Shown here: positions 1 through 64,000 of the stretch, piece by piece
How the letters are laid out: each line of letters opens with the position of its first letter
Position numbering within the stretch: the stretch's first letter is position 1
NCBI GenBank assembly: GCA_003169975.1
Contig: PNAA01000057.1
Location: forward strand, 1-64,000
DNA length: 64,000 nucleotides
Source of the DNA: Spartobacteria bacterium
GTDB lineage: Bacteria; Verrucomicrobiota; Verrucomicrobiia; Chthoniobacterales; UBA10450
Reading direction: 5' to 3'
Made by a program: the position numbers and the translations under genes
The notes under the pieces: generated by a model
Databases searched by the model: none
What the model saw: the letters and a program-made list of their open reading frames with translations, nothing else
What the model was told of the DNA's origin: nothing

Positions 1-23
1 CGAGATTCGAGATTCGAGATTCG
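1..23. repeat. Short tandem repeat (7-bp unit CGAGATT, about 3 copies)
   Basis: The window opens with three head-to-tail copies of the heptamer CGAGATT followed by CG. It lies just beyond the 3' end of the minus-strand rpoN gene. No gene is visible in these first 72 bases. The repeat may be the edge of a larger low-complexity or REP-like intergenic element cut by the window boundary. Confidence 0.6.
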
Positions 24-72
24 TTACATCGTTGAGAGAACGCGGACGGTGCGCCGATTCACGATTCTCGGA

Positions 73-1491
73 TCAATACTTCCGCCGCATATTGCTCGGC
101 AAAATATTCAGCTCAGTCCGGTACTTCGCGACCGTGCGGCGCGCGATCGGGATGCCGCGCTTGCCGAGGATCTCGACGATTTCCTTGTCGCTCAAGGGCG
201 TGCCGCCGGTCTCGTTTTTCACCAGGTCCATGATCGCTTCTTTCACGCTCGTGTTGCTCATCGAGACGCCACTCGAAGTCTGATAACCCGGTCTGAAAAA
301 GTATTTCATCTCGAAAACGCCCTGGGGCGTGGAGATATATTTGCCGGAAATGGCGCGACTGACCGTCGTCTCGTGCACCCCGACGGCGTCGGCGATTTGC
401 ACCATCGTCATCGGCTTTAAATGCGCCGAGCCCTGCTCGAGAAATTCTTTTTGCCGCGCGACGATCTGGTGGGCAATGTTCGAGATCGTCTGCTGGCGCT
501 GGTGAATCGACTTGATCAGGAATTTTCCACTCCGGATCTTGTCGCGGATGTAGTCCTTCACTTCGCCGTTGCTCCCGTCCTGCGACATGATGTCCTTGTA
601 GGTGTTGCTGATGCGCAGGTGCGGAATTTGTTCGCCGTTGAGGATGACCTGGTATTGGCCCTGGATTTTTTCCACCGTCACGTCGGGCAGGACATAATTT
701 TGCGGCGCCTCGGCAAAAATCTGCCCGGGCCGAGGGTCGAGCTGCGCAATGCTATTGGCTGCTTTCTGCACCTGCTCGACGCCAATCCCCATCCGGCGGG
801 CGATCTCCGGGAAGCGCCGCTTGCCGAGATCCGTCATGTGCTCGGAGACGATCCGGTACTCGAGACTCGTCTCGCGGCCGCTGCGCTTCAGTTGAATCAA
901 CAAACACTCGCGCAAATCGCGCGCGCCCACGCCCGGCGGATAAAAGCTCTGGATGAGCGTGAGCATGAGCTCGAATTCTTCCTGCGCGATGCCGGTGTTC
1001 ATCGCCATCTCTTCCGGCGTCGTCTGGAGAAAACCGTTGTCGTCGATGTTGCCGATGATCAGTTCCGCGGTCTTGCGATCATCCCCGCTCAGCGCGGTCT
1101 GGTTCAATTGGCCGACGAGATGTTGCTGGAGGGTTTCCTGGGTGGCGATCGAATCGAAAAAAAACTGCCGCTTTTCCTCGTCTTCCTGCGAGCGACCACT
1201 GTAGCTGTTCGATTGCGCCATATAATCGCGCCACTCGTCATCGAGCTTGGCCAGCTGATCGAATTCCTCCTTGAAATTATCCTCCGCCGGCTCGCTCTCG
1301 GAGACCTGGCGCTCCTCGTCGGTCGGCTCGGCCAACTCCTCGAGGACGGGATTGGTTTCCATTTCCTGCTGCACAAGGTTGCGCAGCTCGAGCAGAGGCG
1401 CCTGCAGAATCAGCAGACTCTGCTGCAACTGCGGCGCGAGGACCTGCTGTAGGGAAAGATTTTGCGACTGAAACATTCCCGGGCCGGCCAT
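73..1491 (-). CDS. rpoN: RNA polymerase sigma-54 factor RpoN
   Basis: This is the alternative sigma factor that directs RNA polymerase to -24/-12 promoters and depends on AAA+ activators. The 472-residue length is normal. The N-terminus is a glutamine-rich region I (FQSQNLSLQQVLAPQLQQSL, residues 7-26) followed by an acidic stretch around residues 50-85. The core-binding and helix-turn-helix regions follow, and near the C-terminus comes the RpoN-box signature ARRTVAKYR, ending in MRRKY. The ATG is preceded by a non-coding gap shared with a divergent small gene. The gene holds no exact copy of the dispersed 9-mer found in most of its neighbours. Identification is firm from region I plus the RpoN box. 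Confidence 0.95.
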   Translation of the reverse strand: MAGPGMFQSQNLSLQQVLAPQLQQSLLILQAPLLELRNLVQQEMETNPVLEELAEPTDEERQVSESEPAEDNFKEEFDQLAKLDDEWRDYMAQSNSYSGRSQEDEEKRQFFFDSIATQETLQQHLVGQLNQTALSGDDRKTAELIIGNIDDNGFLQTTPEEMAMNTGIAQEEFELMLTLIQSFYPPGVGARDLRECLLIQLKRSGRETSLEYRIVSEHMTDLGKRRFPEIARRMGIGVEQVQKAANSIAQLDPRPGQIFAEAPQNYVLPDVTVEKIQGQYQVILNGEQIPHLRISNTYKDIMSQDGSNGEVKDYIRDKIRSGKFLIKSIHQRQQTISNIAHQIVARQKEFLEQGSAHLKPMTMVQIADAVGVHETTVSRAISGKYISTPQGVFEMKYFFRPGYQTSSGVSMSNTSVKEAIMDLVKNETGGTPLSDKEIVEILGKRGIPIARRTVAKYRTELNILPSNMRRKY

Positions 1492-1622
1492 GGGCAGAGG
1501 GTACTAACTGACCTCTCTACCGCAAGCAAATTTCGCGCCGCGGAACAATCAGCGGGCTCGGGAAGCGGGTCCAAGGGCGCGAGGGAACGTGACTTGCTTG
1601 CTATCCCGGTGACACTTTGCCT

Positions 1623-1847
1623 ATGAAGAAACTTACGCTCCTCGGCGTGCTCGCACTTTTCGCCACCTCCCTCGGCGCGCAATCCCCCGCGCCCGCCGAT
1701 CAAAAACAGCTGGAGGCGTTGCTGAAAGTAGTGCAGGCCCAGCAAGTCCAGATCGCTGAGAACCAGGCGAAAATCGATGCGAAATTGGTGACCCTGGCCG
1801 AAGCGATCCGGATCGCGAGAATCTACGCTGGCCGGGGAGGGCGCTGA
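1623..1847 (+). CDS. Small secreted protein, function unknown
   Basis: A short protein of about 74 residues begins at ATG (MKKLTLLGVLALFATSLGAQ), a clear signal peptide ending at an A-x-A-like site near residue 20. The mature part is a Gln/Ala/Lys-rich helix likely to be a coiled coil (QLEALLKVVQAQQVQIAENQ). An in-frame TTG two codons upstream is a less likely start. The gene is separated by one base from the next ORF, which has the same plan (signal peptide plus helix), so the two are probably a periplasmic pair made from one transcript. No family recognised. Confidence 0.6.
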   Translation: MKKLTLLGVLALFATSLGAQSPAPADQKQLEALLKVVQAQQVQIAENQAKIDAKLVTLAEAIRIARIYAGRGGR

Positions 1848-1848
1848 T

Positions 1849-2148
1849 ATGCGAAATATTTTCTGGCTCACCACGCTGATGATTGCCGTCCTTGCGATTG
1901 CTTCGCTGGAGGCACAAACGCCCGCGCCCGTGATTGTGCAAGCGGCGAGTTCCGCGCCCGCCGGCCTGGCCGCCTCGCGGGCCGACTCTTCGACCGCCGC
2001 AGCCGACTCGAAGGACATGATGCAACTCCTGCAAGAGATGCAGGCGACCAACGACGCCACCATCAAAAAGCAGGAAGCGGCGCTGGAAACACTCGACGCT
2101 TTGCAAAAAGCTGCCGAAGAACTCAAGATCTTCAGCAAGCGCGGCTAA
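1849..2148 (+). CDS. Small secreted coiled-coil protein, function unknown
   Basis: A 99-residue protein with an N-terminal signal peptide (MRNIFWLTTLMIAVLAIASLEA), an Ala/Ser-rich linker, and a C-terminal amphipathic helix (about residues 60-95) rich in Gln, Glu and Lys. It starts one base after the stop of the preceding small secreted gene, implying translational coupling and a shared role. Its stop codon overlaps the 3' end of the convergent pcm fragment, so the original 3' flank may have been altered by a deletion. No known family recognised. Confidence 0.6.
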   Translation: MRNIFWLTTLMIAVLAIASLEAQTPAPVIVQAASSAPAGLAASRADSSTAAADSKDMMQLLQEMQATNDATIKKQEAALETLDALQKAAEELKIFSKRG

Positions 2149-2417
2149 CGACGCGGCGAAATGGTTTGGTCGTAGCCGATCGGCAACGACTGATCGCTAT
2201 AACCTAATTCGCGCACCGGCTCGGGCACGAACGCATCGCGCGGCACCTTGCGCAGCGCGGCCAGGACGCGCGCGTCCGTTACGCCGCGCATTGCAACTTG
2301 CTCCTCCACCATGCGCTCGCGCTCGGCGCTGAAATCGCGCCCGGGCGCCGCGGCCGGTTTGCAGCTCGCCAGAGCCACCAGGAGACCGAGCGCCACACGC
2401 CTCAGTCGGACTGCCAT
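2145..2417 (-). pseudogene. Truncated protein-L-isoaspartate O-methyltransferase (pcm-like), N-terminal part only
   Basis: The protein starts with a lipoprotein-type leader (lipobox L-A-S-C). It continues into the N-terminal segment typical of PCMT enzymes: ERMVEEQVAMRGVTDARVLA, then VPRDAFVPE, and YSDQSLPIGYDQTIS. In the family this last motif is followed by QPYIVA and the SAM-binding Rossmann domain. Here the frame ends three codons later, so about half of the normal ~210 residues and the whole catalytic core are missing. An in-frame ATG upstream gives a longer form, but the leader favours the start used here. The break lies exactly at the overlap with the convergent small secreted gene, suggesting a deletion. 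It cannot be an active methyltransferase. Confidence 0.7.
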
Positions 2418-2477
2418 GATGCAAAATCGTCGTAACCTGCTTACTTTGCACCCCACAATTTCCGCTTCTGCCTGCCC

Positions 2478-4529
2478 ATGAATGATGAACGCTCAGTCGC
2501 CGAAGACGTCGCCGCCGAGAAGGGACCACACGCCCATGAAGGTCCGCCGATGACGGAGCTGGAACGGATTCGCCATTCCTGCGCGCACGTCCTCGCCACC
2601 GCCATTCTCCGTCTTTGGCCGGAAGCGCAGTTCGCCGCCGGGCCGCCGGTCGAGAACGGCTTCTACTACGACGTCGAATTGCCGCACCGCATTTCGCCCG
2701 AGGATTTCGAGAAAATCGAGGCCGAGATGAAGAAGGAAACGAAAGCGAACCACGTTTTCGAGCGAGTCGAGCTCTCGCGCGGCGACGCGTTGGAAATGGC
2801 CAAACGTGGTGAACTTGGCGCCCTTGGTGCGAGATCTTCTCCGAGCAAATTCAAGCTCGATATCATCCAGAACATTCCCGAGGACGAAACGATCACGCTC
2901 TATCGCAACGGCGATTTTACGGATCTGTGCGCCGGCCCGCACGTCATGCGCACCGGCAACATCGGCGCTTTTCGCCTGACGAACGTCGCCAGCGCCTACT
3001 ACAAGGGCGACGAAAAGAACCCGCAGCTCCAGCGCATCTACGGCACCGCCTTCAAGAACAAGACGCAGCTCGACGAATACTTCGCGATGCTGGAGGAAGC
3101 GAAGAAGCGCGACCACCGCAAACTTGGCAAAGAGTTGGAACTTTTCACCTTCGACGACGACGTCGGCCCTGGCCTGCCGATGTGGCTCCCGCGCGGCGCC
3201 GCCATCATCGAGGAGCTGGAAAAGCTGGCCAAGGAAACAGAATTCGCCGCCGGCTATCAGCGCGTCCGTACCCCGCACATCGCGCGCGAGAATCTTTACC
3301 TAACGAGCGGACATCTGCCCTACTACGCGGACTCGATGTTTCCGCCAATGGAGCTGAAGTATGATGCTACAGAAGAACATAAAGCTGCGGAGTTAGAAGG
3401 CATCATTAGCGAAAAGCTAAAAGCGGTAGCGGCGTTCGAGGCAATCTTCTCTAAGCTTGGGATGGAAGAAGCAAGAAGAGATCATTTCGAAAAGTTTGAG
3501 CGTCTCCAACAGAACAAGAGCGAACTAGAGATTCTTAATAAGCGAAGGGAGGATCTGTTGTCGCGCAGTCGCTATTACCTCAAAGCGATGAACTGCCCCC
3601 ATCATCACAAGCTCTTCGCCGCGGTGCCGCGCAGTTATCGCGACCTCCCGCTCCGGCTCGCGGAATACGGGACCAACTACCGTTACGAACAATCGGGCGA
3701 ACTCTTCGGCCTCATGCGGGTGCGCTCCCTGCAGATGAACGACGCCCACATCTACTGCACCGAGGAGCAGTTCGAAGACGAGTTCAACGCCGTCAATCAG
3801 ATGTATCTGAAGTATTTCAAGATCTTCGGGATCGAGAAATACGTCATGCGCTTTTCCACCCACGATCCCGCCGAACTCGGCCAGAAGTTCGTCGATAACT
3901 CCGAGCTTTGGCTCAAGACCGAGGAGATGGTCCGCGGCGTTCTGCAACGCAGCGGGATCAACTACGTCGAGGTGCCTAACGAAGCTGCCTTCTACGGACC
4001 GAAGATCGACGTCCAGGTCTGGAGCGCGATCGGCCGCGAGTTTACGATCGCGACCAACCAGGTCGACTTCGCCGTCCCGGCCCGGTTCGGCCTCGTCTAC
4101 AAAACCCGCGCGAACACGGAGGCCACTCCGCTCTGCATTCATCGCGCCCCGTTAGGCACACACGAACGTTTCATCGGTTTTCTGATCGAGCATTACGCCG
4201 GCAACTTCCCGCTCTGGCTCGCGCCCGAGCAGGTCCGCATCCTCCCCATCGGCGATGAAGCGCCTCTGCTGGAATACGCGCGCGCGATCCAGAATGAGCT
4301 CCGCGCCCACGAAGTCCGCGCCGAGCTCGACGCCAGCAGCGATCACATCAAAGCGAAAATTTCCAGCGCCGAGCAGATGAAAGTGCACACCATGCTCGTG
4401 CTCGGAAACCGCGACATGGAAGCCAACGCCGTCAGCGTACGCGAGCACGGCAAAGGCAATCTCGGGGCCAGACCGCGGAATGAATTCATCGCTGGTGTCC
4501 TCGCGGCGATCAAGCAACGGCGCGGATGA
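2478..4529 (+). CDS. thrS: Threonyl-tRNA synthetase, TGS-less, with internal insertion
   Basis: Charges tRNA-Thr in the cytoplasm. The protein lacks the N-terminal TGS domain and opens directly into the editing domain, with HSCAH and the C-x-x-x-H pair DLCAGPH. The class II catalytic core follows with motif 2 (YRYEQSGELFGLMRVRSL) and the Zn/active-site segments MNCPHHHK and FYGPKID. The C-terminal anticodon-binding domain starts near RILPIGDEA. Between SMFPPM (about residue 290) and YYLKAMNCP lies an in-frame insert of roughly 65-70 residues, charged and probably coiled-coil. Its DNA (about 3358-3565) is visibly AT-richer with different codon use. A 9-mer GCCTAACGA sits at 3974, encoding P-N-E. 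Confidence 0.95.
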   Translation: MNDERSVAEDVAAEKGPHAHEGPPMTELERIRHSCAHVLATAILRLWPEAQFAAGPPVENGFYYDVELPHRISPEDFEKIEAEMKKETKANHVFERVELSRGDALEMAKRGELGALGARSSPSKFKLDIIQNIPEDETITLYRNGDFTDLCAGPHVMRTGNIGAFRLTNVASAYYKGDEKNPQLQRIYGTAFKNKTQLDEYFAMLEEAKKRDHRKLGKELELFTFDDDVGPGLPMWLPRGAAIIEELEKLAKETEFAAGYQRVRTPHIARENLYLTSGHLPYYADSMFPPMELKYDATEEHKAAELEGIISEKLKAVAAFEAIFSKLGMEEARRDHFEKFERLQQNKSELEILNKRREDLLSRSRYYLKAMNCPHHHKLFAAVPRSYRDLPLRLAEYGTNYRYEQSGELFGLMRVRSLQMNDAHIYCTEEQFEDEFNAVNQMYLKYFKIFGIEKYVMRFSTHDPAELGQKFVDNSELWLKTEEMVRGVLQRSGINYVEVPNEAAFYGPKIDVQVWSAIGREFTIATNQVDFAVPARFGLVYKTRANTEATPLCIHRAPLGTHERFIGFLIEHYAGNFPLWLAPEQVRILPIGDEAPLLEYARAIQNELRAHEVRAELDASSDHIKAKISSAEQMKVHTMLVLGNRDMEANAVSVREHGKGNLGARPRNEFIAGVLAAIKQRRG

Positions 4530-4589
4530 GCCGGTTTGCGGAAGCTGGGGAATTTCCGGTGATTTCGCTTCTCAAACGTCGCAAACAAT

Positions 4590-6260
4590 GTGATCGATTC
4601 CACGCCTGACTCGCCCGCGCGTCGTTCCGTTCTCCAGACGCTGATTTGGGGATTTTTCGCCGGAACCCTGGCGGCCCTGGCCATGCTTCTTTGCATGGCG
4701 CTGTTGCGGCTGTTTCTCGGTTGGCCGACGCCGACCGAACTCATTTTTGACCGGCTCTTTCCGCTGCTCACAGTCGAGTTCTTTATCGGCTCGCTGGTTA
4801 AGGCGGGCGGCTATACGCCGCTAAAGTTACAAGGTGTTTTCGGCGCGCTCGCCGGGCAGATCGTGGTCGCGGGATTGGGCGGCGTGATTTACGCGCTTTA
4901 CCTCCGGCGATCCTGGGCGGCGGTGAACCAGAAAGGCCGGGTGCTCGATCCGCGCGGCTGGTCGTTGCTCGTGCCAGGCGTGCTGGCGGTGACGACTCTG
5001 ATGGTCGTCCTGCTTTGGCCCACTCTCGTGACGAACTACCGCGGCTATCCGCCCGGCACCGCGCGCTGGATCGCTTCCCTCGAAATGCTCATTTCCTTTT
5101 CTGTCTGCGGCGTGGGCATCATGTTCTTTTGCGGCTTGCTCAATCGGCCGCCGTCAGGCCCTCGCGCGGCGCGAACGGAAGCTGACGCACAGCCCGGCAT
5201 CGGCCTCCGCAGATTTCTCGCCGTCGGCCTCGGAGCCGCGCTGGCGGTCGCGCTCGGCGGCGTGCTCAGGAAACTTTTTGCGCTCGGCACCTTCGGATAT
5301 GACGGGCGCCAATACAGTGGGCCAAAAGTCCAGAAGATCACGCCGATCCGACCCGATGATGAATTTTATCAGGTGAGCAAGAACCTGGTCGATCCCGACA
5401 TCTCGCGCGATGTCTGGCGGCTCGACATCGTCGGCCAGGTGGAGACGCCGCGCGTCTACAGCTTTGCCGAGCTCGCCGCCATGCCCGCGGTCGAGCAGGA
5501 GACGACTTTGCTCTGCATCTCTTACGGCGTGGGCAGCGGCCTTTGTTCGAACGCGATCTGGAAAGGGGTGCCGTTGCCGATGCTGCTCGCGCAGGTCAAG
5601 CCGAAACCGAACGTCACCACCGTCCTTTTCCGCGCGGCCGATGGTTACTACGAGACCTTCCGATTTGCGAAGGCGATGGAGCCCACCACGCTCGTCGCCT
5701 ACGAGATGAACGGTGAGCCGTTGCCGCAGCGCCATGGCTTTCCGTTGCGCCTGATCGTGCCCGGCCTCTACGGCGAAAAGAACCCAAAGTGGATCACGCG
5801 GATCGAGTTGCTCGATGAAGCGGATGGCCGTCTCCATTGCCGGCACGGCTGCGGTTTCTACAAGGAACAGGGCTGGGGACGCGAAGGCGATGTGATCCCC
5901 ACGCACAGCCGCTTCGATGCGCCCCAAGTGGCGGGCGGCCACTTCAAGGCGCCGTTCAAAGTGGGGCAACCGGTGGAGCTGCGCGGGATGGCCTTTGGCG
6001 GCGACCGCGGCATCTCGAAAGTCGAGGTCAGCAGCGACGACGGCCGGACGTGGACGGACGCGACGATTACCAAACCGGGCACGAAGATTTCCTGGTCGCT
6101 CTGGAGCTATAGCTGGACGCCCGCCATCGTGGGCAACACGACCTTGGTGGTGCGGGCGACTGACGGGAATGGCGCCCCGCAGATCAGCGAGTACCGCGAT
6201 CAGGTGCCGGATGGCGCGACCGGTTTGCATTACGTAAAAGCCCGCGTGGAGAACGGGTAG
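4590..6260 (+). CDS. Membrane-anchored molybdopterin-dependent oxidoreductase (sulfite oxidase/YedY-like)
   Basis: A 556-residue protein starting at GTG. The first ~180 residues carry four or five membrane segments. The second half is a sulfite-oxidase-fold molybdopterin domain: VDPDISRDVWRLDIVGQVE begins it, and Cys309 in LLCISYGVGSG is in the position of the Mo-ligating cysteine. The C-terminal ~100 residues (VELRGMAFGGDRGISKVEVS) match the Mo-co dimerisation domain. It probably acts on the outer face of the inner membrane with electrons passing to or from the membrane part. The substrate cannot be deduced. Stand-alone gene following thrS. Confidence 0.85.
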   Translation: MIDSTPDSPARRSVLQTLIWGFFAGTLAALAMLLCMALLRLFLGWPTPTELIFDRLFPLLTVEFFIGSLVKAGGYTPLKLQGVFGALAGQIVVAGLGGVIYALYLRRSWAAVNQKGRVLDPRGWSLLVPGVLAVTTLMVVLLWPTLVTNYRGYPPGTARWIASLEMLISFSVCGVGIMFFCGLLNRPPSGPRAARTEADAQPGIGLRRFLAVGLGAALAVALGGVLRKLFALGTFGYDGRQYSGPKVQKITPIRPDDEFYQVSKNLVDPDISRDVWRLDIVGQVETPRVYSFAELAAMPAVEQETTLLCISYGVGSGLCSNAIWKGVPLPMLLAQVKPKPNVTTVLFRAADGYYETFRFAKAMEPTTLVAYEMNGEPLPQRHGFPLRLIVPGLYGEKNPKWITRIELLDEADGRLHCRHGCGFYKEQGWGREGDVIPTHSRFDAPQVAGGHFKAPFKVGQPVELRGMAFGGDRGISKVEVSSDDGRTWTDATITKPGTKISWSLWSYSWTPAIVGNTTLVVRATDGNGAPQISEYRDQVPDGATGLHYVKARVENG

Positions 6261-6286
6261 CAAATGCCGCCTTTCGCCTAACGACT

Positions 6287-6730
6287 TTGCTGCGCGGCCT
6301 CTTTAAACTCCTCCTTGGTGCGGCCGCGGCGGGCCTTCTCCTTTTTCTGTGGCTCGGGGAAAATGGCTTCACCAGGGGTGACCAGAAAGAATCGAGGAGC
6401 GGCGCGCCGCCATCCTCCGCCGCGCGCGCATCCACTTGGGAAAATCCCGCCTCGCTCCCGGATCATTTCGCGCGGCACGGGTCCGATTTCGGGGCGCGGA
6501 GTGCGGATGAATACGCGCTCCTCGCCTGGCAATTCCTGCAACGGGCGAAACACGACGGTTTGCCGGCCAAAGAGGATGGCGGCGGAACGCTCCGCATTTT
6601 CGATCCACGGAGCGGCGCGTTCGGCGCTTACAATCGCGACGGCACGACCAAGACTTTTTTCAAACCAGGATCGCGAAGTTATTTCGATCGCCAGCCGGGA
6701 CAGCCGGTAAATTTGCAGACGTGGAGATGA
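6287..6730 (+). CDS. Membrane-anchored protein with a polymorphic-toxin-like C-terminal domain
   Basis: A 147-residue protein (TTG start; no better start is visible) with one N-terminal hydrophobic helix (residues 2-22) and a Ser/Ala linker. The ~90-residue C-terminal domain runs H-F-A-R-H-G ... EYALLAWQFLQRA ... D-P-R-S-G-A-F-G ... DGTTKTFFKP. This spacing of HG, EY, DP..FG and DG..T.FKP resembles the C-terminal toxin cassettes of RHS/CDI-type proteins, thought to be RNase-like. A GCCTAACGA copy lies 3 bp before the start. The next gene begins one base after this stop, and its Cys-rich product could be a partner. The toxin reading is inference from memory of the pattern. Confidence 0.5.
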   Translation: MLRGLFKLLLGAAAAGLLLFLWLGENGFTRGDQKESRSGAPPSSAARASTWENPASLPDHFARHGSDFGARSADEYALLAWQFLQRAKHDGLPAKEDGGGTLRIFDPRSGAFGAYNRDGTTKTFFKPGSRSYFDRQPGQPVNLQTWR

Positions 6731-6731
6731 G

Positions 6732-6989
6732 ATGAATCATCAGTGCCCGGTCTGCGGTTATCCGAAGCTGGCGGAACCGCCGCGCCCGAAAACTGGCGGC
6801 GGCTCGTATGAGATTTGTCCAAGCTGCGGCTTTCAATTCGGTGTGAGCGACGACGATCAAGGATTCACTTACGAAGCTTGGCGCGCGAAATGGCGCCGCG
6901 CAGGGATGCCCTGGTCGAGCCAGCAAGAACGTCCGCGTGGCTGGGATGCCGCGGCGCAGTTGGCGACCCTCTCACGCGCGAAAGAGTGA
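6732..6989 (+). CDS. CPCC-type cysteine-rich zinc-ribbon protein
   Basis: An 85-residue protein with two C-x-x-C knuckles (CPVCGYPKL and CPSCGFQFG), expected to bind one zinc ion, followed by the acidic/aromatic stretch GVSDDDQGFTYEAWRAKW. This is the pattern of the Cys_rich_CPCC family. It follows the putative toxin by one base, so the two are co-translated. The pairing suggests an immunity or chaperone role, but the family itself has no firmly known function. It is convergent with the TIR-WD40 operon. Confidence 0.7.
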   Translation: MNHQCPVCGYPKLAEPPRPKTGGGSYEICPSCGFQFGVSDDDQGFTYEAWRAKWRRAGMPWSSQQERPRGWDAAAQLATLSRAKE

Positions 6990-7021
6990 CCGATGACTCC
7001 GCAGAACGAAAACTTACGGAC

Positions 7022-10000
7022 TTACTGAGCGTTCCCGCGGAGCGCGCGCGCCTGGTCGGCGAAGTGTTTCAGTAACTCTGCTACGACCGGGGAGGCTGGG
7101 TGCTTCTCGGCGGCGAGCTCCGGCGCTTTGTCTACCCACTGATCGTTCGCGACCGCACGGGCGAGTTCGCACAAGGCGGTAACATCCGCCCCCGCGAGCG
7201 GGGTGCGGAGTTCCGCGTGATCCCACGAGACCACGCCGCCGTCTTGCAGGGTCGCGACGACTTTGGCCGGGTCATCGGCGGAAAATTCCAGGCTCTGGAT
7301 TTTACCCGCGCAGAAAATAGGATCGGAAAGCGGCTGGCCGCTCTCCACATCCCAGACCGCGAACGCTGTCCCATAGGCCGCGGCCAGCGCCTTCCCGTCC
7401 GCCCTGAAGGCCGGCTTGGGAAGCGCACTTTGCGCGCGGAGGTCTTCGTTAGGATTCGGCGCCGAGGAGTCGAGGTTCGGATCGCTCCAGAGAGGATCGC
7501 GTCGCAGCGATCGGAGCGGCTTTGCCTCAGACTTATCCCAGACGATTACCTCGCCGCTGGCAGAGAAGGTCGCCACCCGATGGCCGTCGGCCGATATTTC
7601 CGCGCCGGTCATGTTCGCCTGCGCGAGCGTAGGTGGGGTTGGTTCGAAAGTCACCATGCCATCCTTATCCGGCCGCAGGTTCCAAAAAGTGAGACGCCCA
7701 AATTCGATCATGAGCACCTGCGAGCGATCCCGCCCAAACCCGGCCCACTCGCACGGGCCGAGCCTGCCGGATAAGAGCCTTCCATCCTTGACCGCGAAAA
7801 CCCACGCGCCGCTACCCGCGCCACCGCGTCCGGCCCCCCGGAAGCCGCTGATGATTGCTAACTCCCCATCGCCGCTGAGTTCGATGCTGCTGATCCCTTG
7901 TTGAAATAACTCTGAAGGCAACTGGATCTTCACCCTCTGGCCGCCGCGCCGTAGGACGCAGTCTCCGGATTCTTCCTCCCAGACTTCCAGGTCGTGGGTG
8001 CGGCTTTGGAAACGTAACTTACCGCTTCCCTTCTTCGTCACCGGCCCTGACTGAGTCGCCGCAGGGAAGATAGGAGGAGTAAGCTGCCAAAGCTTGACCG
8101 TCCCGTCCGAGGATCCGGTCGCGACCAGCCCTTCCTTTACGCCACACAGCGCGGTCATCTGCGCTTCATGCCGCAGAGGCCCGGAAAGCGAACCGCCATG
8201 AAAAGGAAGAACGAAAGCCTTGGTATCCTCGGCGACGACGATACTTGGCGCCAACAAACAGATAGGCGCATAAGAACTATGCCAGTCGGTCAGCAACTCA
8301 GAAGTCCCGGAGTTATCCAGAGTAAACTGGGTCAGGCAGGATCGGACGCCGCCCGAAGAGGAGTCATACCAAGGTTGCTGAACGGTCAGGGTTACCGGAG
8401 TGCTTTCGCCTTGCGAGCTCACGGTAATCTTATCCGTGAGGTCCGACTGCGCGGCGAACATCGCGAAGCCTTTCGAGTCGATGCTCCTGGCATCGCCTTT
8501 CGCAGCCGGTGAAACAGGCCAGCATCTGACTCCCCTCCCATCTGCTCCGAGAACGAAAGTGCCGCCCAGGACAAAGTCAGCAAATGGCGGTAGGTCCTGC
8601 ACCACGGGAAAGGACTGAGCCGGAGCGGGCTCGGCCCCCTTGAGCGGATGGATGGTCACGCTGCCGTCATTGAATAAGAGTCTGAGCTCCGCGGCGCTCC
8701 CAGTTACGGCGCGGATCGGACCGGCAAGGTTCGGGATCTGAAAAAGCAGGCGACCATCGGCGGCGGAGAAGGCTTTGGCTCCCTCAAGGTCCCAGACGAC
8801 AGCTAGCTGACGATCATTTGAAAACGTGCAACCGCCGTTCTCCTGGCCAATCTGCGCCGGAAGCTGAACCTGCCAGGCAGTCTTTGCGTCGAAAAGGGTG
8901 ACCGTCCCTTGCGGTAACCCTGCGGCAAGAACCCGGTCACCGCTCACTTTCAGGTCCGAAATGGAATAACAATCCAACTTCACGTTCTCCACTGCGCGCA
9001 AAGTAACAGTGTCATAGAGATGTATGGCTTGTGACTGCATCTGCATCCCATATCCCGCGGAACCGGTTGCCAGGATGATGCGGCTGGCGTCCGCATTGGT
9101 CTTAAGCGTCTGCACGGCGAGTGGCTGAGTTTGTTTCCCGGCGAGATGGGGCCATTGCCGCTGCCCGAGCAGATTGATCAAGCGGGTCGCGGCAAAAGAG
9201 TTTGATGAGTCTAACTCCAGCGACTGGGCAAGAGTCCGCAAGGCCTCATCCGCGTCGCTGCTTTCCACGAGCGATAGGGCGTGCAGATACTCGGAGAGAC
9301 TGTTTTCGCTTTTGGCCTTGCGCTCCTGCGCGCGAGCTTTGCCGGCCTGAATGACGGCGGCCACCGCGAGCACGATGGCAACAAGGGCGGCGACCGCGAC
9401 CCACGTGCGGATCGTGCGCTGCCGCGCGGTCTCCGCCTTGCGGCTGGCGATGATATATTCGGTTTGCAGCGCGGTGGGCTGGCGTTCTTTGTCCGTGCCG
9501 GCCTCCGCGAGCCATTTCTCGGCTTCGCGCAAATCGTCGCCGCGCAGGACGAAGCTGTTGTTCTTTCCTTTCGCTTCCCACTCGATCGCGCGCGTGAGCA
9601 GGCGAGTGTGCGCGCGGACCCAGTCGAGGTCCGTATCAAGTGCACTGATGAGGGTGTCGGTCGCCGCGTCGAATGGGTCGGTATCACGACCAAAGATCCA
9701 GTTCAGTTTGGCCAGCGCGTCGGGCACATCGGCGGCGTTTACCTCGCGCGCGACGAGCGGGACCATCCGTTTGTTTTGCGCGACGGCGTGCGCGATTTCC
9801 TGCGCGCAGACTTTTGAACAAACCGAATCCGGCGACAGGACAAAGATGAACGTGTCGGCACCCTCGATCGCCCGATAAATCGCCTGCATGAACTCTTCCG
9901 TGGGACGAATGCCTTCCCAATCCACCCACGCCTGGCGCCCGCGAGCCTGGAGCGCCTCCTCCAGTCGCCGGACGAATTCCTTATCTTTCCGCGAGTAGGA

Positions 10001-10054
10001 AATGAAGACGTCGTGCGCCTGCGGAGCTTCTCTAGCTGGGCTTGATGCCGCCAT
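7022..10054 (-). CDS. TIR domain - TM - WD40 protein (last gene of the putative defence operon)
   Basis: A 1010-residue protein. Residues 14-140 form a TIR domain ([27 protein letters not shown]), with Glu86 at the position expected for the catalytic Glu of NAD-cleaving TIRs. A linker ([37 protein letters not shown]) joins it to one membrane helix (about 217-238) and a short coiled coil. The remaining ~700 residues are degenerate WD40 blades (for example VATGSSDGTVKLWQL; GHRVATFSASGEVIVWDK) and a helical tail. The first ~230 residues are close to those of the upstream gene, but the propeller is unrelated in detail. Likely a membrane-tethered sensor whose activated TIR depletes NAD+. Separated by 40 bp from its paralog. 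Confidence 0.85.
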   Translation of the reverse strand: MAASSPAREAPQAHDVFISYSRKDKEFVRRLEEALQARGRQAWVDWEGIRPTEEFMQAIYRAIEGADTFIFVLSPDSVCSKVCAQEIAHAVAQNKRMVPLVAREVNAADVPDALAKLNWIFGRDTDPFDAATDTLISALDTDLDWVRAHTRLLTRAIEWEAKGKNNSFVLRGDDLREAEKWLAEAGTDKERQPTALQTEYIIASRKAETARQRTIRTWVAVAALVAIVLAVAAVIQAGKARAQERKAKSENSLSEYLHALSLVESSDADEALRTLAQSLELDSSNSFAATRLINLLGQRQWPHLAGKQTQPLAVQTLKTNADASRIILATGSAGYGMQMQSQAIHLYDTVTLRAVENVKLDCYSISDLKVSGDRVLAAGLPQGTVTLFDAKTAWQVQLPAQIGQENGGCTFSNDRQLAVVWDLEGAKAFSAADGRLLFQIPNLAGPIRAVTGSAAELRLLFNDGSVTIHPLKGAEPAPAQSFPVVQDLPPFADFVLGGTFVLGADGRGVRCWPVSPAAKGDARSIDSKGFAMFAAQSDLTDKITVSSQGESTPVTLTVQQPWYDSSSGGVRSCLTQFTLDNSGTSELLTDWHSSYAPICLLAPSIVVAEDTKAFVLPFHGGSLSGPLRHEAQMTALCGVKEGLVATGSSDGTVKLWQLTPPIFPAATQSGPVTKKGSGKLRFQSRTHDLEVWEEESGDCVLRRGGQRVKIQLPSELFQQGISSIELSGDGELAIISGFRGAGRGGAGSGAWVFAVKDGRLLSGRLGPCEWAGFGRDRSQVLMIEFGRLTFWNLRPDKDGMVTFEPTPPTLAQANMTGAEISADGHRVATFSASGEVIVWDKSEAKPLRSLRRDPLWSDPNLDSSAPNPNEDLRAQSALPKPAFRADGKALAAAYGTAFAVWDVESGQPLSDPIFCAGKIQSLEFSADDPAKVVATLQDGGVVSWDHAELRTPLAGADVTALCELARAVANDQWVDKAPELAAEKHPASPVVAELLKHFADQARALRGNAQ

Positions 10055-10094
10055 GACTTATATACCCTTAGGTGACCTGACGGACACTGCAGGC

Positions 10095-13000
10095 TCAATT
10101 CTGCTTCAGTCCCAGTAATGTGACGACCTCGCCGCGAAGCCTCTTAGTTTCGTCGTTGTCGGGAGCGAGCTTTAGCGCACGGCTTGTTAGGAAATCAGCT
10201 TCTCCCCGATCGCGGCGGGCTTCATCGGGATTAACGCCTTGTTCGAGAGCGCGATCGGCAAGACGCCGGCCCAGATGTGCGGTTACGGGAGCATTCACGG
10301 GATCGAACTGCATCGCGGCTCGCAGTCCTTCGACTGTACCCTCCTTGATCACATTCTCCAGCCATTCGGAAACTGTGACTTTCGAAAACGGAGAAATCGT
10401 CCGGCTTCTTCGGTCCGAGACGCTCCATTTTATGACTCGCTGCAACGCAGTCAATTTCGAGGACGACCCCACGAATTTCGCAGCGATCTTTTCCAGCGAT
10501 GCCTGGACTTGTTCTGGAGCCAGCAGTTTGAGATTCTCTGCCTGCCCAACGGTTTCCAAAGTCACACCGCCGGTGGCCTCAGCTAGTTCAGCGAGCAAGA
10601 GAATATCATCTTTTGTGTCCTTCTCAGTCATTGTCGCGGCATTCCAAAGCCGCGCGGTCTTATCTTCTGAGGCGGTCACTATCTGCTGGCCATCGGGACT
10701 GAACTGCGCTGACCTAACGCTCTTTTCGTGCTTCATGGGCACGCCAATTGGTTCGCCGCTGGCCGCATCCCACACCCGCGCCGTCTTATCCTCTGAGGCA
10801 GTCACTACCCGCTGGCCATCGGGACTGAACTGCGCTGACCAAACCTCGCCTCCATGCTTCATCGGCACGCCAATTGGTTTGCCGCTGGCCGCATCCCACA
10901 TTCGCGCCGTATTATCCGATGAGGCGGTCACCACCCGCTGGCTATCGGGATCGAACTGCGCTGAATAAACCTCGCGTTCATGCCTCAAGGGCTCGCCGAT
11001 TGGTTTGCCGCTGGCCGCATCCCACATTCGCGCCGTATTATCCGATGAGGCGGTCACCACCCGCTGGCTATCGGGACTGAACTGCGCTGAATAAACCCTG
11101 CCTTCGTGCTTCATCGGCACGCCAATTGGTTTGCCGCTGGCCGCATCCCACACCCGCGCCGTCTTATCCTGTGAGACGGTCACCACCCGCTGACCATCGG
11201 GACTGAACTGCGCCCAAGTAACGCCCTCTTCATGCTTCATGGGCTCACCAATTGGTTTGCCGCTGGTCGCATCCCACAGCCGCGCCGTCTTATCATACGA
11301 AGCGGTCACCACCCGTTGGCCATCGGGACTGAACTGCGTTGAATAAACCTGGTCTTCATGCTTCATGGGCTCACCAATTGGTTTACCGTTGGCCGCATCC
11401 CACAGCCGCGCCGTCCCATCCAACGAAGCGGTCGCCACCCGCTGGCCATCGGGACTGAACTGCTCTGACATGATCCTTTCTTCATGCGTCATGGGCTCGC
11501 CAATTGGTTTGCCGCTGGCCGCATCCCACAGCCGCGCCGTCTTATATGAAGCAGTCACCACTCGCTGGCCATCAGGACTGAACTGCGCTGACCAAACCTC
11601 GTCTCCATGCTTCATGGGCACGCCAATTGGTTTGCCGCTGGCCGCATCCCACAGTCGCGCCGTGTTATATGAGGCGGTTACCACCCGCTGGCCGTCGGGA
11701 CTGAACTGCGCTGAAATAACCTCGCTTTCATGCGTCATGGGCTCGCCAATTGGTTTGCCGTTGGCCGCATCCCACAGCCGCGCCGTCTTATCCAACGAAG
11801 CGGTCACCACCCGTTGGCCATCGGGACTGAACTGCGCTGACATAATCCTTTCTTCATGCGTCATGGGCTCGCCAATTGGTTTGCCGCTGGCCCCATCCCA
11901 CAGTCGCGCCGTCTTATCCCATGAGGCGGTCACCACCCGCTGGCCATCAGGACTGAACTGCGCTGAAAAAACCACGTCTCCATGCTTCATGGGCACGCCA
12001 ATTGGTTTGCCCGTGGCCGCATCCCACACCCGCGCCGTCTTATCAAATGAAGCGGTCACCACCCGCTGGCCATCGGGACTGAACTGCGCTGAAAAAACCT
12101 CGCCTTCATGCTTCATGGGCACACCAATTGGTCTGCCGCTGGCCGCATCCCACACCCGCGCCGTCTTATCCGATGAGGCGGTCACTACCCGCTGGCCATC
12201 GGGACTGAACTGCGCTGAAAAAACCCCGGCTTCGTGCTCCATCGGCACACCAATTGGTCTGCCGCTGGCCGCATCCCACACCCGCGCCGTCCCATCCCAT
12301 GAGGCGGTCACCACCCGCTGGCCATCGGGACTGAACCGCGCTGACCTAACGCTATCTTCATGCTTCATGGGCTCGCCAATTGGTTTGCCGCTGGCCGCAT
12401 CCCACACCCGCGCCGTCTTATCTTGTGAGGCGGTCACCACCCACTGACCATCGGGACTGAACTGCGCTGAAAAAACCCTCTCTTCATGCTTCATGGGCTC
12501 GCCAATTGGTTTGCCGCTGGCCGCATCCCACACCCGCGCCGTCCCATCCTCTGAGGCAGTCACCAGCCGCTGGCCATCGGGACTAAACTGCGGTGAACGG
12601 AACCCTGCATGATGCCGCATTGAAGCGGCTAATGAAATATGCCAGCCTAGCTGCGTCAGCATACTGGCCGTGAAGCCAGAGGCTTCTCGATTTTCCGGAT
12701 TCAGCCGCAACGCCTGCGCAAGGTGGGCCAAGGCTTGAGCGTTTCTGCCGCCTTCTTCTGAGTACCGAGCGAGCGAAACATTTGCCCGGCTGGCGACTTC
12801 GCTGGTCTTCTTTGTCGCAGCGACCGCAATCTGTGTTTGATCTTTCGCTTTGGCCTCCTGCCTTACCGCTTCGTGCTTTTGGCGATCCGCTTCATTTGCG
12901 TTTTTCACAGCCTCCGTCCGCTGGCTCCAGGCAACGACCGCGAGAGTGATAGCGACCACGAGTCCGAAGGTTACGGCTCCAAGCGTGATCCGTTGGCGTC

Positions 13001-13628
13001 GCGCAGCGGCTTCGCGGCTGGCAATGATGTATTGCGTTTGCAGCGCTGTGGGCTGGCGCTCTTTTTGGGAGCCAGCTTCCGCAAGCCATCGTTCAGCCGA
13101 CCGCAGATCATCACCTCGCAAAACAAAGCTGTTGCTCTTGCCGTTTGCGTTCCATTCAATTGCGCGGGTGAGCAGCCGTGTGTGTGCGTGCACCCACTTG
13201 AGATCGGTATCGAGCGCGCCGATCAGTGTATCAGTCGCCCTCTCAAAATCATCACCATCCCGACAGAAAATCCAGTTTAGTCTCGCTAGTGCTTCCGGCA
13301 CGGTAGCTGCGTCCACATCTTGTGCGATGATCGGCACCATGCGTTTGTTTTGCGCTGCCGCATGCGCTATTTCACGACCGCAGACGATTGAAGCAACCGA
13401 GTCCGGCGTAAGCACAAAAACGAAAGTGTCGGCGGCTTCGATTGCGCCATAGATAGCCTGCATGAATTCTTCGGTTGGCCGAATGCCCTCCCAATCGACC
13501 CATGCTTCGCGGCCACGGCTCTTCAGTTCATCGTCCAGGCGACGCACGAACTCTTTGTCCTTGCGAGAGTAAGAAATGAATACATCGGGTGCCCGTAGAT
13601 TTTCGTTATCTGGGGCCGCGGCTGCCAT
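10095..13628 (-). CDS. TIR domain - TM - WD40 protein with 16 near-identical WD40 repeats
   Basis: A 1177-residue protein. The TIR domain spans residues 14-140 with Glu86 (CGRE) as the probable catalytic residue. It is followed by the same linker as in its paralog ([30 protein letters not shown]), a membrane helix (about 215-237), a coiled coil ([19 protein letters not shown]) and a TPR-like stretch. Then come 16 WD40 repeats of about 42 residues built on [13 protein letters not shown]-x-[21 protein letters not shown]. Repeats differ almost only at a few positions. Repeats 8 and 9 lack two residues after VVTAS. A helical tail of ~170 residues ends the protein. Predicted role: ligand recognition by one or two propellers that triggers the TIR. 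It starts 10 bp after the patatin gene, in one operon. Confidence 0.88.
10630..12604 (-). repeat. Tandem WD40-encoding DNA repeats (about 126 bp x 16)
   Basis: Sixteen consecutive units of about 126 bp encode the WD40 blades of the large TIR protein. The DNA is almost identical from unit to unit (for example GCCGCTGGCCGCATCCCACA recurs with few changes), so the array is young or homogenised by recombination. Changes concentrate in the codon after GTCACCGCCTCA-type sequence and in the codons around the conserved histidine. Such arrays can change copy number by slippage and are prone to assembly collapse, so the true unit number may differ from 16. Confidence 0.85.
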
Positions 13629-13638
13629 TGCGAAATCC

Positions 13639-14772
13639 CTAGGCCGTGAAGCCGTTGAAGTGTTCTATCGCGACTTTCACGCCGACCGCTCGTCCGACTT
13701 CCTGCATCTCGGCAATGTGGTCCACCGAATCCATCTGCTGAACGTGCGCGGGATTGATCTGCTGGAGGCCGAGCGCGTCGAGTCCTTCACGGGAGAGTTC
13801 GGCATTGTAACGGACATACGTGAAGAGTTTCGACGCGTCCTTGATTCCCTGCCCGATCACATCGCCGACCTCGCGATCGAGCAGATCGCCGGCGAGGCAT
13901 TTGCCGAAGACCCGGCAAAGGAAATCCTGCTCATGCAAGGCGGCGGCCATCAAAGCCGAGGGAATGTTGCTCGCATTGTAGATGAGGTTCATCTCACGCG
14001 GCGTCAGATCTTTCTTGGCGTTCGCGCTTGCGCCAGTGCCAACTGAAATAATCAACATTCGGTCTAAGCCCGTTGGCCAGCAGAGCCGGTAAGACTCAGT
14101 TGTCGCCATTAAGAAAAGCTGGAAAGCGGGGTTGTTGTACATCGTCACGCCGCCATCCACGAAGACGAATTGCTGCGGCCCGACATCGACTACCTCTGGC
14201 GGAAAATAGGTGGGCGCGGCGGTGCTGGCCCGCACCAATTGCCAGAGCGGGAGATGAAGATTGCTGCCGTCGCCGCGAACCGCGAGATCGTTATATTTCG
14301 CGTTTGGATTATTACTCAGCGGCCACGGGGAATCGGTGGTGGCGTTGCGCAGGACGATCATGAGCAGGGTCCGGAGTTTGTCGGAGCCGAGCGTGGTCTC
14401 TTCGCCCGTCACGTCCTTGAGCATCCTGGTCAGGTTATCGTCGTCGAACTTGGTATGCAGCCGCTCCCATAGCTTTGCTGGCTGGAACATTTCCGCGCCG
14501 CTCTTGATGTAGAAGGCCCGGATGTCGTCCACGCTGAACCCGAGCGAGACAAGGGTGGCGATGATCGCGCCGGTGCTGGTACCGGCGACGTAGTCAAAGT
14601 AATCGGCCAGGACCAGGTCGGGTTTACCGCTGGCGGCGCGAAGTTCCGCTTCGATCTTAGCCAGGATTTCGACGGAGATGATCCCGCGGATACCGCCGCC
14701 GTCGCAGGCGAGAAGTTTGCGCGGTCCGGTCTTGGTGAGTTTGTCTTTGAAGGAAGAAGAAGGCTGAGTCAT
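13639..14772 (-). CDS. Patatin-like phospholipase (CapV-like effector candidate)
   Basis: A 377-residue serine lipase of the patatin fold. The oxyanion loop is DGGGIRG (residues 24-30), the nucleophile elbow is G-T-S-T-G with Ser66, and the catalytic Asp lies in FVDGGVTMYNNP. It should hydrolyse membrane phospholipids. Patatin enzymes of this size are common effectors in anti-phage systems, for example those gated by cyclic nucleotides. No cyclase gene is visible here, but a SLOG domain, which binds or makes nucleotide-derived ligands, is encoded two genes upstream. It sits between the SLATT gene (47 bp away) and the TIR-WD40 gene (10 bp away) on one transcript. Confidence 0.88.
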   Translation of the reverse strand: MTQPSSSFKDKLTKTGPRKLLACDGGGIRGIISVEILAKIEAELRAASGKPDLVLADYFDYVAGTSTGAIIATLVSLGFSVDDIRAFYIKSGAEMFQPAKLWERLHTKFDDDNLTRMLKDVTGEETTLGSDKLRTLLMIVLRNATTDSPWPLSNNPNAKYNDLAVRGDGSNLHLPLWQLVRASTAAPTYFPPEVVDVGPQQFVFVDGGVTMYNNPAFQLFLMATTESYRLCWPTGLDRMLIISVGTGASANAKKDLTPREMNLIYNASNIPSALMAAALHEQDFLCRVFGKCLAGDLLDREVGDVIGQGIKDASKLFTYVRYNAELSREGLDALGLQQINPAHVQQMDSVDHIAEMQEVGRAVGVKVAIEHFNGFTA

Positions 14773-14819
14773 AGCACGGGGATGAAAGGCGCGACTTAAC
14801 AGTCAACGCCAATGATTGA

Positions 14820-15275
14820 TCAGGTTTCGTCGGCGGGAGCGCCGTGGGCAGTTCGGTGTGTCTCAATAAACTGTGAAGTGGTGTTGACGAGGAGGTTTTC
14901 GACCCGCTCCACGAGCAATCGATTGCGCCCGGTTTCATCCGCTGTCGCGTAATCGGCCGCGCCAACCGTGTAAAGTTCCTTTTCCCGCTCGAGTGCTTCG
15001 ACCACGGTGCGGTATTGCAACCAGTTCTCGTGAAACTTGAAGAGTTTCCCGATGGCTGCCGCCACGACGACCACTCCACCGAGAATGGCCGAGATGACAC
15101 CCGCCCAATAGGCATCGTGCACCAGCCAAAGGTTCACCACTGGGATCGCGGCGCCAGCGAGCAGCGTGGCTATTTCCACCGTGTAAAAGCGGCGCTTGTT
15201 CCAGGTCGCTTTGTCGTTATGCCATTGTCGCTGTGGCTCGAGCCGGCGTTGAATGTATTCCAAGGTCTCACTCAT
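14820..15275 (-). CDS. DUF4231/SLATT-type two-TM protein
   Basis: A 151-residue protein with an amphipathic N-terminal helix (YIQRRLEPQRQWHNDKATWN), two membrane helices (about 32-52 and 57-76), and a long C-terminal helical region (FHENWLQYRTVVEALEREKE). This is the layout of the SLATT family (SMODS and SLOG associating two-TM), into which DUF4231 falls. These are thought to act as membrane pore-forming effectors. Its ATG overlaps the stop of the upstream SLOG-encoding gene (ATGA), which directly couples a SLATT to a SLOG as the family name predicts. Function in this organism is inference. Confidence 0.8.
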   Translation of the reverse strand: MSETLEYIQRRLEPQRQWHNDKATWNKRRFYTVEIATLLAGAAIPVVNLWLVHDAYWAGVISAILGGVVVVAAAIGKLFKFHENWLQYRTVVEALEREKELYTVGAADYATADETGRNRLLVERVENLLVNTTSQFIETHRTAHGAPADET

Positions 15276-17338
15276 GGCAGTTGGGTCGGGTTGATGATCT
15301 CAACAACGCCCCCCAGATCGCGAACCTTTTGTTCGAAATCCGACGTGCCGCCCAGGCCATCGCCGGTCGGTTTCTCGTCCCAAACGAGAAGCGCATGGAT
15401 CCTGGCGCTATCGGGGGCTTCGACCCGCGCGGTGTTGATGATCCAGAGATTATTGCGCGCGTAAATTGAGACGTCGTTAGGCTCTTTCCCGAGCCGCTCG
15501 GGTTGGGTCGCGACTTCGGCCTTGTCGCGCAGGGCATGAAAGCGCTGCACCCAGTCGTTCCCCGCATGGCGCACAGAATCACGCACAAAATCATCGACCT
15601 CCTGCGCGAGGAGCAAACGGAGCTGGGCGCCACGACGCAGAGACTCTTCGGCGAAAAGAATGTCGGCTCCGCACGCGCCGCCGCAGACCGCGAGGTCGTT
15701 TGCGCCGACGTTCCATTGCTCAAGCTGTTGCGCGATTCTCGTGCGCACGGCTTCTGCCTTTCCCGCGGGAAAGCGTGGCATCTTCCGATCCGGCTTGTCG
15801 ATCATGTGCCCGCTGCAAATCACCACCTTGTCGAAGCGCGCGGAAGGATGCCGAAGTTCGCTCAACCTTTGCTCAAGCAGCGCGGCGACCGGTTCGACCG
15901 TTTCGGGTTGGTACCCGAGGAGTTGGAAAAGCTGCACCTGCTCGAACATCGAGCGGATGTTGAACCAGGTGAGATTCGGGTTCGCGGTCGCCTGCTCGTA
16001 ATCGTCGAGCGCTTCCTGCTGGTGGCTGAGCCCGAGATGGAGTTCGCCGAGAGTGGCGCGCGCCCAAACGGTGTCGCTTTCCAGTTTTCCTGTCGCGGCG
16101 AGTCGCACGACCGTCTGAAGATCGGCGAGGTCGGGAACTTCCGGTTTCACCGTGCGCTGGTTCGCTTGCGCGACATGCTCCAGCAGCACCGCAAGGGTGA
16201 CGACGTTGATGCCATTGAAATAGCTGTCGAGATCGTGGCGGATGGCGACTTCATAAGTGTCGAGCGATTTACGCGCGGTGGTCGCGTTGCGAGACGCGAG
16301 GGCCAGACGTTCCTCCAGTTTTTCCGCGCGGCTCCACGTCGTGCGCCACATGTCTTTGTAGACGCGACCGAGGATGCCTTGCGCCTCGTTATCACCGGGC
16401 ATGACTTTCGCCAGATCGCCTACCTTCTGTTCTGCTTCGCGCGTGCGGCCAAGACGATTGGCGAGCAATGCGAGCTGAGTTTTGACGCGGAACTCCTCCG
16501 CGGAACCGGCCCCGTCCAGATCCTCGCACAACTCCTTGAAGACCTTTTCCGACTGCGCGAACCGCCCGAGCGCGAGCAGCGCATCACCGCATTGGCGCAG
16601 TAGCTTGCGGCGATAGTAGGGCGACGGCACATCGCCGGCGAGAGTGAGAATGTCCTCGGCACGGCCCTCTTTGCCGGCGATCGTCACGCGCTGATTCCAC
16701 TCCTCCGATTGCGCCTGGTAATGCTTGAAGCGCGCGGTCCCGATCTGGCTCGCATCCGGCGGCACGAGCTTCGGCAGATTGCTGTAAACTGGGCTGCCCT
16801 CAGTGGTGCGGTCGGCGGCGACGGCTTTGCGCAACGTTTCTCCAAGGCGCGACGCCTCGGCGGCGACTTCCTTCTCCCAAGCAGCGTCGCGCGCGAGACC
16901 GACGCGGAAAAGTTTGCCATCGTATTTAAAAGTGCGTTGTGGCGCGACGTCGAACGGGCGATCGGCCCAGCCCGCGTGCAGACAGATCACGCCACGCGGA
17001 CCAACCGTGTGACGAATTCCGAGTTCGTAAAAAACATTCGCGTTGAGGATCGAAATGTCCGCGAGCACAAAGTCCGCGGTGACGAGCTCCGCGAACATGT
17101 CCTTGAGAATGTCGCCGGCGCTTTCCTCATCATCGGCACGAAAAGGCTGCAGTCCCGCGGCCTCGAGCGCGGGCTTGAAGAGGTCCTGGTAAACGGCGTT
17201 GAAATCGACCTGCAACACCTCCTCTTTCGCGTCGGCCTTTGGAGATGAATCGCTGCGGGGTTTCTTCGGCACCTCCTTCTTTCCAAAAGGCATGACCACG
17301 AAGACGCGACGCCTGAAGCTCGCTCCATCCGTTGTCAT
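15272..17338 (-). CDS. TRAFs-binding-domain protein with N-terminal nucleotide-binding-like domain and C-terminal SLOG domain
   Basis: A 688-residue protein, first gene of the operon. Residues 10-150 form a Rossmann-like domain (FVVMPFGKK; FRADDEESAGDI; ADFVLADISILNANVFYELG), as in the TIR-like/deoxyribosyltransferase-like N-terminus of bacterial TRAFs-binding (DUF4071) proteins. Residues ~170-500 are helical TPR-like repeats. The C-terminal ~190 residues look like a SLOG domain: ICSGHMID, then CGGACGADILFAEESLRRG. The chosen ATG (MTTDGASFRRRVFVVMPF) is where homology begins; the frame stays open 35 codons upstream without a family match. Likely the nucleotide-sensing or -processing hub. It carries the operon's only exact TCGTTAGGC (15474). 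Confidence 0.8.
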   Translation of the reverse strand: MTTDGASFRRRVFVVMPFGKKEVPKKPRSDSSPKADAKEEVLQVDFNAVYQDLFKPALEAAGLQPFRADDEESAGDILKDMFAELVTADFVLADISILNANVFYELGIRHTVGPRGVICLHAGWADRPFDVAPQRTFKYDGKLFRVGLARDAAWEKEVAAEASRLGETLRKAVAADRTTEGSPVYSNLPKLVPPDASQIGTARFKHYQAQSEEWNQRVTIAGKEGRAEDILTLAGDVPSPYYRRKLLRQCGDALLALGRFAQSEKVFKELCEDLDGAGSAEEFRVKTQLALLANRLGRTREAEQKVGDLAKVMPGDNEAQGILGRVYKDMWRTTWSRAEKLEERLALASRNATTARKSLDTYEVAIRHDLDSYFNGINVVTLAVLLEHVAQANQRTVKPEVPDLADLQTVVRLAATGKLESDTVWARATLGELHLGLSHQQEALDDYEQATANPNLTWFNIRSMFEQVQLFQLLGYQPETVEPVAALLEQRLSELRHPSARFDKVVICSGHMIDKPDRKMPRFPAGKAEAVRTRIAQQLEQWNVGANDLAVCGGACGADILFAEESLRRGAQLRLLLAQEVDDFVRDSVRHAGNDWVQRFHALRDKAEVATQPERLGKEPNDVSIYARNNLWIINTARVEAPDSARIHALLVWDEKPTGDGLGGTSDFEQKVRDLGGVVEIINPTQLP

Positions 17339-17523
17339 GGAGCGATTACAGCGTCGCCCTTTACTCGGGACAAGGAGAATTCCGTGGCTCGAGAGATTAC
17401 CGCGACAGCTCCAAGATGCTCCCAGAAAGAGGCGAATCCTCATCGGCTGGCAAGGCCGCTAACGAGCCGCTGCTTTTTCCTTCAACTATTGCCGCGCACG
17501 CAATAATTCAGCGACGGAAGAAC

Positions 17524-17853
17524 ATGGAACGAATTCGCGCCGCTTCGCTGCAATACTTCATCCGTCCGGTCCAGACCTTCGATCAGTTTCGCGATCAGGT
17601 GAGCGCGCTCGTCGACACCGCAGTCGACTACAAATGTCATCTCATCGTCTTCCCGGAATATTTCAGCGTGCAGCTCCTCGCCCTCGGCAACGTGCAACGG
17701 CCGATCCGCGAGCAGATCCTCGACCTGGCCCAGTGCGTCCCGCGTTACATCGAACTCTTCACGCACCTCGCGCGACAGCACAAGATCTACATCGTCGCCG
17801 GGACGATTCCGGTCTTCGATCGATCCAGCGTCCTTTTTCAGTTTGCGCGGTAA
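17524..17853 (+). pseudogene. Truncated nitrilase-family (carbon-nitrogen hydrolase) gene, N-terminal third
   Basis: Residues 1-109 (from ATG, MERIRAASLQYFIRPVQTFD) match the start of a carbon-nitrogen hydrolase, including the catalytic Glu in LIVFPEYFSVQ and the strand HKIYIVAGTIPVF. The family then needs a catalytic Lys and Cys over a further ~180 residues. Here the frame runs into a short unrelated end and stops at 17853, directly at the palindrome that precedes vapB. The toxin-antitoxin cassette has evidently replaced the 3' part. The frame is also open upstream of the ATG, without support. The product cannot be catalytically active. Confidence 0.75.
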
Positions 17854-17871
17854 TACCGCATCCGGTATTAC
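17850..17871. promoter_or_regulatory. Perfect palindrome upstream of vapB (probable autoregulatory operator)
   Basis: GTAATACC and GGTATTAC form a perfect 8-bp inverted repeat around a 6-base spacer, ending six bases before the antitoxin ATG. AbrB-type VapB antitoxins bind such palindromes at their own promoter. The position therefore fits an autoregulatory operator. No T-run follows, which argues against a terminator. Confidence 0.6.
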
Positions 17872-17877
17872 TGGAAG

Positions 17878-18108
17878 ATGAAGATCACCAGCAAGGGTCA
17901 GGTCACCATCCCGCTGCCGATCCGCGATCGCTTCGGTCTTCAACCCGGCACGGAAGTCGAGTTCGTGGCGGAGAACGGAAAAGTCATTCTCCATCCGCGT
18001 CGAAAACGTTCTCATCCGGTTGATCATTGGCTCCGCCAGGCCACCGGCGTGGCAAAGGGCAAGACAACCACCGCCAGGATTATGAAATTGACCAGAGGCG
18101 AGGACTGA
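17878..18108 (+). CDS. AbrB/MazE-fold antitoxin (VapB-like)
   Basis: A 76-residue protein with the swapped-hairpin AbrB DNA-binding domain at residues 1-45 (MKITSKGQVTIPLPIRDRFG, then LQPGTEVEFVAENGKVIL). The C-terminal tail should wrap and neutralise the toxin. The stop codon overlaps the toxin ATG by one base (TGATG), the usual coupling for toxin-antitoxin genes. The palindrome just upstream is its likely operator. The gene begins 24 bases after the broken nitrilase reading frame, suggesting the cassette arrived by insertion. Confidence 0.9.
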   Translation: MKITSKGQVTIPLPIRDRFGLQPGTEVEFVAENGKVILHPRRKRSHPVDHWLRQATGVAKGKTTTARIMKLTRGED

Positions 18109-18515
18109 TGGCTTTCATGTTCGATTCCAATGTCCTCCTCGACATCGTGACCGCCGACATGAAGTGGCTCGAATGGTCGTCCGATCAATTCCGGCGGGCG
18201 GCCAAAACAGGTCCCGTTCTGATCAACCCAATTATCTACTCTGAACTGGCACCGGCGTTTGATACTCAGTCGGACCTCGACCATTGGCTGCGGCCGCAAC
18301 ATTTTCGCCGTCTGCCATTGCCCTACGAGGCCGGTTTTCGAGCAAGTCGCGCCTTTCTGGAGTATCGCCGGCGAGGTGGTACAAAGAATTCGCCTTTGCC
18401 AGATTTTTACATCGGCGCACATGCCGAAACCGCAGGCTTCACGTTGATCACACGCGATCAAGTCCGCTATCGCACTTATTTTCCCGACCTGAAACTTCTG
18501 GCGCCTGATCGCTGA
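18108..18515 (+). CDS. vapC: PIN-domain ribonuclease toxin (VapC-like)
   Basis: A 135-residue PIN-domain RNase. The acidic residues expected to bind Mg2+ are present: Asp in MFDSNVLLDI, Glu in IIYSELA, Asp in SPLPDFYIGAHA, and Asp in LITRDQVRY. The start used overlaps the antitoxin stop. The frame is open further upstream, but that part lies inside the antitoxin gene. Family toxins cut tRNA or rRNA until bound by the partner antitoxin. Confidence 0.9.
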   Translation: MAFMFDSNVLLDIVTADMKWLEWSSDQFRRAAKTGPVLINPIIYSELAPAFDTQSDLDHWLRPQHFRRLPLPYEAGFRASRAFLEYRRRGGTKNSPLPDFYIGAHAETAGFTLITRDQVRYRTYFPDLKLLAPDR

Positions 18516-18642
18516 TCGCTTTTGTCCTGCCCACCTGAAGCGACGCCACTGCGAAAGACATAAGCGACCAACTGTGCGCCCTCGTCTCGGACGCAATCGC
18601 TCCCTGCCCCACCCCGCCACGACAGGTGAAAACATTCCTCGA

Positions 18643-18670
18643 TTGCGAGTCCTTGGAAACTGTTTATACT
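18643..18670 (+). promoter_or_regulatory. Predicted sigma-70-type promoter of the TetR-efflux operon
   Basis: TTGCGA (-35) and TATACT (-10) are separated by 16 bases in an AT-richer patch between the PIN toxin and the TetR gene. Transcription would begin about 30 bases before the ATG at 18707. This argues against the longer TetR reading frame that opens upstream of these boxes. Based on pattern only. Confidence 0.4.
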
Positions 18671-18706
18671 CGTTGCGTTTCCTCAGTCTATCGAAAGCAA
18701 AGCAGG

Positions 18707-19372
18707 ATGCGGCGAAGTACGAAAAACACGGAACGGTTGGTGGCCCCGCAAATTTCGGCGGCGGCGAAAGCTGCCGCGCGCAGCGCCGTCTCCCCTCGCC
18801 GGCGCCTGTTAGAAGCCGCCCGCGGGCATTTTCTGAGTCATGGTTTCCGCAGCGTGACGATGGACGATCTCGCGGCGGAACTGGGCATGAGCAAGAAAAC
18901 GCTCTATGCGCACTTCCCGGGCAAGGAGGCGCTCCTCGAGGCCGTGATGAAAGACAAATTTGAGCGCGTCGACGCGACGCTTCAGATGATCGAACGCAGT
19001 CAGCCGGATGATTTCGCCGCCCTGCTGCGCGCGATGCTCGAGGGGATGCAGCGCGAGCTGGCCGAGCTCAAGCCGCCCTTCGTGCGCGATATGCGTCTCA
19101 AAGCGCCGCACATTTTCCAGCGTCTCGAACAACGGCGCGCTCGCCTCATCGAAACGCATTTCCGCAGTTTGTTCCTGGCCGGGCAGCGTTCCGGCGACGT
19201 GCGCCGCGATATCTCCGCCACCCTCATGATCGAGACCATTTTGGCAGCGATACAGGCGATCATGAATCCGCAGAAACTGGAGGAATTGGGCCTCTCACCG
19301 AAGGAAGCTTTCGCCGGCGTGATCGGAATCGTGCTGCGCGGCGTGCTCCTGCCACCAAAAGGGAAGCGATGA
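18707..19372 (+). CDS. TetR-family transcriptional regulator of the efflux operon
   Basis: A 221-residue repressor. The TetR helix-turn-helix is at about residues 35-80 (RRRLLEAARGHFLSHGFRSV, then MDDLAAELGMSKKTLYAHFP). The C-terminal ligand domain is helical and ends in LRGVLLPPKGKR. The ATG chosen lies downstream of a credible promoter; the frame is open 27 codons further up. Its stop overlaps the start of the membrane-fusion gene, so it is the first gene of a four-gene operon that it probably represses, as CecR does for ybhGFSR in Escherichia coli. Confidence 0.88.
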   Translation: MRRSTKNTERLVAPQISAAAKAAARSAVSPRRRLLEAARGHFLSHGFRSVTMDDLAAELGMSKKTLYAHFPGKEALLEAVMKDKFERVDATLQMIERSQPDDFAALLRAMLEGMQRELAELKPPFVRDMRLKAPHIFQRLEQRRARLIETHFRSLFLAGQRSGDVRRDISATLMIETILAAIQAIMNPQKLEELGLSPKEAFAGVIGIVLRGVLLPPKGKR

Positions 19373-20145
19373 AGACAGGACGAATCTTACGCAGTGTTGT
19401 TTGCCTAACGAGTGCAGCCTTGTTCTTCCCCGGTTGCCAAAAGGCGCCAACCGATCGTGCCCAGGGCTACGTCGAGGGTGAGTACGTCTACGTCAGCTCA
19501 CCGCTCGGCGGTATTCTCGATCATCTGGGCGTGCAACGCGGCCAGCAGGTCACCGCCGGTAAGCCGCTTTTTTCCCTCGATCCGACGATGGAAGTGGCGG
19601 CGCGCGACCAGGCGAACGCGGCGCTCGCTCTTTCCGAGGCAAACTTCAATCGGCAGCAACAGCTCTTTCGCGAAGGGCCCTCGGCCGCGCAGGACCTGGA
19701 CAACGCCCGTTCCGTGCGGGACCAGAACCGCCAGCAGCTCGCGCAGGCGGAGTGGAATCTTTCGCAGATGAAGCAGGCCGCGCCGCAGGCCGCATTGGTT
19801 TACGACACGCTTTACCGGCAGGGTGAATTTGTCCCGGCCGGCAAACCGATCGTCGCTCTTCTCCCGCCGCCCAACATCAAGGTGCGCGCCTTCGTTCCCG
19901 AGACGCGCGTCGGCTCGATTCATCCCGGCGACACGGCACGAGTCACGGTGGACGGGGTGAGCGAGCCGTTCATCGGCCGCGTGAGCTACATTTCGCCGCG
20001 CGCCGAATACACACCGCCGGTCATCTACAGCCAGGAGAGCCGCGAAAAATTTGTCTTCATGGTCGAATCGGTTTTCGATCCCGCGATTGCGGCCAAGCTG
20101 CATCCCGGTCAGCCGGTGGATGTTCAATTCGAACCGAAAAAATGA
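19369..20145 (+). CDS. HlyD-family membrane fusion lipoprotein of an ABC efflux system (YbhG-like)
   Basis: A 258-residue periplasmic adaptor. The signal sequence ends in a lipobox-like FFPGC. The biotinyl-lipoyl half-motifs flank a short helical hairpin: VSSPLGGILDHLGVQRGQQV, then the hairpin (ALALSEANFNRQQQLFREG to LAQAEWNLSQMKQAAPQ). The barrel domain follows (VRAFVPETRVGSIHPGD). It should link the inner-membrane ABC transporter downstream to an outer-membrane channel encoded elsewhere. ATGA overlaps at both ends show tight translational coupling with tetR and the ATPase gene. A GCCTAACGA copy (19403) falls inside the signal peptide as C-L-T-S. Confidence 0.9.
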   Translation: MKTGRILRSVVCLTSAALFFPGCQKAPTDRAQGYVEGEYVYVSSPLGGILDHLGVQRGQQVTAGKPLFSLDPTMEVAARDQANAALALSEANFNRQQQLFREGPSAAQDLDNARSVRDQNRQQLAQAEWNLSQMKQAAPQAALVYDTLYRQGEFVPAGKPIVALLPPPNIKVRAFVPETRVGSIHPGDTARVTVDGVSEPFIGRVSYISPRAEYTPPVIYSQESREKFVFMVESVFDPAIAAKLHPGQPVDVQFEPKK

Positions 20146-21068
20146 ACGCCGAATCGGCGATCGACGTGCGCGGTATGACGAAGCGCTTCGGCGGGCGCAC
20201 GGTGGTCGATCATGTCGATCTGCAGGTGCACACGGGGCAGATCTACGGTTTTCTCGGCCCGAACGGCAGCGGCAAAACGACTTTCTTGCGCATGCTCTGC
20301 GGCTTGCTCCGCGCCGACGACGGCAGCGGTCGCGTGCTCGGCTATGACGTGATCGCGGAGAGCGATGCGATCAAACGCGAGGTCGGCTACATGACGCAGC
20401 GCTTCAGTTTTTGGGAAGACCTGAGCATCGAGGAGAATCTGGATTTCGTCGCCCGCATGTATGCGGTCAAGAACCGGCGGGCGACGGTCAGGGAAAGTAT
20501 CGCGCAGCTCGGCCTCGCCGGCCGGAAAAAACAACTCGCGGGAGAACTTTCCGGCGGCTGGAAGCAACGCCTCGCGCTCGCCGCCTGCCTGATTCACAAA
20601 CCGAAGCTGCTCCTGCTCGACGAGCCGACCGCGGGCGTGGACCCGAAAGCGCGGCGTGATTTCTGGGAACAGATCCACCAGCTTTCGGCCGAGGGGCTGA
20701 CCTTTCTCATCACGACGCATTACATGGACGAAGCCGAGCGCTGTCATCGGCTGGCTTACATTTCCTTCGGCAAACTCTTGGCCGACGGCTCGGTCGATGA
20801 TGTCATCGCGCAGGTCGGCCTAACGACATGGTCGGTGAGCGGCCCCGACCTGCCGCACCTGGCCGAGCAACTTCGCACCCAACCGGGCGTGCAACAGGCG
20901 GTCGCCTTCGGGAACGCCCTGCACGTGAGCAGCGACGACGCGACCGCTCTCAAGCAGGCGATCGCCCCCTTCCAGCATCCGCCCTACGATTGGCGCGAGA
21001 TTCCCTCGGGATTGGAGGACGCCTTCATCAGCCTGATGGAAGGCTCGAAAGACAATTTCACGCCATGA
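20142..21068 (+). CDS. ABC transporter ATP-binding protein (YbhF-like, single NBD)
   Basis: A 308-residue ATPase with Walker A GPNGSGKTT, Q-loop MTQRFSFWEDLS, signature LSGGWKQRLALA, Walker B LLLLDEPTAGVDP and a switch His in ITTHYMDEAERC. The C-terminal ~80 residues are the usual extension of ABC-2-type exporters. The start overlaps the HlyD gene and the stop overlaps the permease gene (ATGA). With one ATPase and one permease gene the complex is probably a homodimer of each, exporting drugs, lipids or metabolites. Confidence 0.93.
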   Translation: MNAESAIDVRGMTKRFGGRTVVDHVDLQVHTGQIYGFLGPNGSGKTTFLRMLCGLLRADDGSGRVLGYDVIAESDAIKREVGYMTQRFSFWEDLSIEENLDFVARMYAVKNRRATVRESIAQLGLAGRKKQLAGELSGGWKQRLALAACLIHKPKLLLLDEPTAGVDPKARRDFWEQIHQLSAEGLTFLITTHYMDEAERCHRLAYISFGKLLADGSVDDVIAQVGLTTWSVSGPDLPHLAEQLRTQPGVQQAVAFGNALHVSSDDATALKQAIAPFQHPPYDWREIPSGLEDAFISLMEGSKDNFTP

Positions 21069-22207
21069 CGCGTCATCCAAAATTCTCCTTCGGCCGCCTG
21101 CGCGGCATCATCGTGAAGGAGTTCACCCAGATGCGGCGCGACCGGCTCACCTTCGCGATGATGCTCGGCATTCCGCTGATCCAGCTCACGCTCTTCGGTT
21201 ACGCGATCAACTCAGACCCGCGCCATCTCCCGGCCGCCGTCGTCCTCGCCGATCGCGGCCCCTACGGGCGGACACTGCTCTATGCGATGAAGAACAGCAC
21301 CTACTTCAATTTCGTCGAGCAGGTCGCGACCGAAAAAGAAGCCCACAATCTGCTGGCGCGCGGCGAGGTGCAGTTCGTGATCAATATCCCGCAGAATTTC
21401 ACGCGCGATCTTCTGCGCGGCGATCGCCCGGCCATCCTCGTGGAAGCCGACGCGAGCGACCCGGTGGCGACCGGTAACGCCCTCGGCTCGTTAGGCAACG
21501 TCGTCAACACGGCGCTGCAACAAGACCTGAAAGGATCGCTCGCCTCGCTCAACGCCACCGACGGCCCGGTCGATGTGCAGATCCACGCGCTCTACAACCC
21601 GGAGATCGTCACGCAATACAACATCGTGCCCGGCCTCATGGGCGTGATCCTGACCATGACCATGATCATGATCACCGGCCTCGCGATCACCCGCGAACGC
21701 GAGCGCGGCACGATGGAAAACCTCCTCTCCATGCCGACCCGCCCGAGCGAAGTGTTGATCGGGAAAATCGTGCCCTACATCATGGTCGGCTACATCCAAG
21801 TCGGGGTCATTCTGGTCGCGGCGCATTTTCTTTTTCATGTGCCGATGCACGGCAGCATTATTCTCCTGCTCCTGGTCGCGCTCGTCTTCATCGCCGCCAA
21901 CCTCGCCATGGGCATCACCTTTTCGACCATCGCGAAAAATCAGCTGCAGGCGGTGCAGATGACCTTCTTCGTCTTTCTGCCCTCGATCCTCCTCTCCGGA
22001 TTCATGTTCCCGTTTCGCGGCATGCCGCCGTGGGCGCAGGTGATCGGTGAATTTTTCCCGCTGACCCATTTTCTCCGGATCGTGCGCGGGATTTTGCTGA
22101 AAGGAAATGCCTTCAACGACGTCATCCTGCAGCTCTGGCAGATCGCGCTCTTCGCCCTCATCGCCCTCATCATCGGGGTGAAGCGCTACCGGCAGACGCT
22201 CGATTAA
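21065..22207 (+). CDS. ABC-2 type permease (YbhS/YbhR-like)
   Basis: A 380-residue membrane protein. One TM near residues 30-50 (MMLGIPLIQLTLFGYAIN) is followed by a large periplasmic domain (about 55-175). Five further TMs make the ABC-2 core, with the coupling-region motif ITRERERGTMENLLSMPTRP typical of the family. The ATG overlaps the stop of the ATPase gene; the frame is open further upstream but that part lies within the ATPase gene. A TCGTTAGGC copy at 21488 encodes S-L-G. Confidence 0.93.
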   Translation: MTRHPKFSFGRLRGIIVKEFTQMRRDRLTFAMMLGIPLIQLTLFGYAINSDPRHLPAAVVLADRGPYGRTLLYAMKNSTYFNFVEQVATEKEAHNLLARGEVQFVINIPQNFTRDLLRGDRPAILVEADASDPVATGNALGSLGNVVNTALQQDLKGSLASLNATDGPVDVQIHALYNPEIVTQYNIVPGLMGVILTMTMIMITGLAITRERERGTMENLLSMPTRPSEVLIGKIVPYIMVGYIQVGVILVAAHFLFHVPMHGSIILLLLVALVFIAANLAMGITFSTIAKNQLQAVQMTFFVFLPSILLSGFMFPFRGMPPWAQVIGEFFPLTHFLRIVRGILLKGNAFNDVILQLWQIALFALIALIIGVKRYRQTLD

Positions 22208-22254
22208 CGATCTGGTCTTGCCCCGGCGGCTGCAGAAGTAAAAACTGCTGTGCT

Positions 22255-24108
22255 GTGGAACTGCGCACCGCCCTCAAGAAACATTTCGGCTACTCGGCCT
22301 TCCGTCCGTTGCAGGAGGAGATTGTCCGCGACGCGCTCGCCGGGCGTGATGTTTTTGCGCTCATGCCGACGGGGGGCGGGAAGTCGCTTTGTTTTCAATT
22401 GCCCGCCTTGTTGCGTGAGGGCCTAACGATCGTGATTTCGCCGCTCATTTCTCTGATGAAAGACCAGGTCGACGCGCTCCAGGCGAGCGGCGTGGCGGCG
22501 ACGTTTTTGAATTCCGCGCTCGATGGCACGCAGGCGCGCTCGCGGCTGCGCGGATTGTACAACGGCGAGTTCCACCTCCTCTACGTCGCGCCGGAACGGC
22601 TCATGCTCGAGTCGTTTATCGAGAAAGTGAAAGAGTGGAACGTCGCGCAGATCGCGATCGACGAAGCGCATTGCATCAGCGAATGGGGCCACGATTTCCG
22701 CCCCGAGTACCGCGAACTCGTCCGGCTCCGGGAAATTTTGCCCAACGTCCCGATCATGGGGCTAACCGCGACCGCGACGGAGCGCGTGCGGAGCGACATC
22801 CTGCAGCAACTGAAACTGCGCGACCCGCAGTGTTACGTCGCCAGTTTCGATCGGCCCAACCTGACTTACCGCGTCGTCCCGAAATCGTCGCCTTATGATC
22901 AGTTGCTCGAGTTCCTGCGCACTCGGCCTAACGACAGCGGGATTGTCTATTGCGCGAGCCGCAAGACCGCCGATTCCGTGGCCGCGAAACTGAACGCCGA
23001 CCGCATCCCGGCGAAGCCGTATCACGCCGGGCTTGAAGCGGACGAGCGCTCGCGCAACCAGGAGATGTTCCTGCGCGACGACGTGCGGGTGGTAAGCGCG
23101 ACGATCGCGTTCGGGATGGGGATCAATAAACCGAACGTCCGCTTCGTCGTGCACTACGATCTGCCGAAGAACATCGAGAGTTATTACCAGGAGACGGGCC
23201 GCGCGGGGCGCGACGGATTGCCGAGCGATTGCGTCCTCCTTTTCAGCGCGAGCGACGTGGTCAAGCAAACGCGTTTCATCGAGGAGAAAAGCGAGAGCGA
23301 AGCGCGGATCGCGCGCGAGCAACTGCGGCAGATGGTGCACTACGCCGAGACGCGCGAATGCCGCCGCACCACCCTCCTGCGCTATTTCGCGGAGGAACGG
23401 CCTAACGAATCATGCAACGGCTGCGACAACTGTCTCAACCCGCGCGAAACTTTCGACGGCACCGTCGCGGCGCAAAAATTTCTCTCCTGTGTCCTCCGCG
23501 TGCACCAAAAAAGCGGTTTCGCTTTCGGCCTGAACCACATCGTCGAAGTGCTAACCGGCGCCGATACGGAACCGATCCGTCAGCGTGGACATGACAAAAT
23601 CTCGACCTACGGCATCGGGAGCGAATTGAAGCGCGACGCCTGGCAGGCGCTCGGGCGCGAATTGCTGCGCCTCGGCCTGGTCGAAGTCGCGCCCGGAAAA
23701 TTTGCGACCTTGCAGGTGACAGAGGCGGGACGCGCGGCGCTGCGCGACCGCACCCCGATCACTCTCACGAAACAGGTCGAAAAAGCCGCCGCGAAAGTGA
23801 AGCAGCGCGCCGGTGAAATCGAGTGCGACGAAGCGCTCTTCGAAAAACTGCGCGGCGTCCGCCGCGCCCTGGCCGACGCCCGCAATTTGCCGGCCTACGT
23901 CATTTTCTCCGACGTCGCGCTGCGCGAGATGGCGCGCTCCTATCCGACGACCCCGGCGGAATTCCGTCGCATCCCTGGTGTGGGCGAACAGAAGCTGAAG
24001 GATTTCGCCGAACCTTTCCTTTTCGCGATCGCCGATTATCTGCAATCGAATCCGCGGCAATCATTCGCCCGCCTAACGAACTACGTTCGCGCGCAGCGGC
24101 GAAGTTGA
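22255..24108 (+). CDS. recQ: ATP-dependent DNA helicase RecQ
   Basis: A 617-residue superfamily-2 helicase acting in recombination and fork repair. It starts at GTG. Motif 0 is FGYSAFRPLQEEIV, Walker A is MPTGGGKSLCFQLP, and motif II is DEAHCISEWGHDFRPEY. Motif VI is YYQETGRAGRDGLPS. The zinc site uses the cysteines of RECRRTT and SCNGCDNC. The winged helix and an HRDC domain (EKLRGVRRALADARNLPAYV) complete the C-terminus. Four exact copies of the 9-mer (22421, 22926, 23400, 24071) fall in poorly conserved places. The short gene downstream encodes the HTH module often fused to RecQ. Confidence 0.96.
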   Translation: MELRTALKKHFGYSAFRPLQEEIVRDALAGRDVFALMPTGGGKSLCFQLPALLREGLTIVISPLISLMKDQVDALQASGVAATFLNSALDGTQARSRLRGLYNGEFHLLYVAPERLMLESFIEKVKEWNVAQIAIDEAHCISEWGHDFRPEYRELVRLREILPNVPIMGLTATATERVRSDILQQLKLRDPQCYVASFDRPNLTYRVVPKSSPYDQLLEFLRTRPNDSGIVYCASRKTADSVAAKLNADRIPAKPYHAGLEADERSRNQEMFLRDDVRVVSATIAFGMGINKPNVRFVVHYDLPKNIESYYQETGRAGRDGLPSDCVLLFSASDVVKQTRFIEEKSESEARIAREQLRQMVHYAETRECRRTTLLRYFAEERPNESCNGCDNCLNPRETFDGTVAAQKFLSCVLRVHQKSGFAFGLNHIVEVLTGADTEPIRQRGHDKISTYGIGSELKRDAWQALGRELLRLGLVEVAPGKFATLQVTEAGRAALRDRTPITLTKQVEKAAAKVKQRAGEIECDEALFEKLRGVRRALADARNLPAYVIFSDVALREMARSYPTTPAEFRRIPGVGEQKLKDFAEPFLFAIADYLQSNPRQSFARLTNYVRAQRRS

Positions 24109-24413
24109 ACGACAGCGAAGCGGAAACGCTGCGCCGCTTCCAGGCCGGCGAATCGATCGATCAGATCGCGCGCCGGCGGGGATTTGTGGGCCGCACGATT
24201 CAGGATCATCTCGTGAAAGCGATCGAAGCGGGCGCGCCTCTCGCCATGGAGCAATTCTTTACCTCCGCGCAGGCGGAGGAACTCGGGGGCGCAGTGTCGC
24301 ACATCGGCCCGCGCGGCCTCACGGGGTTGGGCGAGGAGCTCGGCGGAAAGTACGAGATTGCCGAGTTGCGCCTCTTTCGCGCGCTGGCCGCTCGAGAGCG
24401 GCGCTCGGCTTAG
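24105..24413 (+). CDS. Helix-turn-helix (HTH_40-like) protein coupled to recQ
   Basis: A 102-residue protein beginning at a TTG that overlaps the recQ stop (TTGA). Residues 2-45 (SEAETLRRFQAGESIDQIA, RRRGFVGRTIQDHLVKAIEA) resemble the HTH_40 module normally fused to the RecQ C-terminus in other bacteria. The rest is helical (ELGGKYEIAELRLFRALAA). The frame is open much further upstream inside recQ, but that part is a shadow of recQ. A split of one ancestral RecQ chain, or ribosomal slippage at the overlap, would both explain the arrangement. Confidence 0.6.
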   Translation: MNDSEAETLRRFQAGESIDQIARRRGFVGRTIQDHLVKAIEAGAPLAMEQFFTSAQAEELGGAVSHIGPRGLTGLGEELGGKYEIAELRLFRALAARERRSA

Positions 24414-24655
24414 CCAGGGTAAACGCTGCCTCCTGGGAAGTCTGAGATCGATCACACGTAACAACGGCGCGATGATGGAGGGGCCGCAGGCCTAACGAAT
24501 CGCGACATCTACGCCGGGGAGGACCTTTCTCCCGAAATCGAGTGCGCCAGCGTTGGAGAGGCGAGTCGCATTCGGCGAGCGTCACGCTGTCTTGACCCCC
24601 GCGGCGATTCCACTCTATCCTCCGCTCGCGTCGCCCGGCTAACATCACAGCGAAT

Positions 24656-26638
24656 ATGCAAAAGGAACTTACCGCCCGCGGGCTAATCATCGGAGTCTTC
24701 ATCACGTTGGTGTTCACAGCCGCCAATGTTTACTTCGGTCTCAAGGCCGGTCTTACCTTTTCGACCTCGATTCCGGCGGCGGTGATTTCGATGGCGATCC
24801 TGCGCGGTTTCCGCGATGCGACGGTGCAGGAGAACAACATCGTGCAGACCGTTGCCTCGGCCGCGGGCACTTTGTCGTCGATCATCTTTGTCCTGCCGGG
24901 TTTGATCATGATCGGCTGGTGGACCGGCTTTCCGTTCTGGATTTCTTTCCTGATCTGCGCGCTCGGCGGGATTCTGGGCGTGATGTATTCGATTCCGCTG
25001 CGACGCGCGCTGGTCACGAACTCCGACCTGCCCTACCCGGAAGGCGTCGCCTGCGCTGAAGTGCTCAAGGTCGGCAGTGGCGGCGATAAGGAGCACGCAG
25101 CGGATATCGAACACGGACGCGCGGGGCTGCTCGCGGTGTTGTGGGGATCGATCGTTTCTGCGGTGTTTGCGGTCGTCGTCGCGACGCAGATTTTCGCTTC
25201 TGATGTGGCGCAGACGTTCCGGATCGGCCGGCGCGGCGCGGTCAGCGGTTATGATTTTTCGCTTTCGTTCGCGCTCCTGGCGATCGGTCACCTGTGTGGG
25301 CTGTCCGTCGGCATCGCCATGCTCATCGGCACATTCATTGGCTGGGGTTGGCTCGTGCCGCACTACGCGGCGCTCACCGGCGACCTGACGACTGCGGCTG
25401 GCGCACTCGCGCAAAGCACTTGGAGTCACAAGGTGCGATTCATCGGCGCCGGGACGATTGGCGTTTCGGCGATTTGGACCCTGCTGAAGCTGGTGAAACC
25501 TGTCGCAAGCGGTCTGGCTGGCGCGATGGCCGCATCACGTGCGCGCAAGGCCGGGAAAGCGGATACGCTGCCGATCACCGAGCGCGACATTCCGATCGGC
25601 ATTGTCGGCCTCGTCACGTTGCTTTGCATGCTCCCGATCGGCTGGGTCCTCGGCTACTTCGCAAACACGAGCGGACTCGGTGCGCACGTCACGACGCTCG
25701 TGATCGGCGGCGTCTTCTATGTCTTTTTGATGAGCTTCTTCGTCTCCGCCGTCTGCGGCTACATGGCCGGCCTGATCGGCTCCTCGAATAGCCCGCTATC
25801 GGGCGTCGGGATTCTGGTCGTGATCGGGGCGGCCCTATTGCTTGTGCTCGGCGTAAAACCTTATGTGGGGCCGGACGCGACCAAGGCCCTCATGGCTTTC
25901 GCGCTTTTCACGACCGCCGTCATCTTCAACGTGGCGGCGATCGCGAACAACAATTTGCAAGATCTCAAGACCGGTCAGCTGGTCGATGCGACTCCGTGGA
26001 AGCAGCAGGTCGCGCTCATCATCGGGGTTCTCGCGGGCGCAGTAGTCATTCCGCCAGTGCTTAATCTGGTGAATCAGGCCTACGGTTTTGTGGGCGCGCC
26101 CGGCGCAGAATTGCGGCTGCATCCATTGCCAGCGCCTCAAGCGGGATTAATCTCCTCACTCGCCCAAGGCGTGATCGCCGCGGATATCGATTGGAGCCTG
26201 ATCCGGATGGGCGCCTATATCGGCGTCGCCATCATCGTGCTTGACGCCCTCCTTGCCCGCTCCACCAAACACATGCGCGTGCCTCCACTCGCGGTTGGAC
26301 TGGGAATTTATCTGCCGACCGCGAGCACACTCATGATCGTGGTCGGCACGATCGTCGGCTGGGTCTTCGACCGCCGCGCCGATCGCACGCGGAATCCGGA
26401 AGGCACGAAGCAGCTGGGCGTGTTGCTCGCGTCGGGATTGATCGTCGGCGAAAGCATCATCGGGGTGGTGATCTCCGCGATCGTCGTGTTCTCAGGCATC
26501 GCGGCGCCGCTCGCGCTGGTCGGTGCCGGATTTGAAACGGCCGGTATCATCATTGGCGGCCTTGCCTTTGCCGTCATCGTGTTCGTGCTCTATCGCTGGA
26601 TCCTGGGCATGGCGACGCGGGCGGCTGAAACTGTTTGA
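24656..26638 (+). CDS. OPT-family oligopeptide transporter
   Basis: A 660-residue polytopic inner-membrane protein with about 14-16 predicted helices. Family signatures are YFGLKAGLTFSTSIPAAVIS near residue 24, QENNIVQTVASAAGTL near residue 60, and LPYPEGVACAEVLKVG near residue 125. It should import oligopeptides or related amino-acid derivatives with protons. A second, larger OPT gene follows after 36 bp in the same direction. The 242 bases upstream hold one GCCTAACGA (24490) and no other feature I can recognise. Confidence 0.9.
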   Translation: MQKELTARGLIIGVFITLVFTAANVYFGLKAGLTFSTSIPAAVISMAILRGFRDATVQENNIVQTVASAAGTLSSIIFVLPGLIMIGWWTGFPFWISFLICALGGILGVMYSIPLRRALVTNSDLPYPEGVACAEVLKVGSGGDKEHAADIEHGRAGLLAVLWGSIVSAVFAVVVATQIFASDVAQTFRIGRRGAVSGYDFSLSFALLAIGHLCGLSVGIAMLIGTFIGWGWLVPHYAALTGDLTTAAGALAQSTWSHKVRFIGAGTIGVSAIWTLLKLVKPVASGLAGAMAASRARKAGKADTLPITERDIPIGIVGLVTLLCMLPIGWVLGYFANTSGLGAHVTTLVIGGVFYVFLMSFFVSAVCGYMAGLIGSSNSPLSGVGILVVIGAALLLVLGVKPYVGPDATKALMAFALFTTAVIFNVAAIANNNLQDLKTGQLVDATPWKQQVALIIGVLAGAVVIPPVLNLVNQAYGFVGAPGAELRLHPLPAPQAGLISSLAQGVIAADIDWSLIRMGAYIGVAIIVLDALLARSTKHMRVPPLAVGLGIYLPTASTLMIVVGTIVGWVFDRRADRTRNPEGTKQLGVLLASGLIVGESIIGVVISAIVVFSGIAAPLALVGAGFETAGIIIGGLAFAVIVFVLYRWILGMATRAAETV

Positions 26639-26674
26639 TTCGTCAGGCCAGAGCCCGGCGACCGACCAATCCGA

Positions 26675-29209
26675 ATGGCAAAAATCGACCTCCGAAATTC
26701 GCCTAACGAAATGCCCGATATCGTCGGGTACAAGCCCGCTAATCCGCTCGCGGCCAATTTTAGGCCGTACATTCCGGCGAGCGCCCATCTGCGCGAACTG
26801 ACGATCATCCCGCTGATCGTCGGAACGATTCTCGGCATCATCTTCGGCGCGTCGTCGCTTTATCTCGTGCTCAAGGTCGGACTCACGGTCAGCGCGTCCA
26901 TTCCGGTTGCAGTCATTTCGATCACCCTCTTCCGGCTCTTCTCGAAGTTCGGGATGCGCGACGCGACCATTCTGGAAAACAACATCGTGCAAACGGCCGG
27001 CTCGGCTGGCGAATCGATCGCTTTCGGCCTCGGCGTCACCATGCCGGCGATCATGATTCTCGGCTTCGATCTCGAGATCACGCGCGTCATGCTCGTCGCG
27101 GTTCTCGGAGGATTGTTAGGCATTCTCATGATGATCCCGCTGCGGCGGGCGCTGATCGTCGATCAGCACGGTCTGCTCAAATACCCGGAGGGCACCGCCT
27201 GCGCCGAGGTGCTCAAGGCGGCCGCTTCGCGCGAGGGAATCGAGGAGAAGCCGGATGACGAAGTTGCCACCGGCGGACGCACGATCTTCGCCGGGTTCGG
27301 GATCGGCTTCCTCTATCAGTCGGCGATGAATGCGTTCAACGCCTGGAAGAATTCGCCCGAGAAAATCTTCGGCGCGCCCTTCAAGGCCGGATCGATCTCC
27401 ATGACGATCGAGCCGGCATTGTTAGGCGTGGGTTACGTCATCGGGCCGCGAATTGCTTCCATCATGTGCTCCGGCGGTGTCCTTGCCTATCTCGTGCTCA
27501 TTCCCGCGATCAAATTTTTCGGCGAAAGTTCTGCGGGGATTATCGCGCCGGGGACAACCCCGATTGCCGGTATGTCGCCGGATGATATTCGCGAGGCTTA
27601 CGTCCTTTATATCGGCGCGGGTGCGGTTGCCGCCGGTGGCATCATTAGCATGGTGCGATCGCTGCCGCTCATCTGGCACGGAATGAAGAGTGGTTTGGCC
27701 GATCTGCGCAGCATGCATGGATCCGTCGGCAAAACGCCGCGCACGGATCAGGATTTATCGATGAAGTTTGTCATCGGCGGAGTGATCGCGCTGCTGCTGG
27801 TGATCATGATCGCACCGCAACTGCATCTGCAGTGGAACTTGTTAGGCGCGCTCCTCATTGTAGTGATCGGATTTCTTTTCGTCACGGTCTCATCGCATCT
27901 GACCGGTGAGATCGGTTCTTCATCGTGCCCCACCTCGGGCATGACGGTGGCGACGCTTCTCCTCACTTGTCTCGTCTTTCTTATCGTCGGTTGGACGGGG
28001 CCGGCATATTTTGTCACCGCGCTCTCGATCGGCGGCATCGTCTGCATCGCTTCTTCCAACGGCGGCACCACTTCACAGGATTTGAAGACCGGCTTTCTCG
28101 TCGGCTCGACCCCGAAATTTCAGCAGATCGCGATTCTCGCCGGATCCCTCGCTTCCGCCCTCGCCCTCGGACCGATCCTGCTGGTTCTAAATGATGCCTA
28201 CACGGTTTACGTCCCGGCGACGACGTTCCAAAAGATCGAAGCCGGCGCGACCCCGCCCCGGGTGCAGTCCTCCAATCTCCCGCCGTTTCAGGAGAAGTTG
28301 AAGCCCGAAACGACCGGGCATTATCGCGTTCTGAAAAACGAAAAAGGCGGCGTGAACTCCATCGTGCCCGGGCTTGAGGCGGGCGACTACCTCGTGAACG
28401 AGCGGGGCGAAGTCGTCTACAAACTCGACCACAACTTCCCCGCCAATCTGCGCGCACCCAACGACGCCGAGCTTGGCTCGCCGGAACACGTCAAGGGCGC
28501 GCAGGCCAACACCGATCCCCAACTTTACCGTTCCTGGCAGCGGGCCGATCCCGCCGGCGGTGCGGCCCAGCGTTTTCTCGTGAATGGCCAGGGCGAAGCG
28601 GTTTATCTCGTCGACCCGGGAATCAACGGGACCCACCACACCCGACCCGATGGATCCGCCGTGACGAAGTTCGACGCGCCCAAGGCGACTCTCATGTCTT
28701 ACATCATCAAGGGAATCCTCGGCCACAAATTGCCGTGGACGCTGGTATTGTTAGGCGTGATGATCGCGATCGTGCTCGAGATGAGCGGGATTCCGTCGCT
28801 CGCCTTCGCCGTCGGGGTTTATCTGCCGCTCGCTTCTTCGACTCCGATTTTCGTCGGCGGGATGATTCGCTGGCTGGTCGATCACTGGTTGCGCCAACAC
28901 AAGTTCAAAGATCACGACCTGAGTCACGACGAGCTGGTCGCGGAAGGCGACAAGAGTCCCGGCGTCTTGCTCGCCTCCGGTTACATCGCGGGCGGCGCGC
29001 TGGCCGGGATCGTGATCGCGATCATGGCCGGAGTGCCGCGCCTCGCTCCGACGAACGATCGCCTCGCCGCCTGGGCCACGGCGCACAATCCATTTTTTAA
29101 CGGACCCCATGCCGACCTGCTCGCGCTGCTCCCGTTCGCGGTGCTGTGCGTCTTGCTCTACCTCGTCGGTCGCGACGTGCTGCTCGCGCCGAAAAAGCGC
29201 AAGATCTGA
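26675..29209 (+). CDS. OPT-family oligopeptide transporter with large hydrophilic insertion
   Basis: An 844-residue paralog of the preceding transporter with the same signatures (YLVLKVGLTVSASIPVAVIS; ENNIVQTAGSAGESIAFG; KYPEGTACAEVLKAA). Unlike it, a hydrophilic stretch of about 140 residues (about 510-660, from ATTFQKIEAG to RPDGSAVTKFD) interrupts the membrane core before YIIKGILG. It is rich in charged and Gly/Asn residues, probably an extra-membrane domain. The last helix ends in KKRKI. Four L-L-G or similar sites use TTGTTAGGC, a one-base relative of the dispersed 9-mer. Confidence 0.9.
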   Translation: MAKIDLRNSPNEMPDIVGYKPANPLAANFRPYIPASAHLRELTIIPLIVGTILGIIFGASSLYLVLKVGLTVSASIPVAVISITLFRLFSKFGMRDATILENNIVQTAGSAGESIAFGLGVTMPAIMILGFDLEITRVMLVAVLGGLLGILMMIPLRRALIVDQHGLLKYPEGTACAEVLKAAASREGIEEKPDDEVATGGRTIFAGFGIGFLYQSAMNAFNAWKNSPEKIFGAPFKAGSISMTIEPALLGVGYVIGPRIASIMCSGGVLAYLVLIPAIKFFGESSAGIIAPGTTPIAGMSPDDIREAYVLYIGAGAVAAGGIISMVRSLPLIWHGMKSGLADLRSMHGSVGKTPRTDQDLSMKFVIGGVIALLLVIMIAPQLHLQWNLLGALLIVVIGFLFVTVSSHLTGEIGSSSCPTSGMTVATLLLTCLVFLIVGWTGPAYFVTALSIGGIVCIASSNGGTTSQDLKTGFLVGSTPKFQQIAILAGSLASALALGPILLVLNDAYTVYVPATTFQKIEAGATPPRVQSSNLPPFQEKLKPETTGHYRVLKNEKGGVNSIVPGLEAGDYLVNERGEVVYKLDHNFPANLRAPNDAELGSPEHVKGAQANTDPQLYRSWQRADPAGGAAQRFLVNGQGEAVYLVDPGINGTHHTRPDGSAVTKFDAPKATLMSYIIKGILGHKLPWTLVLLGVMIAIVLEMSGIPSLAFAVGVYLPLASSTPIFVGGMIRWLVDHWLRQHKFKDHDLSHDELVAEGDKSPGVLLASGYIAGGALAGIVIAIMAGVPRLAPTNDRLAAWATAHNPFFNGPHADLLALLPFAVLCVLLYLVGRDVLLAPKKRKI

Positions 29210-29220
29210 GGCGTGACCGC

Positions 29221-29576
29221 TCTAGCCGTCGCCCTGTGGGCGACGCGGGCACGACGCGCCAACCGCCTTGCCACACACATACCCGCGCTTCGCATAGCGA
29301 AGCGGCTACAACTGCGCGGGCGCATGCTTTCCCGACGCGTTCCACGCGCAACCTGTAGCCGTCGCCCTGTGGGCGACGCGGGCACGACGCGCCAACCGCC
29401 TTGCCACACACATACCCACGCTTCGCACAGCGAAGCGGCTACAACTGCGCGGGCGCATGCTTTCCCGACGCGTTCCACGCGCAACCTGCAGCCGTCGCCC
29501 TCTGGGCGACGGAAGGGTTAAGCGGATTGCAATTGCGTCCACATCCCGCGCTTCGCATAGCGAAGCGGCTACAACG
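29221..29576. repeat. 133-bp tandem repeat of paired REP-like hairpins
   Basis: This 400-base gap between the OPT gene and the vWA gene contains no ORF of its own. It is filled by about 2.7 copies of a 133-bp unit. Each unit carries the hairpin TAGCCGTCGCCCTGTGGGCG and the hairpin GCTTCGCATAGCGAAGCGGC. The outer ends are complementary (TAGCCG / CGGCTA), the form of a REP doublet. Units start at 29223, 29356 and 29489. The third diverges in its middle. No transposase lies nearby. The element could act as a transcription boundary or be a non-autonomous mobile repeat. Confidence 0.8.
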
Positions 29577-29616
29577 TTGCTCGCTCCGCGCGGCGGCTTA
29601 GGATGACCGACTCGGT

Positions 29617-30693
29617 ATGGAAACGCTGATCGAAGAACCGCCCGCTAAAGCCCGCCGCGTCCTGCGCCGTTATTCGCCGCCGATCCTGGTCACGGTCATC
29701 CTTTTCCATCTCGTTTTCGGCGGGGTCGCGGCCATCTGGGTCGTCTCGAGATATTCCGCCGCGCGCAAGCTCACCTTTAACGCCGGCCCGAAATCGCCCA
29801 ACCCGAGCGAGCGCGCGCTCGAGCACCGCGTCCAGTTGCAGAAGAAAATGCAGTCGGTTAGCGCCCCGCCTGCGGTGCCGAAACGCGTCCTCACCACTGG
29901 CGCAGCAAAAATTGTTTTGCCACCGATGCCGGAAATCAAGGCGGCGGAAAACGCGCCGCGCAGCATGATGAGCGCGAGCGGCGCGGGCACCGCCTTCGGG
30001 ACGAGGGGCGGCAACTCGTTAGGCGGTGGGGGCGGGGGCAACGGCTCCCAGATCAACTTCTTCGGCATCCGCGATATCAGCACGAGCGTCGTGATCATGA
30101 TCGATGTCTCGGATTCGATGTTCACCCGCACCGGCGACGCGCAGTATCCGAGCAAACTCGTTAGGCACGGAAAGGAGCAGAATTTCCAGGTGGTCCGCGA
30201 CGAAGCGATCAAACTCGTGCAAAGCCTCACTCCACAAACGCGCTTTGGAATCGTGCGCTGGTCTGGCGGCGCCCATCCGTGGAAGCCCGAGCTGGTCCCC
30301 GCGACAGAGGAAAACAAGCAGGCCGCAATCGCGCACATCCAAAACCAAGTCGATTACAAGACGGCCAAGCCGCAACGAGGCAAGCCTGGCGGGACACGGC
30401 ACGATTTGGCGCTCGAGGAAGCGTTTTCGCTCAAGCCGGAAACGATCTACATGCTGACCGACGGCAACGCGACGATTTCGCAGCCCGGCGGTGGCCTCAA
30501 GCCGATCCCGCCGCAGGAGATTTACAAAGTCGCGGAGGAGGGCCAGAAGCAGCTGAGCAAAAAAGCGCACCTGCACATCATCTATTATTTGAACGGCAAA
30601 GAGAAACCGGATGAGGTCGCGATGTTGCGCGGGCTGGCGAGTCGGAACAATGGCAAGTTCCAGAAGGTCGAAGCCAAAGGGCGCAAAAAATAG
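29617..30693 (+). CDS. Membrane-anchored von Willebrand factor A domain protein
   Basis: A 358-residue protein with one N-terminal TM (about residues 22-45, ILVTVILFHLVFGGVAAIWV), a proline- and glycine-rich linker, and a vWA domain from residue ~150. Its metal site is D-V-S-D-S (VVIMIDVSDSMF) with the downstream YMLTDGNAT. Most of the protein should face the periplasm and bind partners through a metal ion. Flanking REP-like elements separate it from its neighbours, so it is probably transcribed alone. Two TCGTTAGGC copies (30016, 30158) lie in the Gly-rich linker and the vWA domain. Confidence 0.8.
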   Translation: METLIEEPPAKARRVLRRYSPPILVTVILFHLVFGGVAAIWVVSRYSAARKLTFNAGPKSPNPSERALEHRVQLQKKMQSVSAPPAVPKRVLTTGAAKIVLPPMPEIKAAENAPRSMMSASGAGTAFGTRGGNSLGGGGGGNGSQINFFGIRDISTSVVIMIDVSDSMFTRTGDAQYPSKLVRHGKEQNFQVVRDEAIKLVQSLTPQTRFGIVRWSGGAHPWKPELVPATEENKQAAIAHIQNQVDYKTAKPQRGKPGGTRHDLALEEAFSLKPETIYMLTDGNATISQPGGGLKPIPPQEIYKVAEEGQKQLSKKAHLHIIYYLNGKEKPDEVAMLRGLASRNNGKFQKVEAKGRKK

Positions 30694-30704
30694 CGCCAGC
30701 GCCC

Positions 30705-30807
30705 TGTAGACGCTTCGCTCTGCGAAGTGCGGCTGCAAACGCGGCCCGCTCGAACGCTCCCGTAAATTTCACCCCAACCCCCGCGCCTCCCAGAGGAGGC
30801 GTCTACA
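30705..30807. repeat. REP-like intergenic element (TGTAGACGC ... GCGTCTACA)
   Basis: A 9-bp perfect outer inverted repeat, TGTAGACGC and GCGTCTACA, encloses two inner hairpins (CTTCGCTCTGCGAAG and GCCTCCCAGAGGAGGC) and fills most of the gap between the vWA and cupin genes. The same outer ends occur in the element at 34176. It may also terminate transcription of the vWA gene. Confidence 0.65.
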
Positions 30808-30864
30808 CCGGACGTCCCCACTTTGCTTTTGCGTTTACCTACGCGCTGGCCCGAAACTTCAACC

Positions 30865-31350
30865 ATGCGCAAAGTCAACCTCAACGAAATCGCAGAGAAC
30901 GAACGCAAATCGCCCAAGGGAAAATACCACAAGTTCATCAAAGACATCTCGATCGCGCTTGGCCGCGAGAAAAATTCGCTCGACCTCGGCAAGCGCCATC
31001 CCTTCGATCTCGCGCTCGTCCGGATTCCGAAAGGCAAATCCTACTGTCCGTATCACGGGCACGGCGCGGAGACGGAACTTTATCTGGTCGTCTCCGGACG
31101 GGGCAAGGTGCGCGACCATCATGGCACGACGGAAGTGGGCGCGGGCGACGCCTTCCTTTTCGCGCCGGGCGAGGCGCATCAGCTCTCCGCGAACGAGGAC
31201 GAGGATTTCGTTTACTACGTGATCGCGGATAATCCGCGCGGCGATACCTGTTACTATCCCGACAGCGGGAAGTGGGTCGTCATCAAGGAAGGCAGTGAAG
31301 AGGCGATCGCGAAGGGCACCGAGACCGACTACTACGACGGGGAAGAATAA
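30865..31350 (+). CDS. Cupin-domain protein
   Basis: A 161-residue single-cupin protein. The barrel carries the metal-site pattern H-x-H-x(3,4)-E (CPYHGHGAETELYLVVSG) and the second half-motif PGEAHQLSANED with another His. An N-terminal helix precedes it, and a C-terminal segment with GDTCYYPDSGKWVV follows. The ATG at MRKVNLNEIAE is chosen because the frame upstream lies in the REP-like element. Such cupins bind sugars or small metabolites and may be enzymes or sensors. The substrate is not evident. Confidence 0.8.
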   Translation: MRKVNLNEIAENERKSPKGKYHKFIKDISIALGREKNSLDLGKRHPFDLALVRIPKGKSYCPYHGHGAETELYLVVSGRGKVRDHHGTTEVGAGDAFLFAPGEAHQLSANEDEDFVYYVIADNPRGDTCYYPDSGKWVVIKEGSEEAIAKGTETDYYDGEE

Positions 31351-31407
31351 CGCTTCGACGTCCTTCGCTGGCCTTTTGCTGGGGAGCGTTGCTGCTCTCG
31401 GGCAGCG

Positions 31408-33546
31408 ATGGTAAGCAATCGGATGGCCTCGTTGCGTTCACTCGCCAATGCGCTGCTTCTGGCGGCCGGGCTCTGCGCCGTTCCGGCAGCGCGCGGCCAG
31501 GTGTTCGACGGCCGCCAACTGGTCGAGGCAAAGCTCGTCGCCGACACCGCAACGGTCACGCCCGGGCAGCCTTTTACCGCCGGGCTGCTCCTGAAGATGG
31601 CGCCCGGCTGGCACACCTACTGGCAATTTCCCGGCGACGCCGGCATCCCGACCGAGATCAAATGGAACCTGCCGCCCGGTTGGAAAGTGGGCCCGATGCA
31701 ATGGCCCATCCCGCTCAAGCTGACCGAACCGGGCGACATCCAAATTTATGGCTATCACGACGAAGTGCTGCTCATGATGCAGCTCACGCCGCCTCTGAAA
31801 ATCACAACGCCCGCGGTGAAACTTGCCGCCGCGGCGGATTGGCTCGTCTGCGAAAAAATTTGCATCCCCGGGAACGCAAACGTGCAGCTCGAGTTGCCGG
31901 TCGGCGGAGAATCCACTCCCGCCAATCAGGAGCTTTTCTCGAAATTCCGCGACCGCCTGCCACGGTCTCTCCCTCCGAGCGCGAGCGCGGCCGTGCATTG
32001 GAGTCGACAGCCTAACGAATTGCGGCTGACGATCGCGGATCGAAGTCTCGCGCAGGCGTCCGGGGTCGATTTCTTTCCCTTGCCGGTGGCTCCGACCATT
32101 ACCGGGCATCCGCGTCGGGAACAGACCGCCGACGGTTCGGTCGTCTTCGTCATCCCGCTGGAGGAAGCGGCAAAAAATGTGCAATCGCTCGACGGACTGA
32201 TCGTCTCGGGCGATCACGCCTTCTCGTTAGGCAAGAAATGGGCAACGGCGGGCAGCGCGGCGGAGAATCCCGTGCCGGGCGCCGCATCCGACGGCCTGCT
32301 CAAGCTTCTCCTCTTCGGTTTCATCGGCGGCTTCATCCTCAACCTCATGCCGTGTGTCCTCCCGGTGATCTCGCTCAAGATCTTCGGCTTTATCCAACAC
32401 GCGGGCGACAGCCGGAAGCGCATTTTCGGCAACGGCCTCGCGTTCACCGCCGGCATCTTCGCCTGGTTCCTCGGGCTCGCGCTCCTCATGATCGCGCTCA
32501 AGTCAGCCGGCCGCGAAATCACCTGGGCCTTTCAGTTCACCAACCCGTATTTCGTCGTCGCGATGAGCGCGGTCGTGCTCGTGTTCGCGCTCAATCTTTT
32601 CGGCGTCTTCGAGATCACCCTGCCGGCGGGGGCGACCAGCGGGCTGCTCGGCTGGAGCGCGCGCGAAGGCTATGCCGGCTCGTTTTTCCAGGGCGTTTTC
32701 GCGACCGTCCTCGCCACGCCCTGCACTGCGCCGTATCTCGGCACCGCGCTTGGTTTCGCCTTCGCGCAATCGGCGGCGATTATCCTCCTCATGTTTCTCG
32801 CCATCGCGGCGGGAATGAGCGCGCCGTATTTGCTCCTCAGCGCGCAGCCGGCCTGGCTCCGCTTCGTCCCGCGCCCCGGTCCCTGGATGGTGCGGGTGAA
32901 GCAATTCATGGGCTTTCTCCTTCTCGCCACCCTGCTCTTCCTGCTCTGGGTCCTCGGCGTGGCGCGCGGCGTCGATGCAACCATCTGGGTGAGTGCGTTC
33001 CTCCTCGCGCTCAGCGTCGGCTGCTGGATGCTGGGCTCCTTCTCCACCCCGGCAGCCTCCCGGACCCAGCGCTCCCTCGTGCTCGTCCTCATCCTCCTCC
33101 TCGTCCTCGGCAGCGGCTTTTATTTCATCGGTCAAAAGTTCGCCGCCACCAAGACCGCCGCCTCCAGCCTAACGAACGGCGACTGGATCCCGTTCACGCC
33201 CGAGCGCCTGCAAAGCGAGCTCGCGGCCGGCCGCAGTGTCTTTCTCGATTTCACCGCCGCCTGGTGCATTACCTGCAAATTCAACGAAGCCGCGGTCCTC
33301 GAAAGCGCGGCCGTGAGAAGCGCCTTCGAGCGCTACGGCATCGTGAAAATGAAAGCCGATTGGTCGAACGCCGACCCGGTGATTACAAAAACTTTGAAAC
33401 AATTCGGGCGCGTCGGTGTCCCATTATATGTGCTCTATCCGGCGACGGCTCCGAACCAACCGGTGGTCCTGCCGGAGTTGCTCACCCAGGCTTTGGTCCT
33501 GGACCATCTCCAATCCGCCGCGACCAAAGTCGCGGCCACGAAATAA
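31408..33546 (+). CDS. Thiol:disulfide interchange protein DsbD family
   Basis: A 712-residue protein that moves reducing power from cytoplasmic thioredoxin across the membrane. A signal peptide (ANALLLAAGLCAVPAARG) is followed by a DsbD-alpha-like domain with the Cys pair CEKIC. An eight-TM cytochrome-c-biogenesis-like core follows, with Cys residues in NLMPCVLPVISL and ATPCTAPYLG. The C-terminal thioredoxin domain has the active site WCITCK and cis-Pro in GVPLYVLYP. A second ATG five codons in (MASLRS) is an alternative start. The thioredoxin-fold gene 6 bp downstream is probably a client or partner. Confidence 0.9.
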   Translation: MVSNRMASLRSLANALLLAAGLCAVPAARGQVFDGRQLVEAKLVADTATVTPGQPFTAGLLLKMAPGWHTYWQFPGDAGIPTEIKWNLPPGWKVGPMQWPIPLKLTEPGDIQIYGYHDEVLLMMQLTPPLKITTPAVKLAAAADWLVCEKICIPGNANVQLELPVGGESTPANQELFSKFRDRLPRSLPPSASAAVHWSRQPNELRLTIADRSLAQASGVDFFPLPVAPTITGHPRREQTADGSVVFVIPLEEAAKNVQSLDGLIVSGDHAFSLGKKWATAGSAAENPVPGAASDGLLKLLLFGFIGGFILNLMPCVLPVISLKIFGFIQHAGDSRKRIFGNGLAFTAGIFAWFLGLALLMIALKSAGREITWAFQFTNPYFVVAMSAVVLVFALNLFGVFEITLPAGATSGLLGWSAREGYAGSFFQGVFATVLATPCTAPYLGTALGFAFAQSAAIILLMFLAIAAGMSAPYLLLSAQPAWLRFVPRPGPWMVRVKQFMGFLLLATLLFLLWVLGVARGVDATIWVSAFLLALSVGCWMLGSFSTPAASRTQRSLVLVLILLLVLGSGFYFIGQKFAATKTAASSLTNGDWIPFTPERLQSELAAGRSVFLDFTAAWCITCKFNEAAVLESAAVRSAFERYGIVKMKADWSNADPVITKTLKQFGRVGVPLYVLYPATAPNQPVVLPELLTQALVLDHLQSAATKVAATK

Positions 33547-33552
33547 ACAATT

Positions 33553-34164
33553 ATGAAGACAAAACTGCTCCTGCTCGCTCTCACCACTATCGGCAGCGGC
33601 GCGCTCTGCGCGGCCGAAGCGCCCAAGGTCGGCGCCCCCGCGCCCGCCTTCTCGCTGCCTGCTTCCAACGGCAAAACCATTTCGTTAGGCGATTTTAGAG
33701 GCAAATACGTCGTCCTCGAATGGTTCAACCCAGGCTGTCCCTTCGTGCAGAAGCATTACAAGAGCGACAACATGCAGCAGTTGCAGAACCAGTTCACCGG
33801 CAAGGATGTCGTCTGGCTGACGATCGATTCCTCCGCGCCCGGCAAACAGGGCAGCCTAACCCCGGCGGAAGCGAACAAGCAGATCGCCGAGTGGAAGATG
33901 AAGTCGACCGCGTTGCTCCTCGATCCCGAGGGCAAGGTCGGCCACGAGTATGCCGCGACCAATACGCCCCACATGTTTGTGATCAATCCGGAGGGTAATC
34001 TAATCTACGAAGGCGCGATCGACAGCAAAGCTTCCACTGATCCGGCCGATATCCAAGGCTCGACGAACTACGTGAAGGCGGCGCTGGAGGAAGCGATGGC
34101 CGGCAAACCAGTGGCCAACGCCAAGACCAAGGCCTACGGCTGCTCGATCAAGTACGACCACTAG
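33553..34164 (+). CDS. Secreted thioredoxin-fold redoxin (AhpC/TSA/TlpA-like)
   Basis: A 203-residue periplasmic protein with a signal peptide (MKTKLLLLALTTIGSGALCA) and a redoxin domain. It has FRGKYVVLEWFNPGCPFVQK, with a single catalytic-type Cys in the P-G-C-P loop, and later NTPHMFVINPEGNLIYEGAI with the cis-Pro region. A further Cys lies near the C-terminus (YGCSIKYDH). Having one Cys rather than CxxC at the active site suggests a peroxiredoxin-like activity resolved by the C-terminal Cys, or a DsbD-dependent reductase. It is co-directional with and 6 bp after the DsbD gene. Confidence 0.85.
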   Translation: MKTKLLLLALTTIGSGALCAAEAPKVGAPAPAFSLPASNGKTISLGDFRGKYVVLEWFNPGCPFVQKHYKSDNMQQLQNQFTGKDVVWLTIDSSAPGKQGSLTPAEANKQIAEWKMKSTALLLDPEGKVGHEYAATNTPHMFVINPEGNLIYEGAIDSKASTDPADIQGSTNYVKAALEEAMAGKPVANAKTKAYGCSIKYDH

Positions 34165-34175
34165 CGGCGTGGTTC

Positions 34176-34280
34176 TGTAGACGCCGCTCTCTGAGCGGCG
34201 CGGGTATCGGCGTGGCGACGGGGGAATGCCTGTTCGGCGAATCACGCAACCCCCCGCGTTTCGCAGAGCGAAACGTCTAC
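34176..34280. repeat. REP-like intergenic element (TGTAGACG ... CGTCTAC)
   Basis: The outer ends GTAGACG and CGTCTAC are inverted, as in the element at 30705. Inside are two hairpins, CGCCGCTCTCTGAGCGGCG and GTTTCGCAGAGCGAAAC. The element occupies the gap between two convergent genes and may double as a bidirectional terminator. The inner stems differ in sequence from the sister element while the loop-type bases (CTCT / CAGA) recur. Confidence 0.65.
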
Positions 34281-34289
34281 GACGCCGCT

Positions 34290-35090
34290 TTACGCTGGCT
34301 TGGCGAAGAGACGGCTGCCGAGGCGAAGCACCGCGAGCGGCGTTAGCCTAACGATAAACATCCCGAACTTCATGACGAAGCCCGGAATCACGATCGGCTG
34401 GTTGCGCTCGGTCCCATGCAAGGCGTCCGCCACTACTTTCTCGACCGGCACAGAAACCAGGTCCGGTCCGAGCGCGGCCTCGTCCTGCGATTTTCGGCGC
34501 GCCACTGCTGTGAACTCCGTCCGCACCGGTCCCGGGCAGAGTACGCTGACGGCCACACCGGTGCCGCGCAGCTCGCTCCGGAGCGCTTCGGAAAAACTCG
34601 TCACGTAGGCTTTCGTCGCGGCATAGACCGCGAAATTTGGAATCGGGAGAAAGCTCGCGGAGGAGCTGACGTTCAAGATTGCGCCACGCTTCTGCGCGAT
34701 CATCGCCGGAAGCAACCCGCGCGTCAGCCGCGTCAACGCCACCATGTTGACCAGCATCATCTGGTCGACGCGCTCCGGATCCGCCGTTGCGAAAGCGCCG
34801 AGATCGCCGAGGCCGGCGTTGTTGATCAGCAAATCGATCGGGGGCGTTCGCGCCGTCGCCCAGGCGAGCAACTCGTCGACCGCCTCGTGTTGCGACAAAT
34901 CGGTGGGCCGGATTTCAACGCGCAATTGCGGCTGCCGCTCCATCAGCTCCGCGCGCAATTCCTCCAGCCGCGCCTGGCGGCGCGCGACGAGCATGAGCGT
35001 GGCGGCGCGGCCGCCCAGTTGCCGCGCGAACTCACGCCCGATCCCCGCCGAAGCGCCGGTTATCAGCGCGTTGCAGCCGTCGGTCCGCAT
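34290..35090 (-). CDS. Short-chain dehydrogenase/reductase
   Basis: A 266-residue classical SDR. The NAD(P)-binding motif is T-G-A-S-A-G-I-G near the N-terminus (NALITGASAGIGREFARQLG), NNAGLGDLGAF marks the central strand, and the catalytic Ser and YxxxK are in ILNVSSSASFLP and YAATKAY. An Arg-rich patch after the first strand (ARRQARLEELRAE) suggests NADPH. The C-terminal ~30 residues are hydrophobic (MFIVRLTPLAVLRLGSRLF), so it may associate with membranes. Its ATG overlaps the tesA stop by one base, giving a two-gene operon. The substrate is unknown. Confidence 0.88.
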   Translation of the reverse strand: MRTDGCNALITGASAGIGREFARQLGGRAATLMLVARRQARLEELRAELMERQPQLRVEIRPTDLSQHEAVDELLAWATARTPPIDLLINNAGLGDLGAFATADPERVDQMMLVNMVALTRLTRGLLPAMIAQKRGAILNVSSSASFLPIPNFAVYAATKAYVTSFSEALRSELRGTGVAVSVLCPGPVRTEFTAVARRKSQDEAALGPDLVSVPVEKVVADALHGTERNQPIVIPGFVMKFGMFIVRLTPLAVLRLGSRLFAKPA

Positions 35091-35722
35091 TACGATCCGC
35101 CGTTCCCGAGGAGCGGTCCCAGCACCCGCCAGACGTTTTCCGCCACCACTTTGTGCCCAGCAGCGGTTGGATGAATATGGTCCGCCTGATTCAAATCGTC
35201 GTGTCCGCCGACGCCCTCCAGAAGAAACGGAATGAGCGCCGCTTCGTTCGCGCGCGCGAGGTCGCCGTAAACTTCCCGGAACGCGTCGCTGAAAGCGCCG
35301 CCCAAATTCGGCGGCATCCGCATCCCGGCGATGACGATTTTCACCGCCGGGTTCTTCGCTTTCACCCGGTCGATGATGGCCTGGAGATTCGCTTTCATCT
35401 GCGCGACGGGCAGCCCGCGCAATCCGTCATTCGCCCCGAGTGCGAGGACGAGAACGTCGATTTTTTTCTGCAACACCCAGTCGAGCCGCGCCAGTCCACC
35501 TGCTGTCGTATCGCCGCTGATCCCGGCGTTGATCACGCCGAAGGGCAGATTTTTTTCGCGAATCTTTTCCTGGATCAAGGCCGGGTAAGCCTGCTCCTGC
35601 TCGACTCCGAGTCCGGCGGTCAGGCTGTCGCCGAGGAAGAGGATCGTGCCGCCAAAAGCGGACGACGCGCAAGCGAGCGCGAAAAAGACAAAAACGAAAC
35701 CGCGGCGCATCAATTTCCTCAT
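35090..35722 (-). CDS. tesA: SGNH-family arylesterase / acyl-CoA thioesterase I (TesA-like)
   Basis: A 210-residue secreted hydrolase: signal peptide (RRGFVFVFFALACASSAFG), block I G-D-S-L-T with the catalytic Ser (ILFLGDSLTAGLGVE), block II Gly in AGISGDTTAGG, block III G-A-N-D, and block V D-H-I-H-P with the Asp and His of the triad. The start at MRKLMRRG is preferred over an upstream in-frame ATG because the signal peptide follows at once. It is divergent from the ABC gene pair ybbA-ybbP, the same arrangement as tesA in Escherichia coli, which supports the assignment. Confidence 0.9.
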   Translation of the reverse strand: MRKLMRRGFVFVFFALACASSAFGGTILFLGDSLTAGLGVEQEQAYPALIQEKIREKNLPFGVINAGISGDTTAGGLARLDWVLQKKIDVLVLALGANDGLRGLPVAQMKANLQAIIDRVKAKNPAVKIVIAGMRMPPNLGGAFSDAFREVYGDLARANEAALIPFLLEGVGGHDDLNQADHIHPTAAGHKVVAENVWRVLGPLLGNGGS

Positions 35723-35772
35723 GCGCGCCGTATCACCATCGCGTAAGCAAGACGCGCCACCCTGACCCGTCA

Positions 35773-36447
35773 ATGAACTCGTTCCCGATTCTCAAGGTCC
35801 GCGACCTAACGAAAAGCTACGCTACGGGCGCGGGGCGCCTGACCGTTTTGCGCGACATCTCGTTCACCCTCGAGCAAGGCGCGACCTGCTCGATCCTCGG
35901 CCCATCGGGCAGCGGGAAAACGACGCTCCTCGGTCTGGCGGCGGGGCTCGATCTTCCGACCTCCGGCTCGGTGCTCCTCAACGGCATCGCCCTCGCCGAA
36001 ATCAGCGAGGACGAACGCGCGCGAGTGCGCAACGCGCATGTCGGTTTTGTTTTTCAGAGTTTCCAGCTCATCCCGACGCTGACCGCGCTCGAGAATGTGA
36101 CCGTGCCGATGGACCTGCGCGGCGACCGCAGCGCGCGGGCACTTGCGCTTGATCTCCTGCAACGCGTCGGGCTCGGCGACCGGAGCGATCATTATCCGGC
36201 GCAACTCTCCGGTGGCGAACAGCAGCGGGTCGCTCTGGCGCGAGCATTTATCAACCGGCCGAAGGTATTGTTCGCCGACGAACCGACCGGCAACCTCGAC
36301 GCCGAGACGAGCCAGAACGTGATCGAAATCATGCTCGAATTGAACCGCAGCGCGGGAACCGCGCTCGTCCTTGTGACGCACGATCCCGACGTCGCGCGTT
36401 TGACCGAGCGGACGATTCGCCTGCGCAGCGGAGCGATGGTCGGATGA
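35773..36447 (+). CDS. ybbA: ABC transporter ATP-binding protein (YbbA/LolD-like)
   Basis: A 224-residue ATPase of the MacB/LolD group: Walker A GPSGSGKTTLLGL, Q-loop FVFQSFQLIPTLTALENV, signature QLSGGEQQRVALARA, Walker B VLFADEPTGNLD, and switch His in LVTHDPDVARL. These ATPases energise mechanotransmission permeases and do not move substrate through the membrane. The permease gene follows after a palindromic element of about 100 bp. The degenerate 9-mer ACCTAACGA lies near the start. Confidence 0.9.
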   Translation: MNSFPILKVRDLTKSYATGAGRLTVLRDISFTLEQGATCSILGPSGSGKTTLLGLAAGLDLPTSGSVLLNGIALAEISEDERARVRNAHVGFVFQSFQLIPTLTALENVTVPMDLRGDRSARALALDLLQRVGLGDRSDHYPAQLSGGEQQRVALARAFINRPKVLFADEPTGNLDAETSQNVIEIMLELNRSAGTALVLVTHDPDVARLTERTIRLRSGAMVG

Positions 36448-36457
36448 GCGGTTTCTT

Positions 36458-36541
36458 TCGGAGGGACGTGCTTCCGCACGTCCAGTTTGGTATGGCGGCG
36501 CGGATGGGAGAAACCGGACGTGCGGAAGCACGTCCCTCCGA
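36458..36541. repeat. Long perfect inverted repeat (26-bp arms) between ybbA and ybbP
   Basis: Two 26-base arms (36458-36483 and 36516-36541) are perfectly complementary across a 32-base loop. Each arm contains its own smaller palindrome, GGACGTGCTTCCGCACGTCC. Transcribed, it would form a very stable hairpin directly before the permease start codon, six bases away. It could be a REP-type mobile element or an RNA structure that lowers expression of the permease relative to the ATPase. Confidence 0.75.
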
Positions 36542-36547
36542 GCAATA

Positions 36548-39103
36548 ATGCGCCACGCGACCGAGAACATGGGCTTCGTCTTTCGCATGGCGTGGCGCGA
36601 CAGCCGTGCGAGTCGCTGGCGCCTCCTCCTTTTTTCCATTTCGATCTCGTTAGGCGTGGCGGCTTTGATCGCGATCGGTTTGTTCCGCGCCAGCCTGGCG
36701 CAGGCGATTGACGACCAGGCCCGGTCGCTCCTCGGGGCGGATCTGGTGGTGGAGAGCTCGCGGCCGTTTACCGCCGAGCAGGAACAGATGCTCCGCTCGT
36801 TAGGCGAAACCCAGGCGCGCGAAGTGCGCTTCAACACAATGGCTCTCTTCCCGAAAGCCGGCGGCACCCGGCTCGTCCATGTCCGCGCCTTGGGCGGAGC
36901 TTTTCCCTTCTACGGCAGGATGGAAACCGCGCCGGCTGCGGCCGCGAAGACTTTCCGGAATGGGAGCCAAGCCGTCCCCGAGGAAAGTCTGCTCTTCCAA
37001 TTCCGGGCTCAGCCGGGCGACCCGATCAAGATCGGCGAAGCGACCTTCACGATTGCGGGCGCGCTGACCAAGATGCCGGGCGAAGCCTCGCCCGCCGCGA
37101 GCTTCGCGCCGCGGGTTTACATCCCGCTGCAAAATCTCGCGCAAACCGACCTGCTTAAGCCGGGCAGCCTGGCGCGCTATCTGAACTTCGTGAAGTTCGC
37201 GCCGAAGGTTGACGTGGCGGGCGAAATCAAAAAACTCGCGCCGCGAATCGAGCATCTCGGACTCGAATACGACACGGTCGCGAAACGGAAGAAGGATCTG
37301 GGCGAATCGCTCGACAACCTTTACCGCTTCCTCAATCTCGTCGGCTTCATCTCGCTCCTGCTCGGCGCGGTCGGCGTGGCGAGCGCGATCCAGGCGCACC
37401 TGCAACAAAAGGTGCGGACGGCCGCCGTCCTGCGTTGTCTGGGCGCGTCGGGCCGCACGACCGTCGCCGTTTATCTCCTTCAGGCGATGGCGATGGGGTT
37501 CGTCGGAGTCCTGACGGGCGCGGCGCTTGGCCTAACGATTCACCAAACTCTTCCCGGCGCGCTCCAGAAATATCTGCCGTTCGTCCTGCCGACCACGATC
37601 CTGTGGGCACCTGTCCTGCGCGGCATGGCGGTCGGACTGGGCGTTTGCCTCCTCTTTGCGCTCCCGCCGCTCCTCCGTTTCCGCCGCGTGTCGCCGCTCA
37701 TCGCTCTCCGCGCGACGGTCGACGACGGCGCCGCCCCCGTCTCGCGCGACCTGGTGATGTGGCTCGTTTATTTGGCGATCGCCGCCAGCCTGACCGCGTT
37801 TGCGATCTCGCAGGCGGAAGCCTGGACCGACGGGTTATTTGTCGCCGCCGGTCTGGCCGTGGCTGTCGCGGTCCTCATCGGCGTGGCGAAGCTGCTGATT
37901 TTCCTCGTGCGCAAACTTTTGCCGCCGCACTGGAGCTTCGTTCTCCGCCAGGGGTTGGCCAATCTCCATCGCCCCAACAATCGCACCCTGCTCCTCACCC
38001 TGTCGTTAGGCCTGGGCACTTTTTTGCTCCTTACCATTTACCTGACGCGCGACGTGCTCCTCACCCAGTTCCGCTCGATCGGGGCGCACGACCAGCCCAA
38101 CATCTTCCTTTTCGACATCCAGCCGGACCAGACCGACGCGGTCGCCGGACTCGTTAGGCAATTGGGCTTCCCCGTCCTCCAGCAGGCCCCGATCGTGACC
38201 ATGCGCCTGCTCGAGGTGAAAGGCCGCAAGGCGTCCGAGATGCTGAAAGATCCGCAGAACAAGGCGCCGGAATGGGAGTTGGAACGCGAGTACCGCTCGA
38301 CTTACCGCGCGCAGCTAAGCGAGACGGAAAAGATCACCGCCGGCAAGTGGGTCAGCCGAGTCGACTATCATCCGGGCGACACGGTGCCGATTTCCGTCGA
38401 GCAGGATATCGCGAAGGATCTTGGCCTGACGATTGGCGATGCGCTCGTCTTCGATGTGCAGGGCGTGCCGATCAAGGCGCGGGTGGCGAGTTTGCGCGAA
38501 GTCGATTGGAAGCGCTTCCAAACCAACTTCTTCATCGTCTTTCCCACCGGCGTCCTGGAGAACGCGCCGACTTTCAACGTGCTCGTCAGTCGCGTCCCGA
38601 CGCCGGCGGCTTCGGCGCAACTGCAAAACGCGGTCGTGGCCAGGTTCCCGAACGTTTCCGCGCTCGATCTCACTTCGGTCATTCAAACCGTGGATTCGAT
38701 CCTGACGAAGGTCGCGCTCGTCATCCGCATCATGTCGCTCTTTACCGTCGGCACCGGGTTGATTGTGCTCGGAAGCACGATCTGGAGCGGACGTTACCAG
38801 CGGCTGAAAGAGAGTGTGCTCCTGCGCACACTGGGCGCGTCGCGCTGGCAGATCTGGAAAATTCTCTGCGCGGAATATTTATTTTTGGGACTGCTCGCGA
38901 GTGCGACCGGGATCGTGCTCGCGCTCGCGGCCAGTTGGGCGCTGGCCGTTTTCACTTTCAAGCTGGCCTACACCCCGGCGCTCCTGCCGGTCGTGATCGC
39001 GGGTTTGATCGTGAGCACGCTAACCGTCGCGGTCGGCCTGCTGACCAGCTACGGCCTGGGGAGCACGCCGCCCCTGGCGATCCTGCGCGAAGGACTGGAG
39101 TAA
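36548..39103 (+). CDS. ybbP: FtsX/MacB-type ABC permease (YbbP-like)
   Basis: An 851-residue membrane protein with duplicated FtsX-type permease halves: TM1 near residues 28-48, three TMs at about 265-390, a further group at about 400-460, a second soluble domain, and three TMs at the C-terminus. The motif QLQNAVVARFPNVSALDLTS and the helix GASRWQIWKILCAEYLFLG are typical of the family. With YbbA it probably forms a lipoprotein or lipid extraction system at the inner membrane. It carries five exact 9-mers (36647, 36797, 37530, 38003, 38151), the densest of any gene here. Confidence 0.9.
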   Translation: MRHATENMGFVFRMAWRDSRASRWRLLLFSISISLGVAALIAIGLFRASLAQAIDDQARSLLGADLVVESSRPFTAEQEQMLRSLGETQAREVRFNTMALFPKAGGTRLVHVRALGGAFPFYGRMETAPAAAAKTFRNGSQAVPEESLLFQFRAQPGDPIKIGEATFTIAGALTKMPGEASPAASFAPRVYIPLQNLAQTDLLKPGSLARYLNFVKFAPKVDVAGEIKKLAPRIEHLGLEYDTVAKRKKDLGESLDNLYRFLNLVGFISLLLGAVGVASAIQAHLQQKVRTAAVLRCLGASGRTTVAVYLLQAMAMGFVGVLTGAALGLTIHQTLPGALQKYLPFVLPTTILWAPVLRGMAVGLGVCLLFALPPLLRFRRVSPLIALRATVDDGAAPVSRDLVMWLVYLAIAASLTAFAISQAEAWTDGLFVAAGLAVAVAVLIGVAKLLIFLVRKLLPPHWSFVLRQGLANLHRPNNRTLLLTLSLGLGTFLLLTIYLTRDVLLTQFRSIGAHDQPNIFLFDIQPDQTDAVAGLVRQLGFPVLQQAPIVTMRLLEVKGRKASEMLKDPQNKAPEWELEREYRSTYRAQLSETEKITAGKWVSRVDYHPGDTVPISVEQDIAKDLGLTIGDALVFDVQGVPIKARVASLREVDWKRFQTNFFIVFPTGVLENAPTFNVLVSRVPTPAASAQLQNAVVARFPNVSALDLTSVIQTVDSILTKVALVIRIMSLFTVGTGLIVLGSTIWSGRYQRLKESVLLRTLGASRWQIWKILCAEYLFLGLLASATGIVLALAASWALAVFTFKLAYTPALLPVVIAGLIVSTLTVAVGLLTSYGLGSTPPLAILREGLE

Positions 39104-39177
39104 TTGTAGGGCGGGCGCTCCGCCTGCCCAGGATCGAGAGTTCAAGAAACCGGGCAGGCGGAGCGCCCGCCCTACAA
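39104..39177. terminator. Inverted repeat between convergent ybbP and rluB-type genes (probable bidirectional terminator)
   Basis: Two 26-base arms starting TTGTAGGGCGGGCGCTCCGC are perfectly complementary around a 22-base loop. The element lies exactly between two genes that end facing each other and overlaps the last bases of the minus-strand gene. No long T-run follows, so it is either a stem-dependent terminator or another REP-like palindrome serving that role. Confidence 0.55.
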
Positions 39178-39867
39178 AGGCTGGGGGCGAACCTTTGCCA
39201 ATTCGCTTTTCGTTAGGGGCCGCCAGCTGCCCCGCGGCAGCTCGCCAAGCCGCAGATGGCCGATGCGGGTGCGGACGAGCCGCTCCACTTCGTAGCCAAT
39301 CTCGTAAAACATGCGGCGGATTTGCCGATTCATGCCCTGTTGCAGGACGACGCGCAGCCGGGTCGGGCCGATCGGTTGCAGCCGCGCAAGCCGGGCGCGC
39401 TTGCCGTCGAGAAAAACGCCGTCGAGCAATTTCTGTCCGCGCTTCGAATCCCAGCGTCGATCAAGCGTGACCTCGTATTCCTTCTCCACCTTGTAGCGCG
39501 GATGGGTGAGGTGCTGGGCGAGATCGCCGTCGCTCGTGAGCAGGAGCAGCCCCTCGGTCTGGGCATCGAGCCGGCCGACGTTGAAGAGGCGGGAAAATTT
39601 CGCGGGCAACAAATCGTAGATCGTGTCGGTCGCATTGGGATCGCGCCGGGTGGAAACGAAACCAGCCGGCTTGTGCAGCGCGATGGTCAGCGTTTCCGCT
39701 GGCCTAACGAGCCGGTGGCCGACCTTGACGTGGTCACTCGCTTCGACCTGCGTGCTGAAATTCGTGCACGGCTGGCCATTGATTGTGACGCGGCCTTCCG
39801 CGATCAGCTCGTCACAATGGCGGCGCGAGCCGAGCCCGGCCGCGGCGAGGAAGCGGTTGAGGCGCAA
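39172..39867 (-). CDS. rRNA pseudouridine synthase (RsuA/RluB/E/F family)
   Basis: A 231-residue enzyme. The N-terminal S4 RNA-binding domain (MRLNRFLAAAGLGSRRHCDE) is followed by the catalytic domain with the family signature GRLDAQTEGLLLLTSDGDLA, which includes the catalytic Asp. Near the end comes QQGMNRQIRRMFYEIGYEV. It isomerises a uridine in rRNA. The architecture (S4 plus this core) is that of RluB/RluF or RsuA; which one cannot be told by eye. The small basic protein gene lies 6 bp upstream. Confidence 0.9.
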   Translation of the reverse strand: MRLNRFLAAAGLGSRRHCDELIAEGRVTINGQPCTNFSTQVEASDHVKVGHRLVRPAETLTIALHKPAGFVSTRRDPNATDTIYDLLPAKFSRLFNVGRLDAQTEGLLLLTSDGDLAQHLTHPRYKVEKEYEVTLDRRWDSKRGQKLLDGVFLDGKRARLARLQPIGPTRLRVVLQQGMNRQIRRMFYEIGYEVERLVRTRIGHLRLGELPRGSWRPLTKSELAKVRPQPL

Positions 39868-39873
39868 CCTGGC

Positions 39874-40029
39874 TTAGAGATCCGGCTTGGTCTTCGGCAG
39901 ACCGATGACTTTGCTCGTCTCTTTCCACTGGCCACGCTTTTTGAGCAATTCGACCCGCTCGAAACGTTTCAAGACATTGCGCTTGGCTGCGATGGTGCTG
40001 GCGCCTTTAAGACTGCGATGCTGCGACAT
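39874..40029 (-). CDS. Small basic protein of the Verrucomicrobia/Chlamydiae type
   Basis: A 51-residue protein starting MSQHRSLKGASTIAAKRNVL, followed by KRFERVELLKKRGQWKE and ending GLPKTKPDL. The ATG has a GGAG Shine-Dalgarno about seven bases upstream. Length, charge and the RNVLKRFERVELL core match my memory of the small basic protein family found in PVC bacteria. This is the best taxonomic marker in the window. Its role is thought to be linked to translation. It is upstream of and probably co-transcribed with the pseudouridine synthase gene, which agrees with an RNA-related function. Confidence 0.85.
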   Translation of the reverse strand: MSQHRSLKGASTIAAKRNVLKRFERVELLKKRGQWKETSKVIGLPKTKPDL

Positions 40030-40093
40030 AAATTGCTCCGGGTTATAGTCCGAAAATGAGCGGGCAAGGTAGCTGGCCTCGCGGCTTTTTCAA

Positions 40094-40663
40094 ATGGATT
40101 GCATTTTAAGACCGCGCCGCGTTTCCGGAGCAGCCAATGCCTGGCTTGCACTCGGGCTCGCGGCAGTACTGGTGTTGGCGCTCGGATTGCTTTCCTGTCG
40201 GGGGCTCGATTGGTTTCTTCTCAAGCGCTCGCTGCGCGGCAAATTCGGCGAGCAAGACTGGATCACCACTCAGCAACTGGCCGATTGGCTGGCAGACAAG
40301 AAGCGTCCCGCGCCAGTGCTGCTCGATGTGCGGACGCCGGCCGAGTGGGAAGTTAGCCACCTGCCGGGCGCGCGGCGGGTCGATCCGCAAGCGGATGCCA
40401 GAGTCGCGGCGGGGAAGCTCGCAAAAGATGCGCCGATCGTGACTTATTGCGCGGTCGGCTATCGCTCGGGCGCGATGGCGCAACGGCTGCGCGCCGCTGG
40501 TTATACCCGGGTGCAGAATCTCGAAGGCTCGATTTTCGAGTGGGCGAACGAGCATCGGCCGCTGGTGCGCGACGGAGAGCGCGTGACGCAGGTCCATCCC
40601 TACAGCGCGTTCTGGGGCCGCCTGCTCGCGCCGGAGGTGCGCGCGCCGGTCCCGCCGAAGTAG
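40094..40663 (+). CDS. Membrane-anchored rhodanese-domain protein
   Basis: A 189-residue protein with one N-terminal TM (about residues 14-34, WLALGLAAVLVLALGLL) and a rhodanese domain. The family start is VLLDVRTPAEWEVSHLPGAR and the active-site loop is TYCAVGYRSGAMA with Cys as the sulfur-carrying residue. The domain probably lies on the periplasmic side. It moves sulfane sulfur or acts as a thiol-dependent binding module. The TTG or ATG choice at the start is uncertain. A GCCTAACGA copy follows the stop by two bases. Confidence 0.82.
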   Translation: MDCILRPRRVSGAANAWLALGLAAVLVLALGLLSCRGLDWFLLKRSLRGKFGEQDWITTQQLADWLADKKRPAPVLLDVRTPAEWEVSHLPGARRVDPQADARVAAGKLAKDAPIVTYCAVGYRSGAMAQRLRAAGYTRVQNLEGSIFEWANEHRPLVRDGERVTQVHPYSAFWGRLLAPEVRAPVPPK

Positions 40664-40667
40664 TCGC

Positions 40668-42464
40668 CTAACGATGATTGCTCAGGAGGACGGTGGTGCC
40701 GCACGTGGTCAACTCTTCCGCCGCCTCGCCGTCGGCGCGGAGCAGCGCCTGCCAATGCGGCAACCGGTCCCGCTCGACCAGGAGATAGAAACGATCGGCA
40801 CCCTTCCACGCCTGCAGGACCGTCTTTTCGTCGAGAAAAATATCCGGGGGCGGTCCGAGCGCCGCGCCGGGCTCGGCCGCCGGATCCTGGTTCACGAGAT
40901 AAAACTTTCGGCCGAGATAGAAGAGGAGGCTGCTCCCGACATGCATCGGTCCTTCGTAAATGATTTTGTCGTTAGGCGCGATGCGTTCCTGGATGAAGTC
41001 GGCCGCCTCGGCGAGCGAAAAATAAGGCGCCATTCGCGCCACTCCGTCCATCATGCTGAAGCCGATCGGTACCAGCGCGGCAGCCAGCGCGGTGAGAGCC
41101 AGGCGGGGGCGCTCCCGCCAGATGAACCAGAGCGCGATTGCCGAGAAAAGAATGAGCGCGAGCCCGATCACGACGAACATCGAGCGGAAACCCAGCCAGG
41201 TGGAAATCGGGATATCCGTTAGGGTCCGCCAGGCGGTGGATCGCCCCGCGGTCGCGCCCCAATGGCCGTCCGCGCCGTGCAAGAGTGCCGGCAACCGCCA
41301 GGCCACGAGCCCGGCGACGAGGCCGATCGCGAGCACACCGGAGACGCCGACGATCCGGCTCCAGCGCGGCATCCGTTCCCAGGCAGTCGCGGCAAAAATG
41401 GCGAACCCGCCCCACATGCTCATCGAGTAGTAATCCTGCCGTTGGCCGATGAAGAAGAGCGGGATGAAAACCACGGCCATCCAGCAAAGCGGGAGGGCAT
41501 CGGCAAATTCGATTTCACGCGGACGGAAAACGCGACGCCATGCCAGGAGCACACCGGGCAGGATCGCGACCGTCCAGGGGAACCACCACGCCACATGCAG
41601 CGCGAGGAAGACGTGGCGCGGCACGTTGTCGTAGCTGTGACCCGGATCCGCCTTGCCGGCGAGATGCACGAGCCATTCCCGCGCGGTGAATTGGCTGAGG
41701 AAACCGGGATGCTGCCACTCCAGCCAGATGTGCCACGGAGCGGCGATGAGCAGAAAAACGAGAATCCCGTCCCAGCGCAGCAACTCGCGAAACCGCAGGC
41801 GCGCTTCGCGATAAAAGCAGGCAAGCAACCCGAGGATCGCCGCCGGGTAGAGCAGCCCGTGCAGGCTTTTCGTCATGCAGGCGAGCGCGACGCAAATCCA
41901 GAAACCGATAAACCAGCCGCGCCGGCCCTGCCGCCGCTCGTAGCCGCGAATCGCGCAGTAAATCGAACCGGCGATAAAGGCGCTGAAAACCGGCTCCGGC
42001 ATAACGATGCGGCCCAGGAGAAAAGTGCCGCACGCACAGAGATGGATCAGCCCGGCGAGAAAGCCGCGCCACGGACCGCCGAGCCGGTCGCCGATAAGAA
42101 AAGTGAGCGCGACGGCGGCGAACGTGCCGAGGGCGATCGGCAGGCGAACCGCCGCGTTCGTTAGGCCAAACGCTTTCAGGGAAACCGCGATCGCCCAGTA
42201 GAGCAGCGGTGGTTTTTGCAGCCGCGGGACGCCGTCATTCGTCGGCATGAGCCACTGGTGCGACTCCAGCATCTCGCGCGCGGCGCCGGCGTACTGGCCG
42301 TCGGTTTCATTGTAGAGATCGCCCCAGCCGACCGTCGCGACGTGCAGGAGGGCGGTGAGGCAGAGGACGAAAATAAAGAGCGCGCGCCGGATCGGCGGCG
42401 GCTCCAAAGCACGCGGGGGGAGAAACGCTTCGTCGAGAGTGAGGGCGGGATTGCCAGAGGACAT
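40668..42464 (-). CDS. ArnT/PMT-like glycosyltransferase, polytopic
   Basis: A 598-residue membrane protein of the GT-C class. The first periplasmic loop has the acidic motif [16 protein letters not shown] with the catalytic-type Asp and Glu. [11 protein letters not shown]-like sequence ([16 protein letters not shown]) follows, and about 11-12 helices occur, with a soluble C-terminal part from ~residue 480. Family members transfer sugars from polyprenyl phosphate carriers to lipids or proteins. The ATG at [12 protein letters not shown] is chosen because the 30 codons upstream are low in family likeness and cross a 9-mer (42467) between genes. Confidence 0.85.
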
Positions 42465-42508
42465 CTTCGTTAGGCTAGGTCTTCCGGCCGAAAAGTCTGC
42501 CGCGGGAT

Positions 42509-42946
42509 TCAGCGGCCTACATCGGCCGCCTCCGGCGCGCGAAAACGCTCCCATTCCTCCGGCAAGCGGAGCAACTTCGCCTCGGGCAGCTGGATGATGG
42601 CCAGAGTCTGGCGGCAGTCGGCGATGAGCGCGTCATCGCCCAGCCGCCGGATCTGAAAGACGCACCAAAAGCGGACCCGCTCCAGCCGGTCGAGCCAGCC
42701 GTCGATGCGCAGGCGATCGCCCAGCTTCGCGGCGCGACGATAGTCGATTTCCGTCCGCACGACGACGGGGTAACGCTGGGTCTCGGCCATCTCCGTGAGT
42801 TTCATCCCAAGTCGCTCGGCCAGCAGGGTGCGCGCGGTTTCGATGAAACGCAGGTACGCGATGTTATGCACGACCGCGGCGCAGTCGGTATCGAAAAACA
42901 TGACCTGCACCTCGGTTTGGATGCGCGGCGCGTTCCCATTCGTCAT
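42509..42946 (-). CDS. Acyl-CoA thioesterase, hotdog fold (YbgC/4HBT-like)
   Basis: A 145-residue hotdog thioesterase. The active-site segment is [20 protein letters not shown], with Asp at the catalytic position followed by the helix that ends [11 protein letters not shown] short acidic tail closes the protein. Similar proteins hydrolyse acyl-CoA or acyl-ACP. The ATG at [13 protein letters not shown] is preferred over one 19 codons upstream. It lies between the glycosyltransferase and a membrane protein on the same strand. Confidence 0.82.
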
Positions 42947-43015
42947 CACGGTTGATCTTTCCGAATCGTCGCCGGAAAGCAACGGATTAAAAAAAACGCC
43001 CAACAGCGGCTTGGG

Positions 43016-43831
43016 CTAGAGCCGCACGAGATCGAGCAGAAACTGGCACCAGAGATAGATCATCCCGCGCCAGGAATACTTGATCTCGCCGCCTGCGGTC
43101 TGCATGAGCACGCCGGTCTTGATGTTGTGCGCGATCTGGTCGCGCAGATCGTTCTCGATCTCCTGCTGAATCTGATCTTCGTCGAGCGGATCGATCACGT
43201 TGGTCTCGACCGCGTTGTCGCGCAGAAAAGCCTTGTGGCTATGGTAAAGCTGCCAGAACGATTGGTCTGGCCGCTGCCGATTGATCCGGAATTGCGGCGT
43301 CAGTTTCAACCCGTAGGACAGGGGATAATTCCAGGTCGTCCAGACCGTGCCCTCCTGCGCCCGCGAGGAAATGCGCAGGTAGTAGAAGGAAAGATCGTGC
43401 TGCTCGTTGAGGCAGATCGTCGCCTGCGCGCGGTCGGCCTCCTTGTAAAAAAGCCGAAAGAATTGCTTGTAATCCTCCCAATCCCAACCGGCGTCGCTCA
43501 CGTGGACGAAGCCTTCGCTCTCGATCTGCGCGGTGATCTCATCGAGCGTCGGGAAGACCTCCGCTGAGGGCGGACTCTTCGGGCGGAGCGTTTTCTCGCG
43601 CGGGAGCCGGAGCGCGCGGATGCGGGTGAGAATTTCCAGCCAGGGAAGAAAGAGCCAGCTGAGCGCGCTGAGGAGGCCGAGCACCCAGTTGCCGGTGATA
43701 TAATAGATGGCGAGAAAGGAGGCGGTGAGAATGCCGAAGGCGCCGACCTTTTGCGAGACCGAGGATTGGTAGCTGCGCAAGGCGACGCTGAGCACGGCGA
43801 CGCCAAGGGTGATGAAAAGCCCGAACAACAT
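43016..43831 (-). CDS. Membrane protein of unknown function
   Basis: A 271-residue protein with three hydrophobic helices in the first 75 residues (LFITLGVAVLSVAL, ILTASFLAIYYITG, VLGLLSALSWLFLPW). A soluble domain of ~190 residues rich in aromatic residues follows (DAGWDWEDYKQFFRLFY; WTTWNYPLSYGLKLTP). The C-terminus is again aromatic (YSWRGMIYLWCQFLLDL). I recognise no family. It begins immediately after the stop of the glutaredoxin gene on the same strand, so the two are probably co-expressed. Confidence 0.7.
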   Translation of the reverse strand: MLFGLFITLGVAVLSVALRSYQSSVSQKVGAFGILTASFLAIYYITGNWVLGLLSALSWLFLPWLEILTRIRALRLPREKTLRPKSPPSAEVFPTLDEITAQIESEGFVHVSDAGWDWEDYKQFFRLFYKEADRAQATICLNEQHDLSFYYLRISSRAQEGTVWTTWNYPLSYGLKLTPQFRINRQRPDQSFWQLYHSHKAFLRDNAVETNVIDPLDEDQIQQEIENDLRDQIAHNIKTGVLMQTAGGEIKYSWRGMIYLWCQFLLDLVRL

Positions 43832-44104
43832 TTAGGGGACGATGGCGTGCGCGCGGAGGAATTTCTCGAGCTGATTGGTATCGAAATTCGCAAGCACTTC
43901 ATCCCCGGCCACGAGAGTCGGAACATAGGTCTGGTCGGACAGTTCCTTCATCTCCTCGTAAGCCTCGCGATCGCGGCCGACATCGATCTCGGTGAACTGA
44001 TAGCCGTGTTGCAGAAGATAATCCTTGGCATCGATGCACCAGGAGCACCATTCACGGCTGAAGAGTCTGATCTCGGTCGGCACGGGGGGAATAAACAGTC
44101 GCAT
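43832..44104 (-). CDS. Glutaredoxin-like protein
   Basis: A 90-residue thioredoxin-fold protein with the active site C-S-W-C (RLFSREWCSWCIDAKDYL), the cis-Pro strand in QTYVPTLVAGDEVLANFD and the helix LEKFLRAHAI. It uses glutathione or a related thiol to reduce disulfides in the cytoplasm. The CSWC variant replaces the common CPYC. It is first in a pair with the downstream membrane protein. Confidence 0.88.
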   Translation of the reverse strand: MRLFIPPVPTEIRLFSREWCSWCIDAKDYLLQHGYQFTEIDVGRDREAYEEMKELSDQTYVPTLVAGDEVLANFDTNQLEKFLRAHAIVP

Positions 44105-44241
44105 CGGGGGGCGTCAATCTCCTGCTTCAACCTGGACCTTCTCCTCGCTCTCCGTTGCCGGCCACCCGTTCCGCCGTTCGGGCGCGAGCGCGCCTAACGA
44201 ATTGAGACAGAAAGCGCGCGGCCGTCGGAGGGACGATGGAA

Positions 44242-45165
44242 TTAGAAGACGATCGCCCAGGAGCCATCCGGCTTGCGCACGGCCGCGATATGACCGGGAT
44301 AGATCACCGAGAGAACCATCCCAGAACACATTTGCGTCTCTTCATCCTTGACCGCCGCGAACGTCTTCTCATCCAATCCGAAGAGCGCTCCCGCTTTTCG
44401 CGTCACTACCACCTCTGGGCCACCAGTCGTCGCGAACTCCAATTCGCCCGCCTGCGGGGCCGTCACGCGCACGCCGGCCTCGTAGGCGGCTTCGAGGCAC
44501 CTCGCCTTGCGCACGTCGTCCACCTTGAGCGCTTCATTCTCATCGATTGCCTTATAGAGCGCCACGAAATCCGGCTGAAACCACTCCGCCCGCGTCTTCA
44601 AAAGCCCGGCAATCTTCTGCTTGTCGTCCTCGGTGAGCGAGGTAACCGCGGGGTAATGATGCCACGGTAAATCGAGCGCAAAATCCGCCACGAACTCGCG
44701 CTCGAAGACCACCTTCCCTTTGACCGCCTTGCGATCGTCGACCCCTTCGTTCGCCTGGTTTGTCGCCTTCACGCTGCCCGGCTCGACTTCCTCCGTCGCC
44801 TGGTCCGTCACGGAGGCCCAGCGCAATTGCGCGCGATAGGTTTTCGCCGGGTCGTTAGGCGCGAACTCGATCCGGATCTTGTTTTTTCCTTTGCGCAGCA
44901 CCGGGCCGACCGAGCTCATCGGCACCCAGACGGCGGGCCCAACCTCATGCTCGTCGAAAAGCACCGCAGCCTTTTCCTCGTGCACCTCCTGCTCAGCCAA
45001 CTGGACATTATTGATGAAAACCTGCGCCTTGCCCGCCACGATCGTGACCTCCTTGTCCTTCGCGGGGTCGCCGACAAAGGGCGTGAACTTGAACTCGACA
45101 TTAATGATGCCGGCTGGCGCGACCGACGCCGCGACCAAAAGAAGGGCAAGGGCGAGCTTTTTCAT
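44242..45165 (-). CDS. Secreted protein of unknown function
   Basis: A 307-residue protein with a signal peptide (MKKLALALLLVAASVAPAG). The N-terminal half is beta-rich (IINVEFKFTPFVGD; FINNVQLAEQEVHEEKAAVL; RKGKNKIRIEFAPND), like a carbohydrate-binding or Ig-like fold. The second half is helical (LLKTRAEWFQPDFVALYKAI) and ends with ETQMCSGMVLSVIYPGHIAA. No family recognised. The ATG is the one before the signal peptide; the longer frame upstream lacks support. A TCGTTAGGC copy is at 44852. Confidence 0.7.
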   Translation of the reverse strand: MKKLALALLLVAASVAPAGIINVEFKFTPFVGDPAKDKEVTIVAGKAQVFINNVQLAEQEVHEEKAAVLFDEHEVGPAVWVPMSSVGPVLRKGKNKIRIEFAPNDPAKTYRAQLRWASVTDQATEEVEPGSVKATNQANEGVDDRKAVKGKVVFEREFVADFALDLPWHHYPAVTSLTEDDKQKIAGLLKTRAEWFQPDFVALYKAIDENEALKVDDVRKARCLEAAYEAGVRVTAPQAGELEFATTGGPEVVVTRKAGALFGLDEKTFAAVKDEETQMCSGMVLSVIYPGHIAAVRKPDGSWAIVF

Positions 45166-45202
45166 TCTCCGGTTTTGACGCAGCTTCGCCAGCGAGACAA
45201 CC

Positions 45203-45667
45203 TTATTTCGTTGTGTCTGGCTTGCAGCCGGGTCGCGTCTTTTTCCCGCGCCAAACGTGGAGGGCCATGAGCGGAGGCAGCGCCAACCCAACCCAAAGAT
45301 GGGCGGCGCTTGTCCAGGAGCGAAGACGTTCGCCCCCGACGTAGTAAAGCCCGTAACCGGTCAGAACGAGGAAACCAAACAGGCCGAAGAGCGAAAGGCC
45401 GGTGCGGAGATTTCGCCCCGCGCGCCAGGCAAATTTGACGTGCATCGGCAGCAGCGTCCCGAGGAGGACGAGGACCGCCATCGCGGCCGCGCCGTGAGCT
45501 TTTAACATCCAGCTTTCCGCCGGACTCGCGCCGCCGAATTCGTTAGGTGAGGCGCCCCAGTAATGCAACCAGGCCCAGGCCGCGCCGGTTGTAAAAACCG
45601 CCACGCCGACCGCGTAGGCAAACCATTCGTGACGGCGACTCAGCCGGATGGAATTGCGACGCCTCAT
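45203..45667 (-). CDS. Small four-TM membrane protein at the end of an FMN-linked operon
   Basis: A 154-residue integral membrane protein with four helices (about 14-34, 58-78, 88-106, 120-138). Histidines lie near membrane edges (MLKAHGAAAMAVL, PMHVKFAWRAG, SAAHLWVGLALPP, ALHVWRGKK), a pattern that could ligate b-type heme. The ATG overlaps the apbE stop (ATGA), placing it last in the order outer-membrane protein, FMN-binding protein, ApbE, this protein. It may be the membrane electron carrier of that set; this is inferred from context. Confidence 0.65.
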   Translation of the reverse strand: MRRRNSIRLSRRHEWFAYAVGVAVFTTGAAWAWLHYWGASPNEFGGASPAESWMLKAHGAAAMAVLVLLGTLLPMHVKFAWRAGRNLRTGLSLFGLFGFLVLTGYGLYYVGGERLRSWTSAAHLWVGLALPPLMALHVWRGKKTRPGCKPDTTK

Positions 45668-46459
45668 ACCCGGGAAAGCCAGCGCGGCGGGAGATTGCGT
45701 TCGAGCACGAAGGCACCAGCGCCGTGGCGGGCGAGCAACTCCTTTGCATCCCCCGCAAAGCGAGTGCGATTTTTGTCAGGGCGTCTGCCGTCAGGCAATC
45801 GCGCGCCGCAACCGTGACGCTGATTTCGTCCGGCAGCGGCTGACGCGAGCGGCCGTCGAAAAGCGCGGGCGCAAAATAGCGCGCGGAGGTCGCCAGAGCG
45901 CGATCACGCAGACGAACCATACCCGCCGTCCGGCCCGGGTAGAGGGGATGGCGAATCTGCACCTCCTGCGCGTGCTCGCCGAAAACTCGCAGGTCGCCTC
46001 CCGCGTTTACGATTCCCGAAATAGCGCCGGCTTTTTGCAACGCTTCCACCGCCCGGTCTACCGCGAATCCCTTCGCGATCCCGCCGAGATCGATCGTCAC
46101 CGGCCGGCGAAAACGAACGTGGTCGTCTTTGTTGATCAACACGTCGCGCCAGTTGCCCTTCGATCCGACCGTGATGTCGAATACGCCGCCGCTATCCTCG
46201 AAAATTTTCCCGCCGCGCGCAGCACCGCGAGGGTCGAGCGATGCACCGCGACCCTGCGCCACGCCGCCTCGCGATTGAGCCGGCTCACTTCGCTCAAAGG
46301 ATCGTGGCGGTTCATCCGCCCCTGCACTTCCGCGATGGCGATGAAGCCGACCGCGATGGCGCGCCGCAGAATCGTCTCGTTAGGCGCGCGCACTGCGATC
46401 TCCACGAACGTCCCGAGGAGCGGGCGCGCCCGGCGCGCTTCAACGCAGCGCGATGTCAT
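45664..46459 (-). pseudogene. apbE: FAD:protein FMN transferase ApbE, split by two single-base frameshifts in this sequence
   Basis: ApbE attaches FMN covalently to Ser/Thr of target proteins outside the cytoplasm. The N-terminal part (ARPLLGTFVEIAVRAP; VQGRMNRHDPLSEVSRLNRE) and the central part (FDITVGSKGNWRDVLI; TIDLGGIAKGFAVDRAVEAL; GIVNAGGDLRVFG; CLTADALTKIALAL) are both good family matches but lie in different frames. One base appears lost in the A/T run near 46205. One base appears gained in the G run near 45757, after which the natural ending AKELLARHGAGAFVLERNLP is read in the first frame. Both errors sit in homopolymers and compensate, so sequencing error is as likely as true decay. 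Confidence 0.8.
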
Positions 46460-46964
46460 ACAATGCGAGAATTCGCCGCACGCCGTCGGTCAAGTGGCGC
46501 GAAGAAAGGGTCGCGCCGCTGATGTTCTTGATGTCGCGGTCGAGGAGGAGCGGCGCCGTTTTCGTTTTGCCGACAAACTGCGCCCGCCATTTCGGGTCGC
46601 GCACCTGCCCGCCATAGCTCTCGCGGTAATCCATGATCTCCAGCCCGCGGACGGCGCCGTCATTCGTCAGGCCGACGGCGTAGGTGATGAATTCATGTTT
46701 ACCGATCACTTCGTCGACGATGAACCAGCCGCCGCCACTTGCCCGCCAGATCTGCGGCGGCCTGTTGGTGAGGCGGATGCCACTCTCCTGCTCGATCGAC
46801 TTGCGTTGTGCATCGGTCAACTGCAGCGGGAAAGCGACAAGTTTTTTCCCGGGGAAAATCGCCTCCTGGGCCTGCCCGACATTCAGGTAGGTGACAGCAA
46901 AACCGGTGCTGACCAGGGCGGCCGAAAGCGGCGCCGCGATAAAAACGAACTGCGGCTTCAGCAT
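46440..46964 (-). CDS. FMN-binding domain protein (RnfG/NqrC-like), likely ApbE substrate
   Basis: A 174-residue exported or membrane-anchored protein (N-terminal TM at residues 5-27). The FMN-binding domain ends in S-G-A-T-L-S-S (DIKNISGATLSSRHLTDGV), the sequence in which ApbE esterifies FMN to a Thr. GGWFIVDEVIGKHEFITYAV and MDYRESYGGQV are typical of the fold. It overlaps the apbE gene by 20 bp. Together with the downstream membrane protein and the upstream outer-membrane protein it suggests a flavin-based electron path in the envelope. Confidence 0.87.
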   Translation of the reverse strand: MLKPQFVFIAAPLSAALVSTGFAVTYLNVGQAQEAIFPGKKLVAFPLQLTDAQRKSIEQESGIRLTNRPPQIWRASGGGWFIVDEVIGKHEFITYAVGLTNDGAVRGLEIMDYRESYGGQVRDPKWRAQFVGKTKTAPLLLDRDIKNISGATLSSRHLTDGVRRILALYDIALR

Positions 46965-46967
46965 CGC

Positions 46968-47819
46968 CTAGAAATTGAATCCAACCTTGAGCCGGAACTG
47001 GTGACGCTGCTCCTCGGCGAAGGTTTGGCCGTCGTTAGGCTCGCCCACTCCTTTGCCGTAAACTTGATAGTTGTAAGTCAGAGTGGCCCACCAGCGTTCC
47101 TGCGCGTAATGAAGGGACGGGCCAGCGTAGAGCACGCGGTGCTCGAAATTATAGAAATCGAATTGTGGATATTCCGTGCGGTAGTGTGCTTCCACCCCGG
47201 CATACCAATTCGGGGCGAAGCGATAGGTCACGCCACCGGCGGATTCGAAAGCGAGTTCCTTCGGATATTGCTCGGCCGGTTGTTTGCCCCAGGCCCACTC
47301 GATGCCAAAGCTCAGGACCGTGATGAGGGTGTCATCGAGAAAATCCTTTTGCAGGTCGATCTCTGGTTTGAGGTAACGCTCGTGCTGCTTCAGTCCGTCG
47401 ACTTCGTCGTTCAGCAGATACCCGCCTTCGACCCGCAAGGCCAGGCCGAGCGGATCCTTGAACGGACTGAGCAATCGATATTTCCCCGAAGCCTCGAAAC
47501 CCCCAAAACGATAATTGTTTCGGTTAGGCAAACCCGGCACATCCCGATTGTAAAAGTAATGATTCTCGGTCGAGAGACTGGCCTGGAACTGATCGGTGAA
47601 GCCATATTCGACCTCCGTTTCATAGTCGGAGCCGTAGTAAGTGCCCTCGTCCTTGCCCGTGCGCAGGGTAACGAACTGATAAACTTCCGCGTGGCCACCC
47701 GGGAGGGTCTCGGCGCCGCGCGCGAAGCCGAAAAATTGTTCGTCGGCCCGGGCGGTGCTCGCGGTGGCAAAGCCGAACGCCATAACAGCGACGAGCAGAG
47801 CAGGTCGGATGAATTTCAT
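46968..47819 (-). CDS. Outer-membrane beta-barrel protein
   Basis: A 283-residue protein with a signal peptide (MKFIRPALLVAVMAFGFATA, cleavage after ARA). It has repeated amphipathic strands with aromatic girdles (YQFVTLRTGKDEGTYYGSDY; TEVEYGFTDQFQASLSTENH; WWATLTYNYQVYG) and a C-terminal Phe (RLKVGFNF), the usual BAM-recognition end. About 10-12 strands are likely. It starts the operon with the FMN-binding protein 3 bp downstream. It may be a porin or a scaffold for electron exchange; its closest family (DUF6662-like) has no known role. Confidence 0.75.
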   Translation of the reverse strand: MKFIRPALLVAVMAFGFATASTARADEQFFGFARGAETLPGGHAEVYQFVTLRTGKDEGTYYGSDYETEVEYGFTDQFQASLSTENHYFYNRDVPGLPNRNNYRFGGFEASGKYRLLSPFKDPLGLALRVEGGYLLNDEVDGLKQHERYLKPEIDLQKDFLDDTLITVLSFGIEWAWGKQPAEQYPKELAFESAGGVTYRFAPNWYAGVEAHYRTEYPQFDFYNFEHRVLYAGPSLHYAQERWWATLTYNYQVYGKGVGEPNDGQTFAEEQRHQFRLKVGFNF

Positions 47820-47915
47820 CCAACCATGCTACGCGAGCGGCGGACGGCCCGCTGCCGTTCGGTTGCCAATTATTAGCGGCTCCTTGCGACCGCTCCGCTG
47901 CGCAGGAGGTTGTGG

Positions 47916-48293
47916 TTAGCCGATCGACGAACGATAGGCGGCCGCATCCTTCAAGGCCTTCAACTGCTCGGTGTCATCTACCTTCAGGACGTAAATCCAA
48001 CCTTCGCCATACGGATCGGTGTTGATCAGCGCCGGATTGGATTCGAGCGCCTTGTTCACTTCCAGCACCGTGCCCTTGGCTGGAGCGTAGATGTCACTCG
48101 CGGCCTTGACCGACTCGACGACCGCGATCGTGCCGCCGGCTTCATACGACGCGCCCATTTTCGGCAGCTCGACGTAAACCACGTCGGTCAACTCGGCCTG
48201 CGCGTGATCGGTAATCCCGACCCGGATTTTGTCGCCTTCGCGGCGGACCCATTCGTGCGATTCGGTGTAGAGAAGGTCGTCTGGAACATTCAT
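47916..48293 (-). CDS. gcvH: Glycine cleavage system H protein
   Basis: A 125-residue lipoyl carrier that shuttles aminomethyl groups in the glycine cleavage complex. The fold begins LLYTESHEWVRREGDKIRVG. The lipoylated Lys is in VVESVKAASDIYAPAKGTVL, and the end (NTDPYGEGWIYVLKVDD) is canonical. Its ATG overlaps the gcvT stop (ATGA). The P and L proteins are not in this window. No glycine riboswitch is visible upstream of gcvT. Confidence 0.96.
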   Translation of the reverse strand: MNVPDDLLYTESHEWVRREGDKIRVGITDHAQAELTDVVYVELPKMGASYEAGGTIAVVESVKAASDIYAPAKGTVLEVNKALESNPALINTDPYGEGWIYVLKVDDTEQLKALKDAAAYRSSIG

Positions 48294-49399
48294 GATTTTT
48301 TGTAGAGCGGTTTCTTTTCGACCACGGCCGGAAATTTCTGGCCGCGGATTTCAATTTCAATTTCCTCGCCCGGCTGCGGCGCCGGCGTTGTGAGGTAAGC
48401 CATCCCGATCCCGTAATTCAAGCTTGGCGAAAGAGTGCCGCTGGTCAGCTCACCCGCATCCGCCCCCGCGCGGAAGACACGGTAATGCGGCCGCGGCGGT
48501 GGGCTTTTGCCTTTCATCCGAAAAGGGACGAGTCGGCGCGAGAGGCCTTCCTCTTTCTCGCGCTGCAACTTCTCGCGGCCGGTGAAATTCGGCTTCGTTA
48601 GGTCAACGAAAAACCCGAGGCCGGCCTCGAGCGGGTTACGTTCCGGCGAGAGGTCGGAGCCGTTGAGCGGATAACACATTTCGAGACGCAATGTGTCGCG
48701 CGCGCCGAGGCCGCAGGGGCGAATGCCTAACGACTTTCCTTTCTCAAGCACTTCCCTCCACACCCGCGGCGCGTCCTGCGCGGCGAAGAAAACTTCGATC
48801 CCGTCCTCTCCTGTGTAGCCCGTGCGCGCGACCCAAATGCTCGTCTCGCCAAGATCGAACGCCGCAATCCGATTCCGCGTCGGCATCGGTTTTTCGCTTC
48901 CGAAGAGCATTTGGAAAAGTTCCCCGACCCGCGGTCCCTGGATCGCCAGACCGGCATACTGAGCGCTTTGGTCCGCGAGCTGCACGCCGCCCGCCGACAC
49001 TGACAGGTGCGCCCGCAACCAGGCAAAATCGTCCTCGATCCGTGAGGCATTCACGACAAGCAAAAACTTCTCGTCTTCGATCCGGTAAACGATCAGGTCG
49101 TCGATGATTCCGGCGGCGTCGTTCAACAAAAAGGTGTACTGCCCCGCGCCGACTTCGAGCTTCTCGGTGTTGTTCGTCAGCATGGTGTTGAGCCATTCGC
49201 TGGCGCGCGGCCCGGTCGCGACCAGCTCACCCATGTGCGAAATATCGAAGACGCCGACGCTCTTCCGCACTGCCTGGTGCTCGTCCATAATGCTGCTGTA
49301 CTGCACCGGCATCAGCCAGCCGCCAAAGGGGATGAGTTTCGCGCCCAGTCTGACGTGTTCGTCGTAAAGCGGGGTCCGTTTTTCCGCGGCGTCACTCAT
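48290..49399 (-). CDS. gcvT: Aminomethyltransferase (glycine cleavage T protein)
   Basis: A 369-residue enzyme that releases ammonia and passes the one-carbon unit to tetrahydrofolate. Family landmarks are LYDEHVRLGAKLIPFGGWLM, SVGVFDISHMGELVATGP, the folate-site Asp region ALGARDTLRLEMCYPL-like (GLGARDTLRLEMCYPLNGSD) and GFFVDLTKPNFTGREKL. The order gcvT-gcvH with overlapping codons is the normal operon start. Two 9-mer-type sites lie inside (48725 exact; 48595 degenerate). Confidence 0.96.
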   Translation of the reverse strand: MSDAAEKRTPLYDEHVRLGAKLIPFGGWLMPVQYSSIMDEHQAVRKSVGVFDISHMGELVATGPRASEWLNTMLTNNTEKLEVGAGQYTFLLNDAAGIIDDLIVYRIEDEKFLLVVNASRIEDDFAWLRAHLSVSAGGVQLADQSAQYAGLAIQGPRVGELFQMLFGSEKPMPTRNRIAAFDLGETSIWVARTGYTGEDGIEVFFAAQDAPRVWREVLEKGKSLGIRPCGLGARDTLRLEMCYPLNGSDLSPERNPLEAGLGFFVDLTKPNFTGREKLQREKEEGLSRRLVPFRMKGKSPPPRPHYRVFRAGADAGELTSGTLSPSLNYGIGMAYLTTPAPQPGEEIEIEIRGQKFPAVVEKKPLYKKS

Positions 49400-49499
49400 C
49401 GCGGCCAGCCTAGATGTTGCCGCAAACGTGTCAAACTTCGCGCCTTTCGCCGCACCCTTTCTTGAACTGCCGCGGGGCCGCCTCTACGGTGACGCGACG

Positions 49500-50303
49500 A
49501 TGAATTTGCTCGATTCCCTCGAACGCCGCTTCGGCTGGCTCGCCATTCCAGGCTTGATCCGCATCGTGGTCGCGCTCACCGCGCTGGTTTATTTCCTCAC
49601 TTTTCTCAATCCCAATTTCCTCTCCCTTCTGACGCTCGATCCGGCGCGCATCATGCACGGCGAAGTCTGGCGGCTGGTCACCTACATCTTCATTCCTGGC
49701 TCGATCGGTCAGCCCGGCGCGATGATCCAGCCGCTTTGGCTTTTGCTGGCGCTTTGGTTTTTGCTCTTCATCGGCGACCGACTGGAACACGCCTGGGGCG
49801 CCTTTCGCCTCAACCTATACTTTTTTGTCGGGATGATCGGGACAACGATCGCGGCCTTCTTTTTTGGCGAGCAATTTTCCAACGCCATGCTCGCGTCGTC
49901 GCTTTTTTTCGCCTTCGCGAACTGCTATCCCGACGAGGTGATCTACGTCCTTTTCGTTTTGCCGATGAAGGTGAAATGGCTCGCCTGGGTCTCGGCAGCG
50001 CTCTTGCTTCTCAGATTCGCGACGGGGCCGAATTCCTACCGGATGGCTTTGATCGCGGCCTTTGCGAATTACCTTATCTTTTTCGGCCCGGACCTGGTCC
50101 GCGCGGCGCGCAACCGGAAGGAGGTCGCGAGCCGGCGCCGCCGGTTCGAAGAAAATGCGCGGCCGGAAGAAGACGCTCTGCATCACTGCGCGAACTGCGG
50201 CGCGACGGAGCTGACGAACCCCAATCTTGAATTCCGCGTCGCGCGCGACGGAGAAGAATACTGCCTCGCTCATCTCCCGAGCGCGTCAAAGGTGGAAGCC
50301 TAA
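49500..50303 (+). CDS. Rhomboid-like membrane protein without recognisable catalytic serine, zinc-ribbon tail
   Basis: A 267-residue protein with six hydrophobic helices, arranged as in small rhomboid-type proteins (RIMHGEVWRLVTYIFIPGS; LWLLLALWFLLFIGDRLEHA; RLNLYFFVGMIGTTIAAFF). The helix where active rhomboids carry G-x-S-G reads LASSLFFAFANCYPDE, so proteolytic activity is doubtful. The C-terminal tail holds HHCANCGATELTNPN, a single CxxC that may bind zinc with a partner, and a cytoplasmic basic stretch. The ATG at MNLLDSLERRFGWLA is preferred; it is the first with a following TM profile. Confidence 0.7.
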   Translation: MNLLDSLERRFGWLAIPGLIRIVVALTALVYFLTFLNPNFLSLLTLDPARIMHGEVWRLVTYIFIPGSIGQPGAMIQPLWLLLALWFLLFIGDRLEHAWGAFRLNLYFFVGMIGTTIAAFFFGEQFSNAMLASSLFFAFANCYPDEVIYVLFVLPMKVKWLAWVSAALLLLRFATGPNSYRMALIAAFANYLIFFGPDLVRAARNRKEVASRRRRFEENARPEEDALHHCANCGATELTNPNLEFRVARDGEEYCLAHLPSASKVEA

Positions 50304-50349
50304 CGATTGCCGTCAACTCGCGCGCAGCCGACGGATGCGGCGGTGAAAG

Positions 50350-50447
50350 CAAACGCTCAGCGTCCAACGTTCAATGAAGAGGAGGCGCGGCGGTCTTTTT
50401 TCCTACTTGGACGTTTAACGTTGAGCGTTGGACGTTGGACGTTTTCC
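50350..50447. repeat. REP-like palindromic element (AACGTTGGACGCTGAGCGTT type)
   Basis: A left part (AAACGCTCAGCGTCCAACGT) is largely complementary to the right part (GTTGAGCGTTGGACGTTGGA), which contains an extra GTTGGAC copy. Between lies AGGAGGCGCGGCGGTCTTTTTTCC. The pair occupies the gap between the rhomboid-like gene and hemQ. It differs in sequence from the other palindromes here, so several REP families coexist. Confidence 0.55.
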
Positions 50448-50507
50448 TCTCTTCTTACACCGCGCGCCCCGGCTTGACCCCGTCGCCGCGCCCACGGACA
50501 CTCGCTC

Positions 50508-51329
50508 ATGGACCAGACTCCCGCGCCGCTCATCCCGCAGGACGGCTGGCATTGCCTCCATCTTTTCTACCGGATCGAGTATGGCCAATGGCAATTGCTC
50601 AGCGCTGCCGAGCAGCGGGCCGCGAAAATTGCGCTTTCGACACTGGTGCAAGAGACGCGCGCGCTCGAATCCACCCAGCTTCTCACCCTCAGCCAGGTCA
50701 CGCCCAAAGCGGACCTCGGTTTCATGCTCGTCACACCGGACCTGCAAAGCGCGAACCGGATCGAGAAGCAACTCACGCTCTCGTTAGGCGCGGATGTCCT
50801 CGTCCCGGTTTACAGTTATCTCTCACTCACCGAGGAAAGCGAATACACCACGACCGACGAACAATACGCCGAGACGCTCGAGACCGAGCAGAAGCTGAAG
50901 CGCGGCACGCCGGAATTCGACGCCGCCCTGCAATCTTTCCGCGAGCGGATGCAAAAATACCGGCACGACCGCGTCTACCCGACGCTCCCCGACTGGCCAA
51001 TCGTCTGTTTCTACAACATGACGAAACGCCGCGGCGAACAACACAACTGGTATTCGCTGCCGTATGAAGAACGGCGCACTCTCATGGCCGGCCACGCCCG
51101 CGTCGGGCGGGAGTATGCCGGCAAGATCAAGCAGCTTATCACCGGCTCGACCGGGCTCGACGACGCGGAATGGGGCGTGACCCTCTTCGCGCACGACACT
51201 TTCCAGATCAAGGCAATCGTGTATCAGATGCGCTTCGACGAGGTGAGCGCGGCCTACGCCGACTTCGGTGAATTTTACATTGGCATTCAACTGCCGCTCG
51301 ACGAACTGTTTCGCCGCTTGCAGCTGTAA
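50508..51329 (+). CDS. hemQ: Coproheme decarboxylase HemQ (chlorite dismutase family)
   Basis: A 273-residue heme-biosynthesis enzyme that turns coproheme into heme b by two oxidative decarboxylations. The N-terminal half has the HYALYR-like segment WHCLHLFYRIEYGQW. The second half has the diagnostic FYNMTKRRGEQHNWYSLPYE (active-site Tyr and proximal loop), MAGHARVGREYAGKIKQLIT, GLDDAEWGVTLFAHD and YQMRFDEVSAAYADFG. This points to the coproporphyrin-dependent heme route. It is the last core gene before the tRNA-Ser island. TCGTTAGGC at 50781 encodes S-L-G. Confidence 0.93.
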   Translation: MDQTPAPLIPQDGWHCLHLFYRIEYGQWQLLSAAEQRAAKIALSTLVQETRALESTQLLTLSQVTPKADLGFMLVTPDLQSANRIEKQLTLSLGADVLVPVYSYLSLTEESEYTTTDEQYAETLETEQKLKRGTPEFDAALQSFRERMQKYRHDRVYPTLPDWPIVCFYNMTKRRGEQHNWYSLPYEERRTLMAGHARVGREYAGKIKQLITGSTGLDDAEWGVTLFAHDTFQIKAIVYQMRFDEVSAAYADFGEFYIGIQLPLDELFRRLQL

Positions 51330-51333
51330 TCTC

Positions 51334-51390
51334 GTGCTCGTGCTCCTGATCGTGCTCGTAATCGAAATTGCCTGACGAGCGAGCACGAGT
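51334..51390. terminator. Inverted repeat after hemQ (possible terminator)
   Basis: CTCGTGCTCGTGCTC at the left is complementary to GAGCGAGCACGAG at the right, with an internal repeat CTGATCGTGCTCGT. The stem lies between the hemQ stop and the tRNA-Ser gene, where transcription would need to end. No T-run follows, so the terminator role is tentative. Confidence 0.45.
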
Positions 51391-51397
51391 TGAAAAC

Positions 51398-51485
51398 GGA
51401 TGGGTGGCAGAGTGGTCGATTGCGCACGCCTGGAAAGCGTGTATGCCGCAAGGCATCCGGGGTTCGAATCCCCGCCCATCCGCCA
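51398..51485 (+). tRNA. tRNA-Ser (GGA anticodon)
   Basis: The acceptor stem GGATGGG pairs with CCCATCC, and CCA is encoded. The anticodon arm CACGCCTGGAAAGCGTG carries GGA, reading UCC/UCU serine codons. A long variable arm (TATGCCGCAAGGCATC region) and the T-arm GGGGTTCGAATCCCC are present, as expected for a class II tRNA. Its 3' end is the integration site of the adjacent island. The gene remains complete because the integrated element restored the same 19 bases. Confidence 0.96.
51466..51484 (+). other. attL: 19-bp core in the 3' end of tRNA-Ser
   Basis: GAATCCCCGCCCATCCGCC spans the T-arm and acceptor end of the tRNA. The identical 19 bases recur in the same orientation at 59320-59338, which lies in non-tRNA sequence. 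A direct repeat of a tRNA 3' end is the mark of tyrosine-integrase insertion. Confidence 0.9.
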
Positions 51486-51547
51486 CCTCATTTGCAAGAG
51501 GTTGATGACGAGGTAAGTAGCTGAAAATCAGAGACTCGAAATCCGCG

Positions 51548-53161
51548 ATGATCCAAAACACTGCTACAAAACCAGTCGTCGCTGTGCCCGGGTATTCACG
51601 CTTATTTCGAAGAGGTGCGATCTATTATTTCCGAGTTGTCGTTCCCCGCGAGTTGCGGAGCGCAATCGGAAAGTCGGAGATTGTCAAATCGCTTCGAACT
51701 GCAAATTTCAACGAGGCGAAGCGACTTGTTGCGTTCGAATCAGCAGACGCGGACGGCCTTTTCCATTCCGCACGCGTAAAGCTTCATCGCGTCAAATCTC
51801 CACGTCGCGAGGTTTCGAAATTATCTGATGCGGAAATTCACCGCTTGGTAATGGAGTGGTTCATTCAAATCGAAAAGCGATCTGAGGATTCGTGGCAAAA
51901 TGAAGGACGCCATCTGGCACTCGACGAGCGACAGGAAGCTTTGGAAAACCTCGGAATCGAGGAAACGGCATTGACAGCCGTATGGGGAGACGGAGGCGCA
52001 TGTCAGCCAATCGATGCGTCGAGGGATCTTGACCAGTTTCTCTCGCAGCGCGGAATCGACTGCGCAAGAGACAGTGCCGAGTACCGAAAGCTCACCGCTG
52101 TTTTTCACAGGGGAAGAATCGAAAACGTTCGGCGCGATATTGCTCGAATCGAAGGAAAGCCACGCCCAGCGGAAGACTTGATGTTTCGCGACCTCTCCGC
52201 GTACACACTTCTCTCCGCAGCTCAAGATTCCATCACTTTGGGCGAGTTGCTCAACCGCTTCTTGGCTTACGTCCAGGCAAAACGCTCCGAAACCACATTC
52301 TCCACGTATCAGACTCCGGCCCGGGTTATGCGCGAAGTGCTCGGAGAGGCCACCCCACTTCACAGCATTACAAGGGGCAGCATTGATCGTCTTTTCGATT
52401 TGCTCAGGAATAGACCTCAGAATACTTCGCAACGATATCGTGGCCTAACGACAGAGCAGGCGATTTCGGCGGCGGCGGCACGAGGCGACAATCTGAAACT
52501 TTCCCCAAAGTCGCTTGAAAATTATTACACAAACATTCTCGCCGTTTTCAATTTCGCCGTTGACGAGAAACTGATTGCTGAGAACCCGGCGAAGTTTCGT
52601 TCGCTCAGAGAGCAGTTTCGGACCAGGACCGTCAGGAAGAAGGCACTTTTCTCACCGGAACAACTGTCGCAGATTTTCCACTCGCCGGTTTACGAGCGAC
52701 CTTTTCAGATTGGGGACGCACACAGCGGGCGATTCTTCGTTCCTTTGCTCGCCCTATTCCACGGGTTTCGATGCAATGAAGCTTGTCAGCTCTACACGGA
52801 GGACGTGAAGCAAGAGCGGGGAATTCCTTTCCTCGCAATTCGTGAAGAACGCGAAGACGGATCGCAATGCGAAAAGCGGCTGAAAAATGAAGCGAGCAAA
52901 CGGAACGTCCCGATTCACCCCATTTTGTTGCGAGCAGGTTTCATGGAGTTCGTTGCGGAGCGCCGACGCGACAGCGCGTCACCTCGGCTTTTTCTTGAAT
53001 TACCGCTGGGCAAAACCAGACGATACAGCAATCCCTTTTCGAAGTGGTTCACCCGATATTTGCGTTCAATATTTGATGTGAAACCTGCGGCGACGTTTCA
53101 CAGCTTCAGGCATCATTTTCGAGACGCTTTGCGGGCGGGGCGCGTCGGGACCTATGGTTAA
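51548..53161 (+). CDS. Tyrosine recombinase (phage-type integrase), C-terminus truncated
   Basis: A 537-residue integrase. An N-terminal beta-rich domain (YYFRVVVPRELRSAIGKSEI) is followed by a core-binding SAM-like domain (TLGELLNRFLAYVQAKRSET; about residues 230-330) and the catalytic domain. The first Arg is in LFHGFRCNEACQL and the box II H-x-x-R in TFHSFRHHFRDAL. The protein ends eleven residues later (RAGRVGTYG), so the last catalytic His/Trp and the nucleophile Tyr, normally ~50 residues on, are absent. The gene is fused to unrelated sequence at about 53140. A short GCCTAACGA lies at 52443. It probably inserted the island but can no longer excise it. Confidence 0.85.
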   Translation: MIQNTATKPVVAVPGYSRLFRRGAIYYFRVVVPRELRSAIGKSEIVKSLRTANFNEAKRLVAFESADADGLFHSARVKLHRVKSPRREVSKLSDAEIHRLVMEWFIQIEKRSEDSWQNEGRHLALDERQEALENLGIEETALTAVWGDGGACQPIDASRDLDQFLSQRGIDCARDSAEYRKLTAVFHRGRIENVRRDIARIEGKPRPAEDLMFRDLSAYTLLSAAQDSITLGELLNRFLAYVQAKRSETTFSTYQTPARVMREVLGEATPLHSITRGSIDRLFDLLRNRPQNTSQRYRGLTTEQAISAAAARGDNLKLSPKSLENYYTNILAVFNFAVDEKLIAENPAKFRSLREQFRTRTVRKKALFSPEQLSQIFHSPVYERPFQIGDAHSGRFFVPLLALFHGFRCNEACQLYTEDVKQERGIPFLAIREEREDGSQCEKRLKNEASKRNVPIHPILLRAGFMEFVAERRRDSASPRLFLELPLGKTRRYSNPFSKWFTRYLRSIFDVKPAATFHSFRHHFRDALRAGRVGTYG

Positions 53162-53496
53162 CTTATCTGGAATTATCTCTGAACCCCACCCGCTTCCTCC
53201 GGCACCAAAACCCGGCAACCTTTCTCCTCCCGTCAGGACTTTCCGCCACAGATTCAAACTTCTTCCAAGTCGCGCCCTTAACCGATGCAGGAGAGGCAAG
53301 TCTCGATAATCGTGACAATTTTATACCCAACACCACCGAGTTTGACCGCCTCAGTGCCGGGAGTCTATGGCCGCAAGTCCTCCGTACCTATCTGACAGGA
53401 CTTTTACGGATCATTGACGACGACACGGAACGAGCGGCGGCGGGCGACAATGTCTGGATACAATTTGAGGATCGAATCGATCCACCACGTTTCACA

Positions 53497-54216
53497 TTGC
53501 GCGAGGCTGAGACATACTTCGACTTCATCGTAAGCGGACCGACTCCGATTTCATTAGTATCTAGCTTGGAAGGCCCCTTACAATCGTATCCGCTAAGCGC
53601 ACGCGACTACCCAGCGGAACCCGCGAGCAGTTGGGAAGGTATGTCCCGCGTTCTCACATTGCAGGTTCGCGAAGGCGTCAAGGTCAAAATCTACGCAAAA
53701 ACCAGTCGAAGGGTTCGGTTCGAGGTTACTTATGACATGAGATACGTTCGTCTTCGCTCGACGCCTACCGATGGAACCTACACACGGAAGAGACAAACCT
53801 TTCGTAATTTGAGCGGTGTTGAGCGAAGATTAGATGAATTGCGGGAAGATGCAGCCAATGAAGTGAACAAGGTATTGCGACACATAAGGAATCGGGTAAG
53901 CCTGCCCGCTACTCCGCACACGGCTATTGACCTTCTCATCGACTTCACGCGAGCGTTAAACAACCGAGAGAATGCTCGTATCTTACTAGATGCCTTGCTT
54001 TTCAAGGGCAGCATTACGTCATTGCCCCGTTACAAACTGGCTTTGGCTAAGTTGCGGCAGGCGGGAATTCTAGAGGCGCTCCCGACGAACCACGGAAAAG
54101 AGCATGTCGTTACAGCACCGTACAGGCACCCTCTCAGGATGTTGAGAGATCACGCAGCGTTTCCTAATCTTAGTATTCGCCAGAGAACCAGAGGCCCCCA
54201 CCCCCGGTCTGAATAG
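53497..54216 (+). CDS. 5'-truncated gene of unknown function (possible replication-type protein)
   Basis: The TTG start used here gives 239 residues, but the same frame is open back to 53077 with protein-like sequence (FDRLSAGSLWPQVLRTYLTG; IDPPRFTLREAETYFDF) and no start codon before it. The true protein was therefore longer at its N-terminus and was cut where the integrase fragment joins, at about 53140-53160. Notable segments are VREGVKVKIYAKTSRRVRFE and DEVNKVLRHIRNRV-like helices. The K-I-Y-A-K-T...R-R-x-R-F-E-V pattern recalls replication initiators of small phages or plasmids, a weak hint. Base composition is AT-richer than the chromosome. Confidence 0.5.
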   Translation: MREAETYFDFIVSGPTPISLVSSLEGPLQSYPLSARDYPAEPASSWEGMSRVLTLQVREGVKVKIYAKTSRRVRFEVTYDMRYVRLRSTPTDGTYTRKRQTFRNLSGVERRLDELREDAANEVNKVLRHIRNRVSLPATPHTAIDLLIDFTRALNNRENARILLDALLFKGSITSLPRYKLALAKLRQAGILEALPTNHGKEHVVTAPYRHPLRMLRDHAAFPNLSIRQRTRGPHPRSE

Positions 54217-54382
54217 AAGCACAAAGAGGTAATGCCCCCCTCCCACATCAGTCGCAAGAGACAGTTTGCCAAGTTTTTTAGAAATCTAGGTAACCGCTCA
54301 ATTTGCCAGTTTTGCCATGCTCCCTTATTGGGTTCCGATTTTGAACGTACGTGCAAAATTAGTTCTGGCTTGGCGATGAAAT

Positions 54383-55349
54383 GGTTCTGACCAGAATGGC
54401 ATTAAGTTAAGCGAGGTTATGGATGGTTTTGGTTGGGCGATTTCGATGGGAGAGATCGCCCATTTCATGATGTGGTCGGGTGAGGAGATGGAAGTTTTTC
54501 GGTCGCCGTTTTTTCGCTCTCGGTTCGCTTCGTCCAGGTCGGTAGGGAAGAGCATCCAAGGCGATCAACCGAAGCATATCGCTGATGAGAAGAGATTGCT
54601 TGCGGGGTTGGCCGAAGCTGGCATGGATCACTTCGCTCCACTGGCGGACGGTATCGAGTGTGCCTTTGAAGCAACAAAGCACCGCTGCCCAGGGAGAAAA
54701 GGCCGACCAGTTTGAGCAGGGGAAAGCCTAGCCCGGGCTTCTGCCAGCTCGATTGCGGCCAGCGTTCCTGGTTGGCAGCCGTATCCGGCATCGAGCACAT
54801 GGTCCCATCGACAATCTTTACTTCCCGGCCCTCCAGCCAGTGCTCGGCTCCGAGGGTGTTGCGTGCCAGGTTCCAGGCAAGACTATCATGAATTGACTTC
54901 AAAGTTTGACTGTCCAGCCGTGCCCGCGCCTGGCAATAGGCACTGGGAGTAAGTCCCCGCCGAGCACGTCTCTGACCCCAGCGCCACCAAGCCTCCACCT
55001 TGCGCACGGTCTCTCGACAGGAACTGTCCGGACTCAAAACCTGCCAGACAAACGCCCAGAAGGTAACTTGCGCGGGCAAACTTCTTCTTCGGCTGTTGAC
55101 TCCCTTCTCTGTGGGACTAAGTAGCCGTTGCGGAAAGAGGTCTCCAAAGATGGCATAGAGTTCCTGGAGCGAATCGTGCTTGCTTAAACGGGCCAGCGCC
55201 CCGCGCGCTGGTCGCCCGAAAAGAAGTGGTCCAAAGGCTCGAAAGAAGGGTGTCTGGTTTGGCATTCACTTGCCTAACATACCTACCTCAAACTAACCAC
55301 TCCTTTTATCCAATTTGCCCCTTATCTTAATGCCATTCAGAGCTGACCC
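54383..55349. mobile_element. IS4-type insertion sequence remnant with inverted ends
   Basis: GAATGGCATTAAGTTAAG at 54394-54411 is the inverse complement of CTTATCTTAATGCCATTC at 55321-55338, with 17 of 18 bases matching. Similarity extends outward for a few bases (GGTTCTGA / GGGTCAG). About 970 bp lie between the outermost ends, shorter than a typical IS4 element of about 1.4 kb, and the transposase is broken. The ends look better preserved than the gene, so it could be mobilised by a related transposase elsewhere. The exact ends and any target duplication are not clear. Confidence 0.7.
54465..55265 (-). pseudogene. IS4-family transposase, truncated and frameshifted
   Basis: The reading frame of 266 residues starts with an N-terminal domain typical of IS4-type transposases (LSPDSSCRETVRKVEAWWR; GLTPSAYCQARARLDSQTLK). 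The first catalytic Asp is in KIVDGTMCSMPDTAANQ, followed by GLGFPLLKLVGLFSLGSGA. After that, family likeness ends in this frame. Continuations in other frames (CFKGTLDTVRQWSEVIHA) suggest frameshift and internal deletion. The second Asp and the Glu of the DDE triad cannot be located. Inactive. Confidence 0.75.
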
Positions 55350-55395
55350 CAATTCACGATTCTGGGCGGGCGAGCCAATTCATAGACGACTGTTA

Positions 55396-57621
55396 TCAGC
55401 GAGATGACAGTGTCTGGTACTTTTGTAACGTCTTAAGTGCATTTTCTGTCTGACCGCTGTCCCTGTAAACAACTGTCAACAGTTCCCAGAGTTTAGCGTT
55501 CCTCGGCTCCATCGAAATCGCGTGGAGAAGTGTAGCAGCGGCATCGCCTGGCTTGCCAAGCCGCCAATAAGCTCGCCCTAATTCCTCCCAACCTTCTACG
55601 TGATCTGGTTCCAGTTCAGTATTATGCTGGAAGGCGGCTACCGCCGCGTCGAACTGTTTAATATCTCTATAACTGAGACCGAGAAAGAACCATCCCTTTG
55701 AGTCTGTGGGCCTCAGCGCGACGTACCGTTGAAGCGAATCGGCGGCATATCCGTGCTCGTTAGCGTCCTGGTATGAAACGCCGAGGAAAAGCCAAGCTTC
55801 AGCAAAATTTGGATTCGCTTTAACAGCCCGTTGGAATGGAGCAATCGATTCTCTATCCTTCTTTTGATCCAAATATGCCCGACCGATGTTATACCACGCA
55901 AAAGCGTATTCAGGCTTAATCTTCACCGCCTGTTGATAAGCTTCGATGGCTCGATCCGTGTTGCCTTGCGCTATGTACGCATTTCCGAGACTATTCCATC
56001 CGTCGGCGTTATCCGGCTTGATCGATAATCCCTGTTGGTACGCCACAATTGCTCCATTAATGTCGCCGCGTTCCTTATCCGAGTCTGCTAAGATGAACCA
56101 TATGTTCGCGTCATCCGGTTTGGCCTTGAGCGCCTGCCGGCAGGCCGCGATCGCGTCCTCGTATAAATTCAGCCCGTAGAACGTGATTCCACGAAGCTCA
56201 TTGAGCTCTTCGTTTTCTGGAAAGCGCTTTTCAAGGGACTTGATGAGCGTTAGAGCTGCAACATAGTTTTTTGAGTCAATCGCATCCAGGGCTTCGCCAA
56301 ATTCTCCATCGTCATACACGGACTTCGCCTCGCGAGCGATTAGCCTTTCCAGCGGTTTCACCATCGTATTGGGACTGACCTGACCTAACAACAATTTCGC
56401 CGCCTCGATTGGCACCGCGAAGTTTAATGCCTGGCCCTCGCGCATTAGCATTGTAGCAACGCCGAGGACCGAACCATTTGCGTCAAGTACAGGCGAGCCG
56501 CTGGAACCAGGGGCGATCGGCGCAGTGATTTGCAACCATTTTACTCTGCCGGGTAGTTCCCGCTTAGCCGAGATAATCCCGTCGGAAACCGTTCCTTCCA
56601 AACCAAGCGGACTTCCAATCACGGTAACGTGCTGGCCGACTTCCGCTTTCGCAGTGTCTCCCATTTCAAGAAAGGCGAAACCGTCTCCCTTCACGCGAAG
56701 CAAAACAACGTCAGAGTTTGAATTATCAGCCAAGACTCCCGCGACCTCATACATGGCCCCGTTCTCGAGTTTGACGACGATCCTGTTAGCTCCCTCGATG
56801 ACGTGGAAATTTGTAACCAGCATTCCGTCCGCAGAGACGAAAAACCCCGAACCGGTGGCAATCGCCTTATTCGCTGCGTCGAATACTTCGATCAGCGCTA
56901 CCGAACTGCGTGCCTTTTGCAGGCTCGTTTGCTGACGTGAAGTAGCAGCGAAGCGCCAAGTCGCGATGGAAATTGCGACGAAAGCCAAAGCTCCGGCTGT
57001 AACGAAGGCGCTCTTCCGCGAAAAACGCCAGTTTGCTGGAATTATCGGGCTTTCAGACCCATTTCTTTGACGCTGGATCCCCAAATTCCGTTCCTCGCCG
57101 CCACTGCCCCCATCAGGCTCGGAAGGCGCCTCGCGTGGAGGTTTCGAAGAATCCACACTTTCGTTTCCGGCGGCATGCGACGACTTATCGGACGGTCGGA
57201 CGGTGAACTTAAGACTCTGCTTTTGCGGCGCGTCCTGCGTGGTAGAGACGCTCAGGAGAGGGTGATTATGGTAAGCAAACGTCGCGAACATTCCACGGAT
57301 ATAGAAATATATAAAGATAAGTCGTAATGCGGAAGACTTGTCGATCCCGGAACTGATCATGTACACTTCGTTAAAGGTGCCGTAGCCGACAAGCAGAGCT
57401 GCGCAGATTCGACTTCGTTTATAAACACCGAACGCTAAGCCGAAAAGAATGACGGCATCCAAAAGTATTCCGCCACCGAATCCAGGCACAAGCTGGGTGC
57501 CTCCAATAGCAATTAATCCAACTACCAGAGTGACGCCGCCGCACACCAGCGCTGCAATCGACGCGCTTTTAATCGCCCGATCAATTTTTTCTTGTGAACT
57601 TGGCTGATCCTTCTTGGGCAT
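55396..57621 (-). CDS. Membrane-anchored trypsin-like serine protease with C-terminal TPR repeats
   Basis: A 741-residue protein. Four hydrophobic helices at residues ~15-115 (IALVCGGVTLVVGLIAIGG; LLDAVILFGLAFGVY) and one at ~205-222 precede an S1C (DegP-like) protease domain. The triad is His in LVTNFHVIEGANR, Asp in NSNSDVVLLRVKG, and Ser in APGSSGSPVLDANG. No PDZ domain follows. Instead, from ~residue 430, at least eight TPR repeats occur (AIEAYQQAVKIKPEYAFAWY is typical). It may degrade or sense proteins brought by the TPR part. It is the main intact cargo of the island; the small secreted protein gene upstream (36 bp) is probably co-transcribed. Confidence 0.87.
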   Translation of the reverse strand: MPKKDQPSSQEKIDRAIKSASIAALVCGGVTLVVGLIAIGGTQLVPGFGGGILLDAVILFGLAFGVYKRSRICAALLVGYGTFNEVYMISSGIDKSSALRLIFIYFYIRGMFATFAYHNHPLLSVSTTQDAPQKQSLKFTVRPSDKSSHAAGNESVDSSKPPREAPSEPDGGSGGEERNLGIQRQRNGSESPIIPANWRFSRKSAFVTAGALAFVAISIATWRFAATSRQQTSLQKARSSVALIEVFDAANKAIATGSGFFVSADGMLVTNFHVIEGANRIVVKLENGAMYEVAGVLADNSNSDVVLLRVKGDGFAFLEMGDTAKAEVGQHVTVIGSPLGLEGTVSDGIISAKRELPGRVKWLQITAPIAPGSSGSPVLDANGSVLGVATMLMREGQALNFAVPIEAAKLLLGQVSPNTMVKPLERLIAREAKSVYDDGEFGEALDAIDSKNYVAALTLIKSLEKRFPENEELNELRGITFYGLNLYEDAIAACRQALKAKPDDANIWFILADSDKERGDINGAIVAYQQGLSIKPDNADGWNSLGNAYIAQGNTDRAIEAYQQAVKIKPEYAFAWYNIGRAYLDQKKDRESIAPFQRAVKANPNFAEAWLFLGVSYQDANEHGYAADSLQRYVALRPTDSKGWFFLGLSYRDIKQFDAAVAAFQHNTELEPDHVEGWEELGRAYWRLGKPGDAAATLLHAISMEPRNAKLWELLTVVYRDSGQTENALKTLQKYQTLSSR

Positions 57622-57656
57622 AGCGGACTAAGTTTGGATTCGGCCACAATTTGACT

Positions 57657-58109
57657 CTAATAAGTCGATGTATCTTTCTCCTTCTTTTCCGATCCGTCCG
57701 CGAAGCCCTTATCCCAGATTACAAATGCATTCTTTGCTTTGTCGAACATGCCCGCGACCTTTCCGTCGTCTCTGTTCCATAAAATAGTGCTCTCAGTCTC
57801 CACGCCGCGAACAAACGTAGCACCTTCTGAATTAGCCCTAAGCAAGTCGTTGAGAGTTGCCGCAAGAAATTCAGATTTATCGGTCTGCAAGAAGATGGCA
57901 CTCACGGCGCAGTCGTTATGGAATGAGACGACGATAACAAAGCCGCCCTTCTCAAATCGTGCGCTTTTATCAATACCTCCGGAGCTACTAACCTCCCTGA
58001 TTGGCGCACCGTATCGGGCGACGCATTGTTCAAATGTCTCATGGAGGCGCGCATCTGCTTGAACACACATAACGCAGGTCAGGATAATTACAGCTACCAG
58101 CCGTGTCAT
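57657..58109 (-). CDS. Small secreted protein upstream of the protease-TPR gene
   Basis: A 150-residue protein with a signal peptide (MTRLVAVIILTCVMCVQADA) and a mature domain beginning LHETFEQCVARYGAPIREVS. A second segment (SEFLAATLNDLLRANSEGAT; FVIWDKGFADGSEKKE) completes it. One Cys in FEQCVARYG and another in HNDCAVSAIF could form a disulfide in the periplasm. The pattern E-x-C-x-x-R-Y-G-x-P is seen in small secreted proteins of unknown role. It precedes the protease gene by 36 bp and could be its substrate or inhibitor; this is inference. Confidence 0.65.
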   Translation of the reverse strand: MTRLVAVIILTCVMCVQADARLHETFEQCVARYGAPIREVSSSGGIDKSARFEKGGFVIVVSFHNDCAVSAIFLQTDKSEFLAATLNDLLRANSEGATFVRGVETESTILWNRDDGKVAGMFDKAKNAFVIWDKGFADGSEKKEKDTSTY

Positions 58110-58219
58110 TGCATCAACCTTTCTTTGGATAGGGCGTTTTATTCGCTGTATTTTGCCTTTGGACGAATCTTCTCCAAGCTACCTTCTGCTCACGTGATTG
58201 GGGAAAGATCGGTTTGGGC

Positions 58220-58408
58220 TCAATTTTCTAAGGCGTGAACAAACAGCTCGTAGACAACCGCTCCATGCTTTCGAAATACGTATTTGGAAGGAGTGCCATG
58301 ACTTTTCACTGAGTCGGCCTCGATTCGCTCCGGCTCCTGACCGATGCGTTTGATCTCAAATGCGACGGGAGATGGAGTCATACATGTTTTGGTCTGAATG
58401 AACATCAC
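58220..58408 (-). CDS. Hypothetical protein, 62 residues
   Basis: A small ORF (GTG start, overlapping the stop of the upstream gene as GTGA) encodes SPVAFEIKRIGQEPERIEAD, then VKSHGTPSKYVFRKHGAVVY and ends LFVHALEN. The coupling supports translation. No domain is recognised. It lies in the right half of the tRNA-Ser island. Confidence 0.45.
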   Translation of the reverse strand: MMFIQTKTCMTPSPVAFEIKRIGQEPERIEADSVKSHGTPSKYVFRKHGAVVYELFVHALEN

Positions 58409-58803
58409 TCCACGGCTAACGAGTATGGCACGTCGTTCCCATCGGTTCTCTGGATCTTCTCAAGCGCTTCTTTCGGCAGCTTGAGAATAGTGACCGTAAA
58501 GTGCCTGGCGGTGACAAAGCGGCCCAGGGGAATAGGCTCAGCGCGTGAGCCGTGAATTGCGGGGCCGAGAATATCGATTCGGGCGCCAAAGAGGCGATCT
58601 TGCGGGAAGTGATACGGGATCAATTCGCCAATCGCCTCACCGCCCGGATGCGATATCCGGATTTTACCAATCCGCATATCGGGAAATAGCGGTTCCATGG
58701 GATACATTGGAGGAGTGAGGTCGTCAGAGTCCACGTAATCAGACGAAATGAAAGCAGGTTTCAGTCCACGGCGAACCAGTCGGTTGCTGGCTCTTCCCTG
58801 CAA
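58405..58803 (-). CDS. Hypothetical island protein
   Basis: An ORF of 132 residues (TTG start; an internal ATG at MYPMEPLFPDM is an alternative) with beta-rich sequence: MRIGKIRISHPGGEAIGELI and ARHFTVTILKLPKEALEKI. No signal peptide or TM. It overlaps the next small gene by four bases, suggesting a two-gene unit. No family recognised. Confidence 0.5.
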   Translation of the reverse strand: MQGRASNRLVRRGLKPAFISSDYVDSDDLTPPMYPMEPLFPDMRIGKIRISHPGGEAIGELIPYHFPQDRLFGARIDILGPAIHGSRAEPIPLGRFVTARHFTVTILKLPKEALEKIQRTDGNDVPYSLAVE

Positions 58804-58906
58804 ATCTCATTTTTGAAGCCGAACCAGACGCCGCAGTCCGCGGCAGGCACATCGCTCTCGCCCTGGAGCAGCGGTTTTCGGTTGACCGGTTATCAATGGT
58901 CGCGCA

Positions 58907-59173
58907 ATGAAAAACGCGACCCTTCTTCTTTCAGTTCTCACCAGCGTGATGCTAGCGAACTGCGCGGGCGTTAGCCCGAGGCGCATTATCGGCGACACCG
59001 TCGGCCAGGCCGGCGGTGCGTTCATTGGCAACAAGCTGAGCAACGGTAATCCGCTGATCACCACCGCGGCCGCAGGCGGCGGCGTGCTCCTGAGCGAGTT
59101 GCTCCAGGCGCAGAGCAACGCTTCTTCGCGCAAGTCCTACGATGCCGGTTATGGAGTCAGGACATGGGGTTAG
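58907..59173 (+). CDS. Small lipoprotein with glycine-rich hydrophobic segment
   Basis: An 88-residue protein: the signal peptide ends in a lipobox-like L-A-N-C (MKNATLLLSVLTSVMLANCA), followed by GDTVGQAGGAFIGNKLS and AAAGGGVLLSELLQAQSNAS. The glycine-spaced hydrophobic helix resembles glycine-zipper small lipoproteins. The last codons run into a palindrome (ATGGGGT ... ACCCCAT, 59166-59194), so the 3' end may have been replaced by a repeat element. It lies near the right end of the island. Confidence 0.6.
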   Translation: MKNATLLLSVLTSVMLANCAGVSPRRIIGDTVGQAGGAFIGNKLSNGNPLITTAAAGGGVLLSELLQAQSNASSRKSYDAGYGVRTWG

Positions 59174-59194
59174 GCATCGGTTCTGACCCCATTT
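59166..59194. repeat. Short palindrome at the lipoprotein 3' end
   Basis: ATGGGGT and ACCCCAT are inverted around a 15-base loop, and GGTTCTGACCCC resembles the outer bases of the IS4-type remnant's right end (GAGCTGACCCC). It overlaps the stop codon of the small lipoprotein. It may be the scar of another mobile repeat, or a weak terminator. Confidence 0.4.
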
Positions 59195-59319
59195 CGCAGC
59201 GTTCACCTTCCCCGACTGTCGCGTGATGTTTGCTTGCCTTGCTACAAATCACTGCTACAAATTGACCGCAGCGGATTTTCGATCGCTCTGATTTTAAGGT
59301 ACTTACGATGCGCGGAGTA

Positions 59320-59338
59320 GAATCCCCGCCCATCCGCC
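59320..59338 (+). other. attR: 19-bp copy of the tRNA-Ser 3' end
   Basis: GAATCCCCGCCCATCCGCC repeats the attL core exactly and in the same orientation, but without the rest of a tRNA before it. It marks the distal end of the island; the core gene that follows starts 49 bases later. Confidence 0.9.
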
Positions 59339-59386
59339 GCCGACTTTCGCTTGTCACCGCGCACGTTTTGCGAAAGCATCCCCGCC

Positions 59387-60052
59387 ATGCGCGCCGCCGC
59401 CCTCGCCCTCTCCATCTTTTTCGCCCTTAACGTGCCGCGGGCGCAGGGCGAAAACCCTTTCGTCGCTCACCTCGTCGAGGCCGCGCAGGCTGACTACAAG
59501 AGCGGTCACCTTGATTCCGCCCTAACGAAACTCGACGAGCGCGAAAAGACGGAAGGCACGAGCGGCGAAGCGCTCGACCTGCGCGGCTCGATCGCACTCG
59601 AGCAAGGCCGACTCGAGACCGCGCAAAAGGCCTTCACCGCGGCGCACACTCTCGCGCCGGATTTCTTCGCGCCCCGCTTGCACCTCGGCGATCTGTTGCT
59701 GCGCGAGAAGAATTACGCGGCGGCGCGCGCCATTTACCAGCAGCTTTCGACCGAAACCACCGTCCTCATTTCGAGCGAGCGGTTGCGCTTCGCGCTCTTG
59801 ATCGTCGCCCTTGCGACGCACGACGAGGAAGCCTCGAAGAGTTCGCTCGAGAACATCAAATTTCCCACGGAGACTCCGGCTTATTACTACGCCCAGGCGG
59901 CCTGGGAATTCGCCCACGGAAACCCCCGTTCCGCTCATCAGTGGATCGATACGGCGGGCGAAATTTTCGAGCCGCAGCTGCTCGCCTGGTTCGCGCGCCC
60001 GCTCTACGACCTCGGCTGGCTCAAAGAAAAGCCGCCGCCCGCGACCCTCTAG
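59387..60052 (+). CDS. Secreted TPR-containing protein
   Basis: A 221-residue protein with a signal peptide (MRAAALALSIFFALNVPRAQ) and TPR-type helices (AALEAAQADYKSGHLDSALT-like; LEQGRLETAQKAFTAAHTLA; LLLREKNYAAARAIYQQLS). The C-terminus is helical with AAWEFAHGNPRSAHQWIDTA. It probably mediates protein contacts in the periplasm. It is the first gene right of attR and ends by overlapping, tail to tail, the stop of the next gene. A degenerate CCCTAACGA occurs at 59520. Confidence 0.75.
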   Translation: MRAAALALSIFFALNVPRAQGENPFVAHLVEAAQADYKSGHLDSALTKLDEREKTEGTSGEALDLRGSIALEQGRLETAQKAFTAAHTLAPDFFAPRLHLGDLLLREKNYAAARAIYQQLSTETTVLISSERLRFALLIVALATHDEEASKSSLENIKFPTETPAYYYAQAAWEFAHGNPRSAHQWIDTAGEIFEPQLLAWFARPLYDLGWLKEKPPPATL

Positions 60053-60747
60053 CCCAGCTCCGAATCTTTCGGTTGCCGCCGACTCAGCACCTGGGACGTT
60101 TGCCGGATTTTCACGATACTGTTGCCGGGCAGCACGCCCCGAAAATTTGTCCCTGGATAAATGATGCAGTCGCGGCCGATGATTGAACCGGGATTCAAGA
60201 CTGCGTTGCATCCGATCTCCGTGCGGTCGCCGACGATCGCGCCGAATTTCTTCAGGCCGGTCGCGATCAAGCCATCGGTCGCGAGCACCGAAATCTCCGC
60301 GTGGTCGAGCTTCACGTTGGAGAGAATCACGCCCGCGCCGAGGTGCGCCCGGTAACCCAGAATCGAATCGCCGACGTAGCTGAAATGCGGAATCTCCGCC
60401 TCGTCAAAAATGATGCAGTTTTTGAACTCGCACGAGTTGCCCATCACCACGCCGTTCCCGACGATGACGTTTTCGCGCACGTAGCAACCACTGCGGATGT
60501 GGCAATTATCTCCGATCCACGCCGGGCCCTTCAACATCGCGCCCTGCTCGACGATCGTGCCGCTGCCAATGAAAACTGAACCGCTGATGTAGGGCTTCCC
60601 GACCAGTTCGCCGAGGAAAGCGGGCTTAAGCCGGAACTGCAGGTAACTCGGGATCTGCTTGAGCGCCTCCCAGACGTATTTATCCTTTTCGAAAAGCTTC
60701 GAATGCGCGGTGTGTTCGAGTTCGAAGAATTCGGCAGGGCTAAACAT
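60049..60747 (-). CDS. Left-handed beta-helix acyltransferase / sugar-nucleotide transferase-like protein
   Basis: A 232-residue protein made of hexapeptide repeats (ISGSVFIGSGTIVEQGAML; IVGNGVVMGNSCEFKNCIIF; AHLGAGVILSNVKLDHAEIS). An N-terminal helical segment (PAEFFELEHTAHSKLFEKDK) precedes them. This matches the C-terminal half of GlmU-type proteins without the nucleotidyltransferase domain. It may acylate a nucleotide sugar. The ATG used is the one before the family sequence; the open frame upstream is a shadow of cysS. The gene starts 5 bp after the cysS stop with a TCGTTAGGC (60749) across the junction. Confidence 0.8.
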   Translation of the reverse strand: MFSPAEFFELEHTAHSKLFEKDKYVWEALKQIPSYLQFRLKPAFLGELVGKPYISGSVFIGSGTIVEQGAMLKGPAWIGDNCHIRSGCYVRENVIVGNGVVMGNSCEFKNCIIFDEAEIPHFSYVGDSILGYRAHLGAGVILSNVKLDHAEISVLATDGLIATGLKKFGAIVGDRTEIGCNAVLNPGSIIGRDCIIYPGTNFRGVLPGNSIVKIRQTSQVLSRRQPKDSELG

Positions 60748-60751
60748 TTCG

Positions 60752-62161
60752 TTAGGCACCGGCACGCCGGGTGACGAGTTGGCCGTCCTTCGTGTCGCGG
60801 ACGTCCCAACCGCGCGCCTGCAGTGCGTCGCGCAATTCATCACTTTTTTGCCAATCCTTGGCAAGCCGCGCGTGCACCCGCTCCTCCGCCAGGCGCGCAA
60901 TCTCCGCCGACGGCTTCTCTGCTCCCGCCTCGAGCGCGAGGACGCGATTGATTCGCTCCCACCACTGCAACCAGGCGAGCGCGCGGGCCGCATCGATCCC
61001 GCCGTCGAGCTCCCGATTGCTCTCGCGGATCTGTTCAAACAAATGGCCAAGCGCGGCCGAGATGTTGAGATCGTCATCCAGCGCGGCCGCAAACTTGTCG
61101 TCCTCGATCGCGACTGCGCGGTTCGCCGGCAAATTTTCGGCCCCGGCCGCTTCCCGGAGCCGGCGAAGCCATTCGTCGATCCGGGCGAGCGCCTGGCGCG
61201 CCTCCTCCATTCCCTCCCAGGTGAAATTGAGCGGCGCGCGGTAATGCACCCGGAGGAGCGCATAACGGACTTCGCGGCCGCGGTAACCTTTCGCGAGCAC
61301 GTCGCGCAACGTGTAAAAATTGCCTAACGACTTCGACATCTTCTGACCCTCGACCAGAAGATGCGCGCAATGCAGCCAGTAGCGGACGAACGGCTTCCCG
61401 CTGCAGCCTTCCGACTGCGCGATCTCCGCCTCGTGATGCGGAAAAATGTTGTCCACCCCGCCGCAATGAATGTCGAGCTGCTCGCCAAGCAGAGTCGTCG
61501 CCATCGCGCTGCACTCGATGTGCCAGCCCGGGCGCCCGCGCCCCCACGGGCTTTCCCACCAAACGGCGCCATCCTCTTCGTCCCACGCTTTCCAGAGCGC
61601 GAAATCCCCGACGTGCTCCTTGTCGTACTCGTCGCTCTTCACCCGGCCGGTGGAGCGCAATTCCGCGAGATCGAAATGCGCGAGGTGACCGTATTTCGGG
61701 AAGCGATTGATTCGGAAGTAAACCGACTTGTCGTCCGCCTGGTAGGCGAGCTCGCGCCCGATCAGTTTTTCGATCATCGCGATCATCGCCTGGACGAAAC
61801 GCTCTTCTGTCGCGGCGGGAAACGAATCGGCATGCTTGATCTGGAGCGTGTCGAGATCCTGGTAAAAGGCTTCTTTGAAGGGCGCGGTAAATTCCGCCAG
61901 CGGAATATTCGCCGCCCGGCTGCCGCGAATCGTTTTGTCGTCCACGTCCGTTAGGTTCATCACCCGCTGGACCGTGAATCCCCGCAGCTCGAGATGCCGC
62001 TGGAGCAAATCCTCGAAGATGTAGGCGCGGAAGTTTCCGATATGCGCCTCGCTGTAAACGGTCGGGCCGCAGGTGTACATCTTCACCGCGCGACCGTCCG
62101 GATCGAGCGGATGGAATTCCTCGATCGAGCGGGAGTAGGTGTTGAAGAAACGCAGAGCCAT
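60752..62161 (-). CDS. cysS: Cysteinyl-tRNA synthetase
   Basis: A 469-residue class I synthetase: zinc-binding Cys in KMYTCGPTVYSEAHIGN, with the HIGH-type motif HIGN and the following FRAYIFEDLL. Cys and His of the second zinc pair lie in WHIECSAMA and HHEAEIAQSEG, and KMSKS in GQKMSKSLGNF. The start ATG overlaps the ispF stop by one base. The S-L-G of the KMSKS loop is encoded by TCGTTAGGC (61322), so the 9-mer is present even in a conserved catalytic loop. Confidence 0.97.
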   Translation of the reverse strand: MALRFFNTYSRSIEEFHPLDPDGRAVKMYTCGPTVYSEAHIGNFRAYIFEDLLQRHLELRGFTVQRVMNLTDVDDKTIRGSRAANIPLAEFTAPFKEAFYQDLDTLQIKHADSFPAATEERFVQAMIAMIEKLIGRELAYQADDKSVYFRINRFPKYGHLAHFDLAELRSTGRVKSDEYDKEHVGDFALWKAWDEEDGAVWWESPWGRGRPGWHIECSAMATTLLGEQLDIHCGGVDNIFPHHEAEIAQSEGCSGKPFVRYWLHCAHLLVEGQKMSKSLGNFYTLRDVLAKGYRGREVRYALLRVHYRAPLNFTWEGMEEARQALARIDEWLRRLREAAGAENLPANRAVAIEDDKFAAALDDDLNISAALGHLFEQIRESNRELDGGIDAARALAWLQWWERINRVLALEAGAEKPSAEIARLAEERVHARLAKDWQKSDELRDALQARGWDVRDTKDGQLVTRRAGA

Positions 62162-62637
62162 CACTCCATCTCCACGCTCGCCACCGCCAGCGCGGCCATT
62201 CCTTCACCCCGGCCGAGCGCGCCCATCCCCTCGTTCGTCGTCGCTTTGATTCCGACCCGCGCCGGATCGATCCCGAGCGCCGCCGAAATCCTGCTTCGCA
62301 TCGCCTCGAGATGCGGCCCGATTTTCGGCGCCTCCGCGATCAGCGTCGCATCGACGTTGGCGACCCGGCAATTTTTCTCCGCCAATATTTCGCCGACCCG
62401 GCGCAGGATTTGGAGGCTGCTGATGCCTCGAATCGATTCATCCGTATTCGGGAAATGGTGACCAATGTCGCACTCCCCGATCGCACCTAACAATGCATCG
62501 GCGATCGCATGCGTCAGCACGTCGGCATCCGAATGGCCCGCCAGCCCCCGGGCGTGCGGGATCTCGACTCCGCCGAGGACGAGCGTGCGCCCGTCTCCGA
62601 AACGGTGCGCGTCATAGCCAATTCCGGAACGAAACAT
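62161..62637 (-). CDS. ispF: 2-C-methyl-D-erythritol 2,4-cyclodiphosphate synthase
   Basis: A 158-residue trimeric enzyme of the MEP isoprenoid pathway: metal-binding Asp and His in MFRSGIGYDAHRFGDGR, HSDADVLTHAIADALLGA, DIGHHFPNTDES and the C-terminal TTNEGMGALGRGEG. It is in an operon with cysS (one-base overlap) and follows the suhB-like gene. A TCGTTAGGC copy straddles the ispF/suhB junction (62639). Confidence 0.97.
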   Translation of the reverse strand: MFRSGIGYDAHRFGDGRTLVLGGVEIPHARGLAGHSDADVLTHAIADALLGAIGECDIGHHFPNTDESIRGISSLQILRRVGEILAEKNCRVANVDATLIAEAPKIGPHLEAMRSRISAALGIDPARVGIKATTNEGMGALGRGEGMAALAVASVEME

Positions 62638-62646
62638 CTCGTTAGG

Positions 62647-63393
62647 CTAAAGCTGCAGATCGAGCAGACCGTTCGAGGCGATGATGCTGAATTTGTCCGG
62701 CGCATCGCTCCGCGACTGCAGTTCGACCTGGCCGCCGGCGTTCTCCACCAGGATCCATCCCGCCGCGATATCCCACAGGCTGATCCCCTGCTCGATGTAA
62801 GCGTCGAGCCGCCCGCAGGCGACGTAGGCCATGTCGAGGGCGGCGCTGCCTAACAATCGACACTTGCGCGCGCGATGCACCATTTTCTCCAGCAGCGGGA
62901 AGCCCGCGTCAATTGTCGCCGTGGTTTTCGAGAGGCCAACCGAGAGGATTGCTTCCGCGAGTTCGGCGCGTGGACTGACGCGAAACTCCCGGCCGTTCAA
63001 CAACGGCGCTTCTTTCTTTTGCGTGGTCCAAAGCTCGTTGCGAATCGGGTCAAAAATCACGCCGACAATAATCTCCCGCCGGAAACGGAGCGCGATCGAG
63101 ACGCAAAAATGCGGGATGCCGTAAAAAAAATTCACCGTGCCGTCGAGCGGATCGACGACCCATTGATAATCGCTTGCCTGGTCGCCGACGATGCCTTCCT
63201 CGCCGTAAAGGGCGTGCTCCGGGAAGTGCTCAAGCAGAATTTTGGTGATCAAATCCTGGGCGAGAACATCGACCTCCAGCTTGATGTCGTGGGCCAGCGC
63301 GGCGTGCACCGCGAGCGGTTTCTGGAAATGTGAGCAAAGCAGATCGCCCGCGGCCCGCGCCGCTTCCGTCGCGACATCGACAAAATGAATCAC
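62647..63393 (-). CDS. suhB: Inositol monophosphatase family protein (SuhB-like)
   Basis: A 248-residue phosphatase from a GTG start. Metal-site motifs are GEEGIVGD (Glu), WVVDPLDGTVNFFYGIP (Asp-x-Asp and the Thr) and the late WDIAAGWILVENAGG (Asp). It hydrolyses inositol-1-phosphate or related phosphomonoesters; in some bacteria SuhB also helps ribosome RNA processing. It is the first gene of the suhB-ispF-cysS group, downstream of the terminator at 63441. Confidence 0.92.
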   Translation of the reverse strand: MIHFVDVATEAARAAGDLLCSHFQKPLAVHAALAHDIKLEVDVLAQDLITKILLEHFPEHALYGEEGIVGDQASDYQWVVDPLDGTVNFFYGIPHFCVSIALRFRREIIVGVIFDPIRNELWTTQKKEAPLLNGREFRVSPRAELAEAILSVGLSKTTATIDAGFPLLEKMVHRARKCRLLGSAALDMAYVACGRLDAYIEQGISLWDIAAGWILVENAGGQVELQSRSDAPDKFSIIASNGLLDLQL

Positions 63394-63440
63394 ACGCTGA
63401 AACTAACCGATTCTGCGGAGCTGCCGCGAAGTTTTTCCGC

Positions 63441-63481
63441 AAAAAAACCGGGAGAAGAAAATGAATTCTTCTCCCGGGTTG
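63441..63481 (-). terminator. Rho-independent terminator of the lysine-rich ORF (minus strand)
   Basis: On the minus strand, CGGGAGAAGAA and TTCTTCTCCCG pair in a long stem around a 6-base loop and are followed by a run of seven Ts (the AAAAAAA at 63440-63446 on the plus strand). This is the clearest intrinsic terminator in the window. It lies between the 27-residue lysine-rich ORF and the suhB-like gene, so the former is a separate short transcription unit. Confidence 0.8.
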
Positions 63482-63535
63482 AAGTTAACTTGAGGAAGAA
63501 CGGTTCTGTCACCGCCCTTCTGTGGAGATCCGGAC

Positions 63536-63619
63536 CTAATGTTTCTTTTTGCCGGATGCTTTTTTCTTAGTCGCCATCTTTTTCTTGGCTGGCTTCTTAG
63601 CTTTCTTTTTTGCTGGCAT
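63536..63619 (-). CDS. Very small lysine-rich basic protein (27 residues)
   Basis: MPAKKKAKKPAKKKMATKKK followed by ASGKKKH: 16 of 27 residues are Lys. The ATG is preceded by AAGGGGGG about ten bases upstream, a strong Shine-Dalgarno. A convincing intrinsic terminator follows. The sequence resembles the lysine/alanine/proline tails of bacterial H1-like histones and DNA- or RNA-binding peptides. Translation is not proven, but the RBS plus a dedicated terminator supports it. Confidence 0.55.
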   Translation of the reverse strand: MPAKKKAKKPAKKKMATKKKASGKKKH

Positions 63620-63700
63620 TAGGGAATCCCCCCTTTCAATCCGCAGAAGCGGTCTGTGAACAGTCTGTGAATAACTTCACTTTCATCGTGTCACTAATCG

Positions 63701-64000
63701 TCACGATTTTTTTGTCAAACATTTTTCGCGCGCATCTAAAATTATTTTCAACAGCGCGCGCGCAAGTTCCGTTTTCTTGGCGCGCGAAAGTTTCCTGCGT
63801 TCGCCGTTCGAAAAGAAAATCAGGAGTTCGTTGTCGTCGGAATCCATCCCCACATCCGCGCGGCTGACGTCATTCGCGACCAGCAGGTCACAATTTTTTT
63901 CCCTCAACTTGCGGGCCGCGTGCGCTTCCAGCTCCTGCGTCTCGGCCGCGAAGCCGACGACAAAACAGCGGTGCGGTCTACTCGTTAGGCTGGCGAGGAT
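63701..64000 (-). CDS. coaBC: CoaBC C-terminal part (phosphopantothenate-cysteine ligase), cut by the window edge
   Basis: The frame runs from the right edge into the window and stops at 63701. It reads ILASLTSRPHRCFVVGFAAE, TQELEAHAARKLREKNCDLL and VANDVSRADVGMDSDDNELL. This is the end of the CoaB ligase domain, with the VGFAAE and A-N-D-V motifs, and the lysine-rich finish (REKCLTKKS). CoaBC makes 4'-phosphopantetheine for coenzyme A. The N-terminal CoaC half is outside the window. A TCGTTAGGC copy is at 63982. Confidence 0.9.
   Translation of the reverse strand: MLASLTSRPHRCFVVGFAAETQELEAHAARKLREKNCDLLVANDVSRADVGMDSDDNELLIFFSNGERRKLSRAKKTELARALLKIILDAREKCLTKKS

Follow-up and report, generated by a model that had tools for sequence, protein, structure and literature searches.

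Islands mapped by Islander (PMC4383910) consist of a tDNA and a displaced 3' fragment of the tDNA that points the same way; a tyrosine integrase gene separates the two, and the length exceeds 2 kb. Small integrase-bearing islands are also represented by the PICMI phage satellites of Vibrionaceae, which occupy one fixed site and can confer immunity to phages (PMC10803314). The island described here was found in a 64,000-nucleotide stretch of DNA (the window) from a Spartobacteria bacterium. Like the islands mapped by Islander (PMC4383910), it has an intact tDNA, a cognate 3' fragment in the same orientation and at sufficient distance, and a tyrosine integrase gene between the two, and the corresponding site is empty in relatives. 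Unlike islands of that type, it is small and decayed, and its integrase is truncated. It shares with PICMI (PMC10803314) its small size and the possession of an integrase, but its target is a tRNA gene, whereas PICMI are inserted at fis. Neither the AlpA-type regulator nor the primase that mark PICMI were recognized in the window element. The relaxase and complete set of type IV secretion genes that mark an integrative conjugative element are not in it either, only a 307-bp gene fragment. An inovirus or an ordinary prophage was also considered and rejected, since no morphogenesis genes were recognized in the element.

The tRNA-Ser(GGA) locus and its empty sites

ARAGORN predicted a tRNA-Ser(GGA) gene at 51398-51485 on the forward strand with its CCA encoded, and the tRNA is therefore intact, as had been claimed in the initial annotation. 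A 19-mer, GAATCCCCGCCCATCCGCC, spans the tRNA from the T-loop to the acceptor end (51466-51484, the attL core) and recurs exactly, on the same strand and 7,854 bp downstream, at 59320-59338 (the attR core, a displaced tRNA 3' fragment). No third copy was found within the window with up to three mismatches allowed, and there were no further copies with up to two mismatches in the whole 4.47-Mb genome, which is a draft of 59 contigs. Shuffled sequences gave a mean of 0.06 matches to the 19-mer, and two matches were found in none of 100 shuffles. Thus, the exact direct repeat that had been reported at the tRNA 3' end and 7.85 kb away was located at both places and is unique in the genome. Repeat positions, empty sites, and a drop in GC content from about 0.60 outside to 0.49-0.55 over most of the interval delimit an island (51485-59338) that measures 7,854 bp from the end of one repeat to the end of the other. 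The DNA at its right end (59120-59345) is unique in the genome and is not a genomic repeat. The flanking genes are those named in the initial annotation: hemQ on the left (50508-51329, forward strand; PF06778, NF008913) and a chromosomal TPR gene on the right (59351-60052, forward strand), which directly follows the tRNA at empty sites.

The two copies of the repeat differ in the base that follows the core, which is A at attL (reading CCA) and G at attR (reading CCG). In this respect attR resembles the four congeners, all of which lack an encoded CCA in this tRNA gene. This contrast fits an attL that was supplied by the island and an attR that is the old chromosomal end. The tRNA-Ser(GGA) allele of the window also differs from that of all four congeners by compensating changes in the T-stem (CGGGG/CCCCG in the window, CAGGG/CCCTG in the congeners) and in the variable arm.

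The order rhomboid gene, hemQ, tRNA-Ser(GGA) is conserved within the family, and in each of 29 relatives examined the tRNA comes immediately after hemQ. The empty site that the initial annotation had proposed to look for was present: hemQ, tRNA-Ser(GGA), the TPR gene and a hexapeptide gene follow each other in one congener (G003), in genomes from three further genera of the family (G006, G014, and G016), and in G036, which belongs to the same genus as G006. When the interval was removed and the flanks of the window were joined at the 19-mer, the sequence was colinear with these empty sites. G003 is the only congener that has kept the TPR gene at the empty site; many other genomes of the family no longer have it, and there the hexapeptide gene comes next after the tRNA. 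Relatives carrying the same genes at this locus with no direct repeat had been named as the observation that would speak against an island. The integrase was found in none of the 82 other family genomes searched, and therefore no such relatives were encountered. The search did not turn up a sister strain in which this same island is intact.

Other genomes show different structures at this site. In another genus (G023, locus L128, 930-1115), the 3' end of tRNA-Ser(GGA) is followed 165 bp downstream by a second copy of 21 bp with a short stretch between, which is probably a scar left by an island that once occupied this site. In G010 and G024 (L121, L122), the 16-19 kb read downstream of the tRNA contained neither the TPR gene nor the hexapeptide gene, and no related integrase was recognizable there; these are other rearrangements at the tRNA-Ser(GGA) site.

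Since the repeat pair is unique, the site is empty in relatives, and the integrase is absent from the 82 family genomes, the interval is best explained as a tRNA-integrated island, and the order tRNA, integrase, cargo, tRNA fragment was also seen around related integrases. It is very probable that a small mobile island with a DUF6538-type integrase used the 3' end of tRNA-Ser(GGA) as its insertion site and then decayed in place. A circular form of the island bearing a copy of the tRNA-Ser 3' end would have recombined with the matching end of the tRNA-Ser(GGA) gene on the chromosome. The copy from the island would have rebuilt the tRNA as attL, and the displaced original end would have become attR, 7,854 bp downstream. 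A later deletion appears to have joined an integrase short of about 66 codons at its end to an ORF2 short of about 130 codons at its start; an IS4 element landed and was reduced itself, and other genes were broken.

The truncated integrase and ORF2

The initial annotation had placed an integrase gene just inside the tRNA. Its position holds, as the frame begins on the forward strand 63 bp after the tRNA, at 51548, but the annotation did not notice that the gene is truncated. It is a pseudogene (51548-53161) of a tyrosine integrase with DUF6538, SAM-like and Phage_integrase domains, the last two of which match slightly under the Pfam curated cut-offs. The best relatives in the collections searched are from Verrucomicrobiota and share 36-40% identity over most of the length. 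While full-length relatives run about 66 residues beyond the HxxR box and include the catalytic-tyrosine motif, the frame in the window ends in FRDALRAGRVGTYG followed by a stop, just past HxxR, and the catalytic tyrosine is missing. A frameshift does not explain the loss, as the missing tail was absent from every frame of the island. Because its integrase lacks the catalytic tyrosine, the island is predicted from its sequence to be unable to excise with this enzyme.

Among 38 relatives of this integrase, 25 start no more than 300 bp downstream of a same-strand tRNA, and the tRNAs next to them are those for Ser, Ala, Gln, Trp, Met, Gly, Leu, Arg, and Tyr. In 10 of these 25, 15 bp or more of the tRNA end recur 6-11 kb downstream, and two more relatives at tRNA-Ser(CGA) have their repeats 12.6 and 13.8 kb away. 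The arrangement in the window thus matches that of related elements. For the other 13 of the 38, the fetched stretch contains no tRNA within this distance; two of them start at the edge of the stretch.

Downstream of the integrase is a frame of 357 aa (ORF2, 53143-54216, forward strand), most of which corresponds to the C-terminal two thirds of proteins of 445-513 aa that are encoded downstream of the integrase in relatives; the N-terminal ~130 aa are missing. The homology to integrases stops at about 53134 and the homology to ORF2 starts from about 53167, and a single deletion with its junction at 53135-53167 (forward strand) therefore appears to have taken the 3' end of the integrase gene, any genes between, and the 5' end of ORF2.

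ORF2 accompanies the integrase in all eight verrucomicrobial relatives examined (L042, L043, L044, L045, L047, L077, where it is split, L112, and L113), and tblastn among the fetched loci matched the remnant to L043 with E = 5e-32. In the phylum, it is present in 4 of 388 genomes, the window genome included. Two of the other three have strong matches together with an integrase and a tRNA-Ser(CGA), and the fourth match is weak and partial. ORF2 has no match in Pfam, PHROGs, or NCBIfam. Its AlphaFold model is poor (mean pLDDT 65) and has no significant match to folds in the PDB; weak winged-helix matches at the C-terminus weakly suggest that a winged helix may be present there in the model. ORF2 may be a DNA-binding replication or excision factor. 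A role as a rolling-circle replication protein, considered by eye from the motif IYAKT-RRxRFEV, was unsupported by Pfam, PHROGs, NCBIfam, and PDB sequences. BFVD matches to the model with E of about 1e-3 were discarded, as their rmsd was 15-24 A.

The insertion sequence and the right-hand segment

An IS4-type insertion sequence of 945 bp between inverted ends (GAATGGCATTAAG, read directly) lies at 54394-55338. Its transposase (54465-55265, reverse strand) is internally deleted, and its matches to the family models (Nterm_IS4 and transpos_IS4_1, both partial) are confined to their N-terminal part. The genome has one copy of this element. Similar short motifs, GGTTCTGACC, GCTGACCCC, and GGTTCTGACCCC, are located beside the IS4 remnant and the right end (54383-54392, 55343-55351, and 59177-59189), and they are possibly a small dispersed repeat.

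To the right of the IS4 remnant, an intact gene on the reverse strand (55396-57621) encodes a 741-aa membrane protein with a trypsin-like protease domain and TPR repeats, and this cargo gene is the main intact content remaining in the island. No full-length counterpart was found among 57 relatives, where only its domains were found. PADLOC matched it to other systems through their protease domain, which does not show a role in defense. The next cargo gene (57657-58109, reverse strand) encodes a 150-aa protein with a probable signal peptide, and distant homologs with 21-36% identity are present in 23 of 87 relatives. Two short overlapping frames of 62 and 132 aa (58220-58803, reverse strand) are possibly one broken gene, and the longer one has no homolog in 57 relatives. 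Finally, 58847-59153 on the forward strand (ORF 58907-59173) corresponds over 307 bp to the 5' part of the gene that opens a type IV secretion cluster in relatives, with 79-86% DNA identity, and all eight matches end at 59153. In relatives, the cluster encodes TrbL, CagX, TrbI, and TraG. In the family members at L102-L107, it opens with a small probable lipoprotein gene, and G004 has two such loci.

Because the right-hand cargo has no convincing homologs in related elements, part of it may have arrived separately. Taken further, the interval would be a composite, in which a left island remnant (the integrase and ORF2, to about 54.3 kb) was joined later by insertions on the right (IS4, the protease-TPR gene, and the conjugation-gene fragment), and much of the apparent cargo was never mobilized with the island. 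The IS4 remnant does divide the two halves, and the sharp cut of the conjugation-gene fragment at 59153 also points to separate insertions. On the other hand, related elements as a rule differ in the cargo that they carry between ORF2 and the right repeat, and all of the content lies within one pair of repeats. We regard the composite as possible but rather unlikely; it refines the history of an island inserted at the tRNA and decayed in place, and the two are not mutually exclusive.

The same 307-bp fragment at the right end could indicate that the interval is what remains of an integrative conjugative element after deletion of its transfer genes. This is improbable, however, as the elements whose integrases are closest measure 7.6-14 kb with no transfer genes recognized among their scanned proteins, the stretches read around the relatives' conjugation clusters contained no tRNA, and the integrase is absent from the genomes that carry these clusters. 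Lastly, an ancestral chromosomal segment lost by relatives, with a coincidental 19-bp repeat, has already been largely refuted and is hardly credible: the locus is prone to loss, as the adjoining TPR gene itself was lost in most relatives, but an exact repeat of a tRNA end is not expected by chance, the GC drop coincides with the interval, the 82 other family genomes lack the integrase, and related integrases are in the same arrangement at other tRNAs.

Related elements in Verrucomicrobiota

As a small tRNA-integrated island, the window element is ordinary in kind, and it is one well-delimited case of decay after integration with an empty site to compare. The family behind it is more interesting, as the integrase and ORF2 point to a wider group of small elements, and we found little literature on mobile elements of this phylum. 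We defined this family on L042, L043, L047, L112, and L113, and partly on L044, L045, and L077. L043 (CAIZLD010000075.1, G139) is from an uncultured Spartobacteria bacterium of the same order as the window genome. The window has the defining features of the family, namely a DUF6538-type integrase downstream of a same-strand tRNA and, as a remnant, an ORF2 homolog downstream of the integrase. In L042, L043, L112, and L113, as in the window, the integrase comes directly after the tRNA and ORF2 is downstream; L047 likewise has an integrase after the tRNA, but with a second integrase in between. All five have the tRNA-end repeat at the far end, as the window does. Unlike the window element, the relatives have a full-length integrase and ORF2, and they carry other cargo. 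Several are apparently intact, with lengths of 7.6-14 kb, positions adjacent to a tRNA, and repeats of 14-18 bp.

The cargo of the relatives includes Septu, Iet, methyltransferases with nucleases, serine resolvases, and terminase-small-like HTH proteins. The slot that follows the integrase or ORF2 is occupied in L043 by a methyltransferase and a Septu-like PtuA with its HNH partner, by IetA/IetS in L112, and by a cytosine methyltransferase with a GmrSD-type nuclease in L045. The terminase-small-like HTH genes are accessory, being found in L042, L045, and L047, and none was recognized in the window element. The apparently intact relatives in Verrucomicrobiota thus seem to keep a core of integrase and ORF2 and to swap cargo, several of them with anti-phage defense genes. 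Since members carry recognizable anti-phage systems and the core gene ORF2 has no assigned function, the family is a concrete target for studying how small defense islands move in Verrucomicrobiota. No description of it was found in the open-access literature on DUF6538, Chthoniobacter islands, or verrucomicrobial tRNA satellites with defense genes.

We tentatively propose, as an idea that is possible but less likely than not, that the window element is a fossil from a family of small elements in Verrucomicrobiota that target tRNA genes, are so far undescribed and are defined by a DUF6538 integrase and ORF2, that ORF2 would act as a replication or excision-control factor, and that some members with a terminase-small-like protein might be packaged by helper phages and carry defense cargo. 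The second integrase of L047 belongs to the same element as the first: after tRNA-Ser(TGA), two related DUF6538-type integrase genes are in tandem at 1463-5121.
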